From IMG/VR virus record IMGVR_UViG_3300014838_000016, positions 23,699-87,698 of that record: 64,000 bases of DNA, one strand, 5' to 3'. Source of the DNA: a virus. Both the position numbers and the translations under genes were made by a program. This document shows, piece by piece, positions 1 to 64,000 of this stretch (position 1 is the first letter of the stretch; each line of letters opens with the position of its first letter). Under the pieces are notes generated by a model. The model did no database searches. It was not told the origin of the DNA and saw nothing but the letters and a program-made list of their open reading frames with translations.

Positions 1-116
1 CTCAGTGCGTGGATCAAATCAAGGTCGTGAAGGATGAAGCTCGCAAATCGAAGCGTCGTTGGTTCACGGCGGGCTTCATACTCGGGTTCATCGCGGAACA
101 CGCCTTGAAACTGTAA
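1..116 (+). CDS. C-terminal end of a small membrane-anchored protein (partial)
   Basis: The window opens inside a gene whose last 37 residues are readable before a TAA at 114-116. The tail is basic and then hydrophobic (RRWFTAGFILGFIAEHALKL), which suggests one C-terminal membrane helix. Many phages carry a small membrane protein of this type, but I cannot assign a function. The start lies outside the window. Confidence 0.6.
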   Translation, partial: QCVDQIKVVKDEARKSKRRWFTAGFILGFIAEHALKL

Positions 117-140
117 AAATAATCCCTAGTTTTTCGTAAA

Positions 141-152
141 ATCTGGTATTAG
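141..152 (+). promoter_or_regulatory. Candidate extended -10 promoter (TCTGGTATTAG)
   Basis: TGGTATTAG resembles the TGGTATAAT extended -10 of the strong promoters elsewhere in the window. A CCTAG/TTTTC stretch lies upstream, but its spacing differs from the strong set by about 4 nt. Transcription would start near 159, right at the GAGGAG ribosome site of the gene starting at 174. Confidence 0.4.
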
Positions 153-173
153 GTAATGAGGAGAGCAACAACC

Positions 174-548
174 ATGAAAATCGTATTTCTATTCGACCAA
201 ACCGACGCCGATGGGAAAGTTGTAGCAACTGAAACCATTCCCTTCGTCACAACGCCCGACAAGCTTAACCTGCGGCAGCTTCAGCCCGGGGTATCGTCTC
301 TTGGGGTGCTTTTCGAGCAGAAGGATGAGAAGGGCGAGAACCAGCAATATTTCCGCCAGATCATCAATTTCCCCATCGATTTGAAGAAGCCCGAACCCCC
401 CGTGGTAGCTGCGGTCGGCACCGATGCCCAAGCTCCAGCGGCAACACCTGCGGCAGAGGCTCCAGCAACGCCGACCAACGGCGCGGCCACGGAAGTGACC
501 AAGCCAGTGGTCAAGAAGGCGAAGAAGAGCGCGAAAGTCACACAGTAA
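174..548 (+). CDS. Hypothetical protein, ordered N-terminus with Ala/Pro-rich tail
   Basis: This 124-aa protein is not recognised. Residues 1-75 look folded. Residues 80-124 are rich in Ala, Pro, Thr and Lys and end in a basic KKAKKSAK stretch, so the tail is probably disordered. I chose ATG 174 rather than the in-frame ATG at 156 because GAGGAG lies just upstream of 174. The stop overlaps the next start (TAATG). Confidence 0.7.
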   Translation: MKIVFLFDQTDADGKVVATETIPFVTTPDKLNLRQLQPGVSSLGVLFEQKDEKGENQQYFRQIINFPIDLKKPEPPVVAAVGTDAQAPAATPAAEAPATPTNGAATEVTKPVVKKAKKSAKVTQ

Positions 549-760
549 TGAAGCTGGAATTCTGTCCAACCATCGGGGAACGGCTCTACTACCTTGGCGA
601 TGCCGAGGACGAGAACGCCCCGATGTTGGAGCTTCGGTTTCAAAACGAATTTGCGACGGCTTTGACTGGCGATAGAAAGCGTGAAATTGCCAGAAAAACA
701 CTGAATTTCGCACTCACTCTGATGGATCAATCCTCGGTGGACATCGCTACGGAACTGTAA
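548..760 (+). CDS. Hypothetical protein, 70 aa
   Basis: Small acidic protein with no recognised domain. It starts in a TAATG overlap with the preceding gene, so its translation is probably coupled. Confidence 0.65.
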   Translation: MKLEFCPTIGERLYYLGDAEDENAPMLELRFQNEFATALTGDRKREIARKTLNFALTLMDQSSVDIATEL

Positions 761-774
761 GAGTAGGGACACTT

Positions 775-1428
775 ATGAAGGTCGAAAAAACAAACGTACA
801 TCGGCTAAGCGTGGAGCGTGAATGCGGCTGTCGAGCAGTAAGAGAGTTTTCTGACCCGCAATACAAAGACGCCATCGCCGAAGCCGTCTACTCGCCTTGC
901 AAGAAACACAAGGCGAACAAAGACCTCGCCGACATGATGACGATGATTATGGTTGAGGACGTGAACCGTGAAGCCGAGACACAATCGGCTGTGCCCGTTC
1001 ATTTGCACCCCATCCCCGTCGCCACTACGACGACCCTTGACGGCTCGTCTGGTGAAACCGTCACCAGTATACCCATCAGCCGTCCGCGACCTCGTGTACA
1101 AATCGCTGCCGCAGGGGGCAATGGTGGTGGAGCCCAAGCTCCGCAGAACGGTCCACGTCGTGACCCAACGCAAGTTCGCACCATCAACCGTGACCATAAT
1201 GTCGGTCGCCGTGCGGCTGTAACGGGCAGGACGCCTGTCACGGGGGTTACTGTTACGAATCCCGCAGGTCCACGTCGGCCTAACACAGTTCAAGTAGGTG
1301 AAATCGAACTCGAAACTCCGGGTATGGACATCCTCGATATGGACGGTGTTGCAGAAGACCCACGTGTAACACGTCTCACAGAAGATGCCCTTCTGCCAGA
1401 CCTCGAAGACGATCCAAGTCAGGCATAA
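775..1428 (+). CDS. Hypothetical protein with Cys/His N-terminus and disordered tail
   Basis: This 217-aa protein has a compact N-terminal 50 residues containing CGC and SPCKKHK motifs that could bind a metal. From about residue 75 it is a low-complexity Pro/Gly/Thr/Arg region, probably disordered, with a short acidic end (LPDLEDD). The opposite strand also reads open here because of the biased composition, but this frame has the in-operon position and start. Function unknown. Confidence 0.65.
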   Translation: MKVEKTNVHRLSVERECGCRAVREFSDPQYKDAIAEAVYSPCKKHKANKDLADMMTMIMVEDVNREAETQSAVPVHLHPIPVATTTTLDGSSGETVTSIPISRPRPRVQIAAAGGNGGGAQAPQNGPRRDPTQVRTINRDHNVGRRAAVTGRTPVTGVTVTNPAGPRRPNTVQVGEIELETPGMDILDMDGVAEDPRVTRLTEDALLPDLEDDPSQA

Positions 1429-1435
1429 GGACACC

Positions 1436-1822
1436 ATGCAAACCAACAAGAAATCAATCCGCAAAGACAAGGACGTAAAGCATTCTTCGAACTACGTCAA
1501 CCTCATCTTCGTTATCGCCCCCGACATCCCAACCTCGGAAGTCACGGCCTTGGAATGTCATTACGCGGAAGCACTCAACGATTCGAGATATACCGTCGTC
1601 ACGAACTACGATGTCGCTACGGTGAATATGTGTTGGGATCGAAAAATTGAGTTCCTTTCAATCAACGCCCCCGGCATCCCAACTTCGGAAGTGAAGATGT
1701 TGAAAAAGAAAGTCAAGCGTGCAATCGCACTCGCACACAAGACAAAGAGACCAGCCTTCGTCGTCACGAATTACAATCTCGCACTTGAGACTCGCCCATC
1801 CAACGGCGTAGTCGTTAATTAA
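1436..1822 (+). CDS. Hypothetical protein with an internal tandem duplication
   Basis: This 128-aa protein consists of two related halves. Each half has the line AP(D/G)IPTSEV, then a helix-like segment, then VVTNY(D/N). After each VVTNY comes a similar short hydrophobic turn. The start at 1436 follows AGGACACC; an upstream ATG at 1385 lies inside the previous gene. I do not recognise the family. The duplication suggests an internal pseudo-dimer. Confidence 0.7.
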   Translation: MQTNKKSIRKDKDVKHSSNYVNLIFVIAPDIPTSEVTALECHYAEALNDSRYTVVTNYDVATVNMCWDRKIEFLSINAPGIPTSEVKMLKKKVKRAIALAHKTKRPAFVVTNYNLALETRPSNGVVVN

Positions 1823-1830
1823 GGAGCACC

Positions 1831-2358
1831 ATGGCAACATCAATCGTTCCACAGGCAGTCCCCGCAGTTGTCGTGAAGAACCCTGACGGCACATACTCCG
1901 TCCGCGTCCAGCACACGCTGGAAGGCAACGTCACTGAAGTTCAGTTCCACAATCATGTTTTCGGCGAGGCATTGGCTAAGGCTTATGCCGCTTTTCTGAA
2001 TGGCGAAGCGAAGGTTGAAGCTGAGATCGAAAAGGTTCTTCCGAAGGCAAAGACCGACGTAGCCGATGCTAAGGCCGAAGCCAAAAAGATCATCGCTGAC
2101 GCCGAAGCTGAGGCTCAGAAGATCGTTGACGATACCAAAGCGCAGGTCAAGAAGCTCGTCGCCGACGCGAAGACGGAAGCTCAGGTTTGGATTGACGCCA
2201 CCATCGCCGACGCCGCAGTTGTGGCCGATGGGATCAAAGCCGATGCGAAAGCCGAAGCCGCGAAGCTTGTCGCCGATGCCAAGGCAGTCGTGCCCGCTAT
2301 CGAAGCCGACGCAAAGGAAGTTGTTGCTGACGTAAAGGCTGAAGTCGAGAAGCTGTAA
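1831..2358 (+). CDS. Alanine-rich helical repeat (coiled-coil) protein
   Basis: Residues 1-60 of this 175-aa protein look globular. From about residue 62 to the end it is a long amphipathic helix of repeated A-D-A-K-A-E-A units with regular Lys/Glu pairs. This resembles apolipoprotein/LEA-like or ATP-synthase-stalk-like coiled coils. A strong AAGGAG site precedes the ATG. Its stop overlaps the next start (TAATG). A scaffold or surface-binding role is possible but unproven. Confidence 0.75.
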   Translation: MATSIVPQAVPAVVVKNPDGTYSVRVQHTLEGNVTEVQFHNHVFGEALAKAYAAFLNGEAKVEAEIEKVLPKAKTDVADAKAEAKKIIADAEAEAQKIVDDTKAQVKKLVADAKTEAQVWIDATIADAAVVADGIKADAKAEAAKLVADAKAVVPAIEADAKEVVADVKAEVEKL

Positions 2359-2564
2359 TGGCGGACGATCTTCCAGAGAGCACTTGTCATTTCAACGAAG
2401 AGTACCCCGTCGATCTCTACGACAAACCCATCGACCTGCGTCCTGTCCCGAAGGACGCCACACCCGAACAAATCCGTGAAGCTGCCATCCATGAATGCAT
2501 TGATTTTCTTCGGCAGAACTGTGATTATTTCGGTGTCACCCTCCTGAACGACCATCTTGGCTAA
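2358..2564 (+). CDS. Small hypothetical protein, paralogue of the 29007 gene product
   Basis: This 68-aa protein shares VDLYDKPIDLRPVPKD and QNCDYFGVTLL with the C-terminal half of the protein at 29007-29312. The similarity continues past the stop codon into the DNA (GGCTAAA...TTTCTGG). It is therefore a duplicated gene block. No known domain is recognised. Confidence 0.75.
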   Translation: MADDLPESTCHFNEEYPVDLYDKPIDLRPVPKDATPEQIREAAIHECIDFLRQNCDYFGVTLLNDHLG

Positions 2565-2575
2565 ACTTGGGGTTT

Positions 2576-2586
2576 TCTGGTATCTT
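2576..2586 (+). promoter_or_regulatory. Weak extended -10 promoter candidate (TCTGGTATCTT)
   Basis: TTTTCTGGTATCTT keeps the TTTTC and TGGTAT parts of the window's strong promoters but has TATCTT as the -10 hexamer. A TAGGGACC ribosome site follows, 15 nt before the ATG at 2601. Confidence 0.35.
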
Positions 2587-2600
2587 TAGGTAGGGACCCC

Positions 2601-2999
2601 ATGAAGAAGACCAAGAAAATCCTCGAAGCCCACGCTAAAGCAGCCGCCGAAGAGCGGTACAGCATTGTGCTGAACAAAGAAGCTCGCCGCGAGATCGTTC
2701 AGAAAATCCAGACAGGGGAAGCCGACTTCGTATCCCGCACATCCAATAACCGCACACTCTGGAAGGTAGATCACCACGAAACGAGCCTGAACGTTGTTTA
2801 CGACAAGGCACGTCACGCGCTCGCCACAGTGCTGCCGCAGAATGCTTGGGAGTTCCAAACACCGCAGGCGGAAGTCAGTTGCAGTGTCACACCATCCACC
2901 ACTACACCAACCACGCAGCCGACATCAAGTGGCTGCATTGAATGCCCCGATAACCCATGCTCTTGCCCGGGTAATTGGAGCGACTGGAGCGACAAATAA
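2601..2999 (+). CDS. Hypothetical protein with Cys-rich C-terminal tail
   Basis: Of 132 aa, residues 1-90 look folded (basic N-terminal helix, then mixed strands). Residues 95-115 are a Thr/Pro/Ser linker. The end carries CIECPDNPCSCPG, a four-cysteine cluster suggestive of metal binding. Family not recognised. The stop overlaps the next ATG (TAATG). Confidence 0.65.
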   Translation: MKKTKKILEAHAKAAAEERYSIVLNKEARREIVQKIQTGEADFVSRTSNNRTLWKVDHHETSLNVVYDKARHALATVLPQNAWEFQTPQAEVSCSVTPSTTTPTTQPTSSGCIECPDNPCSCPGNWSDWSDK

Positions 3000-3193
3000 T
3001 GTGGGTCGATAGATTAGGACAACGCCGACACGAAGACGAAGACTACGACTCCGTAGAAGCGGACATCAAGAGAAGGTACGCACCTGAGCCATCCGTGTAC
3101 TGCACCAAATGCCATCTGCCGATAGCCGCCAAGTGGGGTATCACGCAACACAAAGTGTGCCCCGAAACAACGTCGAATCAGGACGGGCGATGA
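2999..3193 (+). CDS. Small zinc-finger-like protein
   Basis: This 64-aa protein contains CTKCHLPIAAKWGITQHKVC, a CxxC...HxxxC arrangement typical of a single zinc finger. The N-terminal half is acidic. ATG 2999 overlaps the previous stop, and its own TGA overlaps the next ATG (ATGA). It may bind nucleic acid or protein; the partner is unknown. Confidence 0.65.
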   Translation: MWVDRLGQRRHEDEDYDSVEADIKRRYAPEPSVYCTKCHLPIAAKWGITQHKVCPETTSNQDGR

Positions 3194-3459
3194 AAAAGTT
3201 GAAGCTGCTGATTCGTAAGAACCTCAAGATGAGTGCGAACAAAATAGGTGGGCAGTGCGCCCATGCCGCCATCGGTCTGTACAAGAAAGACCCGCAAGAG
3301 CACCACAAGTGCATCGTACTGGACGCCAGCGACAAGAAGTTCGATGAGGCTAAGGCCGCTCGCAATCCCTCGAAATACTACATCGTGGTGGACGCCGGTT
3401 ACACCGAGGTTCCCGCAGGCAGCGAGACCGTCATGGCTTGGTGGGAAGACGATATTTAG
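3190..3459 (+). CDS. Peptidyl-tRNA hydrolase, Pth2 type (short)
   Basis: The 89-aa product has Pth2 signatures: RKNLKMSANKIGGQCAHAA near residues 9-27 and VVDAGYTEVPAGSETVMAW near residues 66-84. Pth2 enzymes cleave the ester bond of peptidyl-tRNA to recycle tRNA from stalled translation. Family members usually have about 115-120 residues, so this is a minimal version lacking the C-terminal segment. ATG 3190 sits in an ATGA overlap with the upstream gene. It fits with the RNA-repair genes at 35-41 kb. Activity is inferred. Confidence 0.85.
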   Translation: MKKLKLLIRKNLKMSANKIGGQCAHAAIGLYKKDPQEHHKCIVLDASDKKFDEAKAARNPSKYYIVVDAGYTEVPAGSETVMAWWEDDI

Positions 3460-3728
3460 TAGGGGATGCTCCAGTCGATCATACAGGGAGCAGGTGTGTC
3501 GGCTCCATCCAGTTTCCGCAGGAGCCCGATATGCCACTGCAAGAAGGCGTTGAGTTCTTCGAGGCTCGTGAACCATGGCGTCATGACGAAGCTGACTTCA
3601 TCGGTGCGGGAACCGAGGGCGACCGTGGGTCTGTAGCGAACGTCCCAATTGATCCTGTCGGCAATGGGCTCGATGTCGCACAGGATTTCTACGTCGAATA
3701 GGTTGCAAACTTCATCGATGAATCGCAT
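3456..3728 (-). CDS. Hypothetical protein, last gene of the 5080-3456 operon
   Basis: This 90-aa protein is not recognised. It ends in a 4-nt overlap with the convergent Pth2 gene. Its ATG is one base after the stop of the 49-aa membrane protein, so the two are coupled. Confidence 0.6.
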   Translation of the reverse strand: MRFIDEVCNLFDVEILCDIEPIADRINWDVRYRPTVALGSRTDEVSFVMTPWFTSLEELNAFLQWHIGLLRKLDGADTPAPCMIDWSIPY

Positions 3729-3729
3729 C

Positions 3730-3879
3730 TCACCACGCCCTTTCGTAGGCCACTATCGCCATCACTAGCCACATTCCCTGCGTGCCCGCCTGTAGGTTAA
3801 TCAGGCGAGATACGAGACACGCCGCCATCGCCAACGTTCCGACCCACCACATCAGATCGTTCTTAACAGGAGGAATCAT
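3730..3879 (-). CDS. Small membrane protein, 49 aa
   Basis: The reading frame encodes 49 aa with two hydrophobic stretches (LMWWVGTLAMAACLVSRL and MWLVMAIVAY), probably two membrane helices. GGAAAG lies 3 nt upstream of the ATG. It sits tightly between neighbours on the same strand (12 nt after one, 1 nt before the other), which supports a real gene. A holin-like or other membrane role is possible; no family is recognised. Confidence 0.6.
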   Translation of the reverse strand: MIPPVKNDLMWWVGTLAMAACLVSRLINLQAGTQGMWLVMAIVAYERAW

Positions 3880-3891
3880 GGTTCTTTCCAG

Positions 3892-4218
3892 TTACTTCGC
3901 GTACTGTGACATCCCGAGGTCTTGCACGGCCCTGCGCGGAATCTGCAACTCGGGGTGGTCGAGATAACGAGTTCCAGCAATCACCAGCATCGCCGTGAAG
4001 CGGTCGCTAACCTTGCGTTTGCCGCCCATCTTCGCCTCAGCTTCCATCATCAACTCGCTCATTTCCACGCCCTTGAAGTAGGGCAGGTTGTTCAACGCCA
4101 TCTTTACCCTGTCGGAGATATGCGGTGCGAGTTGAAGCGTCCCGCCCGCCGCAAACGGCATCCTGTCTTCGGGGGTAACACTACCACTGCTAGCGAATTC
4201 CATTCCATTGTATGTCAT
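3892..4218 (-). CDS. Hypothetical protein, 108 aa
   Basis: Soluble, mostly helical by composition, with no recognised motif. AGGAG lies 8 nt upstream of the ATG. It lies 31 nt after the DUF6011-like gene and belongs to the same minus-strand operon. Confidence 0.65.
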   Translation of the reverse strand: MTYNGMEFASSGSVTPEDRMPFAAGGTLQLAPHISDRVKMALNNLPYFKGVEMSELMMEAEAKMGGKRKVSDRFTAMLVIAGTRYLDHPELQIPRRAVQDLGMSQYAK

Positions 4219-4249
4219 AGTAATCTCCTGTACTGAATTTTGTGATCGA

Positions 4250-5080
4250 TTAACGAGCTTCCATCTCCGCGAGTTCGGCGGGAGTTAGTGGTTGCTTTTT
4301 GTAGCGGCGAAACCAAAACTTGCGAGCCTGCGACTCTTCCATTTCGCCGTCCATCGAGAAGTTCTCGGGGGCGAAGTTGCGGAGAGCGTTGATCATACGA
4401 TTTACATCGGTATCGCTCGGCTCGTTGCTACCAACCTCATGTGCTCCACCGTGCATGGAGATCGGACAACGAACTGCACGACCAGACGCCTGTACCATGT
4501 TATCCATCGCGGTGTAGTTGCTTAGGTCAGCGGGAATCGGTTGCTGTGAGCCGACGATAGGGGCCTGTCCTGCCGCCGCACCGACCTTGGTGATGCACTC
4601 GGGGCCGAAGCCGTTGTGCACCGAGGTCGGAACTGTCAGCTTGCGACCGCACCGAGCGCAGTGTGACGAGGGCCAGAATTCGAGTTTGTCAGGTACGATG
4701 TTGCCGACGAAGTTCGAAAACGCCCATGAGAACGCCTTCACTGAGGGGCTGTCCACGCGGTACCCCGCCTTGGGGCTGAACTTGAAGGTCTTGCGCTCGA
4801 AGATGGTGCCGACGAAACTGAAATTGTCGCTGTTGTCGGGTCCAGTGAGGACCGAGACGAAGAAGACTGGAGGACGGTTGTCGCCCGCCCGCTTTGCGGA
4901 TTCCGAAATCTTGTAGGTGAAACGCTCACCCGATGCCACACTTTGAAGAGTGAACGTGCTCTTGCCGCCGAAGATGTATTGCAGGATGACTTGGGCGTCG
5001 GTGAAAGCCTTTGGCGCATACCGCTCTTGAGCGTCAGCGATTCGGGTTTCAATGTTCTCGGCGTTAAGGTTGTCTTCCAT
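4250..5080 (-). CDS. DUF6011-like zinc-ribbon protein
   Basis: In this 276-aa protein, CARCGRKLTVPTSVHNGFGP followed by C matches the DUF6011 pattern (CxxCGRxLxxPxSxxxGxGPxC), near residues 142-163. The preceding 130 residues look like a mixed alpha/beta domain. DUF6011 proteins are common in phages and actinobacterial/gut metagenomes without a defined role. Start 5080 lies 6 nt downstream of a TATAAT, so the mRNA is probably leaderless. It is the first gene of a four-gene operon. Confidence 0.75.
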   Translation of the reverse strand: MEDNLNAENIETRIADAQERYAPKAFTDAQVILQYIFGGKSTFTLQSVASGERFTYKISESAKRAGDNRPPVFFVSVLTGPDNSDNFSFVGTIFERKTFKFSPKAGYRVDSPSVKAFSWAFSNFVGNIVPDKLEFWPSSHCARCGRKLTVPTSVHNGFGPECITKVGAAAGQAPIVGSQQPIPADLSNYTAMDNMVQASGRAVRCPISMHGGAHEVGSNEPSDTDVNRMINALRNFAPENFSMDGEMEESQARKFWFRRYKKQPLTPAELAEMEAR

Positions 5081-5086
5081 GTGCCT

Positions 5087-5118
5087 ATTATACCCAAAAG
5101 GGAGGCGGAAACGATAGG
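5087..5118 (-). promoter_or_regulatory. Strong CCTATCG/extended -10 promoter, minus strand
   Basis: On the minus strand this reads CCTATCGTTTCC, then a C/T-rich spacer, then TTTTGGGTATAAT. First-base to first-base distance from CCT to TATAAT is 26 nt, identical to the promoters at 25642, 32685, 39184, 45341 and 47911. The ATG of the 276-aa gene starts 6 nt after TATAAT. Confidence 0.85.
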
Positions 5119-5193
5119 AATTTTTTACCTATATTTGTTTTGTTTTCAACACATTATAGATACACGTATGTTTGAGTTTGTCGGGAACTGATT

Positions 5194-5207
5194 GTCTGGT
5201 ATATAAT
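5194..5207 (+). promoter_or_regulatory. Extended -10 promoter for the lysin-like gene
   Basis: TCTGGTATATAATAGG lies 7 nt before the ATG at 5215, so a leaderless transcript is likely. The upstream CCTATCG box is not clear. Together with the promoter at 5087-5118 it makes a divergent control region. Confidence 0.6.
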
Positions 5208-5214
5208 AGGGTTC

Positions 5215-5940
5215 ATGAGACGCGGCCTGATGCTGTTCGCAGTACTGTCGCTGGTGCCATTCGCTGGTGCCGTGCGGGTCGTCGTCCGCCGCCCACCCGT
5301 CCAAGTTGGCTGGCGGCACAAGCGTAAACCAAAACTCCTTCTTTATCGAGCGTTCCCACCCACCCATGAATCCTTAGTGCTTCAGAACGCCGAGGCGAAC
5401 CGTCTGGGACTCGAACGATACGCCGACAACAAGGCGATGGATGCGGCCATCGAGCGAGAAGAGTTGGTGCCCCTGCCCCTGAGCGTCAGCTTGGCGGTTG
5501 ACAGGCGGCTGGACCCGAAGCGGCGGTATTGCCGCCCGTGGGTCGCCGCGTTTCTGACCGACCTGAGTGACGCTTTCTACCGAGAATACCACCAGCCCCT
5601 TCTTATAGACTCGGCTGTCCGCACGGTGAAAGTCCAGCGGAGCCTATTGCGGTGGAACAAGAACGCTGCCCCCGCGCATGGAGAACTCGAATCGGTTCAC
5701 ATTGCGGGGATTGCCGTGGACATCGCTCGCCGTCCGTTGACCGGCAGCCAGATTCGTTGGTTGGAATGGCGGCTACTTTACTACCATGCATTGGGACTGG
5801 TGATCGCCGAAGAGGAACTCAAGCAGCCGTGCTTCCACATCGTTGTCAGCGGGGATTACCCAAATGGTTCAATTGGTGTACAATTGATTGAGTCGCCCGT
5901 GACGGTCGATACGATACCTGAGGAGGAACTGCCGCAGTGA
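5215..5940 (+). CDS. Secreted DUF5715 / M15-like peptidase, candidate endolysin
   Basis: The 241-aa protein starts with a signal-peptide-like segment (RRG then LMLFAVLSLVPFAGA). The core has LIDSAVRTVKVQ (residues 130-141), ESVHIAGIAVDIAR (159-172) and CFHIVV (206-211). The SxHxxGxAxD pattern (H162, D169) plus a later His (H208) is the zinc-site layout of M15/VanY-type D,D-peptidases, which DUF5715 resembles. It would cut peptidoglycan peptides in the periplasm. The next gene is a tiny lipoprotein candidate, so this may be a lysis cassette. A host-derived cell-wall enzyme is the alternative. Confidence 0.7.
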   Translation: MRRGLMLFAVLSLVPFAGAVRVVVRRPPVQVGWRHKRKPKLLLYRAFPPTHESLVLQNAEANRLGLERYADNKAMDAAIEREELVPLPLSVSLAVDRRLDPKRRYCRPWVAAFLTDLSDAFYREYHQPLLIDSAVRTVKVQRSLLRWNKNAAPAHGELESVHIAGIAVDIARRPLTGSQIRWLEWRLLYYHALGLVIAEEELKQPCFHIVVSGDYPNGSIGVQLIESPVTVDTIPEEELPQ

Positions 5941-6068
5941 AATGGTATTCGATTCTTGTGTTCGCATTAGCAGGTTGTTTGTTGTATGCTTTGTGGACAG
6001 CCAAGTCGGGGCGCGATTGCAGGCCCGACTATAGGCAGCGAGATTCAATGGCGGTAAATTGCAAATGA
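5937..6068 (+). CDS. Tiny lipoprotein / spanin-like candidate, 43 aa
   Basis: It starts at GTG 5937 in a GTGA overlap with the lysin-like gene and ends in an ATGA overlap with the next gene. The protein starts KWYSILVFALAGCLLYALW, a hydrophobic segment with a LAGC lipobox, followed by a short basic tail with two Cys. Position after the peptidase suggests an outer-membrane spanin-like lipoprotein. This is an inference from size, lipobox and context. Confidence 0.55.
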   Translation: MKWYSILVFALAGCLLYALWTAKSGRDCRPDYRQRDSMAVNCK

Positions 6069-6259
6069 AAGAGTTATCCGAAGCTGGCAAGGAAGAACTC
6101 GCGTTGGCGCTTCTCCTGTTGAAGGATTTCAAGAGTCAGGGCAAGATGGATTGGGAAGTGAGCATGATGGTGATCGGGCTCGCAGATCATTTGGGCGTGC
6201 GGGCACAGTTCGATAAGTTGATGCCTATCGTTCCGCCAATGAGAATCGAGCCAAGATAA
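6065..6259 (+). CDS. Hypothetical protein, 64 aa
   Basis: Small helical protein of unknown family. It starts in an ATGA overlap and ends in a TAATG overlap, within a run of five coupled genes. Confidence 0.6.
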   Translation: MKELSEAGKEELALALLLLKDFKSQGKMDWEVSMMVIGLADHLGVRAQFDKLMPIVPPMRIEPR

Positions 6260-6441
6260 TGCCTATTTGCCCACCAAGACCGAAGGAAGAGCGCAAGAAA
6301 GACCGATGGGAGAACGTCGTCGGCAAGGCCCTTAAGAATTGGGTCACGGCAGTGATGGAGAAACGCGGCGTCACCCGCGAAGTGGCACGCAAGATTGTGC
6401 TGGACGATATCAAGATCATTGCGCTACAGGATGGGGTATGA
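6259..6441 (+). CDS. Small basic hypothetical protein, 60 aa
   Basis: Starts with MPICPPRP and a Lys/Arg/Glu-rich helix; otherwise not recognised. Both ends overlap neighbours (TAATG and ATGA). Confidence 0.6.
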   Translation: MPICPPRPKEERKKDRWENVVGKALKNWVTAVMEKRGVTREVARKIVLDDIKIIALQDGV

Positions 6442-6749
6442 ACTACAAAGACGGAGACGGAACCTACCGCTTGGGCGACGACCGACGTGTCAAGGCGTCC
6501 GAATTAAAGGCGGGAGAAAGCATTGTCGTCGTTAACGGCAACAGTTCGTTGTACACCGTCTACCGTCCGCCGCGTCGGAAGAACGAGAGCCCAATCCAGT
6601 ATTACAAGCGCACGGGCTGCGTTGACAACCGCTACTATTTCAGGCACCAAGGGCGTTACTACTGCAATCCTGCCCACTGCCGTGTGACGTGGAAGGACAA
6701 GAAGAAGCGCGATGAACATCTTGGCATGGCCTATGCAATCCTCAGATAA
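6438..6749 (+). CDS. Hypothetical protein, 103 aa
   Basis: Start 6438 is in an ATGA overlap; upstream starts in the same frame lie within the previous gene. Residues 15-40 read like a small beta-barrel (ASELKAGESIVVVNGNSS), reminiscent of Hint- or SH3-like strands but too short to assign. The C-terminal part is basic and has Cys and His residues (CVDN, CNPAHC). Confidence 0.6.
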   Translation: MNYKDGDGTYRLGDDRRVKASELKAGESIVVVNGNSSLYTVYRPPRRKNESPIQYYKRTGCVDNRYYFRHQGRYYCNPAHCRVTWKDKKKRDEHLGMAYAILR

Positions 6750-6924
6750 TTTTTGGAAAGAATACGCTGGTGGAGCCTACCTTTCGCCTGAGGGCGTGAT
6801 TCTCCCAGCGTGGATATACATTCGCCCAGAAGATATTAAGCCGCCAAAAAAGCACGCAACGCCTCTGCAAGGAGGATTCCAATGCCTCTCGGCGGGGGTT
6901 AACAGTCGCCATGGAATCATGTAA
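6733..6924 (+). CDS. Hypothetical protein, 63 aa
   Basis: Open frame starting MQSSDNFWKEYAGG and overlapping the previous gene by 17 nt. An alternative ATG is at 6712. There is no clear ribosome site for either. The family is unknown, and this is the least certain of the genes in this run. Confidence 0.4.
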   Translation: MQSSDNFWKEYAGGAYLSPEGVILPAWIYIRPEDIKPPKKHATPLQGGFQCLSAGVNSRHGIM

Positions 6925-6941
6925 GCTCAAGGAAGGACCTC

Positions 6942-7277
6942 ATGAACTACGACTCACCAGAAAACAGCATCAGTTTCAACATCAGCCTCGGTCTGCTCCC
7001 AACAGTGATCTTTGCCGTTGCTGTCGTAGCCAGTGCTCTTATGTTGGCCGCTCGTAAGCCCCAGCAGATCACGATACTGCCCGCCCCCGTGGTTTTACAG
7101 CCCATCGAAGTCCAAGTCCACAACCAGACGACTGTCCGCCCGCGTATCACTATCAAGAGGGTGGTTGTTCCCAAGGGAGCCCTGACACCCGATCCTGTGT
7201 TCCTGCACCGCACACCGATTATTCCAGATTCGTTGAAGAAAACGTCGGTCGTCATTGGGTTCGTCAATGCAGGCTGA
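6942..7277 (+). CDS. Single-pass membrane protein, 111 aa
   Basis: Residues 17-37 (LLPTVIFAVAVVASALMLA) form a membrane helix, followed by a proline-rich, mainly beta extracytoplasmic or cytoplasmic tail. AAGGAAGGAC lies upstream of the ATG. Function unknown. Confidence 0.65.
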   Translation: MNYDSPENSISFNISLGLLPTVIFAVAVVASALMLAARKPQQITILPAPVVLQPIEVQVHNQTTVRPRITIKRVVVPKGALTPDPVFLHRTPIIPDSLKKTSVVIGFVNAG

Positions 7278-7302
7278 GCCTAGCTGTTCTTAACCGTACT
7301 CA

Positions 7303-7335
7303 TTTTGGGTACAGTTGTACCCACTTTGGGTACAG
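7303..7335 (+). promoter_or_regulatory. Candidate operator: TTTGGGTACAG repeats with GGGTACA-GT-TGTACCC palindrome
   Basis: Two copies of TTTGGGTACAG lie 21 nt apart. The first copy forms a perfect 7-bp inverted repeat, GGGTACA GT TGTACCC, near 7307-7322. The site lies just upstream of the ATG at 7344 and after the stop at 7277. A 21-nt period equals two helical turns, as expected of paired protein-binding sites. TTTTGGGTA also resembles the upstream half of the extended -10. Confidence 0.45.
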
Positions 7336-7343
7336 AGGGATTC

Positions 7344-7529
7344 ATGGGAACTAAAAAGCAAGCACGAGCCAAACTCAAAGCGATGAACATGAGGATCAAG
7401 ACGGCACTACATGTCTGGATTAAGAAGGGCGAAGACCTCGAAATCTTGATAGACAAGCGGGATCGTTTTCTCAAGAAATACAAGAAATTCATCGGGTCAG
7501 TCCCGAAACGTGGTATTAAAAAGGTATGA
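7344..7529 (+). CDS. Small basic hypothetical protein, 61 aa
   Basis: Very Lys-rich, helical; possibly nucleic-acid binding. ATG 7344 is preceded by AGAGGG, just downstream of the palindromic repeat region. It ends in an ATGA overlap with the next gene. Confidence 0.6.
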   Translation: MGTKKQARAKLKAMNMRIKTALHVWIKKGEDLEILIDKRDRFLKKYKKFIGSVPKRGIKKV

Positions 7530-7906
7530 GGAAAGTTCCGTGCTTTAACCCCGACTGCTGGTCCCGCCGCATACACCATGAACGGCCCGACGAGCCCCGG
7601 GGTCAACGGTTCGTCGAAGTCCCCGATGATTGGGACGGCTCGCACGCATTTTGCTCCATGACGTGTGCAGTTGAATCGGGATTCATGTCACTGGTGCCTG
7701 CCGCTTACGGTCCCTGCAAGAAGTGTTTTGTGGCGGTCAAGGGTGAGGATGTCATTTACCATCATGGGACTTGGAAGTGCGTAAGGCCCGAGGTCACCGA
7801 GGAAGAGTTCCAGCGGCTTTGGATCGAGCGCGAAGAGCGGATGCAGAGATTTCGCGAGAAGTATCCGACTCCGACAGCGGAAGAGAGTCATGGACACGGG
7901 GTTTAA
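7526..7906 (+). CDS. Cys-rich zinc-binding-like protein, 126 aa
   Basis: Contains CFNPDC (residues 6-11), CSMTC (43-47) and CKKC (63-66), so one or two zinc sites are likely. The C-terminal third is a charged helix. Starts in an ATGA overlap. Function unknown. Confidence 0.6.
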   Translation: MRKVPCFNPDCWSRRIHHERPDEPRGQRFVEVPDDWDGSHAFCSMTCAVESGFMSLVPAAYGPCKKCFVAVKGEDVIYHHGTWKCVRPEVTEEEFQRLWIEREERMQRFREKYPTPTAEESHGHGV

Positions 7907-7929
7907 CTATGAGAGAATGGGGGGCTAGC

Positions 7930-8112
7930 ATGAGTGTTATTTGCGGATCGCCGCACCCAAAGACGGGTGCTCTTTGCATAAAAGAAGAAGGTCACATCAA
8001 TGACCAAGACGCTCGGGTACAGCAGCATTTAGCGGCAGGCAACCTGAAGTGGCCTACGCTGCACGAACTCGACCCGAATGAAGGCTTTAACGACTACGTA
8101 ACCCGTCTGTAA
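7930..8112 (+). CDS. Small hypothetical protein with Cys/His motif, 60 aa
   Basis: Starts SVICGSPHPKTGALCIKEEG with a following H, a CxxPH...C...H pattern found in small metal-binding phage proteins. GGGGGG precedes the ATG at 7930; ATG 7909 is in frame but has weaker spacing. Family not assigned. Confidence 0.55.
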   Translation: MSVICGSPHPKTGALCIKEEGHINDQDARVQQHLAAGNLKWPTLHELDPNEGFNDYVTRL

Positions 8113-8163
8113 CCCTTTCTCGTCTTCCCGTCCCTCTAGTAGGTGTGGGTCGGGAGGACGATC

Positions 8164-8388
8164 TTGTCTCAGAGGCTTGTACTGGAAATCCACCAAAAGT
8201 GCGAAGTCATCATTGAAGCCGTTGGGCGAGATCATGTCCGAATCCGTATCACAGAAACCAACCCTGAATTACTCTCTCCGACCGATTTTGAAATAGAGGG
8301 TGACCCGTGCCACATTTGGGAGGTCTTCACTTCTGCCGCGCTTGTCCTTGCCAATCTCGAAGAAATTTCACGGAGTAACCCCAGCTAA
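8164..8388 (+). CDS. Hypothetical protein, 74 aa, TTG start
   Basis: I chose TTG 8164 because GGGAGG lies 5 nt upstream; the longer GTG at 8143 includes this site. Mixed alpha/beta composition with no recognised motif. Confidence 0.55.
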   Translation: MSQRLVLEIHQKCEVIIEAVGRDHVRIRITETNPELLSPTDFEIEGDPCHIWEVFTSAALVLANLEEISRSNPS

Positions 8389-8392
8389 GTTT

Positions 8393-8653
8393 ATGCTCAG
8401 GACCTTCTGCTGCTTTTACTGCGGTCGCGAGTTAAGTAGGAAGAAGAAGACCCGTGACCATAAACAGCCCAAGAGCCGCAACGGTTCGGGTGGTAACGGT
8501 AACATCGTTGACGCCTGCCGTCCTTGCAATCAATTGAAGGGTTGTCTTTCTCTTGAAGAATTCCGTTTGGTGATCGCGTATCAACGCGGACTCGTCAAAC
8601 CTTCGACGATGCTCTTTCCCGGCGAAGAAAAACGTAAAGCCGCGAACGCTTAA
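8393..8653 (+). CDS. HNH endonuclease, 86 aa
   Basis: Short HNH protein: CFYCGRELSRKKKTRDH, then N and CRPCNQLKG. The CxxC...DH...N...CxxCN pattern is the zinc-stabilised HNH fold. Residues after 55 form a helix. It is the last plus-strand gene before the convergent virion block. Small free-standing HNH genes in phages are usually homing endonucleases; a packaging-associated HNH is less likely because no terminase is nearby. Confidence 0.75.
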   Translation: MLRTFCCFYCGRELSRKKKTRDHKQPKSRNGSGGNGNIVDACRPCNQLKGCLSLEEFRLVIAYQRGLVKPSTMLFPGEEKRKAANA

Positions 8654-8658
8654 GTGTT

Positions 8659-9354
8659 TTACCCCTGCATGAATGGCGGCATTTGCCACCAGCCAGAACC
8701 AGCGTTGCCTGCTGTTGGGGCGTAAAACGCCATTCCCATGCAGTGCCAAGAGGACTGGTTTTGGGTAAAGTCGGCACTGACTGCACCGTTGACGTTCAAC
8801 TGATATTCGCTCATGTCGCCGTTTTGGATGCCGCCCGGAGCGCCCGTCCAACCTCCCAATGTGCCGCCTGCGGTTGGAGCGGTGATGGTTCCGCCTGAAC
8901 CTGCCGCCATATAGACAAGGGAATTGGCGAAGTTGGGCGTGATGGTTGGCCCGTTAACGGTTGTGCTGCCCGGGCTGGCAAGCTGCTGTGCGGCGTCTTG
9001 GTCAAATTGCCACGCACCATCGGCGTGAAACTCATCAACGTACATGACCAAGTTCGAACCCGTCGTCCAAGACGCCGTTACGGTCGAACCCGACGTTGAG
9101 GCTGCATTGAGGTTGTAGAGCAAATAGGTACTCGCCGTGAAGCCCGTGAGAACCGTGGGGGAATGGGGTGTGAGGACGTAACTGAAGCTGCTACCGTCTG
9201 TTACGGTCAATGCAGTCACAGCTAACGCCATCTGAATCGCGACGAGGACAAGGTTGCCAGCGGTGATGGCACTGCCCAGCGTGACGGACATGGTTGTGAC
9301 CGTCGCAGGAGCTACGTTGAAGTTGCCCCCGCCCTGTACGTGATTCATCGCCAT
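8659..9354 (-). CDS. Virion-associated beta-rich protein, 231 aa
   Basis: Gly/Ser/Thr/Ala-rich protein with alternating strands. It starts NHVQGGGNFNVAPATVTTMS and has a lectin- or jelly-roll-like composition. Its ATG overlaps the stop of the 1295-aa gene (TAATGG), and it is the last gene of the minus-strand virion block. A fibre-tip or decoration role is inferred from location and composition only. Confidence 0.6.
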   Translation of the reverse strand: MAMNHVQGGGNFNVAPATVTTMSVTLGSAITAGNLVLVAIQMALAVTALTVTDGSSFSYVLTPHSPTVLTGFTASTYLLYNLNAASTSGSTVTASWTTGSNLVMYVDEFHADGAWQFDQDAAQQLASPGSTTVNGPTITPNFANSLVYMAAGSGGTITAPTAGGTLGGWTGAPGGIQNGDMSEYQLNVNGAVSADFTQNQSSWHCMGMAFYAPTAGNAGSGWWQMPPFMQG

Positions 9355-12300
9355 TAGCTGTTATCCTCTTCCCACTCGTAACTTACGGTAACAGTCTGGG
9401 TTGCGATGACGGCTCCAAGGTTGATGCAAAGCTGCTGAGCTACACCACGCAGGACGATGCAAGCAGCCCCACCGCGAGTACCGAAGTCCCAAAGCCATGT
9501 GTTGGCACCCGTCGTCGCGTTGGAATCGTCGAAGAACTGGATACCGCGAATTGTGCCAACGGCGGTGCCCAAGGTCGGAGCAGCCGTGTAACGGAGCGGG
9601 GCGGCTGAGGCGGCGGCATAGGCGCTGTCGTGAGGTACTGCGGTCATCGCTGCGGAAGTTCCACCCGTGTCCGCCGCTGAACGCTTGACCAACGTAACCG
9701 CTTCCACGCCAGCCGTGCCACTGGTGCTCATGGAGACTTCCACGCGGGTGATACGGATGGTCTTCGAGGCTGAACCCGGAAGCACGGCGATGTCGCCAGC
9801 GACAGGGGTGAAAGTGGCGAAGCAAGAATAGGTTTGCTTACGACCTTCGATGTTGACATAGAGTGCGCCCGTGGTGTCAGACTGTAACGCCCCGGCCTGC
9901 CCTGCTGTAAGAACAAGTGGCGTGGTGTTGTACTCTGCGGATGTGAGGAGAGCATTCGTTGGAGCAGTTGCACCACCAGCGGCGGAATCCACCGAAGCTC
10001 CAGTGCCGCCTGAGATGCCGACCTTCTGGACGCCAGCGGATGCGGCGACCGCAGCTACCGTGCCGATGAACAGGGAAGAGTTGACGCTTCCAGCGATCAC
10101 TGCTCCCGGAGTTGTACCGAAGTTTGCGGGTGCGCCGAGGGCAGTGCCAGCCCATGCTTGCACGTCACTATTCAAAGCACCATGCAAATCTGTAACAGGC
10201 AGAACTTGGTCACCAGTTGTGTAGGTGATGGTGCTGTACGCGGTTTCAGCGACGGCGGGTAATACGCCTACGTTGAAAGCGTTTGGAGCGGCGTTGTTAT
10301 TTGTGAGGTTGCCTTGGAACGACCACGGAGCCCCACCTTGCTGTACGGTCCACGTACCAGACTGAGTGACGGCTACAGTTCCAGTGATGGTTGTAGAGGC
10401 GAGCGAGACTACCCATGGAGACGTGGATTGGGTGACAGCGACCGTGCCGCTGACTGTGACCGCAGGGGAGTTAGTGATGAAAGCGTTGACAGCGGGGACA
10501 GGTACCGCCGCAGGCGAGCCGCCGTAATTGACAACAGCGGTTGCGCCCAATGCCGTACCAGCCACAGCTTGTAAATCTTGGTTAAGAGCACCATGCAAAT
10601 CGGTGACAGGCAATACCATGTCGCCAGTTGCATAGGTGACGGTGCTGTATGCAGTCTCAGCAATCGCAGGGAGGACGCCAAGGAGTGTCGCCGTGGGAGC
10701 CGCATTGTTGTTGGTAAGCGCACCGTCCACGGCAACCGTACCCGTGATCGTGGTAGACGCTAGCGAAACAACCCATGGGCTCGTGCTCTGGGTGACGGCC
10801 ACTGTTCCAGTGATGGCTGTAGATGCAAGTGAAACGACCCAAGGAGATGTGCCTTGGAAACAGTAGGCATTGACACCAATGACTTCTTCACCCGTTGGAG
10901 CGGTTGCCCAAATTGTCGGACCACCAAGAGCCGTACCAGCAAGAGCTTGCAAATCAGTGTTGACAGCGCCGTGCAGGTCAGTGACAGCCAAAACTTGGTT
11001 GCCCGTGGTGTAGGTGTTGGTCGTGTATGCAGTCGCGGCGAGGTAGCCGAGGCTGCCTTGGTTGTTGGCGGCAGGCGCAGCGGTGTTGTTCGATAGGTTT
11101 CCGCCGGGGAATCCAGTGACGTTGACGTTCAACGCACCACCCGTATTCGTCAAGGCGGTCGTACCAGAGAACAAGGAAGCATTGACTGCTGGAACGTTGA
11201 CGGCAGCGGGTGCCGTGCCGAAAGCAGTTACAGCCGTTGCACCAAGCTGAACTCCAGCAACAGCTTGTAAGTCTTGGTTCAAAGCGCCGTGCAAGTCTGT
11301 AACGGGCAATACCATGTCGCCCGTGGTGTAGGTGACAGTGTTGTACGCAGTCTCGGCAATTGCGGGGAGGACACCCAACAGTGTTGCAGTTGGAGCCGCG
11401 TTGTTATTGCTCAATGCGCCGTCAACGGCCACTGTGCCCGTGATAGTTGTAGACGCGAGAGACACAACCCAAGGGGACGTACTCTGGGTGACAGCGACCG
11501 TGCCTGTGATGCCAAAAGTCGTCGGGAAGTTCGTTACGTCAACGTAAATTGGGTTGCCTAAAGCATTCGCCGCAGTGGTAGCGGAGATCGGCACAGGTGC
11601 CGTACCCGATACAGCGTTCTGACCAACGAAGAGTTCCGCGTTGACCGCAGGAACCAGAACGGACGTTGCAGGAGCGGTACCCCAATCAGTAGGTGCTGCG
11701 ATGGTTGCGGTTACAGTACCGCTCACTACCCAAGGAGAAGTCGATTGCGTTACGGCTACAGTGCCAGTGATTGTTGTTGAAGCCATCGTCACAGGCACAG
11801 TGTTAGTGATGAAAGCGTTGACCGCAGGCACATTTACGGCGGCAGGCGTGGAACCATAACCTACGACGGCTGTGGCACCTAATGCGACTCCAGCAACAGC
11901 CGCCAAATCGCTGAACAGAGCACCGTGAAGGTCGGTTGCGGGTAGAACTTGGTCGCCAGTCGTATAGGTAAGGTTTGTGTACGCGGACTCAGCGATGGCT
12001 GGTAGGACGCCGACGTTTGTGGTGTTGGGAGCGGCATTGTTGTTGGTGAGTGTTCCAACGAATGACCATGGTGCCCCACCCTGCTGTACGGTCCACGTAC
12101 CACTTTGAGCAGCTTGTACGGCGAAGGTTCCCGCGTTGGTGACAGCGATAGTTTGACCAGCCGAAATCCCGACTGTCCAAGCGCCCGACTGCGTGACGGC
12201 GACCGTCCCAGATACGGCTACGGTCCCGCTTACGACCCATGGCGAAGTTCCTTGGAAGCAGTAGGCGTTGACGCCTTGAACTTCCTCACCAGTTGGGGCA

Positions 12301-13241
12301 GTCGCCCAAATCGTAGGACCACCGAGTGCCGCACCAGCTAGTGCTTGCCAATCGACGTTCATGGCACCATGAAGATCGGTGACGGGGAGGACTTGATCGC
12401 CCGTCGTGTAGGTGACGGTTGCATACGCAGTCTCAGCGATTGCTGGCAATACGCCGAGGTTGAAGGCGTTCGGTGCTGCGTTGTTATTGGTGAGGTTTCC
12501 AGCGACCGTGCTGCTCGTTGGATTGACCACGTTGACGTAGATTGGATTGCCAGCGTTGTTTGCCGCAGTTGTAGCCGAGACAGGAACAGGCGATGCCCCA
12601 GACACGGCGTTCTGACCCACAAACATTTCGGCATTGACGGCTGGAACCAACACATTTGTGGCCGGTGCAGTACCCCAATCTGTGGGTGTGGGAATAGTTA
12701 CGGACCACGGAGCCCCACCTTGCTGTACGGTCCATGTTCCAGATTGAGTTGCGGCTACAGTCCAAGCGCCTGATTGAGTGACAGCAACAGTTCCCGTTAC
12801 CCCTACTGACCAAGCCCCACTTTGGATGGCGTTTACAGTCCAAGTTCCGCCCTGATCGGCGACAATCGTGCCGCTTACGACCCATGGCGATGTGCATTGA
12901 GTGACACATATCGAGGCGTTGCTGATGGCGACGGTGCCGCTTACAACCCATGGCGAGGTAGCTTGCGTGACGGGAAGCGAGGACTCAGTGAAGGTGACGG
13001 TCAGCGGATTGACCACGTTGACGTTTAATGCCTCAACTGGCGGGCTTCCAGCCAGTGTTGCGGTGAGGGCTGTGCACGATCCAACGAAGAGCGAGGCATT
13101 GACGGGGATTGCGGCTGTAACGCTGGAGCAGCAACCTACGTCGGGGCAGGTGCCAAACGCGCTCGGAGGGCTGAGTGGGGTGTTATCCCACTGCGTTATG
13201 TTGCCCGAAAACGATAGACCAAATGGGTTTTGAACTGGAAT
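9354..13241 (-). CDS. Giant modular repeat protein of the virion block (adhesin/fibre-like), probable ATT start
   Basis: From GTG 13016 the frame gives 1220 aa, but it stays open upstream for 75 more codons that continue the same repeat style (NASLFVG, NVNVVNP). No ATG, GTG or TTG exists in that extension. An ATT at 13241 lies 8 nt after GGGAG and in a TAATT overlap with a 25-codon ORF, giving 1295 aa. The protein holds six modules containing TDLHGA, about 85-90 residues each, separated by beta strands of the TVAVTQS-TSPWVVSG type. The last 190 residues (GALYVNIEGRKQTYS onward) resemble the end of the 412-aa protein. A host-binding surface fibre is inferred. Confidence 0.75.
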   Translation of the reverse strand: MPVQNPFGLSFSGNITQWDNTPLSPPSAFGTCPDVGCCSSVTAAIPVNASLFVGSCTALTATLAGSPPVEALNVNVVNPLTVTFTESSLPVTQATSPWVVSGTVAISNASICVTQCTSPWVVSGTIVADQGGTWTVNAIQSGAWSVGVTGTVAVTQSGAWTVAATQSGTWTVQQGGAPWSVTIPTPTDWGTAPATNVLVPAVNAEMFVGQNAVSGASPVPVSATTAANNAGNPIYVNVVNPTSSTVAGNLTNNNAAPNAFNLGVLPAIAETAYATVTYTTGDQVLPVTDLHGAMNVDWQALAGAALGGPTIWATAPTGEEVQGVNAYCFQGTSPWVVSGTVAVSGTVAVTQSGAWTVGISAGQTIAVTNAGTFAVQAAQSGTWTVQQGGAPWSFVGTLTNNNAAPNTTNVGVLPAIAESAYTNLTYTTGDQVLPATDLHGALFSDLAAVAGVALGATAVVGYGSTPAAVNVPAVNAFITNTVPVTMASTTITGTVAVTQSTSPWVVSGTVTATIAAPTDWGTAPATSVLVPAVNAELFVGQNAVSGTAPVPISATTAANALGNPIYVDVTNFPTTFGITGTVAVTQSTSPWVVSLASTTITGTVAVDGALSNNNAAPTATLLGVLPAIAETAYNTVTYTTGDMVLPVTDLHGALNQDLQAVAGVQLGATAVTAFGTAPAAVNVPAVNASLFSGTTALTNTGGALNVNVTGFPGGNLSNNTAAPAANNQGSLGYLAATAYTTNTYTTGNQVLAVTDLHGAVNTDLQALAGTALGGPTIWATAPTGEEVIGVNAYCFQGTSPWVVSLASTAITGTVAVTQSTSPWVVSLASTTITGTVAVDGALTNNNAAPTATLLGVLPAIAETAYSTVTYATGDMVLPVTDLHGALNQDLQAVAGTALGATAVVNYGGSPAAVPVPAVNAFITNSPAVTVSGTVAVTQSTSPWVVSLASTTITGTVAVTQSGTWTVQQGGAPWSFQGNLTNNNAAPNAFNVGVLPAVAETAYSTITYTTGDQVLPVTDLHGALNSDVQAWAGTALGAPANFGTTPGAVIAGSVNSSLFIGTVAAVAASAGVQKVGISGGTGASVDSAAGGATAPTNALLTSAEYNTTPLVLTAGQAGALQSDTTGALYVNIEGRKQTYSCFATFTPVAGDIAVLPGSASKTIRITRVEVSMSTSGTAGVEAVTLVKRSAADTGGTSAAMTAVPHDSAYAAASAAPLRYTAAPTLGTAVGTIRGIQFFDDSNATTGANTWLWDFGTRGGAACIVLRGVAQQLCINLGAVIATQTVTVSYEWEEDNS
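9930..13000 (-). repeat. Coding repeats: six TDLHGA modules and many QSTSPWVVS / QSGTWTVQ units
   Basis: Six copies of GD/GN-xVLxxTDLHGAxxxD are spread through the 1295-aa protein. Short 11-13 residue units (TVAVTQS plus TSPWVVS or GAWTV) occur in between. At DNA level the copies differ at many third positions, so the repeats are old or diverging under selection rather than recent slippage. Confidence 0.75.
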
Positions 13242-13318
13242 TAGAGTCTCTCCCTTTGAGCCGCTCGTCTTGCTTCAGACCACGGCTTTCCTTTTGCCCT
13301 GAGTAAGTAAATTATCAT
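13241..13318 (-). CDS. Possible 25-aa leader ORF ahead of the 1295-aa gene
   Basis: ATG at 13318 opens 25 codons (MIIYLLRAKGKPW...) that stop in TAATT, where ATT is the proposed start of the 1295-aa gene. Many gene pairs here use TAATG overlaps, so this arrangement would couple translation. There is no strong ribosome site for this ORF. It may be non-functional. Confidence 0.3.
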   Translation of the reverse strand: MIIYLLRAKGKPWSEARRAAQRERL

Positions 13319-13381
13319 GTTCAGTTTGTTCCCATGGTGTGGGACATCAAAACGCTCTCTTATTAGGGATTACATAGTCTT

Positions 13382-14164
13382 TTACTGGAATTCCTGAATG
13401 CTCAACAGCGCACAAAAAGTGGGCGGACTACCGCAACAATTATCGGTGTACGAAAGCCCACTATCGGCTATGGCGTTCACCGCAGCGGTCGTGAAATCAC
13501 TACTATCCATCCAAAACGTGCCTCCGGGTGCCAGCGTGATCCCAGCAAAGAGGATGGCTGGATTGCTACCAAAAGCAATGCTCATCGTGACGTAAGACAT
13601 ATTCGTCAAATTCAGCCCCTTTCTTGAGGGGTTCGACGCCAATATAACCGTCGATGATGTGTTCACGCATATAGATTCAGGTGCATTGGCGACAGTGGCG
13701 GTCTGCGGGCAACAGGGGGGTGCGGTGGTGACGAACGAATCCGCCGAGTAACCGAAGACCACCGAACCGCAGACGGGCGGGCTTCCACAGGCTGTTCCCG
13801 TGATCGGACTGAGGAGGATGACCTGAAAATACGGTATGGCGGTGAGGTTGAATTCAGCCGCTAGAAAGGTATTAGCTTGGAGATCGTAAACTGGGCCGAC
13901 CGCCCCGCCGATTCCCGGCACATAACCCGTGAGGGGGAACCAGTTCACGCCATCGGTGCTGCCTTGGAACTGAACCGCTCCACCAGTGATGCAGCCTTGA
14001 TCTAGGGTGACGATTAGGGTGTTGTACGAGTAGTCGTTGTTTACTATTGTGGCCGTCGTACTGACTGGCGTGGCGCATTCCCATGGCGGAAATGTCGCAC
14101 CACATTGAGTGTTTTCGCCGACACTCAGAACTGCGGAAATACTGTATTGTGACTCGACGTGCAT
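13382..14164 (-). CDS. Virion-associated protein, 260 aa
   Basis: The C-terminal part has NPSRKGLNLTN, then AFGSNPAILFAGITLAPGGT and DSSDFTTAAVNAIA. This is a common pattern in phage head-decoration or fibre proteins (residue run around an N-R-K-G motif and a late LxPGG turn). Paired cysteines are frequent (CC at three places). AGGGG precedes the ATG. Function inferred from similarity of pattern and location. Confidence 0.6.
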   Translation of the reverse strand: MHVESQYSISAVLSVGENTQCGATFPPWECATPVSTTATIVNNDYSYNTLIVTLDQGCITGGAVQFQGSTDGVNWFPLTGYVPGIGGAVGPVYDLQANTFLAAEFNLTAIPYFQVILLSPITGTACGSPPVCGSVVFGYSADSFVTTAPPCCPQTATVANAPESICVNTSSTVILASNPSRKGLNLTNMSYVTMSIAFGSNPAILFAGITLAPGGTFWMDSSDFTTAAVNAIADSGLSYTDNCCGSPPTFCALLSIQEFQ

Positions 14165-14244
14165 TCTAATCCCCTATAAATGGGCGGCAAAGCTTAAAAA
14201 CGTGCGAACCGTCAAAATCCTAATTTTATTGAGAAAATGAGAGC

Positions 14245-14394
14245 TTACCTCATGCAGTTGCACAATTTTTCCTTGCGCTTGGTGGTCGCTTTACGGGCAT
14301 CCGCACACGTGTTACAGTGATAGGTCACACTGCCATCTTGGTTGTAGACACGCCATTGAGCTTGTTGACCGCACGAACATATTACTTTTGCCAT
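14245..14394 (-). CDS. Zinc-ribbon peptide, 49 aa
   Basis: Starts MAKVICSCGQQAQWRVYN and carries CSC, CNTC and CNC cysteine pairs, a tiny zinc ribbon. The ATG at 14394 overlaps the glycosyltransferase end by 13 nt; a longer start at 14415 is also possible. Neither start has a strong ribosome site, so translation is probably coupled. Confidence 0.55.
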   Translation of the reverse strand: MAKVICSCGQQAQWRVYNQDGSVTYHCNTCADARKATTKRKEKLCNCMR

Positions 14395-15035
14395 AGCTTT
14401 TGAATTGTCTCCCATGATTCGGGTTTGTAGTCCTTGCTCAGGTGCTTCCTGCAAGCATTGGCCGTATGGATCGCCGCTACGACCAAGGCAGGATCGTTCA
14501 GATCGTACCTCGCTGCAACAGGCGTCTTCTTTTGAAAATTGTAGTCGGCTCCCGAGTTGATGTTGTCGAACTTGTTTTTCTCCCAAGCGGATTTGCGTAT
14601 CGCGATAGATGCCATCCATCCGATCCCTTTTGGACTCGTGTATCGGTACGCCAACGCGCTGCCGTGCTGGTAGTAGTAGAGGGTGCTCGTCCCCGAGACG
14701 TGCAGTGCGGGGTTCTCAATGAGCGGTGTGATCTGGCGGGTGATTCGATTCGCTGGGTACCAGTCATCGTCATCCCAAATAATTCCGAATTCCCCGCTCG
14801 ATAGCTCAAAGCACCTATTTATTTTCGCCCCATGATGTTTTTTCGGGCTTTCATGGAAATATTTGACCCTCGGGTCGGCGGGCAGGAGGTCTTGAATTGG
14901 TTCCGCACCGTCATCCAATATGATTAGTTCGAGGTTGGGGTAGTCCTGAGAAAGAAAACACTCTATGGCCCGAGGAAAGAATGCCCTACGGTTGAAGGTT
15001 GGCGTCAGTGCGCTTACGAGGGGAAAATCAGACAT
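14382..15035 (-). CDS. Glycosyltransferase family 2 (GT-A fold)
   Basis: This 217-aa protein has SALTPTFNR (8-16), LIILDDG (38-43) and IIWDDDDWY (86-93), the nucleotide- and metal-binding elements of GT2 enzymes. It would transfer a sugar from a nucleotide-sugar donor. The N-terminal catalytic half is complete and the C-terminal part is short. It sits inside the virion-protein block, so the acceptor could be a fibre protein or a host surface glycan. Its ATG overlaps the end of the HNH gene. Confidence 0.85.
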   Translation of the reverse strand: MSDFPLVSALTPTFNRRAFFPRAIECFLSQDYPNLELIILDDGAEPIQDLLPADPRVKYFHESPKKHHGAKINRCFELSSGEFGIIWDDDDWYPANRITRQITPLIENPALHVSGTSTLYYYQHGSALAYRYTSPKGIGWMASIAIRKSAWEKNKFDNINSGADYNFQKKTPVAARYDLNDPALVVAAIHTANACRKHLSKDYKPESWETIQKLWQK

Positions 15036-15867
15036 GGCATAACCTACAATTTGGGTTGATTATCCCACGCCTGACATGCCAACGAATATGACTAGCGGCT
15101 CGTCCGCCTAAGACCGTAATACGAGCTAAGTGTCCATTTTCAATGTTCTTTCGTCCTTGAGCACGTCCTAAAGATTGTATATGCCCATTTTCGACATTCT
15201 TACAGCCTTGAATACGCCCAAGCTCTTGTATGTGCCCGCTTTCAACATTCTTGCGTCCCTGAATAGGGCCACTAATTCGTCCGCCAATACTGCCGCCGAC
15301 ATGACCGAACTTGGACCGTTGTTCTGGTGTAAGCGAAAGGGCGGCTAGTCGGCGTATCCTATCCAAGTGTCCACTTTCCACATTCTTGCGATGTAGAGCT
15401 TGCATGTGCCCGCTTTCAACATTCTTGCGTCCTTGGATGCGCCCGTTTTCAGCGTTCTTGCGCCCTAAGGCTTGTATTTGCCCGCTCTCAGCGTTTTTGC
15501 GCCCTAACGCTCTAGTTTTCTCAACTAATTTCACCCTGCCCCTTTCATAGATTTCGGCGTAGCGAGGCAACTCATCCACGGCTACCTGATAAACACTTTT
15601 CCTGTTCGCCATGAGATAGAACACCTTCTCAAATTCTGAAGCACACATCGCCAACCAGTAGTGAGCCCTGAAATGGTCCGCAGGCGATACCCGCATGATG
15701 TTGCTTGTATCCCTAGTTAATTCAGGGAATTCTTTCCTCGGGAGGATGTGGTGCTTGTGCCCTACGCTTGCTTTCGACAAAGACTCGATGAATGTAAAGT
15801 ATAATGTGAAGTCCACGTCGGGGAAACGGACGGACAAAATTTCACGAAGATGTATGGGAACGGTCAC
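15028..15867 (-). CDS. HNH-type homing endonuclease with seven KNxE(S/N)G repeats
   Basis: In this 279-aa protein, KHHILPRKEFPEL and NIMRVSPADHFRAHYWLA (residues about 36-80) match phage HNH proteins that begin with an HHILP box. The C-terminal half has seven copies of a G-R-K-N-x-E-(S/N)-G-H unit separated by 6-20 residues, which resembles NUMOD-type DNA-binding repeats. GTG 15867 starts right after the DUF1360-like gene. It is a mobile element gene within the virion block. Confidence 0.75.
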   Translation of the reverse strand: MTVPIHLREILSVRFPDVDFTLYFTFIESLSKASVGHKHHILPRKEFPELTRDTSNIMRVSPADHFRAHYWLAMCASEFEKVFYLMANRKSVYQVAVDELPRYAEIYERGRVKLVEKTRALGRKNAESGQIQALGRKNAENGRIQGRKNVESGHMQALHRKNVESGHLDRIRRLAALSLTPEQRSKFGHVGGSIGGRISGPIQGRKNVESGHIQELGRIQGCKNVENGHIQSLGRAQGRKNIENGHLARITVLGGRAASHIRWHVRRGIINPNCRLCHV

Positions 15868-15868
15868 G

Positions 15869-16162
15869 TTAGTCCTCTATGCACTTCTTCATTATAGCCG
15901 CCACGACTTGAGAAAGCATAACGACCACAAACACTCGTACAATGTAGTCGGCAACGCTGTGGCACAAGGATTTGCGGTATATTAACACCAAAATCATTGC
16001 TACCCAGTGCGAAACGCACCATGTACATGACAATAATTCGTCTAAAAATGGGAATTTTGATGCCAGCCAGTCGTGGGGTTTGGCAAAAATCTTCCCCTTG
16101 GCTACGACCAAACTGAGCGCCCCGCACGCAACGCCGAGTTCCAGCAAGACAGCAAGAATCAT
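15869..16162 (-). CDS. DUF1360-like small membrane protein
   Basis: This 97-aa protein has two or three hydrophobic helices and the motif LLSCTWCVSHWVAM (residues about 45-58), the CxxCxxxW feature of DUF1360. There is no Shine-Dalgarno site. A GTATTAT box lies 5 nt before the ATG, so a leaderless message is possible. DUF1360 function is unknown. Confidence 0.7.
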   Translation of the reverse strand: MILAVLLELGVACGALSLVVAKGKIFAKPHDWLASKFPFLDELLSCTWCVSHWVAMILVLIYRKSLCHSVADYIVRVFVVVMLSQVVAAIMKKCIED

Positions 16163-16173
16163 ATTGGATAATA

Positions 16174-16210
16174 CTCAAAAAGAAAGGGATGCTGGGCAGC
16201 ATCCCCTTTT
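16174..16210 (-). terminator. Intrinsic terminator after the 844-aa gene
   Basis: GGGATGCT-GGGC-AGCATCCC forms an 8-bp stem. On the minus strand it is followed by TTTCTTTTT. On the plus strand it is followed by CTTTTGTTTT, so it could work in both directions. It lies 18-50 nt after the stop of the 844-aa gene. Confidence 0.8.
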
Positions 16211-16227
16211 GTTTTCAACCGTTAAAA

Positions 16228-18762
16228 TTAGCCGCAGATCGAAGTCTGTTCGCTCCATCTACATTGTGCAACGGCCTTGGCGCATCCCCTGAAGCTCTTG
16301 CCGGCAATCGTGTAAGTCTTGCCGTTCAAGCAGTCCATGAGACCGTCGTAGTTGCGTGGGAAAGCTGCCGCGTAGCCAGCCCAGACGATGGTGCCGCCCG
16401 TGACGCCAGTTGATGCGGTATCCACATTGACGTTGCCCGGACCAGCCGCGAATGCGGAACCAGTGAGCGTCCCGCCTTCGATAAGCTGGAACAGAACCGT
16501 GGAGCCGTCCGTGAAGACCTGAATTTCGCGGAGTAGCTGTACAAGAGCCGCCGTGCCATTGCCTTGAATCGACCACAGCGGGACGAACGCAGTCGTCATG
16601 ACCTGAGTGTCGAACGCCGCACCGCTGTCGTAGGAGTAGTACTGGATCGAGCAAGCAAACTGCTCGTCCGCAGGGATGGTGACGAGTGCGCCCGATGGTG
16701 AGAGCGACAAGTCCTGATTCGAGCCGAGCGGGAAGGTGTTCGGCCCGCAAATGACCGTTGCCAGTTCGAGCACTGGGGTTGGCATACCACCCGTGATAAA
16801 GACGTTGAGAGATGTCTCAGCGGGGCTGCCCATGGTCGTGTAGGTGTTGCCGCATACGTTGAGACAGGTGTTGGTAATATCAACGAAGAGCGGGGTGTCA
16901 ATGGTGTTGGTGACAGTGACGGTGCCCGTGACGGTGACCGTACCAGTGACGCTTACGGTGCCGCCTGTGATATCGACATAGATCGGAGTGTCGAAGGTGT
17001 TTGCAACGTTGACGTTAAGGAAAGACTCTGCTGGGCTGCCGAGCGTTGTGAAAGTCGCCCCGCATACGTTGAGGCAAGCGTTGGTAACGTCAACGTAGAT
17101 CGGAGTGTCGGGTGTGTTTGAGTTGAGGGTGACATCACCGCCAGTAACGAAAACGTTGAGTGAAGACTCCGCTGGGCTACCTGAAGCTGTGAACGTCGCA
17201 CCAGTGAGGCCGACCGTCCAAGTACCCGCCTGATTTACGAACCAATCGCCGCACTGTGTAGCGCATACCGTGCCGCCAACGCTGAAGACGTTGAGTCCTG
17301 TTTCCGCAGGGCTTCCAACAGTCGTCGTGCCGACGCCCGTGATGTTGATCGTGCCGCCCGTAACATCGACATAAATCGGGGTATCGATGGTGTTCGAGAC
17401 GGTAATGTCGCCGCCCGTAACAAAGGTGTTGAGGGAGGATACCGCAGGACTACCAACCTCCGAGAAGGTTGCTCCGCACACATTGATGCAAGCGTTGGTG
17501 ATGTTTACATCGACCGTGTTGCCGATGTCAACGGTGCCAGTGACGGTGATGGCTCCACCCGGCCCCGTACCAGTGACGGTTACGACGCCAGTGATGGTAT
17601 CAATCGTGCCGCCCTCAACGAAGACGTTGAGTGAGGATACCGCTGGGCTACCAGCGACCGTGAAGGTTTGTCCGCATACGTCGATGCAGGCATTGGTTAT
17701 GTCAACGTAGATCGGGGTTTCTGGCGTGTTCGAGTTGAGGGTAACATCGCCGCCGAGGACGAAAACGTTAAGACCTGCTTCGGCTGGGCTGCCTACGAGA
17801 GTCGTTCCAATAGGAACGCCGCCAATTTCAGTGATGTTGGTGACCCACGGGGATGTGCACTGGGTGACGCAAATCTCGCCGCCAGTTACAAATGTGTTGA
17901 GGCCGCATACCTGAACAGTAGCGCAATCGGGAGTGGTGACGATTTCCGCAGCCGAGATTGTGACCGCACCATTGTTGGCGAGTGCACGACCAGTAAGTGT
18001 ACCGCCGCCGAGAGTGATGCTTGCAACGGCGAGGATGGTGCCTTCAGTGATTGCACCCGGCCCGATGGATGTCCAAGAACTTCCAGCGACCCAAACGATG
18101 TTGCACGCCTGTGCTCCGTTAGCCAAGAGGATCGTGCCAGCAATCTGCTGAGTGATGCCACTGCCAGCGAGGAACACGAACACTGCATCAGGGTTGCCCT
18201 GTGCATCAAGAGTAATCGGTGTGTTGATGGCGAGGGTTGAGCCGCTCGAATAAACGCCCGGGTAGTAAGTCCCAACGGGGGCACCGATGGAGTTCTGCGT
18301 GCCCATGTCCGCCGTGGTGAGTACCGTTCCCGGCCCCAGACCTTGGTAATAAGCGATGGCGTTTGCTACAGCCGTCTGATCTCCAGCCGTGGCGGTGACA
18401 ATCGCCGCAGGAGCGACAACTACGCCCGGTGGGAATCCGATAATTGAATTTGTTGGGTACGAACCGACATTATCGCCCGAGATGACCGAGGAGCCCGAGT
18501 TCGTTACGCCGCTGGAGCCGAGGAGGGCGTAGTTTGCTGCTGAGCCGAGGTGAGAAAGTGTAGGGGAGATTCCACCCGTGCAAGTTGTTCCCACCCCTTG
18601 GATGGTGACTTCTGGGATGTTGATGACGCCGACATTGATCGAGGCGACAGCGGGGCTGCCCGAGACTGTAATGAGGGGACAACCCGTAGTATCGTCGTAG
18701 ATACCAAAGACGGAGATTCCCGTGTACAGCCCGCCCGCACAAGATGAACAATTTTCTGGCAT
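16228..18762 (-). CDS. Virion-block protein with DUF3494 ice-binding-type domain and GSPA repeats
   Basis: In this 844-aa protein, residues about 70-278 match the DUF3494 (ice-binding protein, PF11999) pattern: LGSAANYALLGSSGVTNSG, GDNVGSYP, GTYYPGVYSSG, LDAQGNPDAVFVF, NGAQACNIVWVAG, EGTILAVASITLGGGTLTGR and ALANNGAVTIS. This family forms a discontinuous beta-solenoid and includes ice-binding adhesins. Residues 280-700 hold eight GSPA...LNVFV units interspersed with IYVDVTNACxxVCG units. The last 150 residues resemble part of the 266-aa protein. AAGGAA precedes ATG 18762. A surface-binding role is inferred. Confidence 0.8.
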   Translation of the reverse strand: MPENCSSCAGGLYTGISVFGIYDDTTGCPLITVSGSPAVASINVGVINIPEVTIQGVGTTCTGGISPTLSHLGSAANYALLGSSGVTNSGSSVISGDNVGSYPTNSIIGFPPGVVVAPAAIVTATAGDQTAVANAIAYYQGLGPGTVLTTADMGTQNSIGAPVGTYYPGVYSSGSTLAINTPITLDAQGNPDAVFVFLAGSGITQQIAGTILLANGAQACNIVWVAGSSWTSIGPGAITEGTILAVASITLGGGTLTGRALANNGAVTISAAEIVTTPDCATVQVCGLNTFVTGGEICVTQCTSPWVTNITEIGGVPIGTTLVGSPAEAGLNVFVLGGDVTLNSNTPETPIYVDITNACIDVCGQTFTVAGSPAVSSLNVFVEGGTIDTITGVVTVTGTGPGGAITVTGTVDIGNTVDVNITNACINVCGATFSEVGSPAVSSLNTFVTGGDITVSNTIDTPIYVDVTGGTINITGVGTTTVGSPAETGLNVFSVGGTVCATQCGDWFVNQAGTWTVGLTGATFTASGSPAESSLNVFVTGGDVTLNSNTPDTPIYVDVTNACLNVCGATFTTLGSPAESFLNVNVANTFDTPIYVDITGGTVSVTGTVTVTGTVTVTNTIDTPLFVDITNTCLNVCGNTYTTMGSPAETSLNVFITGGMPTPVLELATVICGPNTFPLGSNQDLSLSPSGALVTIPADEQFACSIQYYSYDSGAAFDTQVMTTAFVPLWSIQGNGTAALVQLLREIQVFTDGSTVLFQLIEGGTLTGSAFAAGPGNVNVDTASTGVTGGTIVWAGYAAAFPRNYDGLMDCLNGKTYTIAGKSFRGCAKAVAQCRWSEQTSICG
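17929..18555 (-). other. DUF3494 (ice-binding-like) domain region
   Basis: This is the part of the 844-aa gene encoding residues 70-278. The sequence keeps the DUF3494 N-terminal GDxGxYP turn, the central NIVWVAG strand and the LAxASITLGGG...GRALAxNGAVT closing strands. Apart from the usual solenoid motifs there is no catalytic residue set. Confidence 0.75.
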
Positions 18763-18866
18763 GATGATTTCCTTATGAATCTAGTTTTGTATTTGGCGGG
18801 CGTACCCACCCCAGAAAACTTTCCTTACTTTAGAAAACGGAAGTTTGAAAATATCCAAACCCCCAA

Positions 18867-19667
18867 CTAAAACGGTTCCGTCCATTGTATTGAAGCACTT
18901 ACACAATTTGCCAGCGATCCCATCTGAGTGACCACTAGAGTGTATCGGCTGCCGACTAGAACCGGGGGACTTCCTACCTCCACAAAAGCGTATGGAAAAT
19001 ATAATCCTGACTGTAGCGTCACCTCATTAAGTTGCATATAGCCGCTGTTCACAACACGGCCTCCAGAGATTGCCGAGGCTGATGTGTCGTAAACCATAAC
19101 GGACTCCGAGTCAACGCTCTTGAAAGTCGCGCCGATCAATGTTCCGTCTAGCACTATTTGCCAAAGCACCCTTGACCCGTTTCCAGCTAGGTTGAAACCG
19201 CCGAGCAGGGGGAAGTTTAGGGTAATCAATGCAGTGTCGGGCTGGAGAGAGATCAAGGGGACTGGGGTAAGACTGGGTATGATGGTCGGGGTTGTCCCCG
19301 TGTTCACCGAAAATGGATTTCCAGTCAAACCTGCCTGAATAACGGTCGTCGCTAATATGGGGCTGTTGCTGGTCGCGGCTGCGCTGACGTAAACCAACTG
19401 TATGTCGAACGCTTGGATGACTCCAGCAGCTATAGGCGTGAACAGTGTGAGCGTAAAATTGCTGTTGGCATCTACTGTGGCGGTTCCAGCAGGCGACCCC
19501 ATTGATGAGATATTTATCGCAGTTGGCGGGACGTAACCCTGATTTGATAGGAGGGTGACCGATCCTGTTCCGACTTGCAAAATATCGGAAAGCGGGAAGG
19601 TGAATACGGTTGAAACACCGTCGCCCTGCAACAAGAGTGTGATCGGGACTATTTGTTGTAGTGGCAT
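18867..19667 (-). CDS. Virion-associated protein, 266 aa
   Basis: Beta-rich. It starts with LQQIVPITLLLQGDGVSTVF, similar to fibre-associated N-termini of tailed phages. The segment with QIVLDGTLIGATFKS and SGGRVVNSGYM resembles the end of the 844-aa protein (QLIEGGTLTGSAF, TGGTIVWAGY). It starts one base after the stop of the 412-aa gene with GAGGA upstream. Probably part of the same fibre or decoration set. Confidence 0.65.
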   Translation of the reverse strand: MPLQQIVPITLLLQGDGVSTVFTFPLSDILQVGTGSVTLLSNQGYVPPTAINISSMGSPAGTATVDANSNFTLTLFTPIAAGVIQAFDIQLVYVSAAATSNSPILATTVIQAGLTGNPFSVNTGTTPTIIPSLTPVPLISLQPDTALITLNFPLLGGFNLAGNGSRVLWQIVLDGTLIGATFKSVDSESVMVYDTSASAISGGRVVNSGYMQLNEVTLQSGLYFPYAFVEVGSPPVLVGSRYTLVVTQMGSLANCVSASIQWTEPF

Positions 19668-19668
19668 C

Positions 19669-20907
19669 TTATTCCTCTGTCCATGTAATTCTGACGGTCA
19701 TTAGCGAACCCGCTATCGCAAGATTAGAAACGCTGATACCTACAAAGTCGTTTACGCCCCTGAGCGTAATCGCTTGAACACTGTTCACACCGAAATTAAG
19801 TTCAATAGGGGTAGGTCCCACCAACGTGCTCGTGTTGGTGATCCATTGCATAGCCTCGGCTCCTATAACGCCCGCGTTGTAAGTCGTTGTCGTCGGTAGC
19901 GTCGTCCACTGACTCACTATTGCTGTGACTGTTGGGTTCACTGGATCGTCAGGTACAGAAACCACGGTGGTGAATGTTCCTCCAGTGATGGCTGTGAAGC
20001 GGTTTATGACTATCACGCTAGGTCCAGAATTGCCTGTGCTGCAAGCCCAAGAAATTTTCATGTGGCGAATCCTGATTACCTTTGTTGCGGAACCCTGAAT
20101 CGTGAAAAACGGCTTGATGGGATCAGCTACGGGTACGAAGTTAATTTGACACGCACGATACGTTGCTTTACGTCCCGTGTCATCCACATACAACGCACCC
20201 GTTGAATCTAAAGTCAATGGCAAAACCGTTCCCGCAGCATAATCGGGTACGGAAATGGACTCCACGACGCCGCCGACTTCCACAGTCAGTGGATTGACAA
20301 CATTTACATCAAGCGCGAACGTTGCTGGGCTACCAGAGTAGCTTCCTTGCAGCCATTGAAGATCGCCATTCGGGTCCTGTATGCCGATACCGATGGGTTG
20401 CTGGCATGTTGGCGGGGCGTAAGCTGGTGCGGGACAAATGGGACTTCCCGCTGGATACAGACCTTGCACTTGTGGATCAGCCCAAACCGCGCTAGTATTT
20501 CCGGGTTGGGAGATGAGAAGCTGACCAGCATGTGTTGGATGGCTGAGGTCTACTTCTACTTTTGTTCCAACTTCGTCAGTGCAGAGATACGCCGCACTCC
20601 CGCACGCCACAATGCCTGTGGCGTCGAAGATGTAGCCACAGTCTGGACTGTAGGTGATGTTGATGCCAGTACCGGGGATGAAGTTGAGGATGTCTTGACA
20701 CGGCGACGGAACGCCGTTGATTTCTATTACGACCCCCGTTGATAACGGCAAAAGGCATGGGTCAATTTTGCAGTCAGGTCCAAGCAGAACGATAGCGCCG
20801 GGTTCCGCAGGGCAGCAGCCGCTTACCATAGGTATGCGGTACTCCGTCCAGAACTGCTGGTTCGCTTTGTCCTTACGATCTGCGATTACACTATATATCG
20901 TGGACAT
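19669..20907 (-). CDS. Virion-associated protein, 412 aa
   Basis: The N-terminal 150 residues have several Cys and a CQDILNFIPGTGINITYSPD stretch. The central part carries NVVNPLTVEVGGVV units like the 1295-aa protein. The last 190 residues (GALYVDDTGRKATYRACQ onward, ATKVIRIRHMKIS) match the end of the 1295-aa protein. GAGGA lies before the ATG. A structural role is inferred. Confidence 0.65.
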   Translation of the reverse strand: MSTIYSVIADRKDKANQQFWTEYRIPMVSGCCPAEPGAIVLLGPDCKIDPCLLPLSTGVVIEINGVPSPCQDILNFIPGTGINITYSPDCGYIFDATGIVACGSAAYLCTDEVGTKVEVDLSHPTHAGQLLISQPGNTSAVWADPQVQGLYPAGSPICPAPAYAPPTCQQPIGIGIQDPNGDLQWLQGSYSGSPATFALDVNVVNPLTVEVGGVVESISVPDYAAGTVLPLTLDSTGALYVDDTGRKATYRACQINFVPVADPIKPFFTIQGSATKVIRIRHMKISWACSTGNSGPSVIVINRFTAITGGTFTTVVSVPDDPVNPTVTAIVSQWTTLPTTTTYNAGVIGAEAMQWITNTSTLVGPTPIELNFGVNSVQAITLRGVNDFVGISVSNLAIAGSLMTVRITWTEE

Positions 20908-20915
20908 TATTCCTC

Positions 20916-23900
20916 TTAGTTCGGGTTTCCCGTGACCATACAGTTAAATGTTTGTGCCCCGCTCGTGGCGTAGGTGATGGTAAAGCCGCTGTTGCTTGAC
21001 GCCGATATATAGAAAGCGCCCGCGTTCGTTGTCGGCGTCACTACGACGATAGGCGTACTGGTGTAGTTCACCGCGTACGTCTTGCTCACGGTCGTGCCCG
21101 ACCCCGAGGTTATGACGCCTGCGGTGTCCCCGTTTGCCGCCGACACGTTGCCGTGACCCGCCTGCATGACGTTGCCCTTGTTGTCAACACTGAACACTTC
21201 GGTCGTCCCCGCCGCACCTGCAAAACAGTCGATCAATTTGTTCGCAGTGCCGAGCAACGCAGTCTCAGTGACGGCGACCTTTAGAGCCGTGTAAGAGCCC
21301 GATGCCGTAAGGGTCTGGTTGATGGTGGGGGCGATTTGCATGGCAGTGAAGGTGCCAGCACCAGCCGTGGGTGCCCAGTTCAGATGCACGGAGTTGTTCC
21401 CGCCGAGGCTAACCTCTGCGCCGACGTTGATGCCTATGTATGGACCTGCCCCAGTTGTTGCCCATGTTGATCCACCATGCCCCAAGCTAACAAGAGGTTT
21501 TCCACCCGTGTAAGTAGCTGATGGAGACTGGGCGCTGCCAATCTCGGCGGTCCCCAACGCCAATTGATTGTACAAACCAAAGCTAACGCTTGTGCTTTGC
21601 GACGTTATGCTGCCTTGATTAGTACCTCCTTGATAGCCACGCATTATGTCCACACTGCCAGCAATCGTAGCCACTAAGAGTGGGAAACTAGCATTGCCCC
21701 CAATGCTAATTCCGCAAGTAGCTCCCGCTGGACCGATGATCTGTGGATCGGTAACGCCGTAGCTTAGCGGCGTCGGTAACTGAATCTGCGCTGCACCTGT
21801 CGTTCCTGTGTGTGCGATGGTCAAGGTGCTGATGGCGTTCGTGCCCGCTGTCATCACCGAGCCTATCGTCCATTGATCGTTGGCTGACGCGCCGTTCCAG
21901 TACTGTGCAGAAAATCCATGCAGCGGCGATGCGTTGGTCGTGATCGCCGATGCAGTGGTTGTATTCTCCCAATCCCAAAGCACGGCTGAAGTCTGGTTAA
22001 ATGTCGTCGTGAAGCCAGCGTTGGCAAGCGTGAGGTTCCCCGTGGCGTTGGTCAGCGCAGACCATGCGTTGGTGATGGTTGGAGTGCCGCTCAACGCGGC
22101 GTATGCGATGGAGCCCGCAGCAAAGGAAGTCGTGCCACTGACGGTGATGTTGGCAAAAGCTGCGGTGCCAGTGAATGTGGGAGAAGCTAATGGAGCAGCG
22201 CCTGTGACTTGAGCCACAGTGTAATCGCCTGATGTTGCTACGACTGCACCAGTACGACCGAAGACGCTGGTTACAGGAGCGGTCAAAGCTGTGATATAGC
22301 CTTGAGCTTGCACGTATGCTGTTGTTGCAATTTTTGTGCTGTTATCCGCCGTTGCAGGAGTGGTTGATGTTGGCACTCCAGTGAAAGCAACGTTGCCTGT
22401 GAGGGTAGGAGCACCGGCCCACGATCCGCTTATGGTGCCGCCGCTGGAAGTTAATGTGCCAGAGACAGTTTCCGTGCCAGACATCGTGTAGGCACCGCTC
22501 ATGGTTCCTGTAAACGCCCATGTGCCTGTAGTTGCGAAGGCTGTTACAACTAAGGAGCCAGCCGCAAAAGCTGCCGTGCCTGATACTGCGATGTTATTTG
22601 CGAACGTCACTGTACCACTGAAAGTCGGAGATGCAAGAGGTGCAAGCAAAGCTTCGGCGGCTATAGCACGTCCTCTTTCAACTGAAACTGCGGAGTCCGC
22701 GTAAGCTGTAGTTGCAATCTGAGTGTTGGCTGTTAGCGGTGATGCAGTTGGTGCGGTTGGAATTCCAGTGAACGCGGGGGATACCAACGGTGCCGCGCCA
22801 GTAACTTGAGCTACAGTGTAGTCACCACTTACCGCTATGACCGCACCAGTGCGACCAAAGACCGAAGTGACGAGGCTGCTGGCTGCCGTCAAATACCCCT
22901 GTGCTTGCACGTAGGCTGTCGTCGCAATCCTCGTGCTGTTGTCGCTGGTCAAGGGCGTGGTAGACAACGGTGTTCCAGTGAACGTTGGGGATACTAGGGA
23001 CGCTGCACCCGTAACCATGGCGACGGTGTAGTCGCCGCTTACGGCGATAACTACGCCAGTTCTCCCGAAGACCGATTGCACTGGTGCTCCGGCCGAAGTA
23101 ATATAGCCCTGCGCCTGCACGTAAGCAGTTGTCGCTATTTTTGTGGAGTTGTCCACTGTTGCTGGCGTAGAGGATGTCGGTGCTCCTGTGAAGTTCACGT
23201 TGCCATTTAACGTGGTGATTGTCGCCGTAGTGATAGCAGCGGTCGGAATTGTCACCGTCCCAATGAAAGTCGGAGACGCCAGATATGCGAGCGACGTGTA
23301 ATCACTCAGGTCGGTTGATGCGGGCTGAGTCGCCGTGAACAGCCCTGTGATCGCGGAGTAGGAGTTCAGCCACTCATGCGTGATGGCACCAAAAGTCGAG
23401 GGTAACACAGTGGTGTTTGATAGAGCGTCGGTGATGCCGTACCCAGCAAGCGTAGTCGGATGAGACGACAAGTCCGTGAATGCCAAATCCACCACGCCAA
23501 TAAATCCGTTGACGCTTGTGACGGCGGCTGGGGGAAACAGGAGTTCCACCCAATTGCTGAGCACAGAAGCAGGTGTAGCAGCAAGAATGAACGTTTCGTT
23601 GACATCCGTCCGTACAGCAACTTCCCCCTGAGTATCGGGCAAGGCAAGCATTGCGGCTTGGCTCGCAACTACGTAAGTATTGGTGAGCGGGATAACAGGA
23701 AGCTGCGACGTGGGAACCAATCCGCCAGCGTCCAATGACGCATAGCCGTTCGGTTGCCCCTTCTGTGACAAAGGTTGGAGTAACGTTTCGGCGGCTTCCG
23801 CTCGTGAAGTTTCAACCCCTACCGCTGAATCAACATAGGCTGTCGTCGCGATCTGGTTGTTGTCTGTTAGAGGAGCGGCTGTCGGTGCAACAGGAATTCC

Positions 23901-25424
23901 TGTAAATACAGGGGAAGCCAAGGGTGCTGCGCCCGTAACTTGAGCTACGGTATAGTCACCTGTTGCGGCAACGACCGCGCCTACTCTTCCGAAGACCGAG
24001 GCGACGGGGACAGATGATACAGTGATGAAACCTTGCGACAGGACAAAGGCTGTCGTGGCTATTTGACCCGTGCTGGTTCCGGGCGCGGCGGTTGGTGCCG
24101 TGGGGATACCCGTGAACGCGGGCGAGGCGAGTATTGCCACACTTGCTAGTGAGACGTTGGAGTCCTGCACATTGCCGAACCCGTCCGACGAGATGATGTC
24201 GCCCGCTGGCGCGGTGGACACGTTTGGTAGAGTAGTTGCCGCGACAAAAGTGTTGCCCGATCCAAGCACGGTGATCGAACCTGTGGATGTTACCGTGCCC
24301 GTGGCGATGCCCGCGCCTGATATGGAGATCACCCCAGTAGGAGGCGGTGCCGCCCAGATCGTGATACCCGTTCCGTCCGTTTGCAATACCTGCCCTAACG
24401 ATCCAGCGTTCGTGGGCAGGGTGAGGGTCCACGTGCCTGCGTTCGCTTGTTCGCTGATCGTGACGCCGCCGCTTACCGACCCCTTGAGAATCAATTGCCC
24501 TGATACCGGACCACCAAGCGTTATGGTACCGTTAGAGTAGTAAGCTTCGGGGGTGCCACTTACCATTGTTCCTGTCGTAGCATAATAAGCAAGCTGTCCC
24601 GCTAGGCCGTTGCTTACAAATCCACTGGACCCAGCCCCACTCTGTGAGGCACCCATTCCCGCCCAGAGAGCCTCCATGTCGTTGAGGAACGCCTGCGCGG
24701 GAGCGCCTTTGAGGATGTAAGCTCGCTCGGAAGTGCTGACATTGGTTTCGGCGTAGTAAAGCCAAACTGTTCGGCTGGATGTATCGGACGCTGCTCCTGA
24801 ATCTGCTGTGCTGTAACCATCCGTGTTGAGTACGGCTACGCCGCTGTCGTTCCCATCACCACAGCCAGCCGTACCGTAGTCGGCGTGGTTGAAATCTGCC
24901 GTAAAACTGGCAAAACCTGAGGGGCTGGCAAAATCGGTGGAGACACTTGTGATGGTCACGGTCTGACCATTAAGGAATGTGGCGTTTACCAAATTCGGGA
25001 AGGTTACGGTCATGCCGACCGTAAAGGTGTTGTTCGCGGTCACCGTCAACACGTTCCCAAGGATTTGAATTCGTGATATTTCGGCGGAAATCGGCGGCAT
25101 GGTCGCCGTGAACTGTGCGGGGGTTGCGGTTCGCACATGGACGATCAAGCCATTGAGGAACGTGGCGTTTCCCAACCCGCTGAGAGCCGCGTTCATGCCA
25201 GATTTGAAGGAGTTGTTGCCAGTTACGGTGAGGGTGCCGCCCGAAATCGCTATGCCAGTGATGCCGGGCATCAGGTTGGCAGGTTGATTGGATTCAAGGT
25301 ATTGGAGGTCGTTTAGATTGACCATGACCTCTTTGGCGATTGGGTCAAAGAGTGGGTCTGGTTTCCAAATCCAGAAAGCAGCGTGAATTGTAGTGTTGCT
25401 TTGGAACCCAAAACGATTAGCCAT
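20916..25424 (-). CDS. Long tail fibre protein with phage fibre repeats
   Basis: In this 1502-aa protein I chose ATG 25424 because GGAG lies 5 nt upstream; the frame extends 21 codons further up without a ribosome site. The middle holds six NSTKIATTAYVQAQGYI-type units, four VFGRTGAVVATSGDYTVAQV-type units and LASPTFTGT linkers, all typical of tailed-phage fibres. The C-terminal 70 residues (GVITSGSG..., SKTYAVNYTSTPIVVVTPTT) form a beta-rich tip domain. It is the first gene of the minus-strand virion block and probably determines host attachment. Confidence 0.85.
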   Translation of the reverse strand: MANRFGFQSNTTIHAAFWIWKPDPLFDPIAKEVMVNLNDLQYLESNQPANLMPGITGIAISGGTLTVTGNNSFKSGMNAALSGLGNATFLNGLIVHVRTATPAQFTATMPPISAEISRIQILGNVLTVTANNTFTVGMTVTFPNLVNATFLNGQTVTITSVSTDFASPSGFASFTADFNHADYGTAGCGDGNDSGVAVLNTDGYSTADSGAASDTSSRTVWLYYAETNVSTSERAYILKGAPAQAFLNDMEALWAGMGASQSGAGSSGFVSNGLAGQLAYYATTGTMVSGTPEAYYSNGTITLGGPVSGQLILKGSVSGGVTISEQANAGTWTLTLPTNAGSLGQVLQTDGTGITIWAAPPPTGVISISGAGIATGTVTSTGSITVLGSGNTFVAATTLPNVSTAPAGDIISSDGFGNVQDSNVSLASVAILASPAFTGIPTAPTAAPGTSTGQIATTAFVLSQGFITVSSVPVASVFGRVGAVVAATGDYTVAQVTGAAPLASPVFTGIPVAPTAAPLTDNNQIATTAYVDSAVGVETSRAEAAETLLQPLSQKGQPNGYASLDAGGLVPTSQLPVIPLTNTYVVASQAAMLALPDTQGEVAVRTDVNETFILAATPASVLSNWVELLFPPAAVTSVNGFIGVVDLAFTDLSSHPTTLAGYGITDALSNTTVLPSTFGAITHEWLNSYSAITGLFTATQPASTDLSDYTSLAYLASPTFIGTVTIPTAAITTATITTLNGNVNFTGAPTSSTPATVDNSTKIATTAYVQAQGYITSAGAPVQSVFGRTGVVIAVSGDYTVAMVTGAASLVSPTFTGTPLSTTPLTSDNSTRIATTAYVQAQGYLTAASSLVTSVFGRTGAVIAVSGDYTVAQVTGAAPLVSPAFTGIPTAPTASPLTANTQIATTAYADSAVSVERGRAIAAEALLAPLASPTFSGTVTFANNIAVSGTAAFAAGSLVVTAFATTGTWAFTGTMSGAYTMSGTETVSGTLTSSGGTISGSWAGAPTLTGNVAFTGVPTSTTPATADNSTKIATTAYVQAQGYITALTAPVTSVFGRTGAVVATSGDYTVAQVTGAAPLASPTFTGTAAFANITVSGTTSFAAGSIAYAALSGTPTITNAWSALTNATGNLTLANAGFTTTFNQTSAVLWDWENTTTASAITTNASPLHGFSAQYWNGASANDQWTIGSVMTAGTNAISTLTIAHTGTTGAAQIQLPTPLSYGVTDPQIIGPAGATCGISIGGNASFPLLVATIAGSVDIMRGYQGGTNQGSITSQSTSVSFGLYNQLALGTAEIGSAQSPSATYTGGKPLVSLGHGGSTWATTGAGPYIGINVGAEVSLGGNNSVHLNWAPTAGAGTFTAMQIAPTINQTLTASGSYTALKVAVTETALLGTANKLIDCFAGAAGTTEVFSVDNKGNVMQAGHGNVSAANGDTAGVITSGSGTTVSKTYAVNYTSTPIVVVTPTTNAGAFYISASSNSGFTITYATSGAQTFNCMVTGNPN
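21700..24100 (-). repeat. Fibre repeats (IATTAYV / VFGRTGAV / SPTFTG)
   Basis: Repeated units inside the 1502-aa fibre gene. Units share protein sequence but vary at the DNA level. This region also creates several long but spurious open frames on the plus strand. Confidence 0.75.
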
Positions 25425-25641
25425 TTTGCTCCGAGTTAGCTGAATGCAGACGGACGCCGACGTAAGCGCACTACGACCGCTGTTCATGCTTAGAAACGGC
25501 CTTGTGGTTGGGGTTCCGCCTCTATCTATGTGTCTGAAAAACTGGTTTTCGTTTCGCGGACAAAATTGGGAAAATCGTTGTCTGGTTCGAAGTCCATATA
25601 CTGTAACCCGTTGAAAATAAGCCGTAAAAACTCACCAAAAA
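25425..25641. other. Divergent intergenic region between fibre gene and 25680 operon
   Basis: No credible gene. On the minus strand, CGATTTTCCCAATTTTGTCC resembles the CGATTTTCCCAGTTTTCTTGG of the 32685 promoter but lacks a TATAAT at the right place. The fibre gene promoter could lie here, but I cannot place its -10 with confidence. Confidence 0.5.
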
Positions 25642-25673
25642 CCTATCGGTTTTGCCATTTTTCTTGGTATAAT
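25642..25673 (+). promoter_or_regulatory. CCTATCG/extended -10 promoter, plus strand
   Basis: CCTATCGGTTTTGCC then TTTTTCTTGGTATAAT; TATAAT at 25668-25673, 26 nt from the first C. The ATG of the next gene begins 6 nt after TATAAT. Confidence 0.85.
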
Positions 25674-25679
25674 AGCCAC

Positions 25680-26039
25680 ATGATGGATAACGTCATCCTA
25701 GATGTCATTCGAGCGATTCCTCAGCAGGCTCAGCGGCAGTATGGCACCGACGAACAGCTTCGCCTAGCAATGGCGGCTGCCAACAAGCTTGGCCTTTACG
25801 ACGCCGCCGACGTGATCCGCCGTCTGGCGGGGGACGACGAACTGGCGAACGCGGCGGAACGGCACGCGGGGCATGTGTGCACTTCCCCTTGTGAGCCGTG
25901 TTGCGAGAAAGACCCCGAATACGACATGGAGTTGCACGCGACTCAGCCGAAGAAGGATTGGCCGACCGTGAAGGCAGAAGCCAAGTTACGCGAAGACTGG
26001 CGTGACCGCAGGGCAGCACGAGATTTTCAGAGAGACTAA
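25680..26039 (+). CDS. Hypothetical protein with four-Cys cluster, 119 aa
   Basis: Starts MMDNVILDVIRAIP; ATG 25680 or 25683 directly follows the promoter, so a leaderless mRNA is likely. Helical N-terminal 70 residues, then CTSPCEPCC, then a charged C-terminal helix. Not recognised. Confidence 0.7.
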   Translation: MMDNVILDVIRAIPQQAQRQYGTDEQLRLAMAAANKLGLYDAADVIRRLAGDDELANAAERHAGHVCTSPCEPCCEKDPEYDMELHATQPKKDWPTVKAEAKLREDWRDRRAARDFQRD

Positions 26040-26056
26040 TTCAAGGGGGTATCACT

Positions 26057-26410
26057 ATGGCACGAATTTGCTCAATTCCAGCAGAAGTTGGTCCTCAACC
26101 CAAGTTCCATGATTGCGACGGTGACTTCAAAAAGTACACCACCGCGACCGACAAGTGGATCAAGACGGTCGTCGAGTACGCCAAGAAGAACGGTTCTGGC
26201 GAACTTGCTGGCGAGATCGTTCGCTTCCACGTGGCTGACGGCCACGCTCAGTACGTGGTGTTTTCGTCCAAGCCGCTGCAACTGATTCACCTGCCCGTCT
26301 ACGATGCGTGGCACTTCCAGTACGCCAACCGTCTGACGGTCAAGGACATCAAGGAAGAAGTTCGGCGTAACAAATCACTCAAGGCGATGTTCGCCTCGAA
26401 GGGGCAATAA
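26057..26410 (+). CDS. Hypothetical protein, 117 aa
   Basis: Single-domain protein. The segment with KPLQLIHLPVYDAWHFQYAN and a following LTVKDIKEEV helix looks well folded and resembles unnamed phage proteins. AAGGGGG lies before the ATG. Function unknown. Confidence 0.65.
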   Translation: MARICSIPAEVGPQPKFHDCDGDFKKYTTATDKWIKTVVEYAKKNGSGELAGEIVRFHVADGHAQYVVFSSKPLQLIHLPVYDAWHFQYANRLTVKDIKEEVRRNKSLKAMFASKGQ

Positions 26411-26511
26411 TGGCAACCGATTACCTAGAATGCAAAGGCGGCAACGGGCGAAGCTGCTCTCAAGAGGCACTTGTAAGCGAAATCTCGGGGAAAAGGATAA
26501 CTAAATCATGA
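26410..26511 (+). CDS. Tiny coupled gene, 33 aa
   Basis: ATG in a TAATG overlap with the previous gene; stop in an ATGA overlap with the next. The peptide starts MATDYLECKGGNGRSCSQEA. The perfect overlaps at both ends are the main support. No family assigned. Confidence 0.5.
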   Translation: MATDYLECKGGNGRSCSQEALVSEISGKRITKS

Positions 26512-26876
26512 ACTTAGATAGCGTTCGCATTCAATTCCAATCGCAGAACCCACACAACACCCTGTTCCTGAAAGTGTGGGCCGACGTTAACAACGAGCCG
26601 ACCGAAATGTACGCGGCTTTGAACAAGGTCGGCTTTGCCGATGACGGTTGCCCGATGCCGCCGATTCCCGCCGAACATTGCTACGCGGCTGGCTACGCCA
26701 AGGGCGATCAGACGCAGATCGTCGAGCGAAGCTTTGTGAAGGGCGGTTCGGGCCTGTTCAACGGCTGGACGCCCGAAGAGAAGAAAGCGAACGTGCCTGC
26801 GGTTCGTAATGCGCTCCGCAAATTCGGCTTCGTCCGCATCGACCACCGCAAACTCAGACTTGAGGACATGCTGTGA
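26508..26876 (+). CDS. Hypothetical protein, 122 aa
   Basis: Alpha/beta protein with no recognised domain. Starts in an ATGA overlap; its TGA overlaps the GTG of the zinc-ribbon gene. Confidence 0.6.
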   Translation: MNLDSVRIQFQSQNPHNTLFLKVWADVNNEPTEMYAALNKVGFADDGCPMPPIPAEHCYAAGYAKGDQTQIVERSFVKGGSGLFNGWTPEEKKANVPAVRNALRKFGFVRIDHRKLRLEDML

Positions 26877-27040
26877 TTGCAAAGTGCCAAGACTGTAAGC
26901 GACAAAGCATTAGCTCTCAGGTCACCTGCCCTGTATGCGGGGGAGCTATGGAGCAGCTTTGCGAGAACTGCAACGAACGTGTACGGTTGCCTCACAGCCT
27001 CCTGTGCGGCGATTGCGAAGAGACTAAAATCGTGGTATGA
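26873..27040 (+). CDS. Double zinc-ribbon protein, 55 aa, GTG start
   Basis: Four CxxC pairs (CQDC, CPVC, CENC, CGDC) in 55 residues form two zinc ribbons. GTG 26873 is in a GTGA overlap with the upstream stop. The end of the gene contains the next promoter's -10. Likely a protein- or nucleic-acid-binding adaptor. Confidence 0.7.
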   Translation: MIAKCQDCKRQSISSQVTCPVCGGAMEQLCENCNERVRLPHSLLCGDCEETKIVV

Positions 27041-27041
27041 T
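27030..27041 (+). promoter_or_regulatory. Extended -10 candidate (GTGGTATGAT)
   Basis: TGGTATGAT with the -10 at 27036-27041, inside the end of the zinc-ribbon gene. Transcription would start near 27048, just at GAGGAG before ATG 27061. The same box, TGGTATGAT, precedes the gene at 61120. Confidence 0.45.
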
Positions 27042-27060
27042 GTTTGAGGAGCAAACATAT

Positions 27061-27978
27061 ATGCGTAGAGGCAGCAATCCCGTATTTATCCACGTCGCCG
27101 AAGATGGGCTGATTCTCGCCCCAGACAAGCGCAATCGCGAGCAGAGTGCGGTTGTGGGGCTCGATCCGAGCACTCGCACCCTTGCCGTCAATCTCGGTGC
27201 CGACTACTGTGCGGAGCATGAGTGGGGCATCAAAAAACTGTACGAGGCTTTCGGCGTCAAGTACGAGACCGGCACCTACGGCCTCAAGAAACGCAAGATC
27301 AGCAAGGTGCCCAAATCCCTCGTTTGGGTGAAGATGCCCGAGAAAGATGGGCGGCAGGGCTTCGCGTACCGAGATTTCTGGTTCAGGTCAGTGGAAGACT
27401 ATTTCATTGACGACAGCGATCTCAAGTCGTATGAGATATACGACCGCGAGAAGCGCAAGATGAAGGCCAACCCCGTTCAGTTGTGCTGTGCGTGGAGCGA
27501 TGACGATTTCGCCTGCCTGTCCAAAGACCCCACCGACATCAAGTATCTCCGCGAGATTTTCGACCAGTTCCAAAAGAAAAACATTATCTTCACGTTCTCG
27601 AACGCCCTCCCCGCTTTTGAAAACCCGGGTCTCATCATCGCCATCGCGAATAGGATGCCGAAGGAAGCCGTCGAGATGCTCACGAAGGCGGACAAGGAAA
27701 ACCACGAGATCGAGAAATTCGTGGTCAAGAGCAAGGTTCGTGAACTGCTCAAGGAAAAGGGCAAAGGGTATTACGCTCTGTCTCCGAAGCGTTGGGAGGA
27801 CGGCTCGATCAAGTTCTGGCTGAACCCTTACGACCAGCACAAGGTCAACTACGGTTGGTTCACGCTGGAGCAAGTCCGCCAATGGGCGGATGACAAGGGT
27901 CCGATTCCGATGTCACCTGCTCAGGTGATCGATTACCATGAGGCGCGTTCGGGCAAGAAAGTGAAGGCTATCCAGTGA
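27061..27978 (+). CDS. Hypothetical protein, 305 aa
   Basis: I do not recognise this protein. GAGGAG lies 8 nt before ATG 27061; an earlier in-frame ATG at 27037 is overlapped by the -10 box. Lys-rich, with a helical C-terminal half and several aromatic clusters. Its TGA overlaps the GTG of the next gene. Confidence 0.65.
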   Translation: MRRGSNPVFIHVAEDGLILAPDKRNREQSAVVGLDPSTRTLAVNLGADYCAEHEWGIKKLYEAFGVKYETGTYGLKKRKISKVPKSLVWVKMPEKDGRQGFAYRDFWFRSVEDYFIDDSDLKSYEIYDREKRKMKANPVQLCCAWSDDDFACLSKDPTDIKYLREIFDQFQKKNIIFTFSNALPAFENPGLIIAIANRMPKEAVEMLTKADKENHEIEKFVVKSKVRELLKEKGKGYYALSPKRWEDGSIKFWLNPYDQHKVNYGWFTLEQVRQWADDKGPIPMSPAQVIDYHEARSGKKVKAIQ

Positions 27979-28460
27979 TAATCACCATCTTGGCGTACAA
28001 GTCGGACGGCGTGGATGTCTGCCATGGCTGTGTTATGGCACACTATTCCTCGGACTTTCAATGGAAATCCTCTATGGATCGAGGAGAGATCGCCGAGTTC
28101 CTCGCGGGTCTCATGTTCGACAACAAGCATCTCGACACGAACGAGGGCGGGTACGAATTCACGTTCCTCTTCAACGGCGAAGAGTATAATGGTGAATGGG
28201 ATATGGCCGTCCTCAGAAGTGAGATAGAGGAGAAAGCCACGGCGCTTTACAATCTCAAGGAGATCGACTTCCAACGGAAGGACGCCGAATCCAAGAAGCG
28301 ATCCGCCGACAAACAGCGGAAGGACATCGAGGAGCGCGAGCGCCAGCAGTTGGCTCAGCTTCAAGTCAAGTATGGAACCACGACCACCGTCGAGAACGGG
28401 GTTCGGAAGACCGTAGAGGTCACACCAGCAGGCACCCTGACAACGACCAAGCTGATTTAA
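27975..28460 (+). CDS. Hypothetical protein with coiled-coil segment, 161 aa, GTG start
   Basis: Residues 1-85 look globular (CHGCVMAHYSSDF motif near 16-28). Residues 85-130 form a charged coiled coil (EEKATALYNLKE...). The tail is Thr/Val rich. GTG 27975 overlaps the previous stop (GTGA). Confidence 0.65.
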   Translation: MIITILAYKSDGVDVCHGCVMAHYSSDFQWKSSMDRGEIAEFLAGLMFDNKHLDTNEGGYEFTFLFNGEEYNGEWDMAVLRSEIEEKATALYNLKEIDFQRKDAESKKRSADKQRKDIEERERQQLAQLQVKYGTTTTVENGVRKTVEVTPAGTLTTTKLI

Positions 28461-28468
28461 GGAGCACT

Positions 28469-28759
28469 ATGCCAGCCAAGCAAATCCCGCTGACCGCTGA
28501 GCTTCTCGCACTCGCGGAGAAGTCTTACGATGAGTACAACACCGTCCTAACCGAGATCGTGACTCGCCTGCCGCTTGATGTGCAGGTGCGGACTTTCCAG
28601 CGGGTTCTAGGGGAGGAACTGTCTCTGACGACCGCCCGCCGAGCCTACCGTACCGCTATTCGGGTAGCCATGGGGGAGGAAAATGTTCCCCGCGAGTACA
28701 GCCCGAAGCCCGTAAAGCCGAGGAAGAAGCCCGCTAAAAGAATACCGTCGATACGATAG
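28469..28759 (+). CDS. Hypothetical helical protein, 96 aa
   Basis: Helical protein with a basic, proline-rich C-terminal tail (KPVKPRKKPAKRIP). AAGGAG precedes the ATG. Possibly nucleic-acid binding; family unknown. It is followed by the longest gene-free stretch of this region. Confidence 0.65.
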   Translation: MPAKQIPLTAELLALAEKSYDEYNTVLTEIVTRLPLDVQVRTFQRVLGEELSLTTARRAYRTAIRVAMGEENVPREYSPKPVKPRKKPAKRIPSIR

Positions 28760-28849
28760 GGATACGGGAAGTCAAACGAGAGAGCCAGAAAAAGTGGTTG
28801 CTAAAATTTCCTGAATACGAGTATTGTATTTAGAGAAGCTTTACGAAAA

Positions 28850-29000
28850 CAAAAATTTTACAAGCTTAAGGTCGGGCTCCCCCGTGAGCACGCACCCGAT
28901 GTACGGAGCCGAAGCAGCGTGGAACGGGGAGATAACGCTCCGATTAAGTTTGCAAGAAGGACCTCGCGGATGAGTTGTAGCGTTTAGCTGCTACGACTGG
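28850..29000 (+). ncRNA. Structured intergenic region, possible leader RNA or ncRNA
   Basis: The 247 nt between 28760 and 29006 hold no gene. In the middle are GGCTCC/GGAGCC (6 bp), CGTG-AG-CACG, AGCGT/ACGCT, and further on GTAGC...GCTAC just before the ribosome site of the next gene. CGGAGC can pair either back to GCTCC or forward to GCTCCG, so two folds exclude each other, as in riboswitches or attenuators. I match no known RNA family. Confidence 0.35.
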
Positions 29001-29006
29001 AGAGCT

Positions 29007-29312
29007 ATGAGCACTGCGCCCGCCCATTGGGACCTACATCGCTGTAACTGGAAAACCGGTGCTGCTGGCGTTCAATGGTTTTGTCGAGGGAATCACCATA
29101 GGTCCGCCGATTGCGAGTGGGAACTCGCCACTGGAAATTTGGAAACGATGAAATCCATCGACCTTTACGATATGCCGATTGACCTGCAACCTGTTCCCAA
29201 AGATTTAACTCCCGAGCAGGTTCGCAGGGAAGTCATCCAAGACTGCATCAAAACCCTCCAACAAAACTGCGATTATTTCGGTGTCTCGCTCCTCCGCGAT
29301 CTACTTGGCTAA
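29007..29312 (+). CDS. Hypothetical protein, paralogue of the 2358 gene product
   Basis: In this 101-aa protein, residues about 48-101 (SIDLYDMPIDLQPVPKD, NCDYFGVSLLRDLLG) match the 68-aa protein at 2358-2564. The first 47 residues are extra and include Cys and His (HRCNW, CRGNHH, DCEW), so this copy has gained or kept a metal-binding-like N-terminus. GGAGAG precedes ATG 29007; an alternative ATG is near the conserved part. Confidence 0.65.
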   Translation: MSTAPAHWDLHRCNWKTGAAGVQWFCRGNHHRSADCEWELATGNLETMKSIDLYDMPIDLQPVPKDLTPEQVRREVIQDCIKTLQQNCDYFGVSLLRDLLG

Positions 29313-29327
29313 ATTGAGGGTTTCTGG

Positions 29328-29353
29328 TTGCATTTTCCCGTTGCATTTTCCCG
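29328..29353 (+). repeat. 13-bp perfect tandem repeat upstream of a promoter
   Basis: TTGCATTTTCCCG occurs twice back to back at 29328-29340 and 29341-29353. It lies 10 nt before the TGTGGTATTAT box. TTTTCCC also occurs in the upstream region of the strong promoters. Confidence 0.7.
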
Positions 29354-29358
29354 TAGAT

Positions 29359-29368
29359 GTGGTATTAT
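29359..29368 (+). promoter_or_regulatory. Extended -10 promoter candidate (TGTGGTATTAT)
   Basis: TGGTATTAT with the hexamer at 29363-29368. The ATG at 29376 begins 7 nt later, which again suggests a leaderless mRNA. Confidence 0.5.
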
Positions 29369-29375
29369 CTTTTAT

Positions 29376-29567
29376 ATGCCTAAGCTTATAAAACGGAAGA
29401 TTAAGAAAAACGGAAAAGCCGTCACGATCAAGATTTGGAAAGACGGAGCGGACGGCACGGGTGTAACGCTGCCGTACACATGCGGTTTCTGTAGCGGGCC
29501 TAACAACGAGGTTCACTTCCGATCCCGCCGTCAGCGTAACGACCATACGCAACATTGTCCTAAATAG
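29376..29567 (+). CDS. Small basic zinc-finger-like protein, 63 aa
   Basis: Basic N-terminal 20 residues (KLIKRKIKKNGK) and a C-terminal CGFC...H...H...C pattern, a single zinc finger. The short distance from the -10 box fixes ATG 29376. A DNA- or RNA-binding role is plausible. Confidence 0.6.
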   Translation: MPKLIKRKIKKNGKAVTIKIWKDGADGTGVTLPYTCGFCSGPNNEVHFRSRRQRNDHTQHCPK

Positions 29568-29568
29568 C

Positions 29569-29626
29569 GTGGCTAGACTATAAACCCTGACTATGTGTCC
29601 ATGCTGAGTCTAAGGTTGGGGGCCAC
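29569..29626 (+). other. Nested inverted repeats in an intergenic stretch
   Basis: GTGGC-T-AGACT at 29569-29579 can pair with AGTCT...GCCAC at 29607-29626, two stacked stems around a 27-nt loop. It begins right after the stop of the zinc-finger gene. It is not a tRNA: no T-loop consensus and no anticodon arm. A terminator is unlikely because no T-run follows. Confidence 0.35.
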
Positions 29627-29740
29627 AATAAATTAGTGCGGGTGGTGATAGGGTCATCGGATACTTCTTTCATTGCAGAGAGTGCCCGAAAGGGCTACCC
29701 CGATCCCGCTTGTTCCCCCGCCGTAATTTCTGGAGCTTCG

Positions 29741-29968
29741 ATGAAGCCATTGAGTATTGACGCCGCCATCGATCAGATCGAAACAGCCCTATTCGACCAA
29801 GGCGAGCCCGGGTGTGTGGATACGGAGTGGGGCGAATTGGTCATCAACTCCATTGGTCGCATTCGCCTGAAAGCGATCCTCAAACGCCTCCGTGTGGGGT
29901 ACATCAAGCATACCCCCATCGAAGACATGGACCCCAGAGCCGTCGCCCTCCGACGTAAAAAGCGATGA
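29741..29968 (+). CDS. Hypothetical protein, 75 aa
   Basis: Helical protein with a basic C-terminus. ATG 29741 is preceded by GGAG; a longer GTG-start frame from 29636 is possible but its extension looks non-coding. Stop overlaps the next ATG (ATGA). Confidence 0.6.
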   Translation: MKPLSIDAAIDQIETALFDQGEPGCVDTEWGELVINSIGRIRLKAILKRLRVGYIKHTPIEDMDPRAVALRRKKR

Positions 29969-30399
29969 GAACGCTAAAGCTAGGATTCACTGGCACTAGC
30001 AGAGGAATGACCTCTGGGCAAAAGGTCAGAGTTAAAGAACTCCTGTCACAAATCAAACTAGATCATCCTTCTGCAATCCTCGAATTTCATTTTGGACTTT
30101 GTATAGGGGCTGATGAGCAGGCCGCTAAAATTGCAAAGGGTCTGGGGTTTTATATCATAGCCCATCCGGGTTACAGTCCTCGTAACCGCGAAGGTAGGAT
30201 GTTTCGATCTGAATTTGATGGAAATGACGAAGTTCGTGAAGAAAAGCCGTTCTTAAAACGTGATGAAGATATCGTGAACGAGGTCGATGAGATGATTGCT
30301 ACACCAGTGTCCAAAGAAGAGGAGATCAGATCAGGAACTTGGACGACGATAAGATTTGCTAGGCGTAGAAACAGGCCCATAGAAATCGTGTACCCATAG
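29965..30399 (+). CDS. SLOG-fold (Smf/DprA- or LOG-like) nucleotide-binding protein
   Basis: In this 144-aa protein, LKLGFTGTSRGMTSGQK (4-20) is a Rossmann-type glycine loop. HFGLCIGADEQAAKIAKGLG (42-61), AHPGYSPRNREG and the late RSGTWTTIRFARR complete the SLOG pattern seen in DprA, LOG and related nucleotide-ligand proteins. Phage SLOG proteins may bind nucleotide-derived ligands; the ligand is unknown. It contrasts with the NDT-like protein at 43358, which shares the broader fold. Confidence 0.7.
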   Translation: MRTLKLGFTGTSRGMTSGQKVRVKELLSQIKLDHPSAILEFHFGLCIGADEQAAKIAKGLGFYIIAHPGYSPRNREGRMFRSEFDGNDEVREEKPFLKRDEDIVNEVDEMIATPVSKEEEIRSGTWTTIRFARRRNRPIEIVYP

Positions 30400-30458
30400 T
30401 TAGTTGATTTTACGATGTACCCAAAACCGTTTAGTCATATCAAAGTCGATTCCATCTA

Positions 30459-31055
30459 ATGGAGCTTAAGTACAATCCGAAAGAGCCCACCAGCAAGAAG
30501 GGGACGCCCCGCGAGATGTTCATGAATTGGGCCGGCTGGTTCCCGCACCCTGAGCTTGATCGGGACATTCAACTTCATCCACGGGCTTTGACTGAAACCG
30601 AGCAAAAAACCGTCCAATCCCTACCTCCGATACCCCCTGCCGATAAGTATTTCATTCCAAACGGCATTTCCCTAGCCGAATTCCACCGCCATCGGGTAGA
30701 ATGTAGTGGGGGATCAATACTGGAAGCTCTCATAGGACACGTGACCCGCGATCAACTTATTCAGGTCGGAGCTACCGACAACGGCAAGGCATTAGCCCGC
30801 AGGAAGCCACTGGACGGCATCATCGCCTTCATCTGGCGGTACGCTCAGTATCACAGCGGGCAGGCCGCAGGCATCCCTGTGACGGCATTTTGGGATTTGG
30901 ACGACGGTATCAGCCGCTTGACGGGTGGTCTGGGCGGGGTAAGTGAGGAAGTGGTTGAGTTTCTGGAACAGAAGGCTCATGAGCTTGTGGAGATTACAGG
31001 CGGCGAGAAGAACGTCGCCGCACTTCGCTGGGCTCGTACCATGGGGAGGGTTTAG
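30459..31055 (+). CDS. Hypothetical protein, 198 aa
   Basis: Not recognised. Helix-rich centre (LDGIIAFIWRYAQYHSGQA) and a glycine-rich loop (DDGISRLTGGLGGVSEEV). There is no clear ribosome site, and the 59 nt upstream hold no recognised promoter. Its TAG overlaps the GTG of the next gene. Confidence 0.6.
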   Translation: MELKYNPKEPTSKKGTPREMFMNWAGWFPHPELDRDIQLHPRALTETEQKTVQSLPPIPPADKYFIPNGISLAEFHRHRVECSGGSILEALIGHVTRDQLIQVGATDNGKALARRKPLDGIIAFIWRYAQYHSGQAAGIPVTAFWDLDDGISRLTGGLGGVSEEVVEFLEQKAHELVEITGGEKNVAALRWARTMGRV

Positions 31056-31303
31056 TGATCGTTAAAGTCTATCCGACGCATGATAATCGATGGGGGCTCT
31101 TCCTCATTGACGAAGACAAAATGTTTTTGGTGGGCGTGTCGAAGCACAGCTTCGATGTCGATCTAGCGGCTGAGCGGTTGGGGAAAGTCCTGCGAGGAAT
31201 GAGCGAGGACCCGAGTCAAATCGTAGTTGACCACGCCGCCGCAGATCGTGCGGAGATTATGGCGTACCATGAAGCCGCCAAGAAAGAAGGGAAAAAGAAA
31301 TGA
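31055..31303 (+). CDS. Hypothetical protein, 82 aa, GTG start
   Basis: Small alpha/beta protein with a Lys-rich end; no known motif. GTG overlaps the previous stop, and its TGA overlaps the next ATG. Confidence 0.6.
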   Translation: MIVKVYPTHDNRWGLFLIDEDKMFLVGVSKHSFDVDLAAERLGKVLRGMSEDPSQIVVDHAAADRAEIMAYHEAAKKEGKKK

Positions 31304-31770
31304 GATACGCAACGAACTTCGTTGATGACGCACAGAAAATACAACGTGAATACTATCTCGGAAATATTCAACACGACACGGCCATTGTGATGATGAGCGA
31401 ACTCATGCGACATCACGGGGTCATCGCCGAAAATGAAGTTTTGGTGGAGATTCCCGAGTGCTTCCGCTCCGCACCGCAGACGGGGTTCGTCGGAGAGTTT
31501 ACGGTTCGCCAGAAAGATTCCCCCTACACGTGGAAGCGTAGTTTCGCTCGCAACATGCCGATACCGCAACATATTCGTATTAAAGAAATTTCTTCTACGG
31601 ATGTTGAATTGATTCGTCGTTCGTATACTTCCCCCGCACTTCGGAAATTTGCAGCCTCGCCCCCGTTATCGGAAGAACAACGGAAGTTTTTCTGTGCTTA
31701 CGAAAAACAACTATCGGTACCATCTGTAGACGAAGGGGAGTCTACAGATGAGGAATTCAAAACAAAATAA
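31300..31770 (+). CDS. Hypothetical protein, 156 aa
   Basis: The N-terminal half reads as an ordered domain. Residues 85-156 are more AT-rich at the DNA level than the start, and so is the following HNH gene. This is consistent with flanking sequence co-converted during endonuclease acquisition. Family unknown. Confidence 0.6.
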   Translation: MRYATNFVDDAQKIQREYYLGNIQHDTAIVMMSELMRHHGVIAENEVLVEIPECFRSAPQTGFVGEFTVRQKDSPYTWKRSFARNMPIPQHIRIKEISSTDVELIRRSYTSPALRKFAASPPLSEEQRKFFCAYEKQLSVPSVDEGESTDEEFKTK

Positions 31771-32299
31771 CTCGAAATATTACGCCGTCCATCGTGAGGA
31801 AATACTTGCTAAAGGGCGGGCGCGGTACCACGCTAATCATGAAAAATCTCTTGCGAGGAATAAGAAAAATCGCGAGGAGAACAGAGAGTATTTTCGTGAG
31901 TACGGTCGAACGTCGAGGGTCAAGCTTAGAAAGCAGTGTATTGAGCATTACGGTGGTAAATGTGTTTGCTGCGGCGAAACGACCTACGAGTTTTTAGCAT
32001 TCGATCATAAGAACAACGACGGCAATAAACAACGAGAAGAGACTAAGGTTTTGGGTTCTGGGTTTGTACGTTGGTTAATAGACAACAATTTCCCCGATGA
32101 TATTCAAATTTTGTGTCATAATTGCAATTGTGCGAGGGGATGGTACGGAACGTGCCCCCATCAACGAGTGAGGTCAAATGAAAACAATCATGATGATTCG
32201 CTGCTACAAGCAGAACGGGCACAAAGCATGGATCGCACTTCGCAACGTGGGCGATCATTACGACATCCTGATGGGAGTGATCCAGATCAACGAGGCTGA
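31748..32299 (+). CDS. HNH homing endonuclease overlapping both neighbours
   Basis: In this 183-aa protein, residues 1-60 are a basic helix rich in Asn, Arg and Lys. The HNH core follows: CVCCGETTYEFLAFDHKNND, then ILCHNCNCARGWYGTCPH. The last 43 residues after CPHQR are low-complexity and read through the start of the next gene in another frame, so the endonuclease lacks its own stop. It also overlaps the previous gene by 23 nt. The DNA is AT-rich compared with its neighbours. Confidence 0.75.
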   Translation: MRNSKQNNSKYYAVHREEILAKGRARYHANHEKSLARNKKNREENREYFREYGRTSRVKLRKQCIEHYGGKCVCCGETTYEFLAFDHKNNDGNKQREETKVLGSGFVRWLIDNNFPDDIQILCHNCNCARGWYGTCPHQRVRSNENNHDDSLLQAERAQSMDRTSQRGRSLRHPDGSDPDQRG

Positions 32300-32450
32300 T
32301 CCTCAGGTCAGCATCAAACCTAACGGCAAAACCATCACGACGCTGGTGGAAGCCCTCGTGGACTTCAAGGCTCGCTGCAATTTCTACGTCGAGAGTGGCT
32401 GGCAGGCCGACTCCATATTCCAGAAACTCATGGACGGGTTAATCTCATGA
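32178..32450 (+). CDS. Hypothetical protein, 90 aa
   Basis: Small alpha/beta protein, no domain recognised. GAGTGAGGTC lies before its ATG. The first 122 nt are also read by the HNH gene in another frame. Confidence 0.6.
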   Translation: MKTIMMIRCYKQNGHKAWIALRNVGDHYDILMGVIQINEADPQVSIKPNGKTITTLVEALVDFKARCNFYVESGWQADSIFQKLMDGLIS

Positions 32451-32680
32451 AGTTCATTGTTGACAATGGTCCGTGGGTAATCGCTGCTGTCGTTTGGCTT
32501 TTCATGCTGGGCATCATCGAGGCTCCGACCCCTAAGCTCCTCAGGATAAAACGCATCGTCGGCTACACCGTTATCACCCTGTGGATATGGGGAGCGATGA
32601 TTTCGGGGCTATACGTCAACCAGCAACCCCCCGTTATTCAACAACATATCGACCCTCCCGCTCGCTGGTGGAAGGGCTGA
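32447..32680 (+). CDS. Two-helix membrane protein, 77 aa
   Basis: Hydrophobic stretches at about residues 8-25 (GPWVIAAVVWLFMLGII) and 37-55 (IVGYTVITLWIWGAMISG). The C-terminus is short and polar. Starts in an ATGA overlap. Last gene before a strong promoter. Confidence 0.65.
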   Translation: MKFIVDNGPWVIAAVVWLFMLGIIEAPTPKLLRIKRIVGYTVITLWIWGAMISGLYVNQQPPVIQQHIDPPARWWKG

Positions 32681-32684
32681 AATT

Positions 32685-32716
32685 CCTAGCGATTTTCCCA
32701 GTTTTCTTGGTATAAT
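32685..32716 (+). promoter_or_regulatory. CCTAGCG/extended -10 promoter, plus strand
   Basis: CCTAGCGATTTTCCC then GTTTTCTTGGTATAAT; TATAAT at 32711-32716, 26 nt from the first C. Unlike the other members, the ATG lies 16 nt downstream and is preceded by GGAGG, so this mRNA has a very short leader with a ribosome site. Confidence 0.85.
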
Positions 32717-32732
32717 AGGGCTGGAGGGACCT

Positions 32733-33077
32733 ATGTACACAGGGAAAATTATCAACGATGGCGTCATTAAGGACGTTGACCGCGTGGTCACCAACGGCAA
32801 GGGTAAAAGGCTTGATCTATACGCGAGCCTCAAAATGGTGAACCACTCCCCCACTGGGTTTTGTTGGGGCTACGGCGGCAGCGGTCCCGCTCAGCTTGCT
32901 CTCGCGATCCTGCTCGATCACTTTGACGGTGACAAGGAACGCGCTTTGTCCCTATATCAGGATTTCAAGTCCAAGGTCATCGCCGATCTGCCGATGGACA
33001 GCGATTTCGTTCTGACGGATGAACAGATCGAGAGTGCCATCAGTGAGATCGACGTGGAACGGATGAAAATCGCGTAA
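32733..33077 (+). CDS. DUF6166-like protein, 114 aa
   Basis: GFCWGYGGSGPAQLALAILL then a D-x-x-A-L-x-x-Y-Q-x-F-K helix and a late IADLP...W/F-LT pattern match DUF6166, found in phages and plasmids with no known role. First gene of the operon from the 32685 promoter. Confidence 0.75.
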   Translation: MYTGKIINDGVIKDVDRVVTNGKGKRLDLYASLKMVNHSPTGFCWGYGGSGPAQLALAILLDHFDGDKERALSLYQDFKSKVIADLPMDSDFVLTDEQIESAISEIDVERMKIA

Positions 33078-33478
33078 TGCCCGTCAAATTGCCATTGGCG
33101 AAAGTAGTGGCGTTGCGGAATCCGTACTCCGACTGTCCATGGGGACATTCCCCGATTCGCCCGTGGGAGATACGGAAGGCGATAGCGGAAAAGAGGCTCC
33201 GAGCCAAGCTAACGGATGGCTGGAGTGGTAACTTTTCGAGGAAAGAAAACATCGAGCGGATCGCTTACTTCGCAGTGCGAGGTTGGCGTACCGCAGTCGC
33301 GATTGATGTGGGGGTGCCCGGATTGAGTTTCTTCGAGCCGGGCCTAACTGACGGATACCATCGATTGTCGGCGGCGATGTTTCGGAAGGATTCTCATATT
33401 CGAGCAATCGTGGATGGCGACTTAAACTTCGCCTTCGAATTGTTCGGGGTTAACTGCGAGGAAAAGCATGGCCGATAA
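33077..33478 (+). CDS. ParB/Srx-like domain protein, 133 aa
   Basis: The segment LTDGYHRLSAAMFRKDSHIR with a following AIVDGD resembles the DGxHRxxAa motif of ParB-type nuclease/CTPase folds. The N-terminal part has CPWGHSPIRPWEI. It overlaps the deformylase start by 11 nt. A DNA- or nucleotide-related role is likely; the exact activity is not clear. Confidence 0.55.
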   Translation: MPVKLPLAKVVALRNPYSDCPWGHSPIRPWEIRKAIAEKRLRAKLTDGWSGNFSRKENIERIAYFAVRGWRTAVAIDVGVPGLSFFEPGLTDGYHRLSAAMFRKDSHIRAIVDGDLNFAFELFGVNCEEKHGR

Positions 33479-34058
33479 ATTGATCGTGCGGTATTGGGAT
33501 GATCCAGTCCTGTCCACCCTTTGCGATGCGGTGGACGATAGCGAGTTCGGCCCGCAGTTGGGCGAGTTCGCAGTCTCGTTGCTGACAGCAATGGGCGATA
33601 GAAATGGTGTTGGTCTGGCGGCTCCGCAGGTGGGCATCACTAAGCGTATTTTTGCCATGTGTTTCCCTGACGACGAAGAAGTCAATCGTCGGTGGTCCGT
33701 CGCCGGACTACCAGCTAAAGTGAGGAAGGCAATCGTCGTGTGCAATCCGACGCTGGTATTTGAGGGCAAAACGGTGTATGCTCGTGAAGGTTGCCTATCG
33801 TTACCCGGGATTCATGAACAGGTCTCCCGAGCCCAGACCGTAACGATGCAGTATCAGCAGACGGATGGCGTAGCGAAAGAAATCGTACTGACGGACATCA
33901 ATGCCCGAGTCGCACAGCATGAGTTCGATCACTTGAACGGCATCATGTTCTTCAACTACACGGACAAGCGTCCGCAGTACGGGACACGGATGTCAAAGCA
34001 GGTGAGCAAGCAAGTCCTGCGGGATTGGGAAAAGGAAAGATCGAAACGGGGTATCTAA
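33468..34058 (+). CDS. def: Polypeptide deformylase
   Basis: This 196-aa protein has all three motifs: GVGLAAPQVG (47-56), EGCLSLPG (107-114) and QHEFDHLNG (150-158). The metal ligands are Cys109, His151 and His155. PDF removes the formyl group from nascent N-terminal Met. Phage-encoded versions are known mainly in cyanophages and some jumbo phages. Length is near the bacterial norm (about 170) with a longer C-terminal helix. It overlaps the ParB-like gene. Confidence 0.95.
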   Translation: MADKLIVRYWDDPVLSTLCDAVDDSEFGPQLGEFAVSLLTAMGDRNGVGLAAPQVGITKRIFAMCFPDDEEVNRRWSVAGLPAKVRKAIVVCNPTLVFEGKTVYAREGCLSLPGIHEQVSRAQTVTMQYQQTDGVAKEIVLTDINARVAQHEFDHLNGIMFFNYTDKRPQYGTRMSKQVSKQVLRDWEKERSKRGI

Positions 34059-34059
34059 C

Positions 34060-34284
34060 ATGGGTAGGTACGACTACTGGGGACAGGAAAACAGTCTGGA
34101 TTTCGATCACCCGCATCTGACGCTGTTCGTAGGTGATGGCGTGGCGGTGATCGTGGGTAGCAAGACGTATCGCGGTACGCTGATGTTTGACGTAGATCGT
34201 TGGTATGTCAAGATCGCTGGCGTTGAGCCGGGAGAACCCGATGAGGTTGTGATCGTCGGCGGCAGAGGAATTGCAAAGCTCTAA
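34060..34284 (+). CDS. Hypothetical protein, 74 aa
   Basis: Acidic beta-rich small protein; no recognised motif. Starts one nucleotide after the deformylase stop. Confidence 0.6.
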   Translation: MGRYDYWGQENSLDFDHPHLTLFVGDGVAVIVGSKTYRGTLMFDVDRWYVKIAGVEPGEPDEVVIVGGRGIAKL

Positions 34285-34293
34285 AGGGATAAT

Positions 34294-34506
34294 ATGATAC
34301 TGCCTTGTGGATGCCCGCCGCCAGCCCCAGAGACATTCTGGACGCTGTTTCATGATTTAGCTCATTGGGAGTTCGAAATATTCCTGATGCTGATATTCGA
34401 CGGCATCATCGGTGCGGGCGTTATCGGCTTCTGTTGGCCGCGTGTCAAGAAGCACTGGAAGCATCATCTCGAAAGAGATAAAGAAGAGGGAAAGAATGGG
34501 CACTAA
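34294..34506 (+). CDS. Membrane protein with basic tail, 70 aa
   Basis: N-terminal CGCPPP, then one hydrophobic helix (FLMLIFDGIIGAGVIGF), then a basic tail KKHWKHHLERDKEE. It is overlapped at its end by the homing endonuclease start. Function unknown. Confidence 0.6.
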   Translation: MILPCGCPPPAPETFWTLFHDLAHWEFEIFLMLIFDGIIGAGVIGFCWPRVKKHWKHHLERDKEEGKNGH

Positions 34507-35191
34507 GATTGAAATGCGGGTGAGAGATGCAGAGATAACGATCCTCCACGCTGAGGGGTTTGCATCTCGGCATATCGCCGATAAACTGGGGCTTGCCCTG
34601 CATATTATTCAGCAGCGATTAAAAGTTTTGGGATTAAATTCTAACCCGTACCACCATCAAATTATCATCAAGGATGATGGTTCGGTGGATTGCTCAAAGT
34701 GTGGTAAAAATTTACGTCTCGTAGACTTACCTATGCAGGTCCGCAAGAAGCATAGCTATAGATTGTCATACTGCCGAGATTGTCGCACCAATCAGACCAA
34801 GGCGGTTTTGGCGGGTGGTTTTGATTCGTGGGCGGCACAAAAATTCAGTAACGTTAAAAGTAGTGCTAAGCGGAGAGGAATTCCGTTCACGATTACCAAG
34901 GAAGAGATTTATCGTTTGTTTGAAAAGCAATCTGGAAAGTGCTTTTACACTGGCGTAGAGATGACGCTGCACGTCCAACGCGGGTGGAGCCCAGCCGCAC
35001 TCTCATGGGATCGCGTGCGTTCAGTAGAAGGGTATGTAAGCGGAAACGTGGTGCTCTGCACAGCGCGAGCTAATGCCATTAAGCGTGATATGACGTTAGA
35101 AGAAATGCGGGAATGGATGCCCCATTGGTACGCTAGGGTCGTACAGTTCATGGAGGAAGGCGATGGGCGATTTTACAGAGCAACGGTTTGA
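34496..35191 (+). CDS. Homing endonuclease with HTH and HNH-like core, overlaps PNKP start
   Basis: In this 231-aa protein, residues 10-45 form a helix-turn-helix (ILHAEGFASRHIADKLGL). A zinc pair pattern follows (CSKCGK..., CRDCR). The C-terminal half has CFYTGVEMTLHV, DRVRSVEGY and NVVLCTARANAIK, the core of the family also found at 38532. GAGGG precedes ATG 34496. Its end overlaps the PNKP ORF by 29 nt, so the endonuclease probably inserted just ahead of that gene. Confidence 0.75.
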   Translation: MGTKIEMRVRDAEITILHAEGFASRHIADKLGLALHIIQQRLKVLGLNSNPYHHQIIIKDDGSVDCSKCGKNLRLVDLPMQVRKKHSYRLSYCRDCRTNQTKAVLAGGFDSWAAQKFSNVKSSAKRRGIPFTITKEEIYRLFEKQSGKCFYTGVEMTLHVQRGWSPAALSWDRVRSVEGYVSGNVVLCTARANAIKRDMTLEEMREWMPHWYARVVQFMEEGDGRFYRATV

Positions 35192-36251
35192 TTATTCCGC
35201 TGGGCGTAAAGATGCCCCCGAGTTAGTCATCATGGTTGGCATTAGTGGATCAGGTAAATCCACGATTGCCAATAGCCGAGTGAATAGGGGGCGGGGTAAT
35301 GTTGTGCGCCTGAACAGGGATAGTTTACGTGCTATGCTTTACGCCGATGTTCCATGGAGTTCCAAGCTCGAAACCTTGACTCGTACTTTAGAGCGGGAAG
35401 CCGCTAGGCTGGCTTTGCAAATGGGAAAGGATTGTGTAATTGATGACACCAATTGTCATCGAAATGTTCGCCAGAAATGGGAAGAGTTTGCGGTCGAGCA
35501 GAAGGTCAAGTTGTGTTTCTTGGTGATGGATGTTCCGTTGAAGGAGTGTGTTGAGCGGGACATTGCACGTGGAGTTCCTTGCCCAACCTGCGGGACACCG
35601 AAGGGTGTTATGGTTGGTGAAGTAATCATCCGCCGCCAGTACAAGGATTTGACGAGTTTCAATATGAGCAATCGAGACAACACGCCGCCGACCGCACCAA
35701 CCCGAGCTTGGATGGAGCGGCAGGCCCTATTGAAGGGTGGGTTCGTACCCCGTCTCGTGGGGCGTCCATGGGTGCTCGTGGATGTTGATGGGACACTTGC
35801 CGACCATACGGGGGTGAGAGGGCCATTTGAAGAACATAAAGTCCTGCTCGATAATCCTTACTCCGTAGTCGTTGAGTGGGTCAGGGCTTTATACCCATCC
35901 CATAATGTTTGCGTGGTTTCTGGGAGGCATGACTTTTGCGGGGATGATACGGTGGAATGGCTGGAGGGACACGCCGTTCCTTTTGACCATATACTCATGC
36001 GACACAATGGCGATAATCGTTCTGACGTAATTGTCAAACAGGAGATTCTTGATGAGCTTGCAGCAGTGATCGGCAAAGAAAATATTGCCTTCGCCATTGA
36101 CGATAGACCCCGTGTCGTGACTATGTGGAGGAACAACGGGGTCAAAGTATATCCCGTGCGCGGCACCACGGAACATTCGTCAAGCTGTACCCCCGACTAC
36201 GACTCGAAGCTACGGGTCTGTGTAAACTGTGGGGCTTTAGCGGATTTTTAG
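35163..36251 (+). CDS. pnkp: Polynucleotide kinase-phosphatase (T4 Pnkp-like)
   Basis: In this 362-aa protein, an N-terminal P-loop kinase (GISGSGKST, 26-34; IDDTN, 93-97) phosphorylates 5'-OH ends. The C-terminal HAD phosphatase (DVDGTLAD, 207-214) removes 2',3'-cyclic phosphate or 3'-phosphate. The order matches T4 Pnkp (301 aa); this one is about 60 residues longer. The excess lies in an insert with CPTCGTPKG (140-148) and a Cys-rich tail (CTPDYD..., CVNCG). It would heal RNA broken by nucleases, ready for the ligase at 37406. Confidence 0.9.
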   Translation: MGDFTEQRFDYSAGRKDAPELVIMVGISGSGKSTIANSRVNRGRGNVVRLNRDSLRAMLYADVPWSSKLETLTRTLEREAARLALQMGKDCVIDDTNCHRNVRQKWEEFAVEQKVKLCFLVMDVPLKECVERDIARGVPCPTCGTPKGVMVGEVIIRRQYKDLTSFNMSNRDNTPPTAPTRAWMERQALLKGGFVPRLVGRPWVLVDVDGTLADHTGVRGPFEEHKVLLDNPYSVVVEWVRALYPSHNVCVVSGRHDFCGDDTVEWLEGHAVPFDHILMRHNGDNRSDVIVKQEILDELAAVIGKENIAFAIDDRPRVVTMWRNNGVKVYPVRGTTEHSSSCTPDYDSKLRVCVNCGALADF

Positions 36252-36252
36252 A

Positions 36253-36336
36253 CGGAGGACACAATGAAACACATGGCTGCTAATCTTATGGTGGATATGT
36301 CGCATCGCAACCGTTCGGAGAACACAATGAAACCTG
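36253..36336 (+). repeat. Repeated ribosome-site and start region
   Basis: CGGAGGACACAATGAAAC before the ATG at 36264 is repeated with one change as CGGAGAACACAATGAAAC before the in-frame ATG at 36327. Both copies are complete translation start sites 63 nt apart and in the same frame. Confidence 0.7.
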
Positions 36337-36500
36337 CAATAGCTGAACTCGTGGCTGATCTCAGAAAAGAGTTCGATGAGTTGGTCGAAGTGCTCGAAGG
36401 CGACGGCTTCTGCACGAAGCGGGAGTGCATGTGCGATCATGCGAAGCCCGTGGTGAAGATGAACGATCTCATCACGAAGCTGGAGCAGGAGGCAAACTGA
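36264..36500 (+). CDS. Hypothetical protein, 78 aa (or 57 aa from second start)
   Basis: Has two in-frame starts with matching ribosome sites (36264 and 36327). The core from residue 22 is a helical acidic segment with CTKRECMCDH, a three-Cys metal-binding-like cluster. Two isoforms may be made. Stop overlaps the next ATG (TGATG). Confidence 0.6.
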   Translation: MKHMAANLMVDMSHRNRSENTMKPAIAELVADLRKEFDELVEVLEGDGFCTKRECMCDHAKPVVKMNDLITKLEQEAN

Positions 36501-36892
36501 TGGGGTACATGATCCTCAAGCTGAATGACGGTAAGCGGGATTTCTACATCGAATGGTCAACGCACACTGATGCCCCGCGAACCTTCGGCATGACGCTGAA
36601 TGAGTTCACCGCGTTCTACCGTGACGAGTACGGTCGCAGTAGCATGTTGGAGTTTCAGGAGCGGATGGAACGGGTCGAAGCGAAAGGGACTTCCGACTAC
36701 TGCGAGGAGTCTGTGGATGAGACTATCGCCCGCAATCATGCAGGCAAGGATGGCACCTGCCTGACGAAGGAACAGATCATCAAGGTTTACTGCCACGAAC
36801 GTCAGAAGCCCGTAACGGAAGAGGGTGTTGACCCGTGGGCTGAGGAAAAGGCCGCAGAAGCGGCAATGGAAGCACGCAGAGGAGTAATCTGA
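36500..36892 (+). CDS. Hypothetical protein, 130 aa
   Basis: Soluble acidic protein with Cys and His but no assigned motif. Both ends overlap neighbours in TGATG arrangements. Located between PNKP and the RNA ligase, so part of the same transcript. Confidence 0.6.
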   Translation: MGYMILKLNDGKRDFYIEWSTHTDAPRTFGMTLNEFTAFYRDEYGRSSMLEFQERMERVEAKGTSDYCEESVDETIARNHAGKDGTCLTKEQIIKVYCHERQKPVTEEGVDPWAEEKAAEAAMEARRGVI

Positions 36893-37191
36893 TGTTGTGT
36901 TGGGGTGGTAATTCCAAGGAAACGTCGATCACTGTCGCGATGCAGCCGAACCTGTTTCAGCGAGGCGATAAGATTCGGGTCAGCGGGTTTGTGAACAGTA
37001 ATAACGGTTTGTTCGTAGTCAGGCGTGCGATGGGCACGAGCTACATCGTGCAGCCTGCCGATTGGTGGGATTATCTCACGCATTACGCCTCGAAGTTCTG
37101 GAACGAAGTGCAGTGGAAGTTTTGGGGCGTGGTCAACAATCTGGAGGATGTATGGAACCGACTGCTGGAAAAACTAAAGCGATTACGCTGA
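36892..37191 (+). CDS. Hypothetical protein, 99 aa
   Basis: Starts with a short beta-barrel-like part (GDKIRVSGFVNSNNGLFVV), reminiscent of small OB/SH3 folds, then an aromatic helical tail. Unknown family. Overlaps the next gene by 40 nt. Confidence 0.6.
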   Translation: MLCWGGNSKETSITVAMQPNLFQRGDKIRVSGFVNSNNGLFVVRRAMGTSYIVQPADWWDYLTHYASKFWNEVQWKFWGVVNNLEDVWNRLLEKLKRLR

Positions 37192-37406
37192 TCGTTCTCG
37201 CATTTTCGATGCTGCTCATGACGGGGTGCCAGATGAACTCTGCACCAAGGGGGTTGAAGGGCGGCGACATCACATATTTTCGTGACAGCCGAACGGACTT
37301 GTGTTTCGCGGCAATCAACAGCAATGCTTCGGGGTACAACGTCACCAGCATCACGAACGTGCCCTGCACTGATTTGGTCAACAAGGCAATAGCTGGAGGA
37401 TCGTAA
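37152..37406 (+). CDS. Small lipoprotein, 84 aa
   Basis: Basic N-terminus, hydrophobic helix LIVLAFSMLLMTGC and a lipobox (LMTGC), so the mature protein would be lipid-anchored at Cys24. GGAGG lies 6 nt before the ATG at 37152, inside the previous gene. Role unknown, possibly superinfection-related or envelope-associated. Confidence 0.65.
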   Translation: MEPTAGKTKAITLIVLAFSMLLMTGCQMNSAPRGLKGGDITYFRDSRTDLCFAAINSNASGYNVTSITNVPCTDLVNKAIAGGS

Positions 37407-38560
37407 TGCCTGTTTACTTGAAGGACGTTTTGCCTGTCGATCTGCTGCTCAAGCACATCGAGGACGGCGTAATCCGTAAGCAGGTCCATCCCGACTATCC
37501 CGATCAGCTTTACATCCTGAATTACTCCGAGCAGGCTCAGTTCGGTCGCATCTGGGATGCGGCGACCAATGTGTGCCGTGGGTTGATCTGTGCCGTTCAG
37601 CCCGAGGGCGATATTGTGATCGCTCGCGGCTTCAACAAGTTCCACAACTACAACACGGAGTTCGTGCCCGAGACGTTGGACGCGAACCTGCCGAGCATCA
37701 CGCCGCTGGCGACCCAGAAGTTGGATGGGTCGATGGGACTGCCGTATCGCTGGGATGGTAAGTGGTGGGTTGCAACTCGTGGCTCGTTTGCTTCGGATCA
37801 GGCGAAGTGGGCGACGGAGTGGCTCCGTCGCAGCTACCCGTCCTTCCATACGGGCACGCTTTCAACGCCCGTGTGCGAAGTAATCTACAAGGAAAACCGC
37901 ATTGTCGTTGACTACGACTTTGAGGGACTCGTATTGCTCGGCTTCGTGGACAAAGCGACGGGCTACGAACTCAGTCGGCTGTTCTGTGAGGACTGGGCAT
38001 TCTCGCAATCTTTCCCTATCGTCAAGAAGTTCAACAAGACGTTGACGGAATGTGCTGCCGAGAACAACCTGAATGAAGAGGGCTACGTCTTGACTTACAC
38101 GACCCTTGCTGATGTACCGCCCCTGAAGATCAAGGTGAAGTTCGCGGACTATGTGCGCCTGCACCGCATCTTGACTGGCTTGAATCCCAAGGCGATCTGG
38201 GAAATGCTGGAGGCCGGGCAGAACGAGGCAATCGACACCATCATCGCCGACCCGACGATGCCCGCTCAATTCATCGAGTGGTTCGCTGGGTGGGTGGGGC
38301 AGTTGCGTGCTCGGTACGCTGAACTTGAGCGTAAAGCACTGGACGTGTTTAGCCTGCGGCCTTTCAAGGGTCCGTGGGCCTCGGAACCATCGAAGGAAGC
38401 CGTAGCGATGGTTCGTAAGGCGACGGCGTTGTACTTCCAGAAGACGCCCGAATTGTGCTCGATCCTGTTCGCGATGCTGGATAAAAAAGACTACGGAAGC
38501 ATTATATGGGGTAAGATCAAACCACGTGCCGATGCAACTTTCAAAAAAGATGGAGAGTGA
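37406..38560 (+). CDS. RNA ligase, T4 Rnl1 type
   Basis: In this 384-aa protein, the lysine of KLDGS (K105) is the adenylated residue of ligase motif I. CRGLI upstream, EVIYKENRIVVDYD (motif III), EGYVLTY (motif IV) and LKIKVKF (motif V) complete the nucleotidyltransferase core. It joins a 5'-phosphate to a 3'-OH in RNA after end-healing by PNKP. T4 Rnl1 is 374 aa, close to this length. Starts in a TAATG overlap with GGAGG upstream. Confidence 0.9.
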   Translation: MPVYLKDVLPVDLLLKHIEDGVIRKQVHPDYPDQLYILNYSEQAQFGRIWDAATNVCRGLICAVQPEGDIVIARGFNKFHNYNTEFVPETLDANLPSITPLATQKLDGSMGLPYRWDGKWWVATRGSFASDQAKWATEWLRRSYPSFHTGTLSTPVCEVIYKENRIVVDYDFEGLVLLGFVDKATGYELSRLFCEDWAFSQSFPIVKKFNKTLTECAAENNLNEEGYVLTYTTLADVPPLKIKVKFADYVRLHRILTGLNPKAIWEMLEAGQNEAIDTIIADPTMPAQFIEWFAGWVGQLRARYAELERKALDVFSLRPFKGPWASEPSKEAVAMVRKATALYFQKTPELCSILFAMLDKKDYGSIIWGKIKPRADATFKKDGE

Positions 38561-39167
38561 GGTTCTAGAATTTCACGCAGGGGGTCTTTGGTCTCATGAG
38601 ATTGCCCGTCGTACAGGTGTGTCTTACGGGGGAGTACAATACATACTGTCTCGTGCTGGGCTACAGCCTAATCCTAAAAATTACAAAGTTGAACGTAAAG
38701 GAAGCCTGATTGTATGCGGGACATGCCATAAACCGAAACTGGCGAAAGCATTCTATGCAAGATCAGGTTATAAACGATGCCGAAAATGCCTCAAACAGCA
38801 TAGGATTGATCGGCTCAACTCCGACCCCGTATGGTTTTTTCGAGAACGATGCGTTGCAATTCGTAAGCGGGCGAGGACGAAGGTTGGTATCACCCCTGAG
38901 TTTTTGATGGGACTGTTCACAAAACAAGGGGGTAAATGTTTTTATACCGATGTCGATATGGTTTGTTTAGCGGGCCGAGGAAAAAATCAAGCAGCTACGT
39001 CGGTAGATCGGATTAGATCGAACAAAGGCTACACCAAAAATAATGTGGTGCTCTGCACCCTTAAAGCCAATACCGTTAAGAGTAATCTGACTCTCGCGGA
39101 GTTGCAAAGCTGGCTCCCCGACTGGTTTCAGCGGTTAGTAGATGCGGGGTTAGTTTCAAATACTTGA
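38532..39167 (+). CDS. HTH/HNH-type homing endonuclease, paralogue of 34496
   Basis: In this 211-aa protein, residues 8-40 form an HTH (HAGGLWSHEIARRTGVS). CGTCHKPKLAKAFY and CRKC give a zinc pair. The core CFYTDVDMVCLAG, DRIRSNKGY and NVVLCTLKANTVK matches the endonuclease at 34496. It begins inside the RNA ligase end (29 nt overlap). The two related mobile genes flank the PNKP-ligase pair. The DNA is more AT-rich than the ligase. Confidence 0.75.
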   Translation: MQLSKKMESEVLEFHAGGLWSHEIARRTGVSYGGVQYILSRAGLQPNPKNYKVERKGSLIVCGTCHKPKLAKAFYARSGYKRCRKCLKQHRIDRLNSDPVWFFRERCVAIRKRARTKVGITPEFLMGLFTKQGGKCFYTDVDMVCLAGRGKNQAATSVDRIRSNKGYTKNNVVLCTLKANTVKSNLTLAELQSWLPDWFQRLVDAGLVSNT

Positions 39168-39183
39168 AACCAAAGGGGTTATT

Positions 39184-39215
39184 CCTGAAGTTTTCACCGG
39201 TTTCCTTGGTATAAT
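39184..39215 (+). promoter_or_regulatory. CCTGAAG/extended -10 promoter, plus strand
   Basis: CCTGAAGTTTTCACC then GTTTCCTTGGTATAAT; TATAAT at 39210-39215, 26 nt from the first C. The ATG of the next gene starts 6 nt after TATAAT. Confidence 0.85.
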
Positions 39216-39221
39216 ATGGGT

Positions 39222-39488
39222 ATGACACTCATCAAATCGCTGTTATCAATTTTGGGTCGTTGCACCCACAGACGGCATTCATGGCCCCAGACGATCAAGA
39301 TAGGCGACGATAAAAAGACCACGGTCGCTTGTTTGGATTGTGGCAAAAGGGTGCCGTACGATTGGGCGGGATTAGGTAAGGAAGGGAAGATCAATCCGCC
39401 CCGACTTACAGCCCCGCGCCGAACGATTTTGGACAAGCCGGGGAAATACGATCTCAGCAGTACCGCCGCAGCAGGAGCCGAAAAATGA
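39222..39488 (+). CDS. Zinc-ribbon protein, 88 aa
   Basis: CTHRRHSW near the start and CLDCGKRVPYDW in the middle form a small zinc ribbon that resembles short Acidobacteriota proteins. ATG 39222 follows the promoter directly (leaderless); an in-frame ATG at 39216 overlaps the -10. Stop overlaps the next ATG (ATGA). Confidence 0.65.
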   Translation: MTLIKSLLSILGRCTHRRHSWPQTIKIGDDKKTTVACLDCGKRVPYDWAGLGKEGKINPPRLTAPRRTILDKPGKYDLSSTAAAGAEK

Positions 39489-40792
39489 ACAGAGACGCGG
39501 CACTGACAGCCATCCGAAAGCTACAGGCGAACGGCTTCGAAGCGTTCCTCGTCGGCGGCTGTGTGCGCGACATGATTCTCGGCAACGAGCCGAAAGATTT
39601 CGACGTGACCACCAACGCTCTTCCACAGGACGTACAGGACATCTTCGAGAAGACCCTGCCCGTGGGTGCCAGCTTCGGCGTTGTCATCGTGGTTCTCGAC
39701 GGACACCAGATTGAGGTTGCTACTTACCGCACAGACGGTCTGTACTCGGACGGTCGCCGCCCTGACACAGTTGAGTTCGGTAAGACCGCAAAGGAAGACG
39801 TGGAACGTCGCGATTTCACCATGAACGGCTTGCTCCTGACAACGCCGATGGATTTCCCTGTCAAGGGCGTTACTGTCGAGGACCACGACATGTTCGACGG
39901 CTACGGCATCGTTGACTTCGTAGGCGGGCGGGAGGACATCAAGGCCCGACTTATCCGCTGCATCGGCGATCCCAACAAGCGGTTCACGGAGGACGCCCTG
40001 CGTATGATGCGGGCGATGCGCTTCGCCGCGAAGCTTGGCTTCGACATCGAACCTGAGACATTGAAGGCGATCACCGTCAATGCATCGAAGATGATGAACA
40101 TCAGCCGCGAGCGAGTGGCGATGGAACTGTTCAAGCTGCTGACGGCCCCGTTCCCTCTCAAGGGGCTCGTACCCCTGTTCGCCTCGGGGTTGGCGGCACA
40201 CGTGTTCCCGAAGGAATTCATGGACAACGTTCTGCTAGGCCGCACGTTACGGCGGTTTACGGAATTCCCTACGCCGAATCCAACGCTGGCGATGGCGATG
40301 TTTCTCACCGATACGTCGAACCCCAAGACGCCAATGACGATGGCCCAGAGTTTGAAGCTGAGCAACGACGAGAAGACCCAGATTGTGACGGCGCTGCTGT
40401 ACGTCAGTGCGATCCCGAAGGCGCGGGAGTACGCCAGCACGCCAGCCCACTTCATCCGAACAATGCGGGTGCCGGGAATCCAGTTGGGTCTGGAGATCGC
40501 TATCCAGAATGAAATGCTCGGCATCACGAACGTCGGCAACGAAGCCCTGATGTCCATTGTCAACGACTACAGGGGTTTGACGCCCGAGGAAATCTACCCG
40601 AAGCCGTTGGTGACGGGGGATGACCTGATCGCGGCTGGCTATACGCCGGGTCCGCGTTTCCGCGAAGTCCTGTACGCCATTGAGACGGAACAGTTGGACG
40701 GCAAGCTGACTACTCGTGAGCAGGCTCTCCAGCGGGCTATCGTGCTCATGACTGGTGTATGCACCGAACGTGTCGGCGAGGCGGGGGCGTGA
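39485..40792 (+). CDS. cca: CCA-adding tRNA nucleotidyltransferase / poly(A) polymerase family
   Basis: In this 435-aa protein, class II nucleotidyltransferase motifs are clear: FLVGGCVRD (21-29), DFDVTT (38-43), RRDFTMNGL (108-116) and EDALRMMRAMRFAAKLGF. The two metal-binding Asp of the DxD are present. The C-terminal body is helical, as in bacterial CCA enzymes (about 410-440 aa). It would add or repair the CCA end of tRNAs. Next to PNKP and RNA ligase it suggests a tRNA repair set. Poly(A) polymerase activity cannot be excluded. Confidence 0.9.
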   Translation: MNRDAALTAIRKLQANGFEAFLVGGCVRDMILGNEPKDFDVTTNALPQDVQDIFEKTLPVGASFGVVIVVLDGHQIEVATYRTDGLYSDGRRPDTVEFGKTAKEDVERRDFTMNGLLLTTPMDFPVKGVTVEDHDMFDGYGIVDFVGGREDIKARLIRCIGDPNKRFTEDALRMMRAMRFAAKLGFDIEPETLKAITVNASKMMNISRERVAMELFKLLTAPFPLKGLVPLFASGLAAHVFPKEFMDNVLLGRTLRRFTEFPTPNPTLAMAMFLTDTSNPKTPMTMAQSLKLSNDEKTQIVTALLYVSAIPKAREYASTPAHFIRTMRVPGIQLGLEIAIQNEMLGITNVGNEALMSIVNDYRGLTPEEIYPKPLVTGDDLIAAGYTPGPRFREVLYAIETEQLDGKLTTREQALQRAIVLMTGVCTERVGEAGA

Positions 40793-41433
40793 GTACCGCC
40801 CCCATCTTCTTGACGGGCACCCCTCCCTCCCGTTTCAGGATGGTCTACTTCCTGCTCGACCCAACCAGCTACAAGGAAACTAACAAGCTGGAGCAGATAG
40901 TCAGGCCGACTTTCCCCCACGTCAGATTTCTGGAATTGTGGCTTCCGCCGTATGGAGTATGCCATATCGAGAGGTACGGGACTTACGAGAAACAGGTGGA
41001 AATCTGGGCGTCCAACCTGCTTCCACTCCTGATGCCGAACACCCTGCTGGTAGGCATAGGGCGTGCGGGCACCGCCGCCTGCTGGCTGCAAGAGCATTTC
41101 CCCGACCTGAATCTGTCAGTCATGGCAGTGAACGCTCCTACCGAGTTCGGCACCAAGAGTGACTTCACCGTCGAACGCAGCCACAAGAATCGAGTGGCTT
41201 TGTTTTCCAGCAGCTACGCGCCAATCAAGGGCTACACCGAGAATTGGTCGTGGATGGCTGAGAATTCATTTGACGTGGGCTGGCTCCAGCATGGTATTCT
41301 CTCTGAGAGCGGTGCGAATCTGTGCAAGTATTCGGTGCTGTACTTCATCACCGCGTACCTCATGCTGCCTGACATAAGGGAAAAATGTTCCCGAGTCATT
41401 GGGGACGGAGAGTACGAGTCATTCCTGCCATGA
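40789..41433 (+). CDS. Hypothetical protein, alpha/beta-hydrolase-like pattern, 214 aa, GTG start
   Basis: GTG 40789 overlaps the previous stop (GTGA). TLLVGIGRAGTAACWLQEHF (residues about 86-105) looks like a nucleophile-elbow or dinucleotide loop: strand, GxGxAG, helix. There is no clear Ser nucleophile. Function unknown; a hydrolase-fold remnant is one option. Confidence 0.6.
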   Translation: MSTAPIFLTGTPPSRFRMVYFLLDPTSYKETNKLEQIVRPTFPHVRFLELWLPPYGVCHIERYGTYEKQVEIWASNLLPLLMPNTLLVGIGRAGTAACWLQEHFPDLNLSVMAVNAPTEFGTKSDFTVERSHKNRVALFSSSYAPIKGYTENWSWMAENSFDVGWLQHGILSESGANLCKYSVLYFITAYLMLPDIREKCSRVIGDGEYESFLP

Positions 41434-41672
41434 GACAATCTCTGTTCATCACCAAGAAGTCGTGGGCCTATTACGAACGACACTGCCGAGGCAAGATCAA
41501 GCACGTAGCCATTCATCAGGCCCAGACCCATGTCGATGACCTCAAGAAAAAGAAGCCTGCCGAAGATTTCAACTTCTACGCCTGTCGTTTCTGTTTGAAG
41601 CTGCACGTGGGGCATGTCAAGACCAACCCCACCGTCAAGGAACAGGCGCAGGCGGCGGGAGCGGGAGCTTAA
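41430..41672 (+). CDS. Small zinc-finger protein, 80 aa
   Basis: CRFCLKLHVGH near the C-terminus is a CxxC...HxxH finger seen in many small phage proteins. Basic overall. Starts in an ATGA overlap. Confidence 0.65.
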   Translation: MRQSLFITKKSWAYYERHCRGKIKHVAIHQAQTHVDDLKKKKPAEDFNFYACRFCLKLHVGHVKTNPTVKEQAQAAGAGA

Positions 41673-41875
41673 TGAGTCTCTGTCCGAACTGGTGCGAATG
41701 TCGTACCTGTAAACACGGTGTGAAGGTCTGCGAGGAGTGCGGCACGGGTTGTGAAGAATGCCAAGCCGAACGGGAACGACGCGAACATCAAACTGAGCAC
41801 GAAGCCAGCGTAAAACGTCAACGAGCAAAGATCAAGAGGGCACCATGGTATCAGCCGCCATCATCCGAGGCTTAA
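41672..41875 (+). CDS. Cys-rich protein, 67 aa
   Basis: CPNWCECRTCKHG and CEECGTGCEEC give nine cysteines in the first 35 residues, so one or two zinc sites. The rest is a charged helix. Starts in a TAATG overlap. Confidence 0.6.
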   Translation: MSLCPNWCECRTCKHGVKVCEECGTGCEECQAERERREHQTEHEASVKRQRAKIKRAPWYQPPSSEA

Positions 41876-42066
41876 AGATCACGGGCATCATCGCGGTAAT
41901 AGCCTTTTGCGAGTTGTTGGTGATAATCGGCTGCCTCATGTTTGTCCTCGGGGCAATCAACGACCAGCCCGACGCTTCGATCTATGGCTTTGTCATTGCC
42001 GCATTCTGTGGCTACCTGATATGGTGCCTTATAGACCCTCTCATGAAGGTGATTGATGGAAAATAA
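41845..42066 (+). CDS. Two-helix membrane protein, 73 aa
   Basis: Hydrophobic segments IAVIAFCELLVIIGCLMFVL and YGFVIAAFCGYLIWCLI. It overlaps the previous gene by 31 nt and the phosphatase by 11 nt. Function unknown. Confidence 0.6.
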   Translation: MVSAAIIRGLKITGIIAVIAFCELLVIIGCLMFVLGAINDQPDASIYGFVIAAFCGYLIWCLIDPLMKVIDGK

Positions 42067-42796
42067 ATGGCCCAACGAGCTTCTGCTGATACGCCACGGC
42101 GAGTCCGAGGCTAACGTCCGCAAAAACGCCGCTAAAGCTAGGGGCGAGGAACCCGCGTGGACAGGCGTCATTCGGGATATGGATTCCCCGCTGACAGGAT
42201 TGGGGCTGCGGCAGGCTTACTCCCTCGGGTTGGAGCTTCGTCGCCGATACCCGTCACTGAGACCTACAAGCATCATCCAGTCTGCAAGGGGTGGGATGCT
42301 GGAATACATCATCACGTCGCCTTATCTCCGTTCACGGCAGACCACGGCTGAGATCATTAGAGGACTGGAATACTCGCCAAAAGTTGTGGTTGACGAGCGC
42401 CTTCGTGAAATTGACTTCGGGATCATGGACGGCATCGACCGCAAGCGGTTCCGCGAGCTTTTCCCGTCCGAGGCCGACCGACGCGAACGCGACGGCAAAT
42501 ACTGGTATCGCCCGCCCGGGGGCGAGAATCGTCCCGACTGCCGCCTGCGGGCGCACAGTGTTCTCGATACGTTGAATCGCGACTACGTGGACACCAAGAC
42601 CTTGATCTCGTGCCATAGTGTCATTGTGCTGGCTTTCCGTAGCTTGCTTGAACGGTGGGGTGAGGCCGAGTACATGCAGGTGGACAAGGAAGACGACGTT
42701 AAGAACTGCGGGTTGACTGTCTACAAGCGACAGAATTTTCGGCGACTCAAGTTGCAGGAATACAATACCGTGGCACTGCCAATGGGGGACTACTGA
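42056..42796 (+). CDS. Histidine phosphatase superfamily protein (PGM-like)
   Basis: In this 246-aa protein, RHGES (13-17) is the catalytic signature with His14. Other elements present are SPLTGLGLRQA, SPYLRSRQTTAEI, LREIDFG and the late His in SCHSVI. The family removes or transfers phosphate on small molecules or proteins. In this phage context the substrate may be a nucleotide or RNA-end phosphate, which is an inference. Start 42056 lies inside the upstream membrane-protein gene. Confidence 0.85.
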   Translation: MENKWPNELLLIRHGESEANVRKNAAKARGEEPAWTGVIRDMDSPLTGLGLRQAYSLGLELRRRYPSLRPTSIIQSARGGMLEYIITSPYLRSRQTTAEIIRGLEYSPKVVVDERLREIDFGIMDGIDRKRFRELFPSEADRRERDGKYWYRPPGGENRPDCRLRAHSVLDTLNRDYVDTKTLISCHSVIVLAFRSLLERWGEAEYMQVDKEDDVKNCGLTVYKRQNFRRLKLQEYNTVALPMGDY

Positions 42797-43176
42797 TGAA
42801 GAAAGCTGAAACGACCGTACCAGTGATGGCGAACCAACGTCCGTGGAACGAACTTGTTTTACAGGGACGCCGCAAATTCAAAACCCTCAGCTTCGATTGG
42901 AAGCACCGAGGGCCGATCCTTCTTTACAACTCGCTGAAGGTCGATCTCGAAGGTTGCGAAGAGTACGAGGTCCCCGTTGAGACCGCTAAGAAGCAGCCCG
43001 TCAAGACGATTGTGGGCTTCGTGACGGTTACCGACGTGATCGACGACGGCTGGATGTACGAGGTTCTCTTGAGCAATCCGAAGAGGTTCAAAAAGCCGAT
43101 ACCGTTCGCCAAGCCAGCGGGTGCTGTGCGCGTGTTCCGAGCCCCAGCCAAACTGCTCAAGAGAGCGACCGTATGA
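42796..43176 (+). CDS. ASCH-domain-like protein, 126 aa
   Basis: RPWNELVLQGRRKFKTLSFDW, with GPILLYNS, GFVTVTDVI and the late AVRVFRAP, gives the beta-barrel pattern of ASCH domains (PUA-like RNA-binding). In other systems ASCH proteins bind or process RNA (some cleave N4-acetylcytidine). Here it follows the tRNA repair genes. Confidence 0.65.
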   Translation: MKKAETTVPVMANQRPWNELVLQGRRKFKTLSFDWKHRGPILLYNSLKVDLEGCEEYEVPVETAKKQPVKTIVGFVTVTDVIDDGWMYEVLLSNPKRFKKPIPFAKPAGAVRVFRAPAKLLKRATV

Positions 43177-43361
43177 AACTCATAATTTTCTGTACTGGCG
43201 AGACGCCCTTCGAGTTCGAAGTTGCCGACTACAAGGCGGTTGAGCGCAAGTGTCGGAATACCCGTGGATTATCTGGTGACGCCAAATGGGTCACCTTCAA
43301 GGAAGATGGAACCGTGAAGAGTTGTGGGCAAGTGGATGAGATGGGAGGGGTCAAAGCGTGA
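43173..43361 (+). CDS. Hypothetical protein, 62 aa
   Basis: Small protein with two Cys, no motif recognised. Starts in an ATGA overlap with the ASCH gene; its stop overlaps the next GTG. Confidence 0.6.
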   Translation: MKLIIFCTGETPFEFEVADYKAVERKCRNTRGLSGDAKWVTFKEDGTVKSCGQVDEMGGVKA

Positions 43362-43720
43362 AGATTTTCCTAATTTGTCCCGTTCGCAACGTGACGCCCG
43401 AGGAGACCAAGGCGATTCAAGCTTATGTCGCCGATTTGGAAGTCAAAGGGCATCAGGTCTATTGGCCTGCCCGAGACACCAATCAAGACGACCCGATAGG
43501 TCTGCGGATTTGTAAAGACAACCGCATGGCGATACTGCAAGCCGATGGCGTGCACGTTTGGTGGAATCCAGCGTCCACGGGCTCCATGTTCGATCTAGGC
43601 ATGGCATTCATGGCCCACAAATGGGTCGTTTTGGTCAACGGAGTCGAGCCGACTGTAGGCAAAAGCTTCAATAACTTTCTTCTGAAACTGCAAGAAATAG
43701 AGGAAGTTGAAAAAGCATGA
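43358..43720 (+). CDS. Nucleoside 2-deoxyribosyltransferase-like protein, GTG start
   Basis: In this 120-aa protein, FLICPVRNVTPEE (4-16), GHQVYWPARDTNQDDP (31-46), DNRMAILQADGVHVWWNP and STGSMFDLGMAF (70-81) match the NDT-like fold. The family swaps bases on deoxyribosides or binds nucleotide ligands. The late acidic nucleophile position is within STGSMFDLG. Role could be nucleotide salvage or evasion of nucleotide-signal defences. Confidence 0.75.
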   Translation: MKIFLICPVRNVTPEETKAIQAYVADLEVKGHQVYWPARDTNQDDPIGLRICKDNRMAILQADGVHVWWNPASTGSMFDLGMAFMAHKWVVLVNGVEPTVGKSFNNFLLKLQEIEEVEKA

Positions 43721-43974
43721 ACCCGTCTTTGATGGAGCCGCCGCTTACCATGGCAAAGCTGAAAGAGATTCCCACGGTGCTCGAAGCATACGATTGCAAC
43801 GACAGCCGTTCGATTCCGCCCGGGGTCCTCATGATCTTCGCCAATGGACCTGAACTCAACGACCTGATTCGGGGGATGCTCCCTGTCGGTGCCTGTGCGG
43901 AAATCATCACGTGGAGCTTTCAGCCAACTGTAGTTGGGAACTTGACCCCGATCAAAACGACAATGGAAAACTAA
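43717..43974 (+). CDS. Hypothetical protein, 85 aa
   Basis: Small soluble protein; no recognised domain. Starts in an ATGA overlap with the NDT-like gene. Confidence 0.6.
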   Translation: MNPSLMEPPLTMAKLKEIPTVLEAYDCNDSRSIPPGVLMIFANGPELNDLIRGMLPVGACAEIITWSFQPTVVGNLTPIKTTMEN

Positions 43975-43989
43975 CCAAAATTCGGATTT

Positions 43990-44001
43990 CTTTGGTAGAA
44001 T
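43990..44001 (+). promoter_or_regulatory. Extended -10 candidate (TTTGGTAGAAT)
   Basis: TTTCTTTGGTAGAAT has the TTGGTA part with TAGAAT as the hexamer at 43996-44001. A ribosome site AAGGGA and the ATG at 44017 follow. Confidence 0.45.
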
Positions 44002-44016
44002 GGTTTAAGGGATTTC

Positions 44017-44181
44017 ATGTTTCGGGTAGACGTAGAGTCGCTTCTGATGATAGTCGCTCTGCTGGGGCTGTTTTGCATTCCAATTTTCGCAATTGTATAC
44101 GCGGCACATGCCAGCGAGTTCAAAGAGCCTTCATCCCCAACTCTCGAAGAAATGTACCCCGATGAACACCTGTTTATTTGA
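44017..44181 (+). CDS. Small membrane protein, 54 aa
   Basis: One hydrophobic helix (LLMIVALLGLFCIPIFAIVY) after a short acidic start, and an acidic tail. AAGGGA precedes the ATG. Function unknown. Confidence 0.6.
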   Translation: MFRVDVESLLMIVALLGLFCIPIFAIVYAAHASEFKEPSSPTLEEMYPDEHLFI

Positions 44182-44192
44182 AATGAGGCCAA

Positions 44193-44483
44193 ATGCGTAG
44201 CTTCAGTGTAAAAATCGACGACGGCGGGGCTTTCGGCATCGAGGAAACTTTCAGCCTGTTCGCTTCGGACATCGTAGAAGCGGCAATCAAGGCTCTCGAC
44301 ATCCTGAATGCTTTACACGAGAACATCCGCAAGACCGAGTTCGAGCTTGAACCCGAAATCCTCCGCATCGCCTACATATCGGATGAGGGCGTACTGACAG
44401 GTGGTGAAACCGCCCCAAGCGATACGTGGGTTCAGGAATTTGCCGATCAGATGATGGCGAGAATCAAAAAATTTCTATGCTAG
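44193..44483 (+). CDS. Hypothetical protein, 96 aa
   Basis: Acidic alpha/beta protein; no motif recognised. GAGG lies upstream; the last codons overlap the next gene by 7 nt. Confidence 0.6.
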   Translation: MRSFSVKIDDGGAFGIEETFSLFASDIVEAAIKALDILNALHENIRKTEFELEPEILRIAYISDEGVLTGGETAPSDTWVQEFADQMMARIKKFLC

Positions 44484-44785
44484 ACACCACCGACATCAGC
44501 CTCGTCGTTCCTTGCCATTACTACTCGCATGGCGGCTACCACTGCGTTGAAGGACATCTCTTCAAGTATGTCCACCCAGACCATAGCATGGACTTAGAGG
44601 GTGAAAAGGCGGGCGTGATTGCCGAGGTTGTCAGGGAAGAGGGCGTTCCCATCCAGTGTCCCGCCTGCGAAGGTAAGGGCGTCCTTCTGACAAGGCTTGG
44701 TCGCCAGACGATTCAGTTTTTACAAACCTACGCCTACCCGATGCTTCGGGGAATGGTGCAGAATATCATGGAGGAGAAACTGTAG
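44477..44785 (+). CDS. Zinc-knuckle protein, 102 aa
   Basis: CPACEGKGVLL near residue 62 is a CxxCxGxG knuckle as in DnaJ, present once here. ATG 44477; a longer in-frame start at 44426 lies inside the previous gene. Its stop overlaps the GTG of the next gene. Confidence 0.6.
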   Translation: MLDTTDISLVVPCHYYSHGGYHCVEGHLFKYVHPDHSMDLEGEKAGVIAEVVREEGVPIQCPACEGKGVLLTRLGRQTIQFLQTYAYPMLRGMVQNIMEEKL

Positions 44786-45063
44786 TGAGCTACGAATTGG
44801 ATAAGTTCGAAGATTATCCGCAGGATGATTTCGAGGACGTGGAAGAGTCCGAAGTCGTGGACGACTTGGACGACGAGTTGCCCGGGATTGATGTGTACGA
44901 CGACGAGGCGTACTACTACGATCCCTACGAGGGGTACGAGGAAGACGAAAAGCTTGAAGAGGCCGAAGCCGACACCGTTTGTACGAAGTGCGACGGTACT
45001 GGCGAGTTTCCCGAGGACCGCCTGTGCAAAGCGTGTAGGGGTCTCGGCTACATTGGTGAGTAA
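44785..45063 (+). CDS. DnaJ-type zinc-finger protein with acidic N-terminus, GTG start
   Basis: Of 92 aa, residues 5-65 are very acidic and Tyr-rich (DDEAYYYDPYEG). The end has two CxxCxGxG knuckles (CTKCDGTG, CKACRGLG), a complete zinc-binding half of a DnaJ-like domain. GTG 44785 overlaps the previous stop. Confidence 0.65.
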   Translation: MSYELDKFEDYPQDDFEDVEESEVVDDLDDELPGIDVYDDEAYYYDPYEGYEEDEKLEEAEADTVCTKCDGTGEFPEDRLCKACRGLGYIGE

Positions 45064-45316
45064 AGAGATCACCATTACGCCTGACGGCAAGGCTGTAGTG
45101 ACCCAGACCATGAACCTTGACGGCAGCGGTCAGGTGTACTTCCGTTCGTTGCTCGGAACATGCGGCCCGATCTGCGGCAAAGCTGGGCACGACGACAACG
45201 ACAAGCCCCACGTCCGCAACGAGGCGTGCTGGAACTGGAAGTCTGAGTTCCTCCATCTGGGCGAGGTCCGCGTGCTGTCGGTCGCTTTCAAACCCACCAC
45301 CGAATACCCCCTGTAA
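45056..45316 (+). CDS. Hypothetical protein with three Cys, 86 aa, GTG start
   Basis: GTG 45056 overlaps the end of the acidic zinc-finger gene. CGPICGKAGHDDND and C in the middle suggest metal binding. Not recognised. Confidence 0.55.
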   Translation: MSKEITITPDGKAVVTQTMNLDGSGQVYFRSLLGTCGPICGKAGHDDNDKPHVRNEACWNWKSEFLHLGEVRVLSVAFKPTTEYPL

Positions 45317-45340
45317 GGTGTTGAAAACAAAGACATAAAT

Positions 45341-45372
45341 CCTATAGTTTTCCCCCTCTTTTTGGGTATAAT
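45341..45372 (+). promoter_or_regulatory. CCTATAG/extended -10 promoter, plus strand
   Basis: CCTATAGTTTTCC then a C/T run and TTTTTGGGTATAAT; TATAAT at 45367-45372, 26 nt from the first C. The ATG of the next gene starts 6 nt after TATAAT. Confidence 0.85.
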
Positions 45373-45378
45373 AGGCAC

Positions 45379-45897
45379 ATGAGCGCAGAACAAGAGCAGA
45401 ACTTCTTAGCCGCCGAACGAGCCGAAGGAATCTCCGAATTCTCCCGCGAAGAAGCCGCCCAGACGCCGCACGACATTCTCTACAACAAAGTGATGGCTCT
45501 CAAGGCTGACCTGCCCCGCCTGACATTTGGCTACATCGGCAATTACGAGTACGGCCAAGATCACACCACATGGTACATTTTCCTCCCGCATTTTGGTCGT
45601 GTCGGCACCTATAGCGACAGCGTTTACGTCGGCGAAGGCCGCGACACGGACAAATTCACCAAGGCGCTCGCGAATTGGGACAAGCTAGAAGTCGTCGTAC
45701 GCCGCCAGTACGCCGCCGACCCGGACCGCATCGAACGCCTGACCCTCCGCGACGGGCGGTTGTATCATTCCAATGGGACCCTCTCCAAGTACAGCACCCC
45801 CAACAATCAATTCTACTCATTCAAGCCGTTTGCCAACGAAGCCGAAGCCGAGGCGTGGCTAGACAGCTACCAGTATCCCGCGACGGTGAAGGTGTAA
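45379..45897 (+). CDS. Hypothetical protein, 172 aa
   Basis: Leaderless start at 45379 fixed by the promoter. Central beta-rich segment with aromatic residues, C-terminal FANEAEAEAWLDSY. Unknown family. TAATG overlap with the next gene. Confidence 0.65.
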   Translation: MSAEQEQNFLAAERAEGISEFSREEAAQTPHDILYNKVMALKADLPRLTFGYIGNYEYGQDHTTWYIFLPHFGRVGTYSDSVYVGEGRDTDKFTKALANWDKLEVVVRRQYAADPDRIERLTLRDGRLYHSNGTLSKYSTPNNQFYSFKPFANEAEAEAWLDSYQYPATVKV

Positions 45898-46151
45898 TGA
45901 GCAAACAAGAACAGGCCGCAATATTCGTGGATATCGTTGTCGCCGAAATACGGCGTCGGACGACCATGGATCAGAAACGAGCCAAGGCCCTGATCGAAGA
46001 AATGTGGAGCGAGGGATACACGCTGGCGTCGGCTGGCAGCCAGAAAATGTGGCACTGGTTCTGCTACGAGACCGAGCGCAGTCCGTCCTCGGACTGGTGG
46101 TACAAACGAATTGAGAACGCCGTGCTGCGGCGGACAGGATGGGCAAACTAA
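45897..46151 (+). CDS. Hypothetical protein, 84 aa
   Basis: Helical protein with Trp-rich C-terminal half. Start 45897 in a TAATG overlap; a longer frame upstream is a shadow of the previous gene. Confidence 0.6.
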   Translation: MSKQEQAAIFVDIVVAEIRRRTTMDQKRAKALIEEMWSEGYTLASAGSQKMWHWFCYETERSPSSDWWYKRIENAVLRRTGWAN

Positions 46152-46546
46152 TGAGCACGCTACGCATCACATTGGCGGAACTCCGCAAACTCGAACAGGA
46201 CGGTACTGTTGAACTCATTCGCTACAGCAATGAGGTTGGACGCCTCGGTGCCGAAGTAAAGACGATTCTCGTTTTGGAGAAACCCGCGAATATTGCTACA
46301 GGCGCAGAGATCAAAGACTTCTGGGACAACGGTTGGGACGGGAACTATTACCACGACGATTGGGACGAGCCCGTTCAGGACGAACAGGGCAAATGGATTT
46401 TGGAAGACGGCAAACTGTATAATCTCGACAGGCTCGGCTATTGCTGCTGGCAGGGTCCGAGCAGCGGGGTGGGTGCGCGGCGGTACGATCAGCTCGCTAC
46501 CATACCGTTCGTCGAAGCATTTCTCGCATGGAAGGGGAAACGATGA
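46151..46546 (+). CDS. Hypothetical protein, 131 aa
   Basis: ATG 46151 in a TAATG overlap; an ATG four codons earlier is also in frame. An acidic central region with Trp/Tyr follows a helical N-terminus. Function unknown. Confidence 0.6.
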   Translation: MSTLRITLAELRKLEQDGTVELIRYSNEVGRLGAEVKTILVLEKPANIATGAEIKDFWDNGWDGNYYHDDWDEPVQDEQGKWILEDGKLYNLDRLGYCCWQGPSSGVGARRYDQLATIPFVEAFLAWKGKR

Positions 46547-46926
46547 TGACAGCAACAGGGGTAGCGAAAGTGCGTATCGAGATCGGCGGTTCGTATGTCT
46601 TCGACGAATCCACGCTTGTTTACGAACTGACTCCAGAGCAAGCCAATGTTTACCAGACGGCTCAGTTCGCCTTCGAGAGAGCACGTACCGCCCGCGACAA
46701 GGCTCTGGGTGCACCCATCAGGTTTCCGAAGGGCGTCTGCAATTTCTGGCTCCAGAATGTCCGCCTGACGGTTGACGGCAATCAGTTCATCAAGGCAGGC
46801 ACCACGGGCGACATGAACGTGATCGAGTGCAGCCATGACCGCCGCGTGCTGAAGGCTCTGTTCCATCCCACGGGTTCGCCGGGATTCGGCGAAGTGACGT
46901 GGCCTCAGTACGAGAATATCGGATAA
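46543..46926 (+). CDS. Hypothetical protein, 127 aa
   Basis: Starts in an ATGA overlap. Mixed alpha/beta composition with no recognised motif. Confidence 0.6.
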   Translation: MMTATGVAKVRIEIGGSYVFDESTLVYELTPEQANVYQTAQFAFERARTARDKALGAPIRFPKGVCNFWLQNVRLTVDGNQFIKAGTTGDMNVIECSHDRRVLKALFHPTGSPGFGEVTWPQYENIG

Positions 46927-46929
46927 CCT

Positions 46930-47310
46930 ATGAGCCATCAATGCATAGCGGATGCGTTCGCCCCTGCCATAGCGCAGTACAGGGCAGAGATGCAGAAAGA
47001 AACGTGGGGGCACCTTGCTCCGTCGCGGAACAAGAAGTACCACGGCTCCTTGACGTTCGCTCTGGGCATCTTCGGCTCCGACGATCTCAACCCGACCGCG
47101 ATCTCCTGCGAGTTCAAAACCCGCAAGGGTGAGACGCTGGAGAGTTCGCCGTGGTTCTACGATGCGATGATGGATTTCATGCAGTCGCTTGAGTGCGAAG
47201 CAGGCGGCGTGTACCGCTTCGAGGGCTATTTCCGAAATTACGAGTTTTGTGGTACGATCCGCAAGGTGAACTTGGAACCACAGTTGGTGGATCGGCAACT
47301 TTGGGTTTAA
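46930..47310 (+). CDS. Hypothetical protein, 126 aa
   Basis: Alpha/beta protein, three Cys; no domain recognised. Starts 4 nt after the previous stop. The next gene is 54 nt further on. Confidence 0.6.
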   Translation: MSHQCIADAFAPAIAQYRAEMQKETWGHLAPSRNKKYHGSLTFALGIFGSDDLNPTAISCEFKTRKGETLESSPWFYDAMMDFMQSLECEAGGVYRFEGYFRNYEFCGTIRKVNLEPQLVDRQLWV

Positions 47311-47363
47311 CGTGGCACCTGCCAGAGCAGCCACAGGTCCAACGGGAATTGGGGAGGATAATT

Positions 47364-47615
47364 ATGCCAATAGTAGAAGGAATCATGACAATCACGCCCG
47401 AAGATATCCAGATCAAAAGGCACCTGTTCGACGCCTTCGGTCACTACGAGACCGAAATTTCCGCTCAGTGGCTCATCCGCTTTGCCCAACAGCGAGGCAA
47501 GGGGTGGAAGGCTTTCACGTACGCCCGCGTGATCGGGTGCAACAAGTTCATCCCAAGTGCGTATGCACCGCCGTCTATTGGAACGGACGACGAGAGGGGT
47601 TTGTCGTCTCCCTGA
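47364..47615 (+). CDS. Hypothetical protein, probably frameshifted near 47565
   Basis: This frame gives 83 aa, ending ...DDERGLSSP. The -1 frame continues from about 47565 with AVYWNGRREGFVV and a helical end up to a stop at 47686, 10 nt before the next gene's ATG. The combined reading (about 107 aa) gives a more natural end and normal spacing. Either the gene is broken, there is an assembly error, or it uses a -1 frameshift. GGGGAGG precedes ATG 47364. Confidence 0.6.
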   Translation: MPIVEGIMTITPEDIQIKRHLFDAFGHYETEISAQWLIRFAQQRGKGWKAFTYARVIGCNKFIPSAYAPPSIGTDDERGLSSP

Positions 47616-47695
47616 ACGGAAAAACTATCGCCTCGGCGACCCAAGCGTATCAGGCGTGGCTGTTAGCGGAAGCGAAACTACTATAGGAGCAAATT

Positions 47696-47884
47696 ATGGC
47701 TAAAAAGAAAGCAGTTGAGTACCCTGAGGATATCATCGTCGAAGCCAGACTTCGGCGTATGAAACCCGCCGACTACTTGCACCAGATGTCGGAGTGCAGC
47801 ATGGCTGACCAGCGGATGGACGAGATCGACCGCAAGAAGCTGGCTGAGATGCGGCCCGAGAGCATTGAAGCCGTAAGTAACTGA
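47696..47884 (+). CDS. Hypothetical protein, 62 aa
   Basis: Charged helical protein; TAGGAG site before the ATG. No family recognised. Last gene before the 47911 promoter. Confidence 0.6.
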   Translation: MAKKKAVEYPEDIIVEARLRRMKPADYLHQMSECSMADQRMDEIDRKKLAEMRPESIEAVSN

Positions 47885-47910
47885 AAATACGGCAAATGCC
47901 GCCAGACATT

Positions 47911-47942
47911 CCTATCGTTTCCGACCCATTTTTGGGTATAAT
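47911..47942 (+). promoter_or_regulatory. CCTATCG/extended -10 promoter, plus strand
   Basis: CCTATCGTTTCC then GACCCATTTTTGGGTATAAT; TATAAT at 47937-47942, 26 nt from the first C. The ATG of the next gene starts 5 nt after TATAAT. Confidence 0.85.
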
Positions 47943-47947
47943 AGGGC

Positions 47948-48289
47948 ATGGACAAACAGACAACGGACATGACGGTAGCGCAGACAATCCTTGAGCAGCT
48001 TGGCGGTAATCGGTTCAAGGTGATGACGGGCGCGAAGAACTTCATCGGCCATAATGACGGACTGTCTTTTCGGCTCCCCGGCGCGGGCGGCTTCTGCAAA
48101 AACGGAATCAACTACGTGTTCATTAAGTTGGAACCGTCCGACACCTACACCGTGACCTTCTCCCGCATCCGTGGCATGAAGAGCACGCAGGTAGCGCAGC
48201 ACAACGACATCTATTTTGACGCCCTCAAAGACTGCATCAGCCGCGAGACAGGTCTTGCGCTCAGCATGGGAAAGGTGGTTTTCGTATAA
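47948..48289 (+). CDS. Phage-conserved hypothetical protein, 113 aa
   Basis: ILEQLGGNRFKVMTGAKNFI near residues 14-33 and a later DTYTVTF strand match a hypothetical family found widely in phages (QLGG...MTGAKNF). Its role is unknown. Leaderless start set by the promoter. Confidence 0.7.
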   Translation: MDKQTTDMTVAQTILEQLGGNRFKVMTGAKNFIGHNDGLSFRLPGAGGFCKNGINYVFIKLEPSDTYTVTFSRIRGMKSTQVAQHNDIYFDALKDCISRETGLALSMGKVVFV

Positions 48290-48378
48290 ACGCACAAGAA
48301 AAATTCCCGAGCCCAAGAAGCAGCGGGGTTTGGCGGACTGTAGAATTTGAGCTATGCTTTTGTTAAGAGAGGGCATTT

Positions 48379-48729
48379 ATGGCGACGAGTAGATTCGGGG
48401 TGAGAGGCTCAGCCAACCGATATCAATTTCGTGTAAACGGTTTGATAATCCCCCATATCGACGTGCGGCACGCTTTGGTGAATGGCGTCCCCTGCGGCGA
48501 GTGGCAGATTGCCATTAAAGACCCTGTTCTCGGCTGGATAACCCTAGACGACAACGATAACTTGTGGGATAATGATCTGCCTCAATTCGTACTAGAGGTT
48601 AGAGACGTGACAATTCCTGCTGCCGACCACTTTTTTCTACCGAACCAAGACGGCTGGTATTCGACCACCATCGCAGGTTTGTTAGAACTTTTTGAATCTA
48701 CAGGGGTCATAATTAGGGAGACCCTCTAG
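48379..48729 (+). CDS. Hypothetical protein, 116 aa
   Basis: Beta-rich protein; no motif recognised. GAGAGGG precedes the ATG. The 89-nt gap upstream has a TGTAGAAT box but no convincing promoter. Confidence 0.6.
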   Translation: MATSRFGVRGSANRYQFRVNGLIIPHIDVRHALVNGVPCGEWQIAIKDPVLGWITLDDNDNLWDNDLPQFVLEVRDVTIPAADHFFLPNQDGWYSTTIAGLLELFESTGVIIRETL

Positions 48730-48735
48730 GGCATC

Positions 48736-48990
48736 ATGGGATTTTTCGACGACTACACCGAAAACGAAGAGCGCCCACGTCGCAAGACTCGACGGGGATT
48801 AGGTGACTCCGACAGGCTTGACTGGCAGGGCATGGCCGAAGAGATCGACGAACCTGAGGACGAGCCGAACGAGGAACTCGAAGAGGACGAGGACACGATC
48901 CAAGAACTTGAGATCGACGAGCACGGCAGGATGCGCCGTTCGAGCAGGGACGAGATCGACCCCGACTTTTGGAACCAAGACGACGAGTAG
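48736..48990 (+). CDS. Acidic disordered protein, 84 aa
   Basis: Basic start (RPRRKTRRG), then long Glu/Asp runs with a predicted extended structure. No domain; may interact with basic partners. Confidence 0.55.
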   Translation: MGFFDDYTENEERPRRKTRRGLGDSDRLDWQGMAEEIDEPEDEPNEELEEDEDTIQELEIDEHGRMRRSSRDEIDPDFWNQDDE

Positions 48991-48999
48991 TCCAAACTT

Positions 49000-49269
49000 A
49001 TGAAACAAGCGATTAGAGTAGCGTTACTCTGCGTTGTGATTGGGTTTGCGTTAGGCTATCTCGGCCTGTCCATCCACAGTATCTTGGCGGAAGCGAACGT
49101 GGCTCCAAAGGTTCAGGTTCAGGCGGCAAAGCCCTCCCCCTTTCACATCTACATCGGCGGAAAGTTGTCGGCAAAAAAGCCTAAGGCAGTCCACCCACTT
49201 CCACCGCCAATGGCGTGTGGCGTGAGCGAAACCGACCCCTGCCGCCTACGCGAGGTCAGGTTTATATGA
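49000..49269 (+). CDS. Small secreted or membrane-anchored protein, 89 aa
   Basis: Hydrophobic N-terminal helix (ALLCVVIGFALGYLGLSI) followed by a Pro-rich tail with two Cys. A signal anchor is more likely than a cleaved signal. ATGA overlap with the next gene. Confidence 0.6.
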   Translation: MKQAIRVALLCVVIGFALGYLGLSIHSILAEANVAPKVQVQAAKPSPFHIYIGGKLSAKKPKAVHPLPPPMACGVSETDPCRLREVRFI

Positions 49270-49556
49270 TCGCATCGACCGCAATGACGCTTGAGGCGTA
49301 CACCGCAATCCACCCAGAGATCAAAGAGCCCGCTTTGAGGCTGCTAGCCTCGTTATTGGAGCCTGTAGCTCCAGAGATACGTGCGGACTATGCCAAGGAC
49401 CCGCAGAATTGGTGGAAATGGGGACACTTCCATTTCGGCCTTGCCGTCCGCAACCAGCTTCGCCGCAAGGGGTATGACGCCAGCTACTTCGGTGTCAGCG
49501 ACTTGGATGACATTTATGTTCAATTGGTGGAGGAAAGCCTCGGATTGAAGTATTAG
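49266..49556 (+). CDS. DUF6794-like protein, 96 aa
   Basis: The segment WKWGHFHFGLAVRNQLRRKG resembles the GHFGxGMxIRN core of DUF6794 proteins from phages. N-terminal helix; acidic overall. The assignment is tentative. Confidence 0.5.
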   Translation: MIASTAMTLEAYTAIHPEIKEPALRLLASLLEPVAPEIRADYAKDPQNWWKWGHFHFGLAVRNQLRRKGYDASYFGVSDLDDIYVQLVEESLGLKY

Positions 49557-49561
49557 GTAGT

Positions 49562-50161
49562 ATGCCCAGTGGTGTCTATCCCCGAAATAAAATCCCACAA
49601 TATTGTTCCTATTGCGGCAAACTCATTGAGGGAAAGCGTTTCCGACGAGAAAGAAAGAAGTATTTTTGTGGTGTGGACTGTAGGGTTGCATCTCAAGTTA
49701 TTCCCGCCAATACTATCCTTCCGCAAGTTCGATTGTGCCCCGGCCCATGCGACGTTGAAAAACCCATCGGTGAATTCTCGGTGCTCGGTCATACCAAAAA
49801 CAGCATCCCGTACTATGGCTGGTGTAAGCCGTGTCTCACCCAACGAGTCAAAGACCGAAGGTTATTTCGTCTTTTCAATTTGACCGTAGTGGATTATGAG
49901 AAGCTGTTGGCGTATCAAGGTGGTGTATGCGCTGTTTGTAAAAGACCATCTGAGGAAGGAAAACGACTGGCGGTTGACCATGACCATAAAACAGGCTTGA
50001 TACGGGGGCTATTGTGTCACGTCTGCAACCAGATTGTGGGGTATTTTCAAGACAATACACAGGGCTTTGAGAACGCCATCATCTATTTACAGACTATCCC
50101 CGCCGTGCTTGCTTTAGGTGCTCCTCGTTATGGAAAAATTGGTCCGCTCAAACTTCGCTAA
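49562..50161 (+). CDS. Endonuclease VII-like recombination endonuclease (zinc/HNH type)
   Basis: In this 199-aa protein, N-terminal CSYCGK and CGVDC form a first zinc site. The C-terminal domain LAYQGGVCAVCKRPS (116-130), LAVDHDHKTGLIRGLLCHVC (136-155) and NQIVGYFQDN match the Endonuclease VII family (PF02945), which resolves branched DNA. A freestanding copy like this may act as a homing or Holliday-resolving enzyme. Confidence 0.85.
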   Translation: MPSGVYPRNKIPQYCSYCGKLIEGKRFRRERKKYFCGVDCRVASQVIPANTILPQVRLCPGPCDVEKPIGEFSVLGHTKNSIPYYGWCKPCLTQRVKDRRLFRLFNLTVVDYEKLLAYQGGVCAVCKRPSEEGKRLAVDHDHKTGLIRGLLCHVCNQIVGYFQDNTQGFENAIIYLQTIPAVLALGAPRYGKIGPLKLR

Positions 50162-50164
50162 ACG

Positions 50165-50173
50165 TGGTATCAT
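50165..50173 (+). promoter_or_regulatory. Extended -10 candidate (TGGTATCAT)
   Basis: GTGGTATCAT with TATCAT at 50168-50173. The ATG at 50180 begins 6 nt later, so a leaderless message is likely. No CCTATCG box in the expected place. Confidence 0.45.
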
Positions 50174-50179
50174 ATCCGT

Positions 50180-50437
50180 ATGAGCCACAATGATTACCAC
50201 GACACACGCGCAAAGATTCTCCTCGAAGCCGCAAAGCATTTAACCACTTACGCAAAGGAACACAGCGGTCCAGTCATTCATTTCGTCAATTTTTCTAATG
50301 ATGCCGTAAGCGGCATCATTGAAGCCGCCGCAGAGCTTCGCCGTATGGCCTCGGTCGCACGCCGCGAACACGGCAAGGTGCTCGACCGTAAACGTCGGGC
50401 AGGGCGAAAGGTTAACCCGGAGTTGGTTGGGGTCTAA
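50180..50437 (+). CDS. Hypothetical helical protein, 85 aa
   Basis: Helix-rich, basic C-terminus (KVLDRKRRAGRKVN). Start 50180 follows the -10 box directly. No family recognised. Confidence 0.6.
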   Translation: MSHNDYHDTRAKILLEAAKHLTTYAKEHSGPVIHFVNFSNDAVSGIIEAAAELRRMASVARREHGKVLDRKRRAGRKVNPELVGV

Positions 50438-50438
50438 C

Positions 50439-50903
50439 ATGGCAAAAACTCAACTCGAACTGGAAATCGAACAGCAGGAATTGGACGCGCAGAAGAAAGC
50501 CGCTGCTAAGGAAAAGAAGGACGCGGCGGACGCCGAGAGCAATCGCCTTTATTGCCGCAATAAATTCCGCGAAGTCACCGCGCCTCTGGTTGAATGGGCT
50601 GGTGCCGAGTATTTTGCTGACCAAGCCCTCAAGTTCACCTTCCGTGACACGGAGTATCAGGTCTCGGTTGACCACCACTACAGCAACAGCCGCATGGCTG
50701 ATGATTGCCCCGAGATTGGTTGGACCTCCGCATGGTTCCTCCACGGCAAGGGCAAAAAAGAGTACATTGCGGGGGATTGGGCAAATTTCTTCCCTGACAG
50801 GGACGGCAGGTATGGTTACGGTCGTGGCCCGATCAAAGAACAGGTCGTTAAAGGCATCAAAGACATTGACGAACAGATTGAACGTGATAGGCACCGGAGA
50901 TAA
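50439..50903 (+). CDS. Hypothetical coiled-coil-led protein, 154 aa
   Basis: Starts with a charged coiled coil (LELEIEQQELDAQKKAAAKE), then a beta-rich acidic domain with Tyr and Trp. It sits in a group of three genes that all begin with Lys/Ala/Glu coiled coils. Confidence 0.6.
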   Translation: MAKTQLELEIEQQELDAQKKAAAKEKKDAADAESNRLYCRNKFREVTAPLVEWAGAEYFADQALKFTFRDTEYQVSVDHHYSNSRMADDCPEIGWTSAWFLHGKGKKEYIAGDWANFFPDRDGRYGYGRGPIKEQVVKGIKDIDEQIERDRHRR

Positions 50904-50906
50904 AGC

Positions 50907-51422
50907 ATGAAAGCCGCTCAAGCACGATCCAAAGCAGTATCCATCGCACAAAAAGAAGCGGCTGATAAATCGGCGGCACTCCAGAAACGTCGTGCGGCAC
51001 TCAAGGAGTCCGTCCCGCGTCTTCGCACCGAACGCATCAAGCAGATTGAGGAAAAGTTTCGCAAACGCATCCAGTACGCCGTAGAAGACGGCGAGACGAA
51101 AACCACCATCACCCTCTCCTCCGACCACCACGACATCCTGCGTGGAGAGTATAAATACCTGCCTCAGCGTGTCGAACACCACTATGACGGGGATCGGCAA
51201 AGTTACTACCACGCATGGGGTGAAGGCTATCTCAAACATGCTCCATGGGGTAAGTATGTCAAACTGGTGCTCGCCAAACTAAAGCGCGATGGTTACAAAT
51301 GCATCGTGACGGGTGAGACCACTGGACATGACGATTCCGCCGCATACATGAACAGCGGCGGCGAGTGTGGCTCCGAGGAGACGTACTACACACGCGACAC
51401 AATCCTGACGATCAAGTGGTGA
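50907..51422 (+). CDS. Hypothetical protein, first of a tandem pair, 171 aa
   Basis: Coiled-coil N-terminus, then KFRKRIQYAVEDGETKTTIT and a C-terminal helix, ending in TILTIKW. Shares layout and end (LxIxW) with the next gene; the two are probably tandem duplicates. Confidence 0.6.
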   Translation: MKAAQARSKAVSIAQKEAADKSAALQKRRAALKESVPRLRTERIKQIEEKFRKRIQYAVEDGETKTTITLSSDHHDILRGEYKYLPQRVEHHYDGDRQSYYHAWGEGYLKHAPWGKYVKLVLAKLKRDGYKCIVTGETTGHDDSAAYMNSGGECGSEETYYTRDTILTIKW

Positions 51423-51425
51423 AAC

Positions 51426-51848
51426 ATGAACGCCAAAGAAGCTAAACTTACCGCCCAGAAAATGGCCGAAGAACTGAAGAACGAACGCGAAGCCGCCGAG
51501 CAGAAAAGCGCCAATGAGCACGCCAAAAAATGGCGCAAGGAACGAGCCGACTGGTACACGAATCACATATCGTGGATCGAAGAATCCATCAAAGAAGCGA
51601 TTGACAAGGGGAAGGACAAGACCAATGTCTGGCTGTCGTCCTCCGATGAACCTGAGAAAGCGAAGGAAGAAGTTTTCTGGAAACGATTCGCTTTCGAGCC
51701 AGAGTTGAAGAAGGTCATCGCCCATTTCGAGGATTTGGGATACCAAATCAAGTTCCGTGTCAAGACAGAGGAACACGTCGATCTTTCCGACCTGAGTCCT
51801 CGCAACAACTGGTTCACCTACGAGACTCTCTTGGATATAAACTGGTGA
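51426..51848 (+). CDS. Hypothetical protein, second of a tandem pair, 140 aa
   Basis: Coiled-coil N-terminus, WIEESIKEAIDKGKDKTNVW in the same place as the homologous segment of the 50907 protein, and the end TLLDINW. Function unknown. Confidence 0.6.
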   Translation: MNAKEAKLTAQKMAEELKNEREAAEQKSANEHAKKWRKERADWYTNHISWIEESIKEAIDKGKDKTNVWLSSSDEPEKAKEEVFWKRFAFEPELKKVIAHFEDLGYQIKFRVKTEEHVDLSDLSPRNNWFTYETLLDINW

Positions 51849-52114
51849 GCCTCGAAGAGCAGGTCGGCATCTACCTGTCGGACGTGGCTGGGCACCTACT
51901 CAGCGTGAAGATCAGCCCTGTCCGCGTCTCCTGCATCTCCTGCTCGGAAACCTGCAACATGTCGGACTTCAAGGGCAAGCGAGAGGCCGAACCAGCAGCC
52001 AAAGCTTTCATGGCGAAGCACGGAGCATTAGACCGCAAAATTGCCGATAGCATCAATGAGATTGTTGAGAAGTTTCTGGGTTTAATTGATGAGGGCAGTA
52101 CCCGTAAACCCTAA
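51845..52114 (+). CDS. Hypothetical protein, 89 aa, GTG start
   Basis: GTG 51845 overlaps the previous stop (GTGA). CISCSETC in the middle hints at a metal site. Unknown family. Confidence 0.55.
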   Translation: MSLEEQVGIYLSDVAGHLLSVKISPVRVSCISCSETCNMSDFKGKREAEPAAKAFMAKHGALDRKIADSINEIVEKFLGLIDEGSTRKP

Positions 52115-52148
52115 TCGGTTGGAGTCCCATTAGTTCACCTTCGTCGTA

Positions 52149-52175
52149 GCACAACTGCGGAGTTGTCTTTCTTTC
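52149..52175 (+). terminator. Intrinsic terminator candidate
   Basis: ACAACT-GCGG-AGTTGT forms a 6-bp stem with a tetraloop, followed by CTTTCTTTC. It lies 35 nt after the stop of the 89-aa gene, in the 227-nt gap before the next long gene. The stem is short and partly A/T, so confidence is moderate. Confidence 0.5.
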
Positions 52176-52207
52176 GATGTTTAGCCCCATTCCCGTCAGC
52201 GTGGTCT

Positions 52208-52306
52208 ATGGCTAAAATTCGTACCTGCTCTCCCCGCAGCATTCGCATTTCCCACCATAATGAGCCAGACAACGTTCCCGATTTTCGTGTTTGGAAATTT
52301 TTCTAA
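52208..52306 (+). CDS. Possible tiny gene, 32 aa
   Basis: ATG with a 32-residue frame starting MAKIRTCSPRSIRISHHNE. There is no strong ribosome site. It occupies the otherwise empty stretch after the terminator; the rest of the gap holds nothing I can identify. Confidence 0.3.
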   Translation: MAKIRTCSPRSIRISHHNEPDNVPDFRVWKFF

Positions 52307-52341
52307 ATGAAATTCCTGTTGCTTAACTAGAGGGACTTCCA

Positions 52342-52647
52342 TTGTACGAACTCTTTCTGTTCCCAAACGAGATCGAACATCAAGGCACCCGAGAATTGGT
52401 CCGCCACAATTTCCCGCTGGCGGAACTCTGCGATGTTGTAGACCCCCCGCATATTTGCATGGACTTCCATTACGACATCAGGCTGGGGTTGTTCCTTCGT
52501 TGGGCAATGGAAACCACGGACGCCGGCAATCGGGTGATGCATTATTGCTACAACCTGTCCATGGCTTTAACCGAAATTCCCATGCCTCATTGGTTGGTAA
52601 ACGAGCTTCGCACCCAGCCCGATCTCTTCGATTCCCTGTCCCGCTAA
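52342..52647 (+). CDS. Hypothetical protein, 101 aa, TTG start
   Basis: TTG 52342 has AGAGGGA 6 nt upstream. Helical, aromatic-rich protein with Cys; not recognised. Confidence 0.55.
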   Translation: MYELFLFPNEIEHQGTRELVRHNFPLAELCDVVDPPHICMDFHYDIRLGLFLRWAMETTDAGNRVMHYCYNLSMALTEIPMPHWLVNELRTQPDLFDSLSR

Positions 52648-52740
52648 GAAATTTCCCGACTTTCAGTATTACTCTACAGTGGGCTAAATGCCCTAGTGCA
52701 GTTAAATTCAAACGAAGTACCAGTACAGTGAGGTAATCGC

Positions 52741-53661
52741 ATGACCGCAACTCTGTCCGCCGAAGTATCCAAACTCGCCCCTAAACTCTCGGGCAATCTC
52801 AAAGTCAACCAGAAAAAGCAAGCCGTCAACAACTTGGTCGCAACCTTGTTCAACACCGTTCGCATGAGCGATTGGGAGTTTGACCACGCTGAAGTTGCCT
52901 ACAAGTTCCCCCTTAACAAGAAGTTAGCTCTGTGGCTGACCACAACATCCGTCGAAGTCCGCAAGGGTATCCGTAAGTTCCCCATCGGGAACGGCAAGGA
53001 CGCCGCTCGTCTCTTCACCAACATCCAACACGCTCAAGCTGTGATTGCCAAGTCTGTCGCCGAACAGGACAAACAGGTGACGGCCTTCATGGAAGCTTTC
53101 GACATCGACGCCGAACTCGCTGGTGACGATGTGGTGAGCGCCAACTCCGAGAAGGTGGACATCAAGATCAAGTCCGCCCCAGCATCGGTCGCACCCGCCG
53201 AAACATCGGTGGAATCCGAGACCGTTGCAGCCCTACTCGCCGATGAGGACAAAGAAGATGTTCTGTCCAAAATCGCCAGTGTCGAGACTACTCTCAAGGA
53301 GTTGCAGGCCGAGGTTGACGAGGATGACCCAACCGAAAGCGACATTTTCGCCGACGTTCTGGGTTCTTCGGAAGCCAAGGCTGCTAACGACGCAAAGGTC
53401 TATGGCGATCCCGGAACCGATGTCGTAGCCGCCTTCACGGAAAAACCGACCTACCCGTCGTATCTCGTTGATAGGGCTTACGCCCGCTCTGATGCAAAGA
53501 GCAGCCTCAAATCCCTGCAAGGTCGCGTATTAGGTATTGTGGAGGCTTCCTTTTCCGACAAGGAACAGCGTGCCGCCGTCAAGACCCTCATCAACAAGGA
53601 GTTTCGCCGCGAGATGGACAAATTCGGCGGGACGAATGGGGTGGTGTCTGATGAAAACTAA
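52741..53661 (+). CDS. Hypothetical protein with acidic linker, 306 aa
   Basis: Residues 1-105 look folded and basic. Residues 130-210 are an acidic, Ala/Ser-rich disordered linker. Residues 225-306 form a second small helical domain. GTGAGG precedes the ATG. The 93-nt upstream gap includes a GGGC...GCCC hairpin. Unknown role. Confidence 0.65.
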   Translation: MTATLSAEVSKLAPKLSGNLKVNQKKQAVNNLVATLFNTVRMSDWEFDHAEVAYKFPLNKKLALWLTTTSVEVRKGIRKFPIGNGKDAARLFTNIQHAQAVIAKSVAEQDKQVTAFMEAFDIDAELAGDDVVSANSEKVDIKIKSAPASVAPAETSVESETVAALLADEDKEDVLSKIASVETTLKELQAEVDEDDPTESDIFADVLGSSEAKAANDAKVYGDPGTDVVAAFTEKPTYPSYLVDRAYARSDAKSSLKSLQGRVLGIVEASFSDKEQRAAVKTLINKEFRREMDKFGGTNGVVSDEN

Positions 53662-53848
53662 TAGGATCAGCGAGATCGTCCAGCTTGTTCGCAACGAGGA
53701 CGGCACCATGGACATCCTTTTCAACGAGGAGTCCAAGGCCCGTTCTGCAACCCTGACCACCGACTACGGGGCAACCATCAAATTGAAGCGTCCCCGCTGT
53801 TCGTACCAGATTAGCGACAGGATCGTGAACATCTCCATACGTGCTTAA
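53651..53848 (+). CDS. Hypothetical protein, 65 aa
   Basis: Small beta-rich protein; start 53651 overlaps the previous gene by 11 nt, and the stop overlaps the GIY-YIG gene (TAATG). Confidence 0.6.
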   Translation: MKTNRISEIVQLVRNEDGTMDILFNEESKARSATLTTDYGATIKLKRPRCSYQISDRIVNISIRA

Positions 53849-54573
53849 TGAGCGAAGAGCTTGAAATTCGATTACAGGGGGTGGAGTTGACAGAACAAGC
53901 CAGCTTTGCTCCCGCTTCGTGCGGCATTTATGGGATTTTCAATTTTATAGACAATGCCTTCTACGTGGGTTCTTCCCTAAGCGTCCGTAGACGTTTGAAA
54001 GACCATCTTTCAAAATTACGAAATACTAAACATCGCAATCGGGACCTTCAAACTCGTTGGGGTAACACCGAAGAATCGAATTGGTGTTTTGTGCTATTTG
54101 AGCTTTGCACCCCCGAAGAACGTTTTGTTAAAGAACAGTGGTTTATAGATGTCCGTTTATCTCATTTCGAGGGATATAATCTCTCGGGTAAGGCGGGGCA
54201 TCCAGCAACCTATCAATGGACTCCCGAACAACGAGAACGACATTCCAAAGCTCAGTTACGTCGTTTTCAAGAACAGCCCCTCACTATCGTTGAAAAGCGA
54301 CGGTTACAAACGCTTAATTTAGGAAGAAAACTACCGCAAGAAGAAAAGGACAGAATATCTCAAAAGCTAGAAGGGCGGACGTTTTCGCCCGAAACTATAC
54401 GACGTATGTCCGAGGGGCATCGTAGGCAATTCGCATTAAATCCCGTCTCATTAAAAACCCGACAGAAAATGTCCGAGTCGGGAAAGAAGAAAATCTTTAC
54501 GGAGGAGCACAAGAAGAACATTGGTGGTGGGCAACAGAAACGTTGGGCGCGAGAAAGAGCGGCCCATGTCTGA
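53848..54573 (+). CDS. GIY-YIG homing endonuclease with NUMOD3-like repeats
   Basis: In this 241-aa protein, GIYGIFNFIDNAFYVGSS (26-43) is the GIY-YIG core with the catalytic Arg in VRRRLKDHL. The C-terminal half has three NUMOD3-like units (SPETIRRMSEGHRR and related). It ends 8 nt into the helicase ORF. Mobile endonuclease of the T4 Seg/I-TevI class. Confidence 0.85.
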   Translation: MSEELEIRLQGVELTEQASFAPASCGIYGIFNFIDNAFYVGSSLSVRRRLKDHLSKLRNTKHRNRDLQTRWGNTEESNWCFVLFELCTPEERFVKEQWFIDVRLSHFEGYNLSGKAGHPATYQWTPEQRERHSKAQLRRFQEQPLTIVEKRRLQTLNLGRKLPQEEKDRISQKLEGRTFSPETIRRMSEGHRRQFALNPVSLKTRQKMSESGKKKIFTEEHKKNIGGGQQKRWARERAAHV

Positions 54574-56551
54574 TTGCCCACTTGTAACTCCATATACTGT
54601 AGCCTCTGGTATTTCGTCTGAAATGCTGGAAAAACTTTTTGCCATCCGTCATTGGGACATTGAAACAATGGGGCCAATTCCCTTCAACTGGCCTTCGTTG
54701 TTGCGGAAAACGATTTGGGATGTTTCAAAGCAATGTGACACGCAAGAACTCTTAAATTTACGCCAATATCAAGTTCAAATGGTTACTCACCTAACCCGTA
54801 TGCCCCGCTTCATCTGCGGGGATGCGGTGGGGCTGGGAAAGACCCTCGACGCCATAGCCGCCGCCTGCTGGCTTAAAGAGCGATTCGACAATGCCAAAGT
54901 TGTAGTCGTCACCACCAAATCCACCACCTATCAATGGGAAGAAGAGGTCATGCGGTACAGCCGCCTGCGCCCGTATGTAATGCGGGATGACTACCGAGGG
55001 CTTACCTCGTCCGACGCCCGCTATTCCCAGATGATGCAGTTCCTTGAGGGAAAGAAAAAAGATGTCATGATCGCCAAGTATTCGTCGATGATCGGGCAGC
55101 GCAAGGAGATTGAGGGGGAATTCGATGCTGACGGGCTCCCCACGATGGGGGATAAAAAAGAACATCTCTCCGAAGAGATACGCACTTTCTCACGAATCTT
55201 CAGAGAGCACCGCGAGAACATCATACTGGTCTTCGACGAATGCCACAAGTTCAAGACCATGCACTCTTCGACTCGGAACCTCGTCTTCAACCTGAGCAAG
55301 TACGCAGGCCGCGTCTGGGCTCTGACCGCCACGGTCATCAAGAACGGTCTGGAGGAGTTCTACAACATCGCTACGGGCATCAGGGTTGAGCCTGTGGGCC
55401 TCATAGGAGACTTCAGGGAAGAGTTCTGCATCTACCACGAGCAATGGACTGGGCGGGGCGGCAATAAGAAGATTCTCGACGGCTACAAGAACGTCGCTCA
55501 CTTCAAGAAGCAGATGCGCCCTTTCTTCCTTGGCCGCTCCCAGAAGCAGGTCGGCGAACCATTGCCCGAACTGACGACTATTTACCACCCGATTGAACTG
55601 GACGCCCGCCAAACCCAAATCCTGACCGACGAATTGCCCAATGGGACGATAGTATTGCCTCCGTCTATTATCAAGGTCGCAGGAGAGATTTACGAGAAGG
55701 AGCGCAGTCCAGACAATATCATGACCCAATTGAGCGTCCAGCAATTGGTCACGAACCACTGGTGCCTGCTGGATAAGACGAACGAGAAGGACTACCACAC
55801 CAAGACCCTGAGCCCCAAGGAAGAGGCATTGCTGGACATGCTGGATGGCGATTACCGTGGGGAGAAGGTCATCGTCTACACCAAGTACAAGACTTGGATT
55901 GACCGCCTTGAGTGGCTGACGAAAAATAAGCACTTCACGGAGCGGAAGTTTCTTCGCATTACGGGCAATGAGAACGAGAAGCAGCGTAATGAGAACAAGA
56001 AGCTGTTTCAGGACCCCAATAGTGGCTACGATTTAATTGTCATCAATGCCGCTGGTATGGAGGGTATTAACCTACAGCAGGCAGCCCACATGATCCTTTT
56101 AGATTGTCCTTGGAGTTGGGGTGATCTGATTCAGTTGGTGGGCCGAATGGTCCGTATGGCGAGCCCGCACTCGGCCTGTACTTTGCACGTGATGGTAGCC
56201 CGTGGTACAATTGATGAGTACACCATCGACACTCTCAAAGGTAAGAAGGGTGTCTTCGAGAAAATTCTGGGTGAGTCCCACTCCGCAGGTATTTTGGATG
56301 ACAAGGACTTCCTCGACATGGAATCGGGTATGGAGCACTGCGGCACCGAGGAAGAGTTCAAGGAACTCCTCAGGGCTCACGTCAAGACTTCTTCAATGCG
56401 TTCGTTTCTTATCGGTGACCTGATTACCGATGCCAAAGGGAACACGGACTACAAGATGTCGTTTGAGAAGAAGGGCAGCAAGAAGCACCGCCGCACGAAG
56501 AAAGATACCACTAAGAGCGACGAGGCACTGGAGTCACGATGGCTGATGTAG
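54566..56551 (+). CDS. SNF2/DEAD-like helicase, superfamily 2
   Basis: In this 661-aa protein, Walker A GDAVGLGKT (85-93) and the DECHK box (224-228) form the N-terminal RecA fold. A Thr-x-Ala-Thr motif (TATVIKNG) and the C-terminal motifs ITGN and QLVGRMVRM complete the SNF2-type core. It remodels DNA or protein-DNA complexes with ATP. The Lys-rich C-terminal tail is extra. Start 54566 is inside the GIY-YIG gene end; the frame is open further up but unsupported. Confidence 0.85.
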   Translation: MSDCPLVTPYTVASGISSEMLEKLFAIRHWDIETMGPIPFNWPSLLRKTIWDVSKQCDTQELLNLRQYQVQMVTHLTRMPRFICGDAVGLGKTLDAIAAACWLKERFDNAKVVVVTTKSTTYQWEEEVMRYSRLRPYVMRDDYRGLTSSDARYSQMMQFLEGKKKDVMIAKYSSMIGQRKEIEGEFDADGLPTMGDKKEHLSEEIRTFSRIFREHRENIILVFDECHKFKTMHSSTRNLVFNLSKYAGRVWALTATVIKNGLEEFYNIATGIRVEPVGLIGDFREEFCIYHEQWTGRGGNKKILDGYKNVAHFKKQMRPFFLGRSQKQVGEPLPELTTIYHPIELDARQTQILTDELPNGTIVLPPSIIKVAGEIYEKERSPDNIMTQLSVQQLVTNHWCLLDKTNEKDYHTKTLSPKEEALLDMLDGDYRGEKVIVYTKYKTWIDRLEWLTKNKHFTERKFLRITGNENEKQRNENKKLFQDPNSGYDLIVINAAGMEGINLQQAAHMILLDCPWSWGDLIQLVGRMVRMASPHSACTLHVMVARGTIDEYTIDTLKGKKGVFEKILGESHSAGILDDKDFLDMESGMEHCGTEEEFKELLRAHVKTSSMRSFLIGDLITDAKGNTDYKMSFEKKGSKKHRRTKKDTTKSDEALESRWLM

Positions 56552-56874
56552 AAGAATTCTGTACTTGCCCAGACTGGGAACCATGCGGTTGCGGTAACCA
56601 GCAAGACGGCCCGCACTGCATGTATTGTGTTCAGCCGCTCTCGCCCGCGCAGATTGCCGCGTTTGATTTCAACACGGATGAGCACATTCCGCCCCGTCCA
56701 AGGGGTCTACCGATCCAAATCTCCTGCGGTGCGTGCCAAGTCACCATCGACAACCCTACGCAAGAACAGATTGATTTCCACTTTAGCGATGAGCACATCG
56801 GTATGAATCAGACTCGTCGTTCCGCACAATTCTTTCCCGAGGAATACAATGGACCTACAAAAACTGAAGACTAA
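56539..56874 (+). CDS. Cys-rich protein, 111 aa
   Basis: CTCPDWEPCGCGN, CMYC and CGAC give several zinc-type pairs. Overlaps the helicase end by 13 nt. Function unknown. Confidence 0.6.
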   Translation: MADVEEFCTCPDWEPCGCGNQQDGPHCMYCVQPLSPAQIAAFDFNTDEHIPPRPRGLPIQISCGACQVTIDNPTQEQIDFHFSDEHIGMNQTRRSAQFFPEEYNGPTKTED

Positions 56875-57442
56875 GTTGCACAACGCAATCATCCGTGTCC
56901 GACAGTTTTTCGGTCATGAGGCTGCGTGTTGCGGTTATTTCAAGAACCCAGATGGGCGTCTCGTCGATTGCGATGAGTGGTGGGGTTATCAGGAGTGCAT
57001 GTTCCCGGGATGTGGGCACTACCAGATCGAGCACAGCGATGGCACCCCCAACAAGATCATCTACTCCAAGGACAATCCCGAGCTTGTCGGCACCTTGGTC
57101 GTCGATCCAGTTGGCTGCCTGAACGCTGGTTGCGAGGATTGTCCCAAATTCTGGACGAAAGAGGACTTGCACAATTTCATGCAACAATTGGCACGGGCTC
57201 GTCACCACGCATCTCACGATATGTTCCGCGATGGGAGTCAGTACGACCCAAATGTCAAGCACGTGGACACAAGCGTCAGCGTCGTCGTGCAGGTGACGAC
57301 CTCGGTAGCCTCCCGCGACCACGACGCCCTGAACAAGGTCTTTGAGCGAGAGGGAAAGCTTCGGGATAAGTTCCCAGACATTCTGTTCAACTTCGATGTG
57401 AGGTTTGAGCCGCAGGAAGTAAAAACCAGTATTAGTAAGTGA
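56849..57442 (+). CDS. Cys/His-rich hypothetical protein, 197 aa
   Basis: The N-terminal half has CCGYFKNPDGRLVDCD, ECMFPGCGHYQIEH and CLNAGCEDC, a likely multi-zinc domain. The C-terminal half is mixed alpha/beta. It overlaps the previous gene by 26 nt. Confidence 0.6.
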   Translation: MDLQKLKTKLHNAIIRVRQFFGHEAACCGYFKNPDGRLVDCDEWWGYQECMFPGCGHYQIEHSDGTPNKIIYSKDNPELVGTLVVDPVGCLNAGCEDCPKFWTKEDLHNFMQQLARARHHASHDMFRDGSQYDPNVKHVDTSVSVVVQVTTSVASRDHDALNKVFEREGKLRDKFPDILFNFDVRFEPQEVKTSISK

Positions 57443-57574
57443 TGCCTGTGCCCCGTCAAAGGGGAGAGCTAAGCGGTTCTCGCAGCCACGAGGCAGGGCT
57501 GGGGGCGGGGGTGATCCACCCGTTCTTGGGTTACGGCCAGTCCGTCCGCTCTCAGCGTTTTTCAAGGAGACGAT
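57443..57574 (+). ncRNA. Structured intergenic region before the 57575 gene
   Basis: Three hairpins can form: CCCC/GGGG, CAGCC/GGCTG and GGGTG-ATC-CACCC. A 55-codon frame also runs through it from an ATG overlapping the previous stop, so a small coding gene is the alternative. No terminator T-run is present. The function is unclear. Confidence 0.3.
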
Positions 57575-57877
57575 ATGTGGGTATTGCAACTCAATCCGAT
57601 GACCGCTAACGCTGAGCGTGTGGTGCCCGTGGCGTGCGCTGAGACTCTGGAGCAACTACAAGCTTTCATGAATGAGCAGACCGTGGAACCCTATCAGGAT
57701 GGGCAGTGGGGTAAGGTCTTCCGTCAAGGCAGCACGCTAGAGTGGTACAATCCGCCTTTTGGCGATCAGGCTTTCATTGATGTACCCGCCTTCGTGGATA
57801 TCGGCACGGAGGAAGACTGGGCACGGCAAGCGGCTGAGCGGTATCGCCATTTTCTCATGGAAGTCTACCACGTTTAG
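57575..57877 (+). CDS. Hypothetical protein, 100 aa
   Basis: Soluble alpha/beta protein; AAGGAG lies 8 nt before the ATG. Not recognised. Confidence 0.6.
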   Translation: MWVLQLNPMTANAERVVPVACAETLEQLQAFMNEQTVEPYQDGQWGKVFRQGSTLEWYNPPFGDQAFIDVPAFVDIGTEEDWARQAAERYRHFLMEVYHV

Positions 57878-57890
57878 GGTATTAGGGATT

Positions 57891-58196
57891 ATGAGCAAAG
57901 CTGGCGTAACAGGGGTGACCGTTAGCGTAGAGTTCGGCGACACGACCTATGGGGCGGGCTCGAAGAGTTTCACCAACCTACAGGCCAAGTTCTCCGAACC
58001 CACCGAAGAACTGGATGATGTGGTCGATCAGGGACTCGATCTGTATTTCAGTGCTTGGAAAACTCTGCTCGCTGGTCGCTGGGCAACGGGAGTTATTGAC
58101 ACGGAAACCTTCAAAGCTCAGCTTGCCGCCACGACGGAAAAAATCGAGAAAGCCCGCAAGTTCTTGAGAAGGAAGGCGAATGAGCAACAACAGTAA
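57891..58196 (+). CDS. Hypothetical protein, 101 aa
   Basis: Small protein with a beta-rich start and a helical end (TTEKIEKARKFLRRKAN). Overlaps the next gene by 17 nt. No domain recognised. Confidence 0.6.
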   Translation: MSKAGVTGVTVSVEFGDTTYGAGSKSFTNLQAKFSEPTEELDDVVDQGLDLYFSAWKTLLAGRWATGVIDTETFKAQLAATTEKIEKARKFLRRKANEQQQ

Positions 58197-59244
58197 CGAC
58201 ATTCTTTCAGGGTTCGCGGCAGAAACATTGCTGGGGTCCGACGCTCACGTAATCAAGGAAATCATCGCCCTTCGCGATGATCTGCGGTATTCCTCCAAGG
58301 GGAACGAAATCTCGTTGGATGACGCTTTCATGCAGTTGCAGCAAGCAGTCGATTCGCTGCCCAGCATCGTGCTGGATATGGATGTTCCTCCGGGGACGGA
58401 AAACGAATACCTCATCCGCCTATCTACCGCCCAAGAGAAGGTTCTGGACGATTGTGATCGTGTTTTACGGCGGATTCTGGAGTACCAATCCAAGCTCAAG
58501 AACGCGGAACGCTCCATCAAGAAATATAAATCCGACTTTATGGCGTGGTACATTCTGGCTGCGTCTTACGTGGTTGCCCAGCATAAAGTCAAATTTGGGA
58601 TGCCGCAAATCAAGCAGCTTGCCGAGGCGGAATTCACCCGCCTGATCGATGATGTGGATGTGCAGGTGGATAATCTGATTAGCTCCGTGGAGCACCTGAC
58701 CGAGGAAGCCCGCCAGCACAAGAAAATTCAATCCGAAAAACACGGTCTCGGCAAGGATCAGGCCAACGCAAGCTGGACAAGTAATCTAGGGAACCCCAAC
58801 GGAATTGCCCCCAACCGTGCGGATGATATGGCGCAAGTTGAAGAGGATGAAGAGGAAGACGAGGTTCCAGCGTTCGTTAGCCGTTCCCCACAGGTTGGGT
58901 CTGCGTCCGCCGTTTGTGGAGACGCCGAAGCAGTCATTGCCAGCATCCCCGAAGTCGTAAAGAACACGAAGATCGTCACGTCAAATCAAGACCTGCTGGA
59001 CGAAGCGGAACCCGGGGACACCGTGATGCTTCAGTTCCAAGATAAAGTGCACGTGACGGAAACCATTCGGGATACCGTGAAGATCACGGGACCAGCCACA
59101 CTGCCGCCCGCCACACCAGAGCAAGTGGCGGACTTCCTCAACGAGGATGATGCTCCCAAGCAGGCCGCTGTAATGGCGGCTGGTGCCTCAACGCTGAAAT
59201 CCCGCAAACGCCTGATCCTAACGGAAGACGAGGAGTTGATGTAA
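58180..59244 (+). CDS. Hypothetical helical protein, 354 aa
   Basis: Residues 1-170 are a long helical domain, 215-240 an acidic run (EEDEEEDE), and the end has a beta hairpin (DTVMLQFQDKVHVTETIRD). Resembles the architecture of the 306-aa protein at 52741, without clear sequence identity. Unknown function. Confidence 0.65.
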   Translation: MSNNSNDILSGFAAETLLGSDAHVIKEIIALRDDLRYSSKGNEISLDDAFMQLQQAVDSLPSIVLDMDVPPGTENEYLIRLSTAQEKVLDDCDRVLRRILEYQSKLKNAERSIKKYKSDFMAWYILAASYVVAQHKVKFGMPQIKQLAEAEFTRLIDDVDVQVDNLISSVEHLTEEARQHKKIQSEKHGLGKDQANASWTSNLGNPNGIAPNRADDMAQVEEDEEEDEVPAFVSRSPQVGSASAVCGDAEAVIASIPEVVKNTKIVTSNQDLLDEAEPGDTVMLQFQDKVHVTETIRDTVKITGPATLPPATPEQVADFLNEDDAPKQAAVMAAGASTLKSRKRLILTEDEELM

Positions 59245-59471
59245 TGGGTGAATACAATCACAATTACACTGAGGAAGAAGTCAAGGAACTGCGGGCATGG
59301 AAAGAGTCCGCGATAGTGCAGTTCCGTAAGTCCGAAAAGCTCCACGAGTACGTTCGGCGGCACGGTAGCTATCTGGGCTGGGACCTGTACGACGCGGCTA
59401 TCGATCTTCTCACAAAGAATTGCCCGTGCTGTGGTTATCCGAATTGCGGGCATACACACCCAACACCATGA
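59244..59471 (+). CDS. Hypothetical protein with CPCCGYPNCGH motif, 75 aa
   Basis: Helical N-terminus and a compact zinc-like C-terminus. Starts in a TAATG overlap; its stop overlaps the next ATG (ATGA). Confidence 0.6.
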   Translation: MGEYNHNYTEEEVKELRAWKESAIVQFRKSEKLHEYVRRHGSYLGWDLYDAAIDLLTKNCPCCGYPNCGHTHPTP

Positions 59472-59968
59472 CTTTCTGCGGCACACTCGAACATAATCGC
59501 GGAGCGGGGTTCCTCACCCTTGCTCTGCAATGCGTTGTGCTTTACGATCCTCTTCTCAAGATAATGGACGAACGATATGAGTCCAAGAGCGAGAAAGGAC
59601 AACTGGAGATGTTCCCGCTGACCACCAAGCAGCGGAAAGAGTACGCGAGCCTCGTGAAGACCCTGCGTTATTTCCTCGGTACGTATCGGCGAGAGAGGCT
59701 CAAGACCCTGCCGAAAAAGAAAGACCCGTGGGCCTTCCTTGATGAGACCCACAACTTGGAATACTGCGACTACGAATTCTACGATTTTTGGTACGGCTTC
59801 ATCAGCGGCTTCAAAAATGACTTGGAGTTCGAGAAGCAAGTTGATATACTGGATCAGATAGCTCAAGGTGAATCGCTGAAAGATTACGAGCCCGCCATCA
59901 AGTTCCTGTCCAAATTGAACAGCGTGGCTTTGGGACGGCACAATAGTTATCGCAGAGGGTGCTTCTAA
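59468..59968 (+). CDS. Hypothetical protein, 166 aa
   Basis: Helix-rich protein with several Tyr/Phe clusters; no domain recognised. Ends immediately before the fused endonuclease ORF. Confidence 0.6.
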   Translation: MTFCGTLEHNRGAGFLTLALQCVVLYDPLLKIMDERYESKSEKGQLEMFPLTTKQRKEYASLVKTLRYFLGTYRRERLKTLPKKKDPWAFLDETHNLEYCDYEFYDFWYGFISGFKNDLEFEKQVDILDQIAQGESLKDYEPAIKFLSKLNSVALGRHNSYRRGCF

Positions 59969-61132
59969 ATGCCTCCACTAAAAGATAAGGCAGGTAATAA
60001 GTACGGGCTGCTTCTTGTTTTGCGGCGTATCGGAAAAACAGGGCACACGGCTTTGTGGGAATGCCAGTGTGACTGTGGAAATACAGTTACGGTTTCCGAC
60101 AGGAATCTGGGGGTAACCTCCCGTACAACCAAGAGTTGCGGTTGCTTAAAACGGACGCATGAAAAATCAAAAACCCCTGAATACACCGCCTACTCTGGTG
60201 CAAAGAATCGATGTACAAACCTTAAAGCGGATAAGTATGAGTATTATGGCGGGCGAGGCATTCGCTTCCTTTACGAAAGTTTCGAAGAATTCTGGTTAGA
60301 CGTGGGACCGAGACCGTCCCCTAAGTACACCTTAGAGCGAATAAACAATAACGGCAATTATGAGCGGGGAAATTGCAAGTGGGCAACTAGGGCCGAACAA
60401 CTCAAGAATCGCAGAAAAACCTTAAGGATCGAGCAGTTTTCAGATAAAGAACTGATTTTTGAGTGCCAGCGCCGGGGGCTGTTTGTACCTAATGACGAGT
60501 ATTTAGGGTGGGATGATCTGTTACACCTAATTTCAAACTCCAGTCTAAAGAGGTTATACGAAGACCACACGGAGCGAATCGCGGCTGCTCCCGGTTCAAG
60601 TCATAACCATCAAGCGTGGGTAGGTGGGTACCGAGACCACGTTGTTGAGTGCATGAATATTGCGCGTATTTTGTACGTCAATAGTCCACGAATTTTTCCT
60701 TTTACTTTATCGGACGCCTTACTTGTTATGGCACTCCATGATTTGGAAAAACCGTGGAAGCATCTTCCAGTCCCTAACAACGTGTGTTTGTGCAGTCACG
60801 TCTATGCCGACCATGATCGCACCAATCCGTGGTCAGATGCCGCTTGCAACTACTGCACTGGCGTGCCCCGTAACTGTAACATGTTTCGCCACGTGGAGTT
60901 GAAGACAAAGGAAGATCGTAGGGCTTTCCGCGACGGCATGATTGAAGAGTACGGCATCCTGCTCAGCGACGACCAGAAGAATGCCCTCAAGTACGTGGAA
61001 GGTATCCCCGACAAGGAGTACAAGCCGGGAGACCGTATCATGGGTGAACTCGCGGCTTTTTGTCATAGCTGCGACATCCTGAGCGCACGGTTATGGTATG
61101 ATTGGGGAAAGGAACATTCATGGACACGCTAA
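59969..61132 (+). CDS. Homing endonuclease fused in frame to an HD-domain protein
   Basis: In this 387-aa protein, residues 1-150 match phage HNH/AP2-type endonucleases (CQCDCGN, SCGCLKR, YYGGRGIR, LERINNNGNYERGNCKWAT). Residues 205-275 are an HD phosphohydrolase with His212, His214, His224, and HD at 257-258 with Lys261. There is no ATG, and no strong start with a ribosome site, between the parts. DNA from the start to about 60730 is more AT-rich than what follows. The HD part would remove phosphate from a nucleotide ligand; the fused endonuclease is mobile. Confidence 0.8.
   Translation: MPPLKDKAGNKYGLLLVLRRIGKTGHTALWECQCDCGNTVTVSDRNLGVTSRTTKSCGCLKRTHEKSKTPEYTAYSGAKNRCTNLKADKYEYYGGRGIRFLYESFEEFWLDVGPRPSPKYTLERINNNGNYERGNCKWATRAEQLKNRRKTLRIEQFSDKELIFECQRRGLFVPNDEYLGWDDLLHLISNSSLKRLYEDHTERIAAAPGSSHNHQAWVGGYRDHVVECMNIARILYVNSPRIFPFTLSDALLVMALHDLEKPWKHLPVPNNVCLCSHVYADHDRTNPWSDAACNYCTGVPRNCNMFRHVELKTKEDRRAFRDGMIEEYGILLSDDQKNALKYVEGIPDKEYKPGDRIMGELAAFCHSCDILSARLWYDWGKEHSWTR
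61091..61102 (+). promoter_or_regulatory. Extended -10 candidate (TTATGGTATGAT)
   Basis: TGGTATGAT with the hexamer at 61097-61102, inside the HD gene end. It matches the box at 27036. The ATG at 61120 follows with GGGGAAAGGA. Confidence 0.4.
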
Positions 61133-61404
61133 AACTTCGTACAGTGAAACGACAAGAAGCTGACAGCACGCTTACTGTCGTTGATTTCTTGGACTTGAAG
61201 AGGGGCGATAAATTTCGCCTTTATGAGCCTGAGGGGACTGATCCTCTCCGTAGTATTGAGAACGGCGAAATCTTGTATTTGGCTGTGGATGACGCTTATC
61301 CATTGAAGGGTTCTTACGCGGGTATTCAAACGGAGAGTATTCAAACGGAGCCTTTCACTGATGCCGTGACTCGGGATCACCGCGTGGTGTGGAATCGGGA
61401 GTAA
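61120..61404 (+). CDS. Hypothetical protein, 94 aa
   Basis: Beta-rich protein with a short direct repeat (IQTESIQTE). AAAGGA precedes ATG 61120. Not recognised. Confidence 0.6.
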   Translation: MDTLKLRTVKRQEADSTLTVVDFLDLKRGDKFRLYEPEGTDPLRSIENGEILYLAVDDAYPLKGSYAGIQTESIQTEPFTDAVTRDHRVVWNRE

Positions 61405-61405
61405 C

Positions 61406-61570
61406 ATGTACCTGAACCTACAACTCGGCAATTTTCACGTTATTCTTGGCAAATTAGCAGAGCAAGCGGCGAAAGAAAAACCCGTCAGCAGCCGCATAAA
61501 CATTGAGGATTCGGAGCAAGAAGAATTTTCTCTTGACGATGAATCCCAACTCCGCTACCGAAGTTATTAG
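61406..61570 (+). CDS. Small hypothetical protein, 54 aa
   Basis: Frame from ATG 61406, one nucleotide after the previous stop, to TAG 61568-61570. Helical then acidic (IEDSEQEEFSLDDES). The next gene begins 3 nt later. No family. Confidence 0.55.
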   Translation: MYLNLQLGNFHVILGKLAEQAAKEKPVSSRINIEDSEQEEFSLDDESQLRYRSY

Positions 61571-61573
61571 AGT

Positions 61574-62044
61574 ATGATTCAAATTGTCATTGATCCGCAG
61601 TACAAGGGGCCGACAATTCTCGATTGGGGAACCGCCTCCCGTGATGTTGAGGATGAATTTGTCGAAGTGTGTTGGGGCAACACCAAGTCCGAATTGACCC
61701 AGCTAGAACGTCTGTCTGACTGCAATTTCCGCCTGTTCGTTTCTGACGCTGCCGCTCAAGAACGTGCCGCTACTTCCCTCGGAGATGATATTCAACTGGA
61801 TCAGGCAATCATTTTAACCGCCAAACTCGCCCTGAACACACGTAAGACATACGATTGGCGTAACTTCCTCATCGGCAAACCCATTTCCCTTACCCGCAGT
61901 ATCCTCACGAAGATGAGCGCCGATGCTCTTCGCAAAGGACGACCATCCGCTCTCGCCGATCTTGTAGGTGATTTTGCCTCTGAAAATGGAATAAACCCGA
62001 TTGATGCCGACGTTCTGCTTAGGCTTCGAGTATTAAGAAGGTAA
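61574..62044 (+). CDS. Hypothetical protein, 156 aa
   Basis: Alpha/beta protein with no recognised motif. A ribosome site is not obvious; coupling to the previous stop is likely. Confidence 0.6.
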   Translation: MIQIVIDPQYKGPTILDWGTASRDVEDEFVEVCWGNTKSELTQLERLSDCNFRLFVSDAAAQERAATSLGDDIQLDQAIILTAKLALNTRKTYDWRNFLIGKPISLTRSILTKMSADALRKGRPSALADLVGDFASENGINPIDADVLLRLRVLRR

Positions 62045-62054
62045 GGAGTCCATA

Positions 62055-62279
62055 ATGGGCAAGATAAACGTGCAGCAACCCGAACCCCCCATCCCTGCCG
62101 AAGTCATGGCGCAGGCGATCATCGACATCTCCGATGGGATGAAAAAGCTTAGCAATTCTGGCTTAAAGCGCAAGGCCGTAGTTGCGCTCATCCATGACCA
62201 AAGCAAGATCAGCAAACGTCACATCGAGATCGTGCTCAACAACCTCGAATGCCTACGACAAGACTGGTGTACTCGATGA
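62055..62279 (+). CDS. Hypothetical helical protein, 74 aa
   Basis: Two or three helices, basic. AAGGAG precedes the ATG. Its stop overlaps the next ATG (ATGA). Unknown. Confidence 0.6.
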   Translation: MGKINVQQPEPPIPAEVMAQAIIDISDGMKKLSNSGLKRKAVVALIHDQSKISKRHIEIVLNNLECLRQDWCTR

Positions 62280-62806
62280 CCACCACAATCCTTAAAGATT
62301 ACACTCTCGCCCGCGTCAATCATTATCGCTGTGACCAGCCCGCAGGCAAGTGGGGGACTTCAACCTACGTCTGGGTTCCTAAAACCATGACCACGGAAGA
62401 GTTTGAAGCCCTGTGCGAAAAGGCTCGGAAGGCGTACTTCGACGCAGAGGATGCGGCCAAAAAGTTAATGGGAACCCCCGCTCCGGGTTACAGCCCTCGA
62501 TACGATCAATACCCCGACAAAACAGTAGCCGAGGTTAAGGCAATTTACGCCGCCGAGGTCGAAGAGTGGAACAAGCGCAGCACGGCGGTTCAAGCCGAGC
62601 AACGTACCTTCGCACAACTCCTGAAGGATGTTAGTGACGGTGTGGTGCTGGGTTTTTGGGACATCGAATTCCCAATCGATGTGGAAGTTCATTGGGGACA
62701 TCACCATGGCGTGGATATCGCCTATGGCGAAACTAAGATTACCAGCCCCGCGCCTGCAACGATGACATTCGACGGGCAACCCGACATGGAAGTGGATGGT
62801 CTGTGA
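62276..62806 (+). CDS. Hypothetical protein, 176 aa
   Basis: Helix-rich middle with a His cluster (HWGHHHGVD) near the end. Starts in an ATGA overlap. No known domain. Confidence 0.6.
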   Translation: MTTTILKDYTLARVNHYRCDQPAGKWGTSTYVWVPKTMTTEEFEALCEKARKAYFDAEDAAKKLMGTPAPGYSPRYDQYPDKTVAEVKAIYAAEVEEWNKRSTAVQAEQRTFAQLLKDVSDGVVLGFWDIEFPIDVEVHWGHHHGVDIAYGETKITSPAPATMTFDGQPDMEVDGL

Positions 62807-63072
62807 GCAAGTTCGATGTCTTCCGAGCCTTGCTTTCTGAACCCCACCTAAGGACGTGTATGAAAAAGCCTAAGAAATCGTGGAAAATAACGGGGCAGCA
62901 GGTCGCTCCCATGCCCTACAACGCTATGGGTCAGGAGTTGACGTTCTACCTCGAACAGATACCCGAGTCCAGCCAGCCGACCATATTCATCTCGGCGTAT
63001 TGTCACGACAAGGGTGACGCGGCGTTTATCGAAAAGACCGCCAAAGAAATTGAGCGGCGACTGAATGTTTGA
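62803..63072 (+). CDS. Hypothetical protein, 89 aa, GTG start
   Basis: GTG 62803 overlaps the previous stop. Beta-alpha protein with a basic centre; not recognised. Confidence 0.6.
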   Translation: MSKFDVFRALLSEPHLRTCMKKPKKSWKITGQQVAPMPYNAMGQELTFYLEQIPESSQPTIFISAYCHDKGDAAFIEKTAKEIERRLNV

Positions 63073-63337
63073 CGAAGAGAGCTTCGAGTTTCCGCGAAAA
63101 TGGTTTGACAAGAAGCAGTACGCGAGGGTGGACCCGAAGACGGGGGAGCCTCAACTGGTTCGTGTGGACCCGCACATCACGGACGCCAATGAATTCGTGC
63201 CCAACGTTGTCGATATCACCATCGATGATGGTGTTACAATGGTGATGGACCGCGATGCGGCGGAAGAGTATCTTGAAAACACCTGCTGCGTGCCGATGGC
63301 TATTTTTGCGAAGTACAAGCAGGGAAAGACCAACTGA
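63065..63337 (+). CDS. Hypothetical protein, 90 aa
   Basis: Acidic protein that overlaps the previous gene by 8 nt; ends in a TAATG-like overlap with the next. No motif. Confidence 0.6.
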   Translation: MFDEESFEFPRKWFDKKQYARVDPKTGEPQLVRVDPHITDANEFVPNVVDITIDDGVTMVMDRDAAEEYLENTCCVPMAIFAKYKQGKTN

Positions 63338-63531
63338 TGAACAACGATTGGAACCCCAAGCATTTCGACGAGAACGGCAACGAGTATGAACTCGACGAAT
63401 ACGGTACTCGCAGACCGCCGATGCAAGCCGAGCCTAAGAAATCTAGCAGTGGCTTTACCCACTACGATACCAGCCAAAGTCACTGTGGTTTGTGTGGCAG
63501 CTTGACCTGCAATGGGAGTTGTTTCAAATGA
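63337..63531 (+). CDS. Zinc-knuckle protein, 64 aa
   Basis: C-terminal HCGLCGSLTCNGSCFK is a compact four-Cys/His knuckle. The rest is polar and likely flexible. Stop overlaps the next ATG (ATGA). Confidence 0.6.
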   Translation: MNNDWNPKHFDENGNEYELDEYGTRRPPMQAEPKKSSSGFTHYDTSQSHCGLCGSLTCNGSCFK

Positions 63532-63893
63532 AAAGACCTAAAGACGTTCCCAAAGGGTCACAACCCGTTCAGCTTGTCGGTACGGGCAAGAGCAATAAAA
63601 GCGGTAAAGATACCATCCTTTGGGTCGGCCCAAACCACGGCAAGCTGGGTGTGCTCGTGCTCAACCCCGATGGTATCAAACGTCTCACCGTGAAGGGGCA
63701 GTTCAAAAGGCATGAATGGGTGCCCGTTAACACGCTGCTTTCCACGGAGACGGCGACCTATAAAGTGTGCAAGCGTTGCGGCTATGTGCAGAATGACCTG
63801 AACAAGGACAAGGAATGCAAGCCGCGCAAGAACACTAAGGGTATCTGGGGTATATTGAGGAAACATGGCAATATCAAAAGTGACTCGCGATGA
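63528..63893 (+). CDS. Hypothetical protein with CxxC ribbon, 121 aa
   Basis: Basic protein with a beta-rich core and CKRCGYVQNDLNKDKEC, a zinc ribbon near the end. Starts at 63528 in an ATGA overlap. Unknown role. Confidence 0.6.
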   Translation: MKRPKDVPKGSQPVQLVGTGKSNKSGKDTILWVGPNHGKLGVLVLNPDGIKRLTVKGQFKRHEWVPVNTLLSTETATYKVCKRCGYVQNDLNKDKECKPRKNTKGIWGILRKHGNIKSDSR

Positions 63894-64000
63894 TGTTGAA
63901 GTCAAGCGTTTAATTTGTCACCAGTTGGAGATCGGGGCAGCGGCGATGCTGTCGGACTTTGCTCGGAAAAACCCACAGTTTGGGGGCTATGCCCGTAACG
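63865..64000 (+). CDS. Partial hypothetical protein, N-terminus only
   Basis: ATG 63865 has TTGAGGAAAC upstream. 45 codons are visible before the window ends (MAISKVTRDDVEV...). Not recognised. Confidence 0.5.
   Translation, partial: MAISKVTRDDVEVKRLICHQLEIGAAAMLSDFARKNPQFGGYARN

Follow-up and report, generated by a model that had tools for sequence, protein, structure and literature searches.

A DUF3494 ice-binding-type domain in a candidate surface protein of phage particles, and the exchange of such domains between related phages

The window analysed here is a stretch of 64,000 nucleotides, corresponding to bases 23699-87698 of the 87,698-base IMG/VR record IMGVR_UViG_3300014838_000016. 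Its minus strand carries, in order, genes for a 1523-aa tail fibre, a 412-aa protein, a 266-aa protein and an 844-aa protein with an ice-binding-type domain (Table 1). Small genes come next, then those for a homing-type endonuclease and a glycosyltransferase, and others that include a long repeat protein. No relatives of the 266-aa neighbour gene were found. Pfam matches to DUF1999 and mCpol in the 1220-aa repeat protein, which belongs to this block, were discarded as spurious, as no stretch passed by itself. Within the structural block, the glycosyltransferase family 2 gene (14382-15035) overlaps the homing-type HNH endonuclease gene (15028-15867). From 25530 to 64000, the plus strand is rich in genes for nucleic-acid functions; a tally of 48 window ORFs includes helicase, polynucleotide kinase, RNA ligase, tRNA nucleotidyltransferase, peptide deformylase and numerous endonuclease VII/HNH genes. 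The models tried, of which Gp23 was also silent on its control, detected neither a major head protein nor a contractile sheath nor a terminase in the 87.7-kb record; likewise, models for T4-type Gp23 (with the same silent control), sheath and Terminase_6N matched nothing in the virus records searched.

Table 1. Features of the structural gene block and of the 844-aa protein (positions within the window)
Feature	Position	Strand	Evidence or remark
1220-aa repeat protein, same block	9354..13016	-	Pfam matches on repeats weak
844-aa protein with DUF3494 domain, putatively on the virion surface	16228..18762	-	PF11999, phrog_1645
C-terminal domain, residues 666-844	16231..16767	-	residues 722-810 match phrog_1645
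Repeat region, residues 285-665	16768..17910	-	seven GSPA[VE]..LN copies
DUF3494 / Ice_binding (PF11999) beta-solenoid, residues 70-278	17929..18555	-	Pfam, AlphaFold2, Foldseek
N-terminal segment, residues 1-69	18556..18762	-	one GSPAV motif, no signal-like stretch
266-aa neighbour	18867..19667	-	residues 115-217 match phrog_1645, E 4.3e-8
412-aa neighbour	19669..20907	-	C-terminal domain common to 1220-aa protein, blastp E 2e-13
1523-aa tail-fibre gene	20916..25487	-	phrog_2631 tail fibre, E 4.7e-25

A sequence-only reading of the window had recognized a DUF3494 domain in the 844-aa protein and named a profile search and structure prediction as checks; both bear the assignment out. PF11999 matched residues 81-274 with an E-value of 3.5e-33 and 115.4 bits, well above the curated Pfam cut-off of 28.7, and the match spanned model positions 2-207 of 208. 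A phmmer search of the PDB returned EfcIBP (6eio) at E 1.4e-23, together with 19 more ice-binding chains. The domain alone was modelled by AlphaFold2 with nine viral sequences (pLDDT 92.7, pTM 0.91), giving a discontinuous beta-solenoid with the long bracing helix typical of the family at domain residues 57-71. When this model was compared with the PDB by Foldseek, all 31 matches at E<=0.001 were ice-binding or antifreeze proteins (TM about 0.75-0.85), with the Antarctic ice-binding protein 6eio at the top (TM 0.83). In a related phage, the domain of the ortholog (L003) is 88% identical with a dN/dS of 0.13, and the domain in the window can therefore be regarded as a maintained coding domain. 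The 844-aa protein thus contains an intact DUF3494 domain, chance similarity to PF11999 being ruled out by the E-value, the fold and purifying selection.

In this family, the ice-binding site has been described as a Thr column and a small-residue column on one face of the solenoid (PMC12337378). From that description and an alignment to EfcIBP, the first column of the window domain was assigned to T18, A109, T135, T162, T181 and T199, and the second was found to consist mostly of G, T, S and A, so that the Thr and small-residue pattern of an ice face is present. The face is largely kept: most coils retain Thr, and the second column is still made up of small residues. At one coil, Asp occurs in 43% of the viral clade, where the window protein has Ala. 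Because the face keeps Thr and small residues, ice binding by the window domain is plausible on the strength of this alignment. A polysaccharide ligand is equally compatible.

The remaining parts of the 844-aa protein are of a different kind. Seven copies of a GSPA[VE]..LN motif lie at residues 324-645, with one more in the N-terminus; the repeats C-terminal to the solenoid are of beta type, and their copy number differs from that in the ortholog. The N-terminal segment is 93% identical in the sole relative found, and neither the N- nor the C-terminal part had relatives beyond this one close phage. A predicted model of the repeats together with the C-terminal part reached a pLDDT of 29.5. When searched separately, the C-terminal piece matched the virion structural protein family phrog_1645 (E 5.8e-6, 26 bits; ortholog, 4.7e-6). 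A single-genome search with phrog_1645 gave E-values of 7.5e-7, for this domain, and 5.0e-7, and none of 16 other records or 14 control genomes was matched. Because whole-protein PHROG scans did not list the match for the 844-aa protein, it is taken as modest support. The C-termini of the 844-aa and 266-aa proteins are homologous to each other (blastp 8e-6; hhalign E 1.2e-9). The domain had been described as flanked by virion-like repeats and a fibre gene, which agrees with the seven repeats beside it and the tail-fibre gene of Table 1; its placement among structural genes likewise holds, given the phrog_1645 matches of the C-terminal domain and the adjacent gene, and relatives that adjoin head genes or have a tail-fibre N-terminus.

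The same virus encodes a second PF11999 domain outside the window (C1:3567-4136), in a 1597-aa protein, L010 (C1:1428-6221), which also has PKD- and fn3-like matches, both under their cut-offs. A module of about 55-70 aa, of FLNG type and for which no family name was found, is present in three copies in L010 and in two copies near the N-terminus of the window tail fibre (24906-25259). It was also seen in about a dozen other phage DUF3494 proteins, including L013 and L087. L013, from the related phage IMGVR 3300030399_000020, is the ortholog of L010 and carries a different DUF3494 variant. Whereas the flanks of the two genes share about 77% DNA identity, with dS about 1, their domains are only 58% identical in protein sequence, with dS saturated, and the L010 domain shares 86% identity with those of L072 and L047, which are otherwise unrelated proteins. 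These identities indicate that the DUF3494 domain has been exchanged inside otherwise orthologous proteins of two related phages. Chimeric assembly is an unlikely source of this pattern, because the donor-like domains are 86% rather than 100% identical.

A profile scan of IMG/VR yielded at least 146 relatives, of which 80 were kept, and 50 non-redundant DUF3494-bearing proteins from among the relatives were examined. All 50 matched PF11999. They range from 284 to 2083 aa, carry the domain N-terminally, centrally or C-terminally, and fall into several unrelated architectures once the domain is masked. Two or more copies were found in 16 of 18 virus records (maximum six) when the window record is included, and two to six in 15 of the 17 further records; tandem double DUF3494 frames occur in G002 (224 kb; C1:200886-202613) and G003 (186 kb; C1:105106-106773). 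In five cases, a major head protein is encoded one or two genes before the DUF3494 gene; it was assigned to phrog_267 for L008 (3e-40) and to phrog_1357 for L016, L030, L036 and L062. Tail fibre, head closure, tail and collagen-like families are also represented among immediate neighbours. Most DUF3494-bearing proteins had no match in PHROG scans; across the 50, single or double matches were to head decoration, minor tail and tail fibre families. L017 has a tail-fibre N-terminus (E 2e-12). In a few relatives, DUF3494 is associated with PA14, fn3, PKD, Ig-type or K1-lyase-C-terminal domains. A tblastn search of 50,697 cultured-phage records with the window protein and the domains of two relatives returned nothing.

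A tree was built from 60 viral domains and bacterial relatives picked by similarity among the matches listed. In this tree, 57 of the 60 viral domains form one group apart from the best bacterial relatives listed (SH-aLRT 100), which are at most 44% identical among the matches listed, and the other three (L008, L009, L085) fall with bacteria. Since the bacterial sample comprises the best by similarity among the matches listed, monophyly of the virus-only clade is provisional. By a simple hydrophobicity rule, a signal-like N-terminus was called in 52 of 57 bacterial DUF3494 proteins but in only 9 of 57 viral ones, and was absent from the 844-aa protein. Several of the nine viral calls came from internal starts. 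The convincing ones are the viral-clade members L049 (5038-7332) and L078 (5818-7110), whose signal-peptide-like starts may mark secreted versions. The scarcity of viral signals and the structural gene context favour a protein that is released together with the particle rather than one secreted while the host is alive.

We propose that a tailed-phage particle carries the 844-aa protein as a modular surface protein, of decoration or fibre-like type, in which a short N-terminus is followed by the DUF3494 solenoid, by beta-rich repeats that would serve as a spacer, and by a C-terminal domain of virion type. The solenoid would be displayed on the particle, where its flat face may adsorb particles to an ordered surface, by binding either ice and ordered water or polysaccharide. 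Phages would have reused a virus-specific DUF3494 clade and exchanged it among structural proteins. That the domain acts as an exchangeable adhesive display module on tailed-phage particles, binding an ordered surface, is the reading that we favour and hold to be fairly probable. Ig-like domains are promiscuous modules on phage head and tail proteins, for which weak surface adhesion has been proposed. Phage DUF3494 domains resemble them as promiscuous modules of structural proteins, although the folds are unrelated.

More specific functions were weighed alongside this proposal. The domain may be an adhesin for glycans or cell surfaces, used in host adsorption or biofilm retention, with ice irrelevant; we regard this as possible but lean against it. 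The nearby tail fibre, the tail-fibre N-terminus of L017 and the PA14, fn3 and other domains found alongside DUF3494 in a few relatives all suit such a role, but the low dN/dS and retained ice-face residues are unlike fast-diversifying receptor tips, and neither a catalytic nor a known sugar-binding signature was found. Somewhat more doubtful is an ice-active virion, in which the displayed domain would bind ice or inhibit its recrystallization, holding particles at ice or guarding them through freeze–thaw. The nearest solved relatives are ice-binding proteins, the face columns are largely kept, and a general surface role would fit genomes that each carry two to six copies, spread over different particle proteins; against this, DUF3494 is also known from environments without ice (PMC12337378), and Asp is frequent at one coil of the viral clade, even if not in the window protein. 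A further extension is unlikely: that modules exchanged between proteins of the head, connector and tail have spread the clade, that it coats environmental phage particles with several ice-adsorbing patches, and that freezing would thereby concentrate or preserve virions. An auxiliary gene, whose product would be made in the infected cell and shield the host from freezing, is improbable: the same role was proposed for three Arctic vOTUs (PMC11515562), and L049 and L078 have signal-like N-termini, but the window protein has none, is fused to a virion-family domain and has relatives whose genes adjoin head or tail genes.

The particle reading that we favour sets the window domain apart from known systems in several respects. 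The type 1 ice-binding proteins EfcIBP (6eio), FfIBP (4nu2) and SfIBP_1 (6bg8) share with it the solenoid with its bracing helix (TM about 0.8) and the Thr/small-residue face; they are, however, cellular, and the bacterial ones mostly bear export signals, whereas the viral domains form a clade mostly without such signals and lie inside structural proteins. A viral DUF3494 domain of similar fold (TM 0.83) is found in Hyperionvirus (BFVD A0A3G5A745), but this is a giant virus of eukaryotes. As here, PF11999 has been reported in viral contigs, in three Arctic vOTUs and a homolog in Synechococcus phage S-SKS1, where it was proposed to mark auxiliary genes for host cryoprotection; the available part of that source describes neither a virion context nor a clade (PMC11515562). 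No open-access paper combining "DUF3494" and "phage" was found. The sequence-only reading had considered it new for a phage structural protein to use this domain for binding a crystalline or glycan surface, or for keeping particles active in ice or cold soil. The domain is not unique to this phage, but its reading as a virion module and the virus clade appear to be undescribed in the open-access literature.

If the particle reading is true, a protein family investigated for its role in shielding cells from ice would also recur in phage particles as an exchangeable component, and PF11999 matches in viromes would be read as structural genes rather than as auxiliary genes that help the host. With so many viral sequences available, expressing their domains would show directly whether ice is bound by viruses. 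Should the ice-patch reading prove true, it would constitute a freeze adaptation at the level of the particle, previously undescribed.
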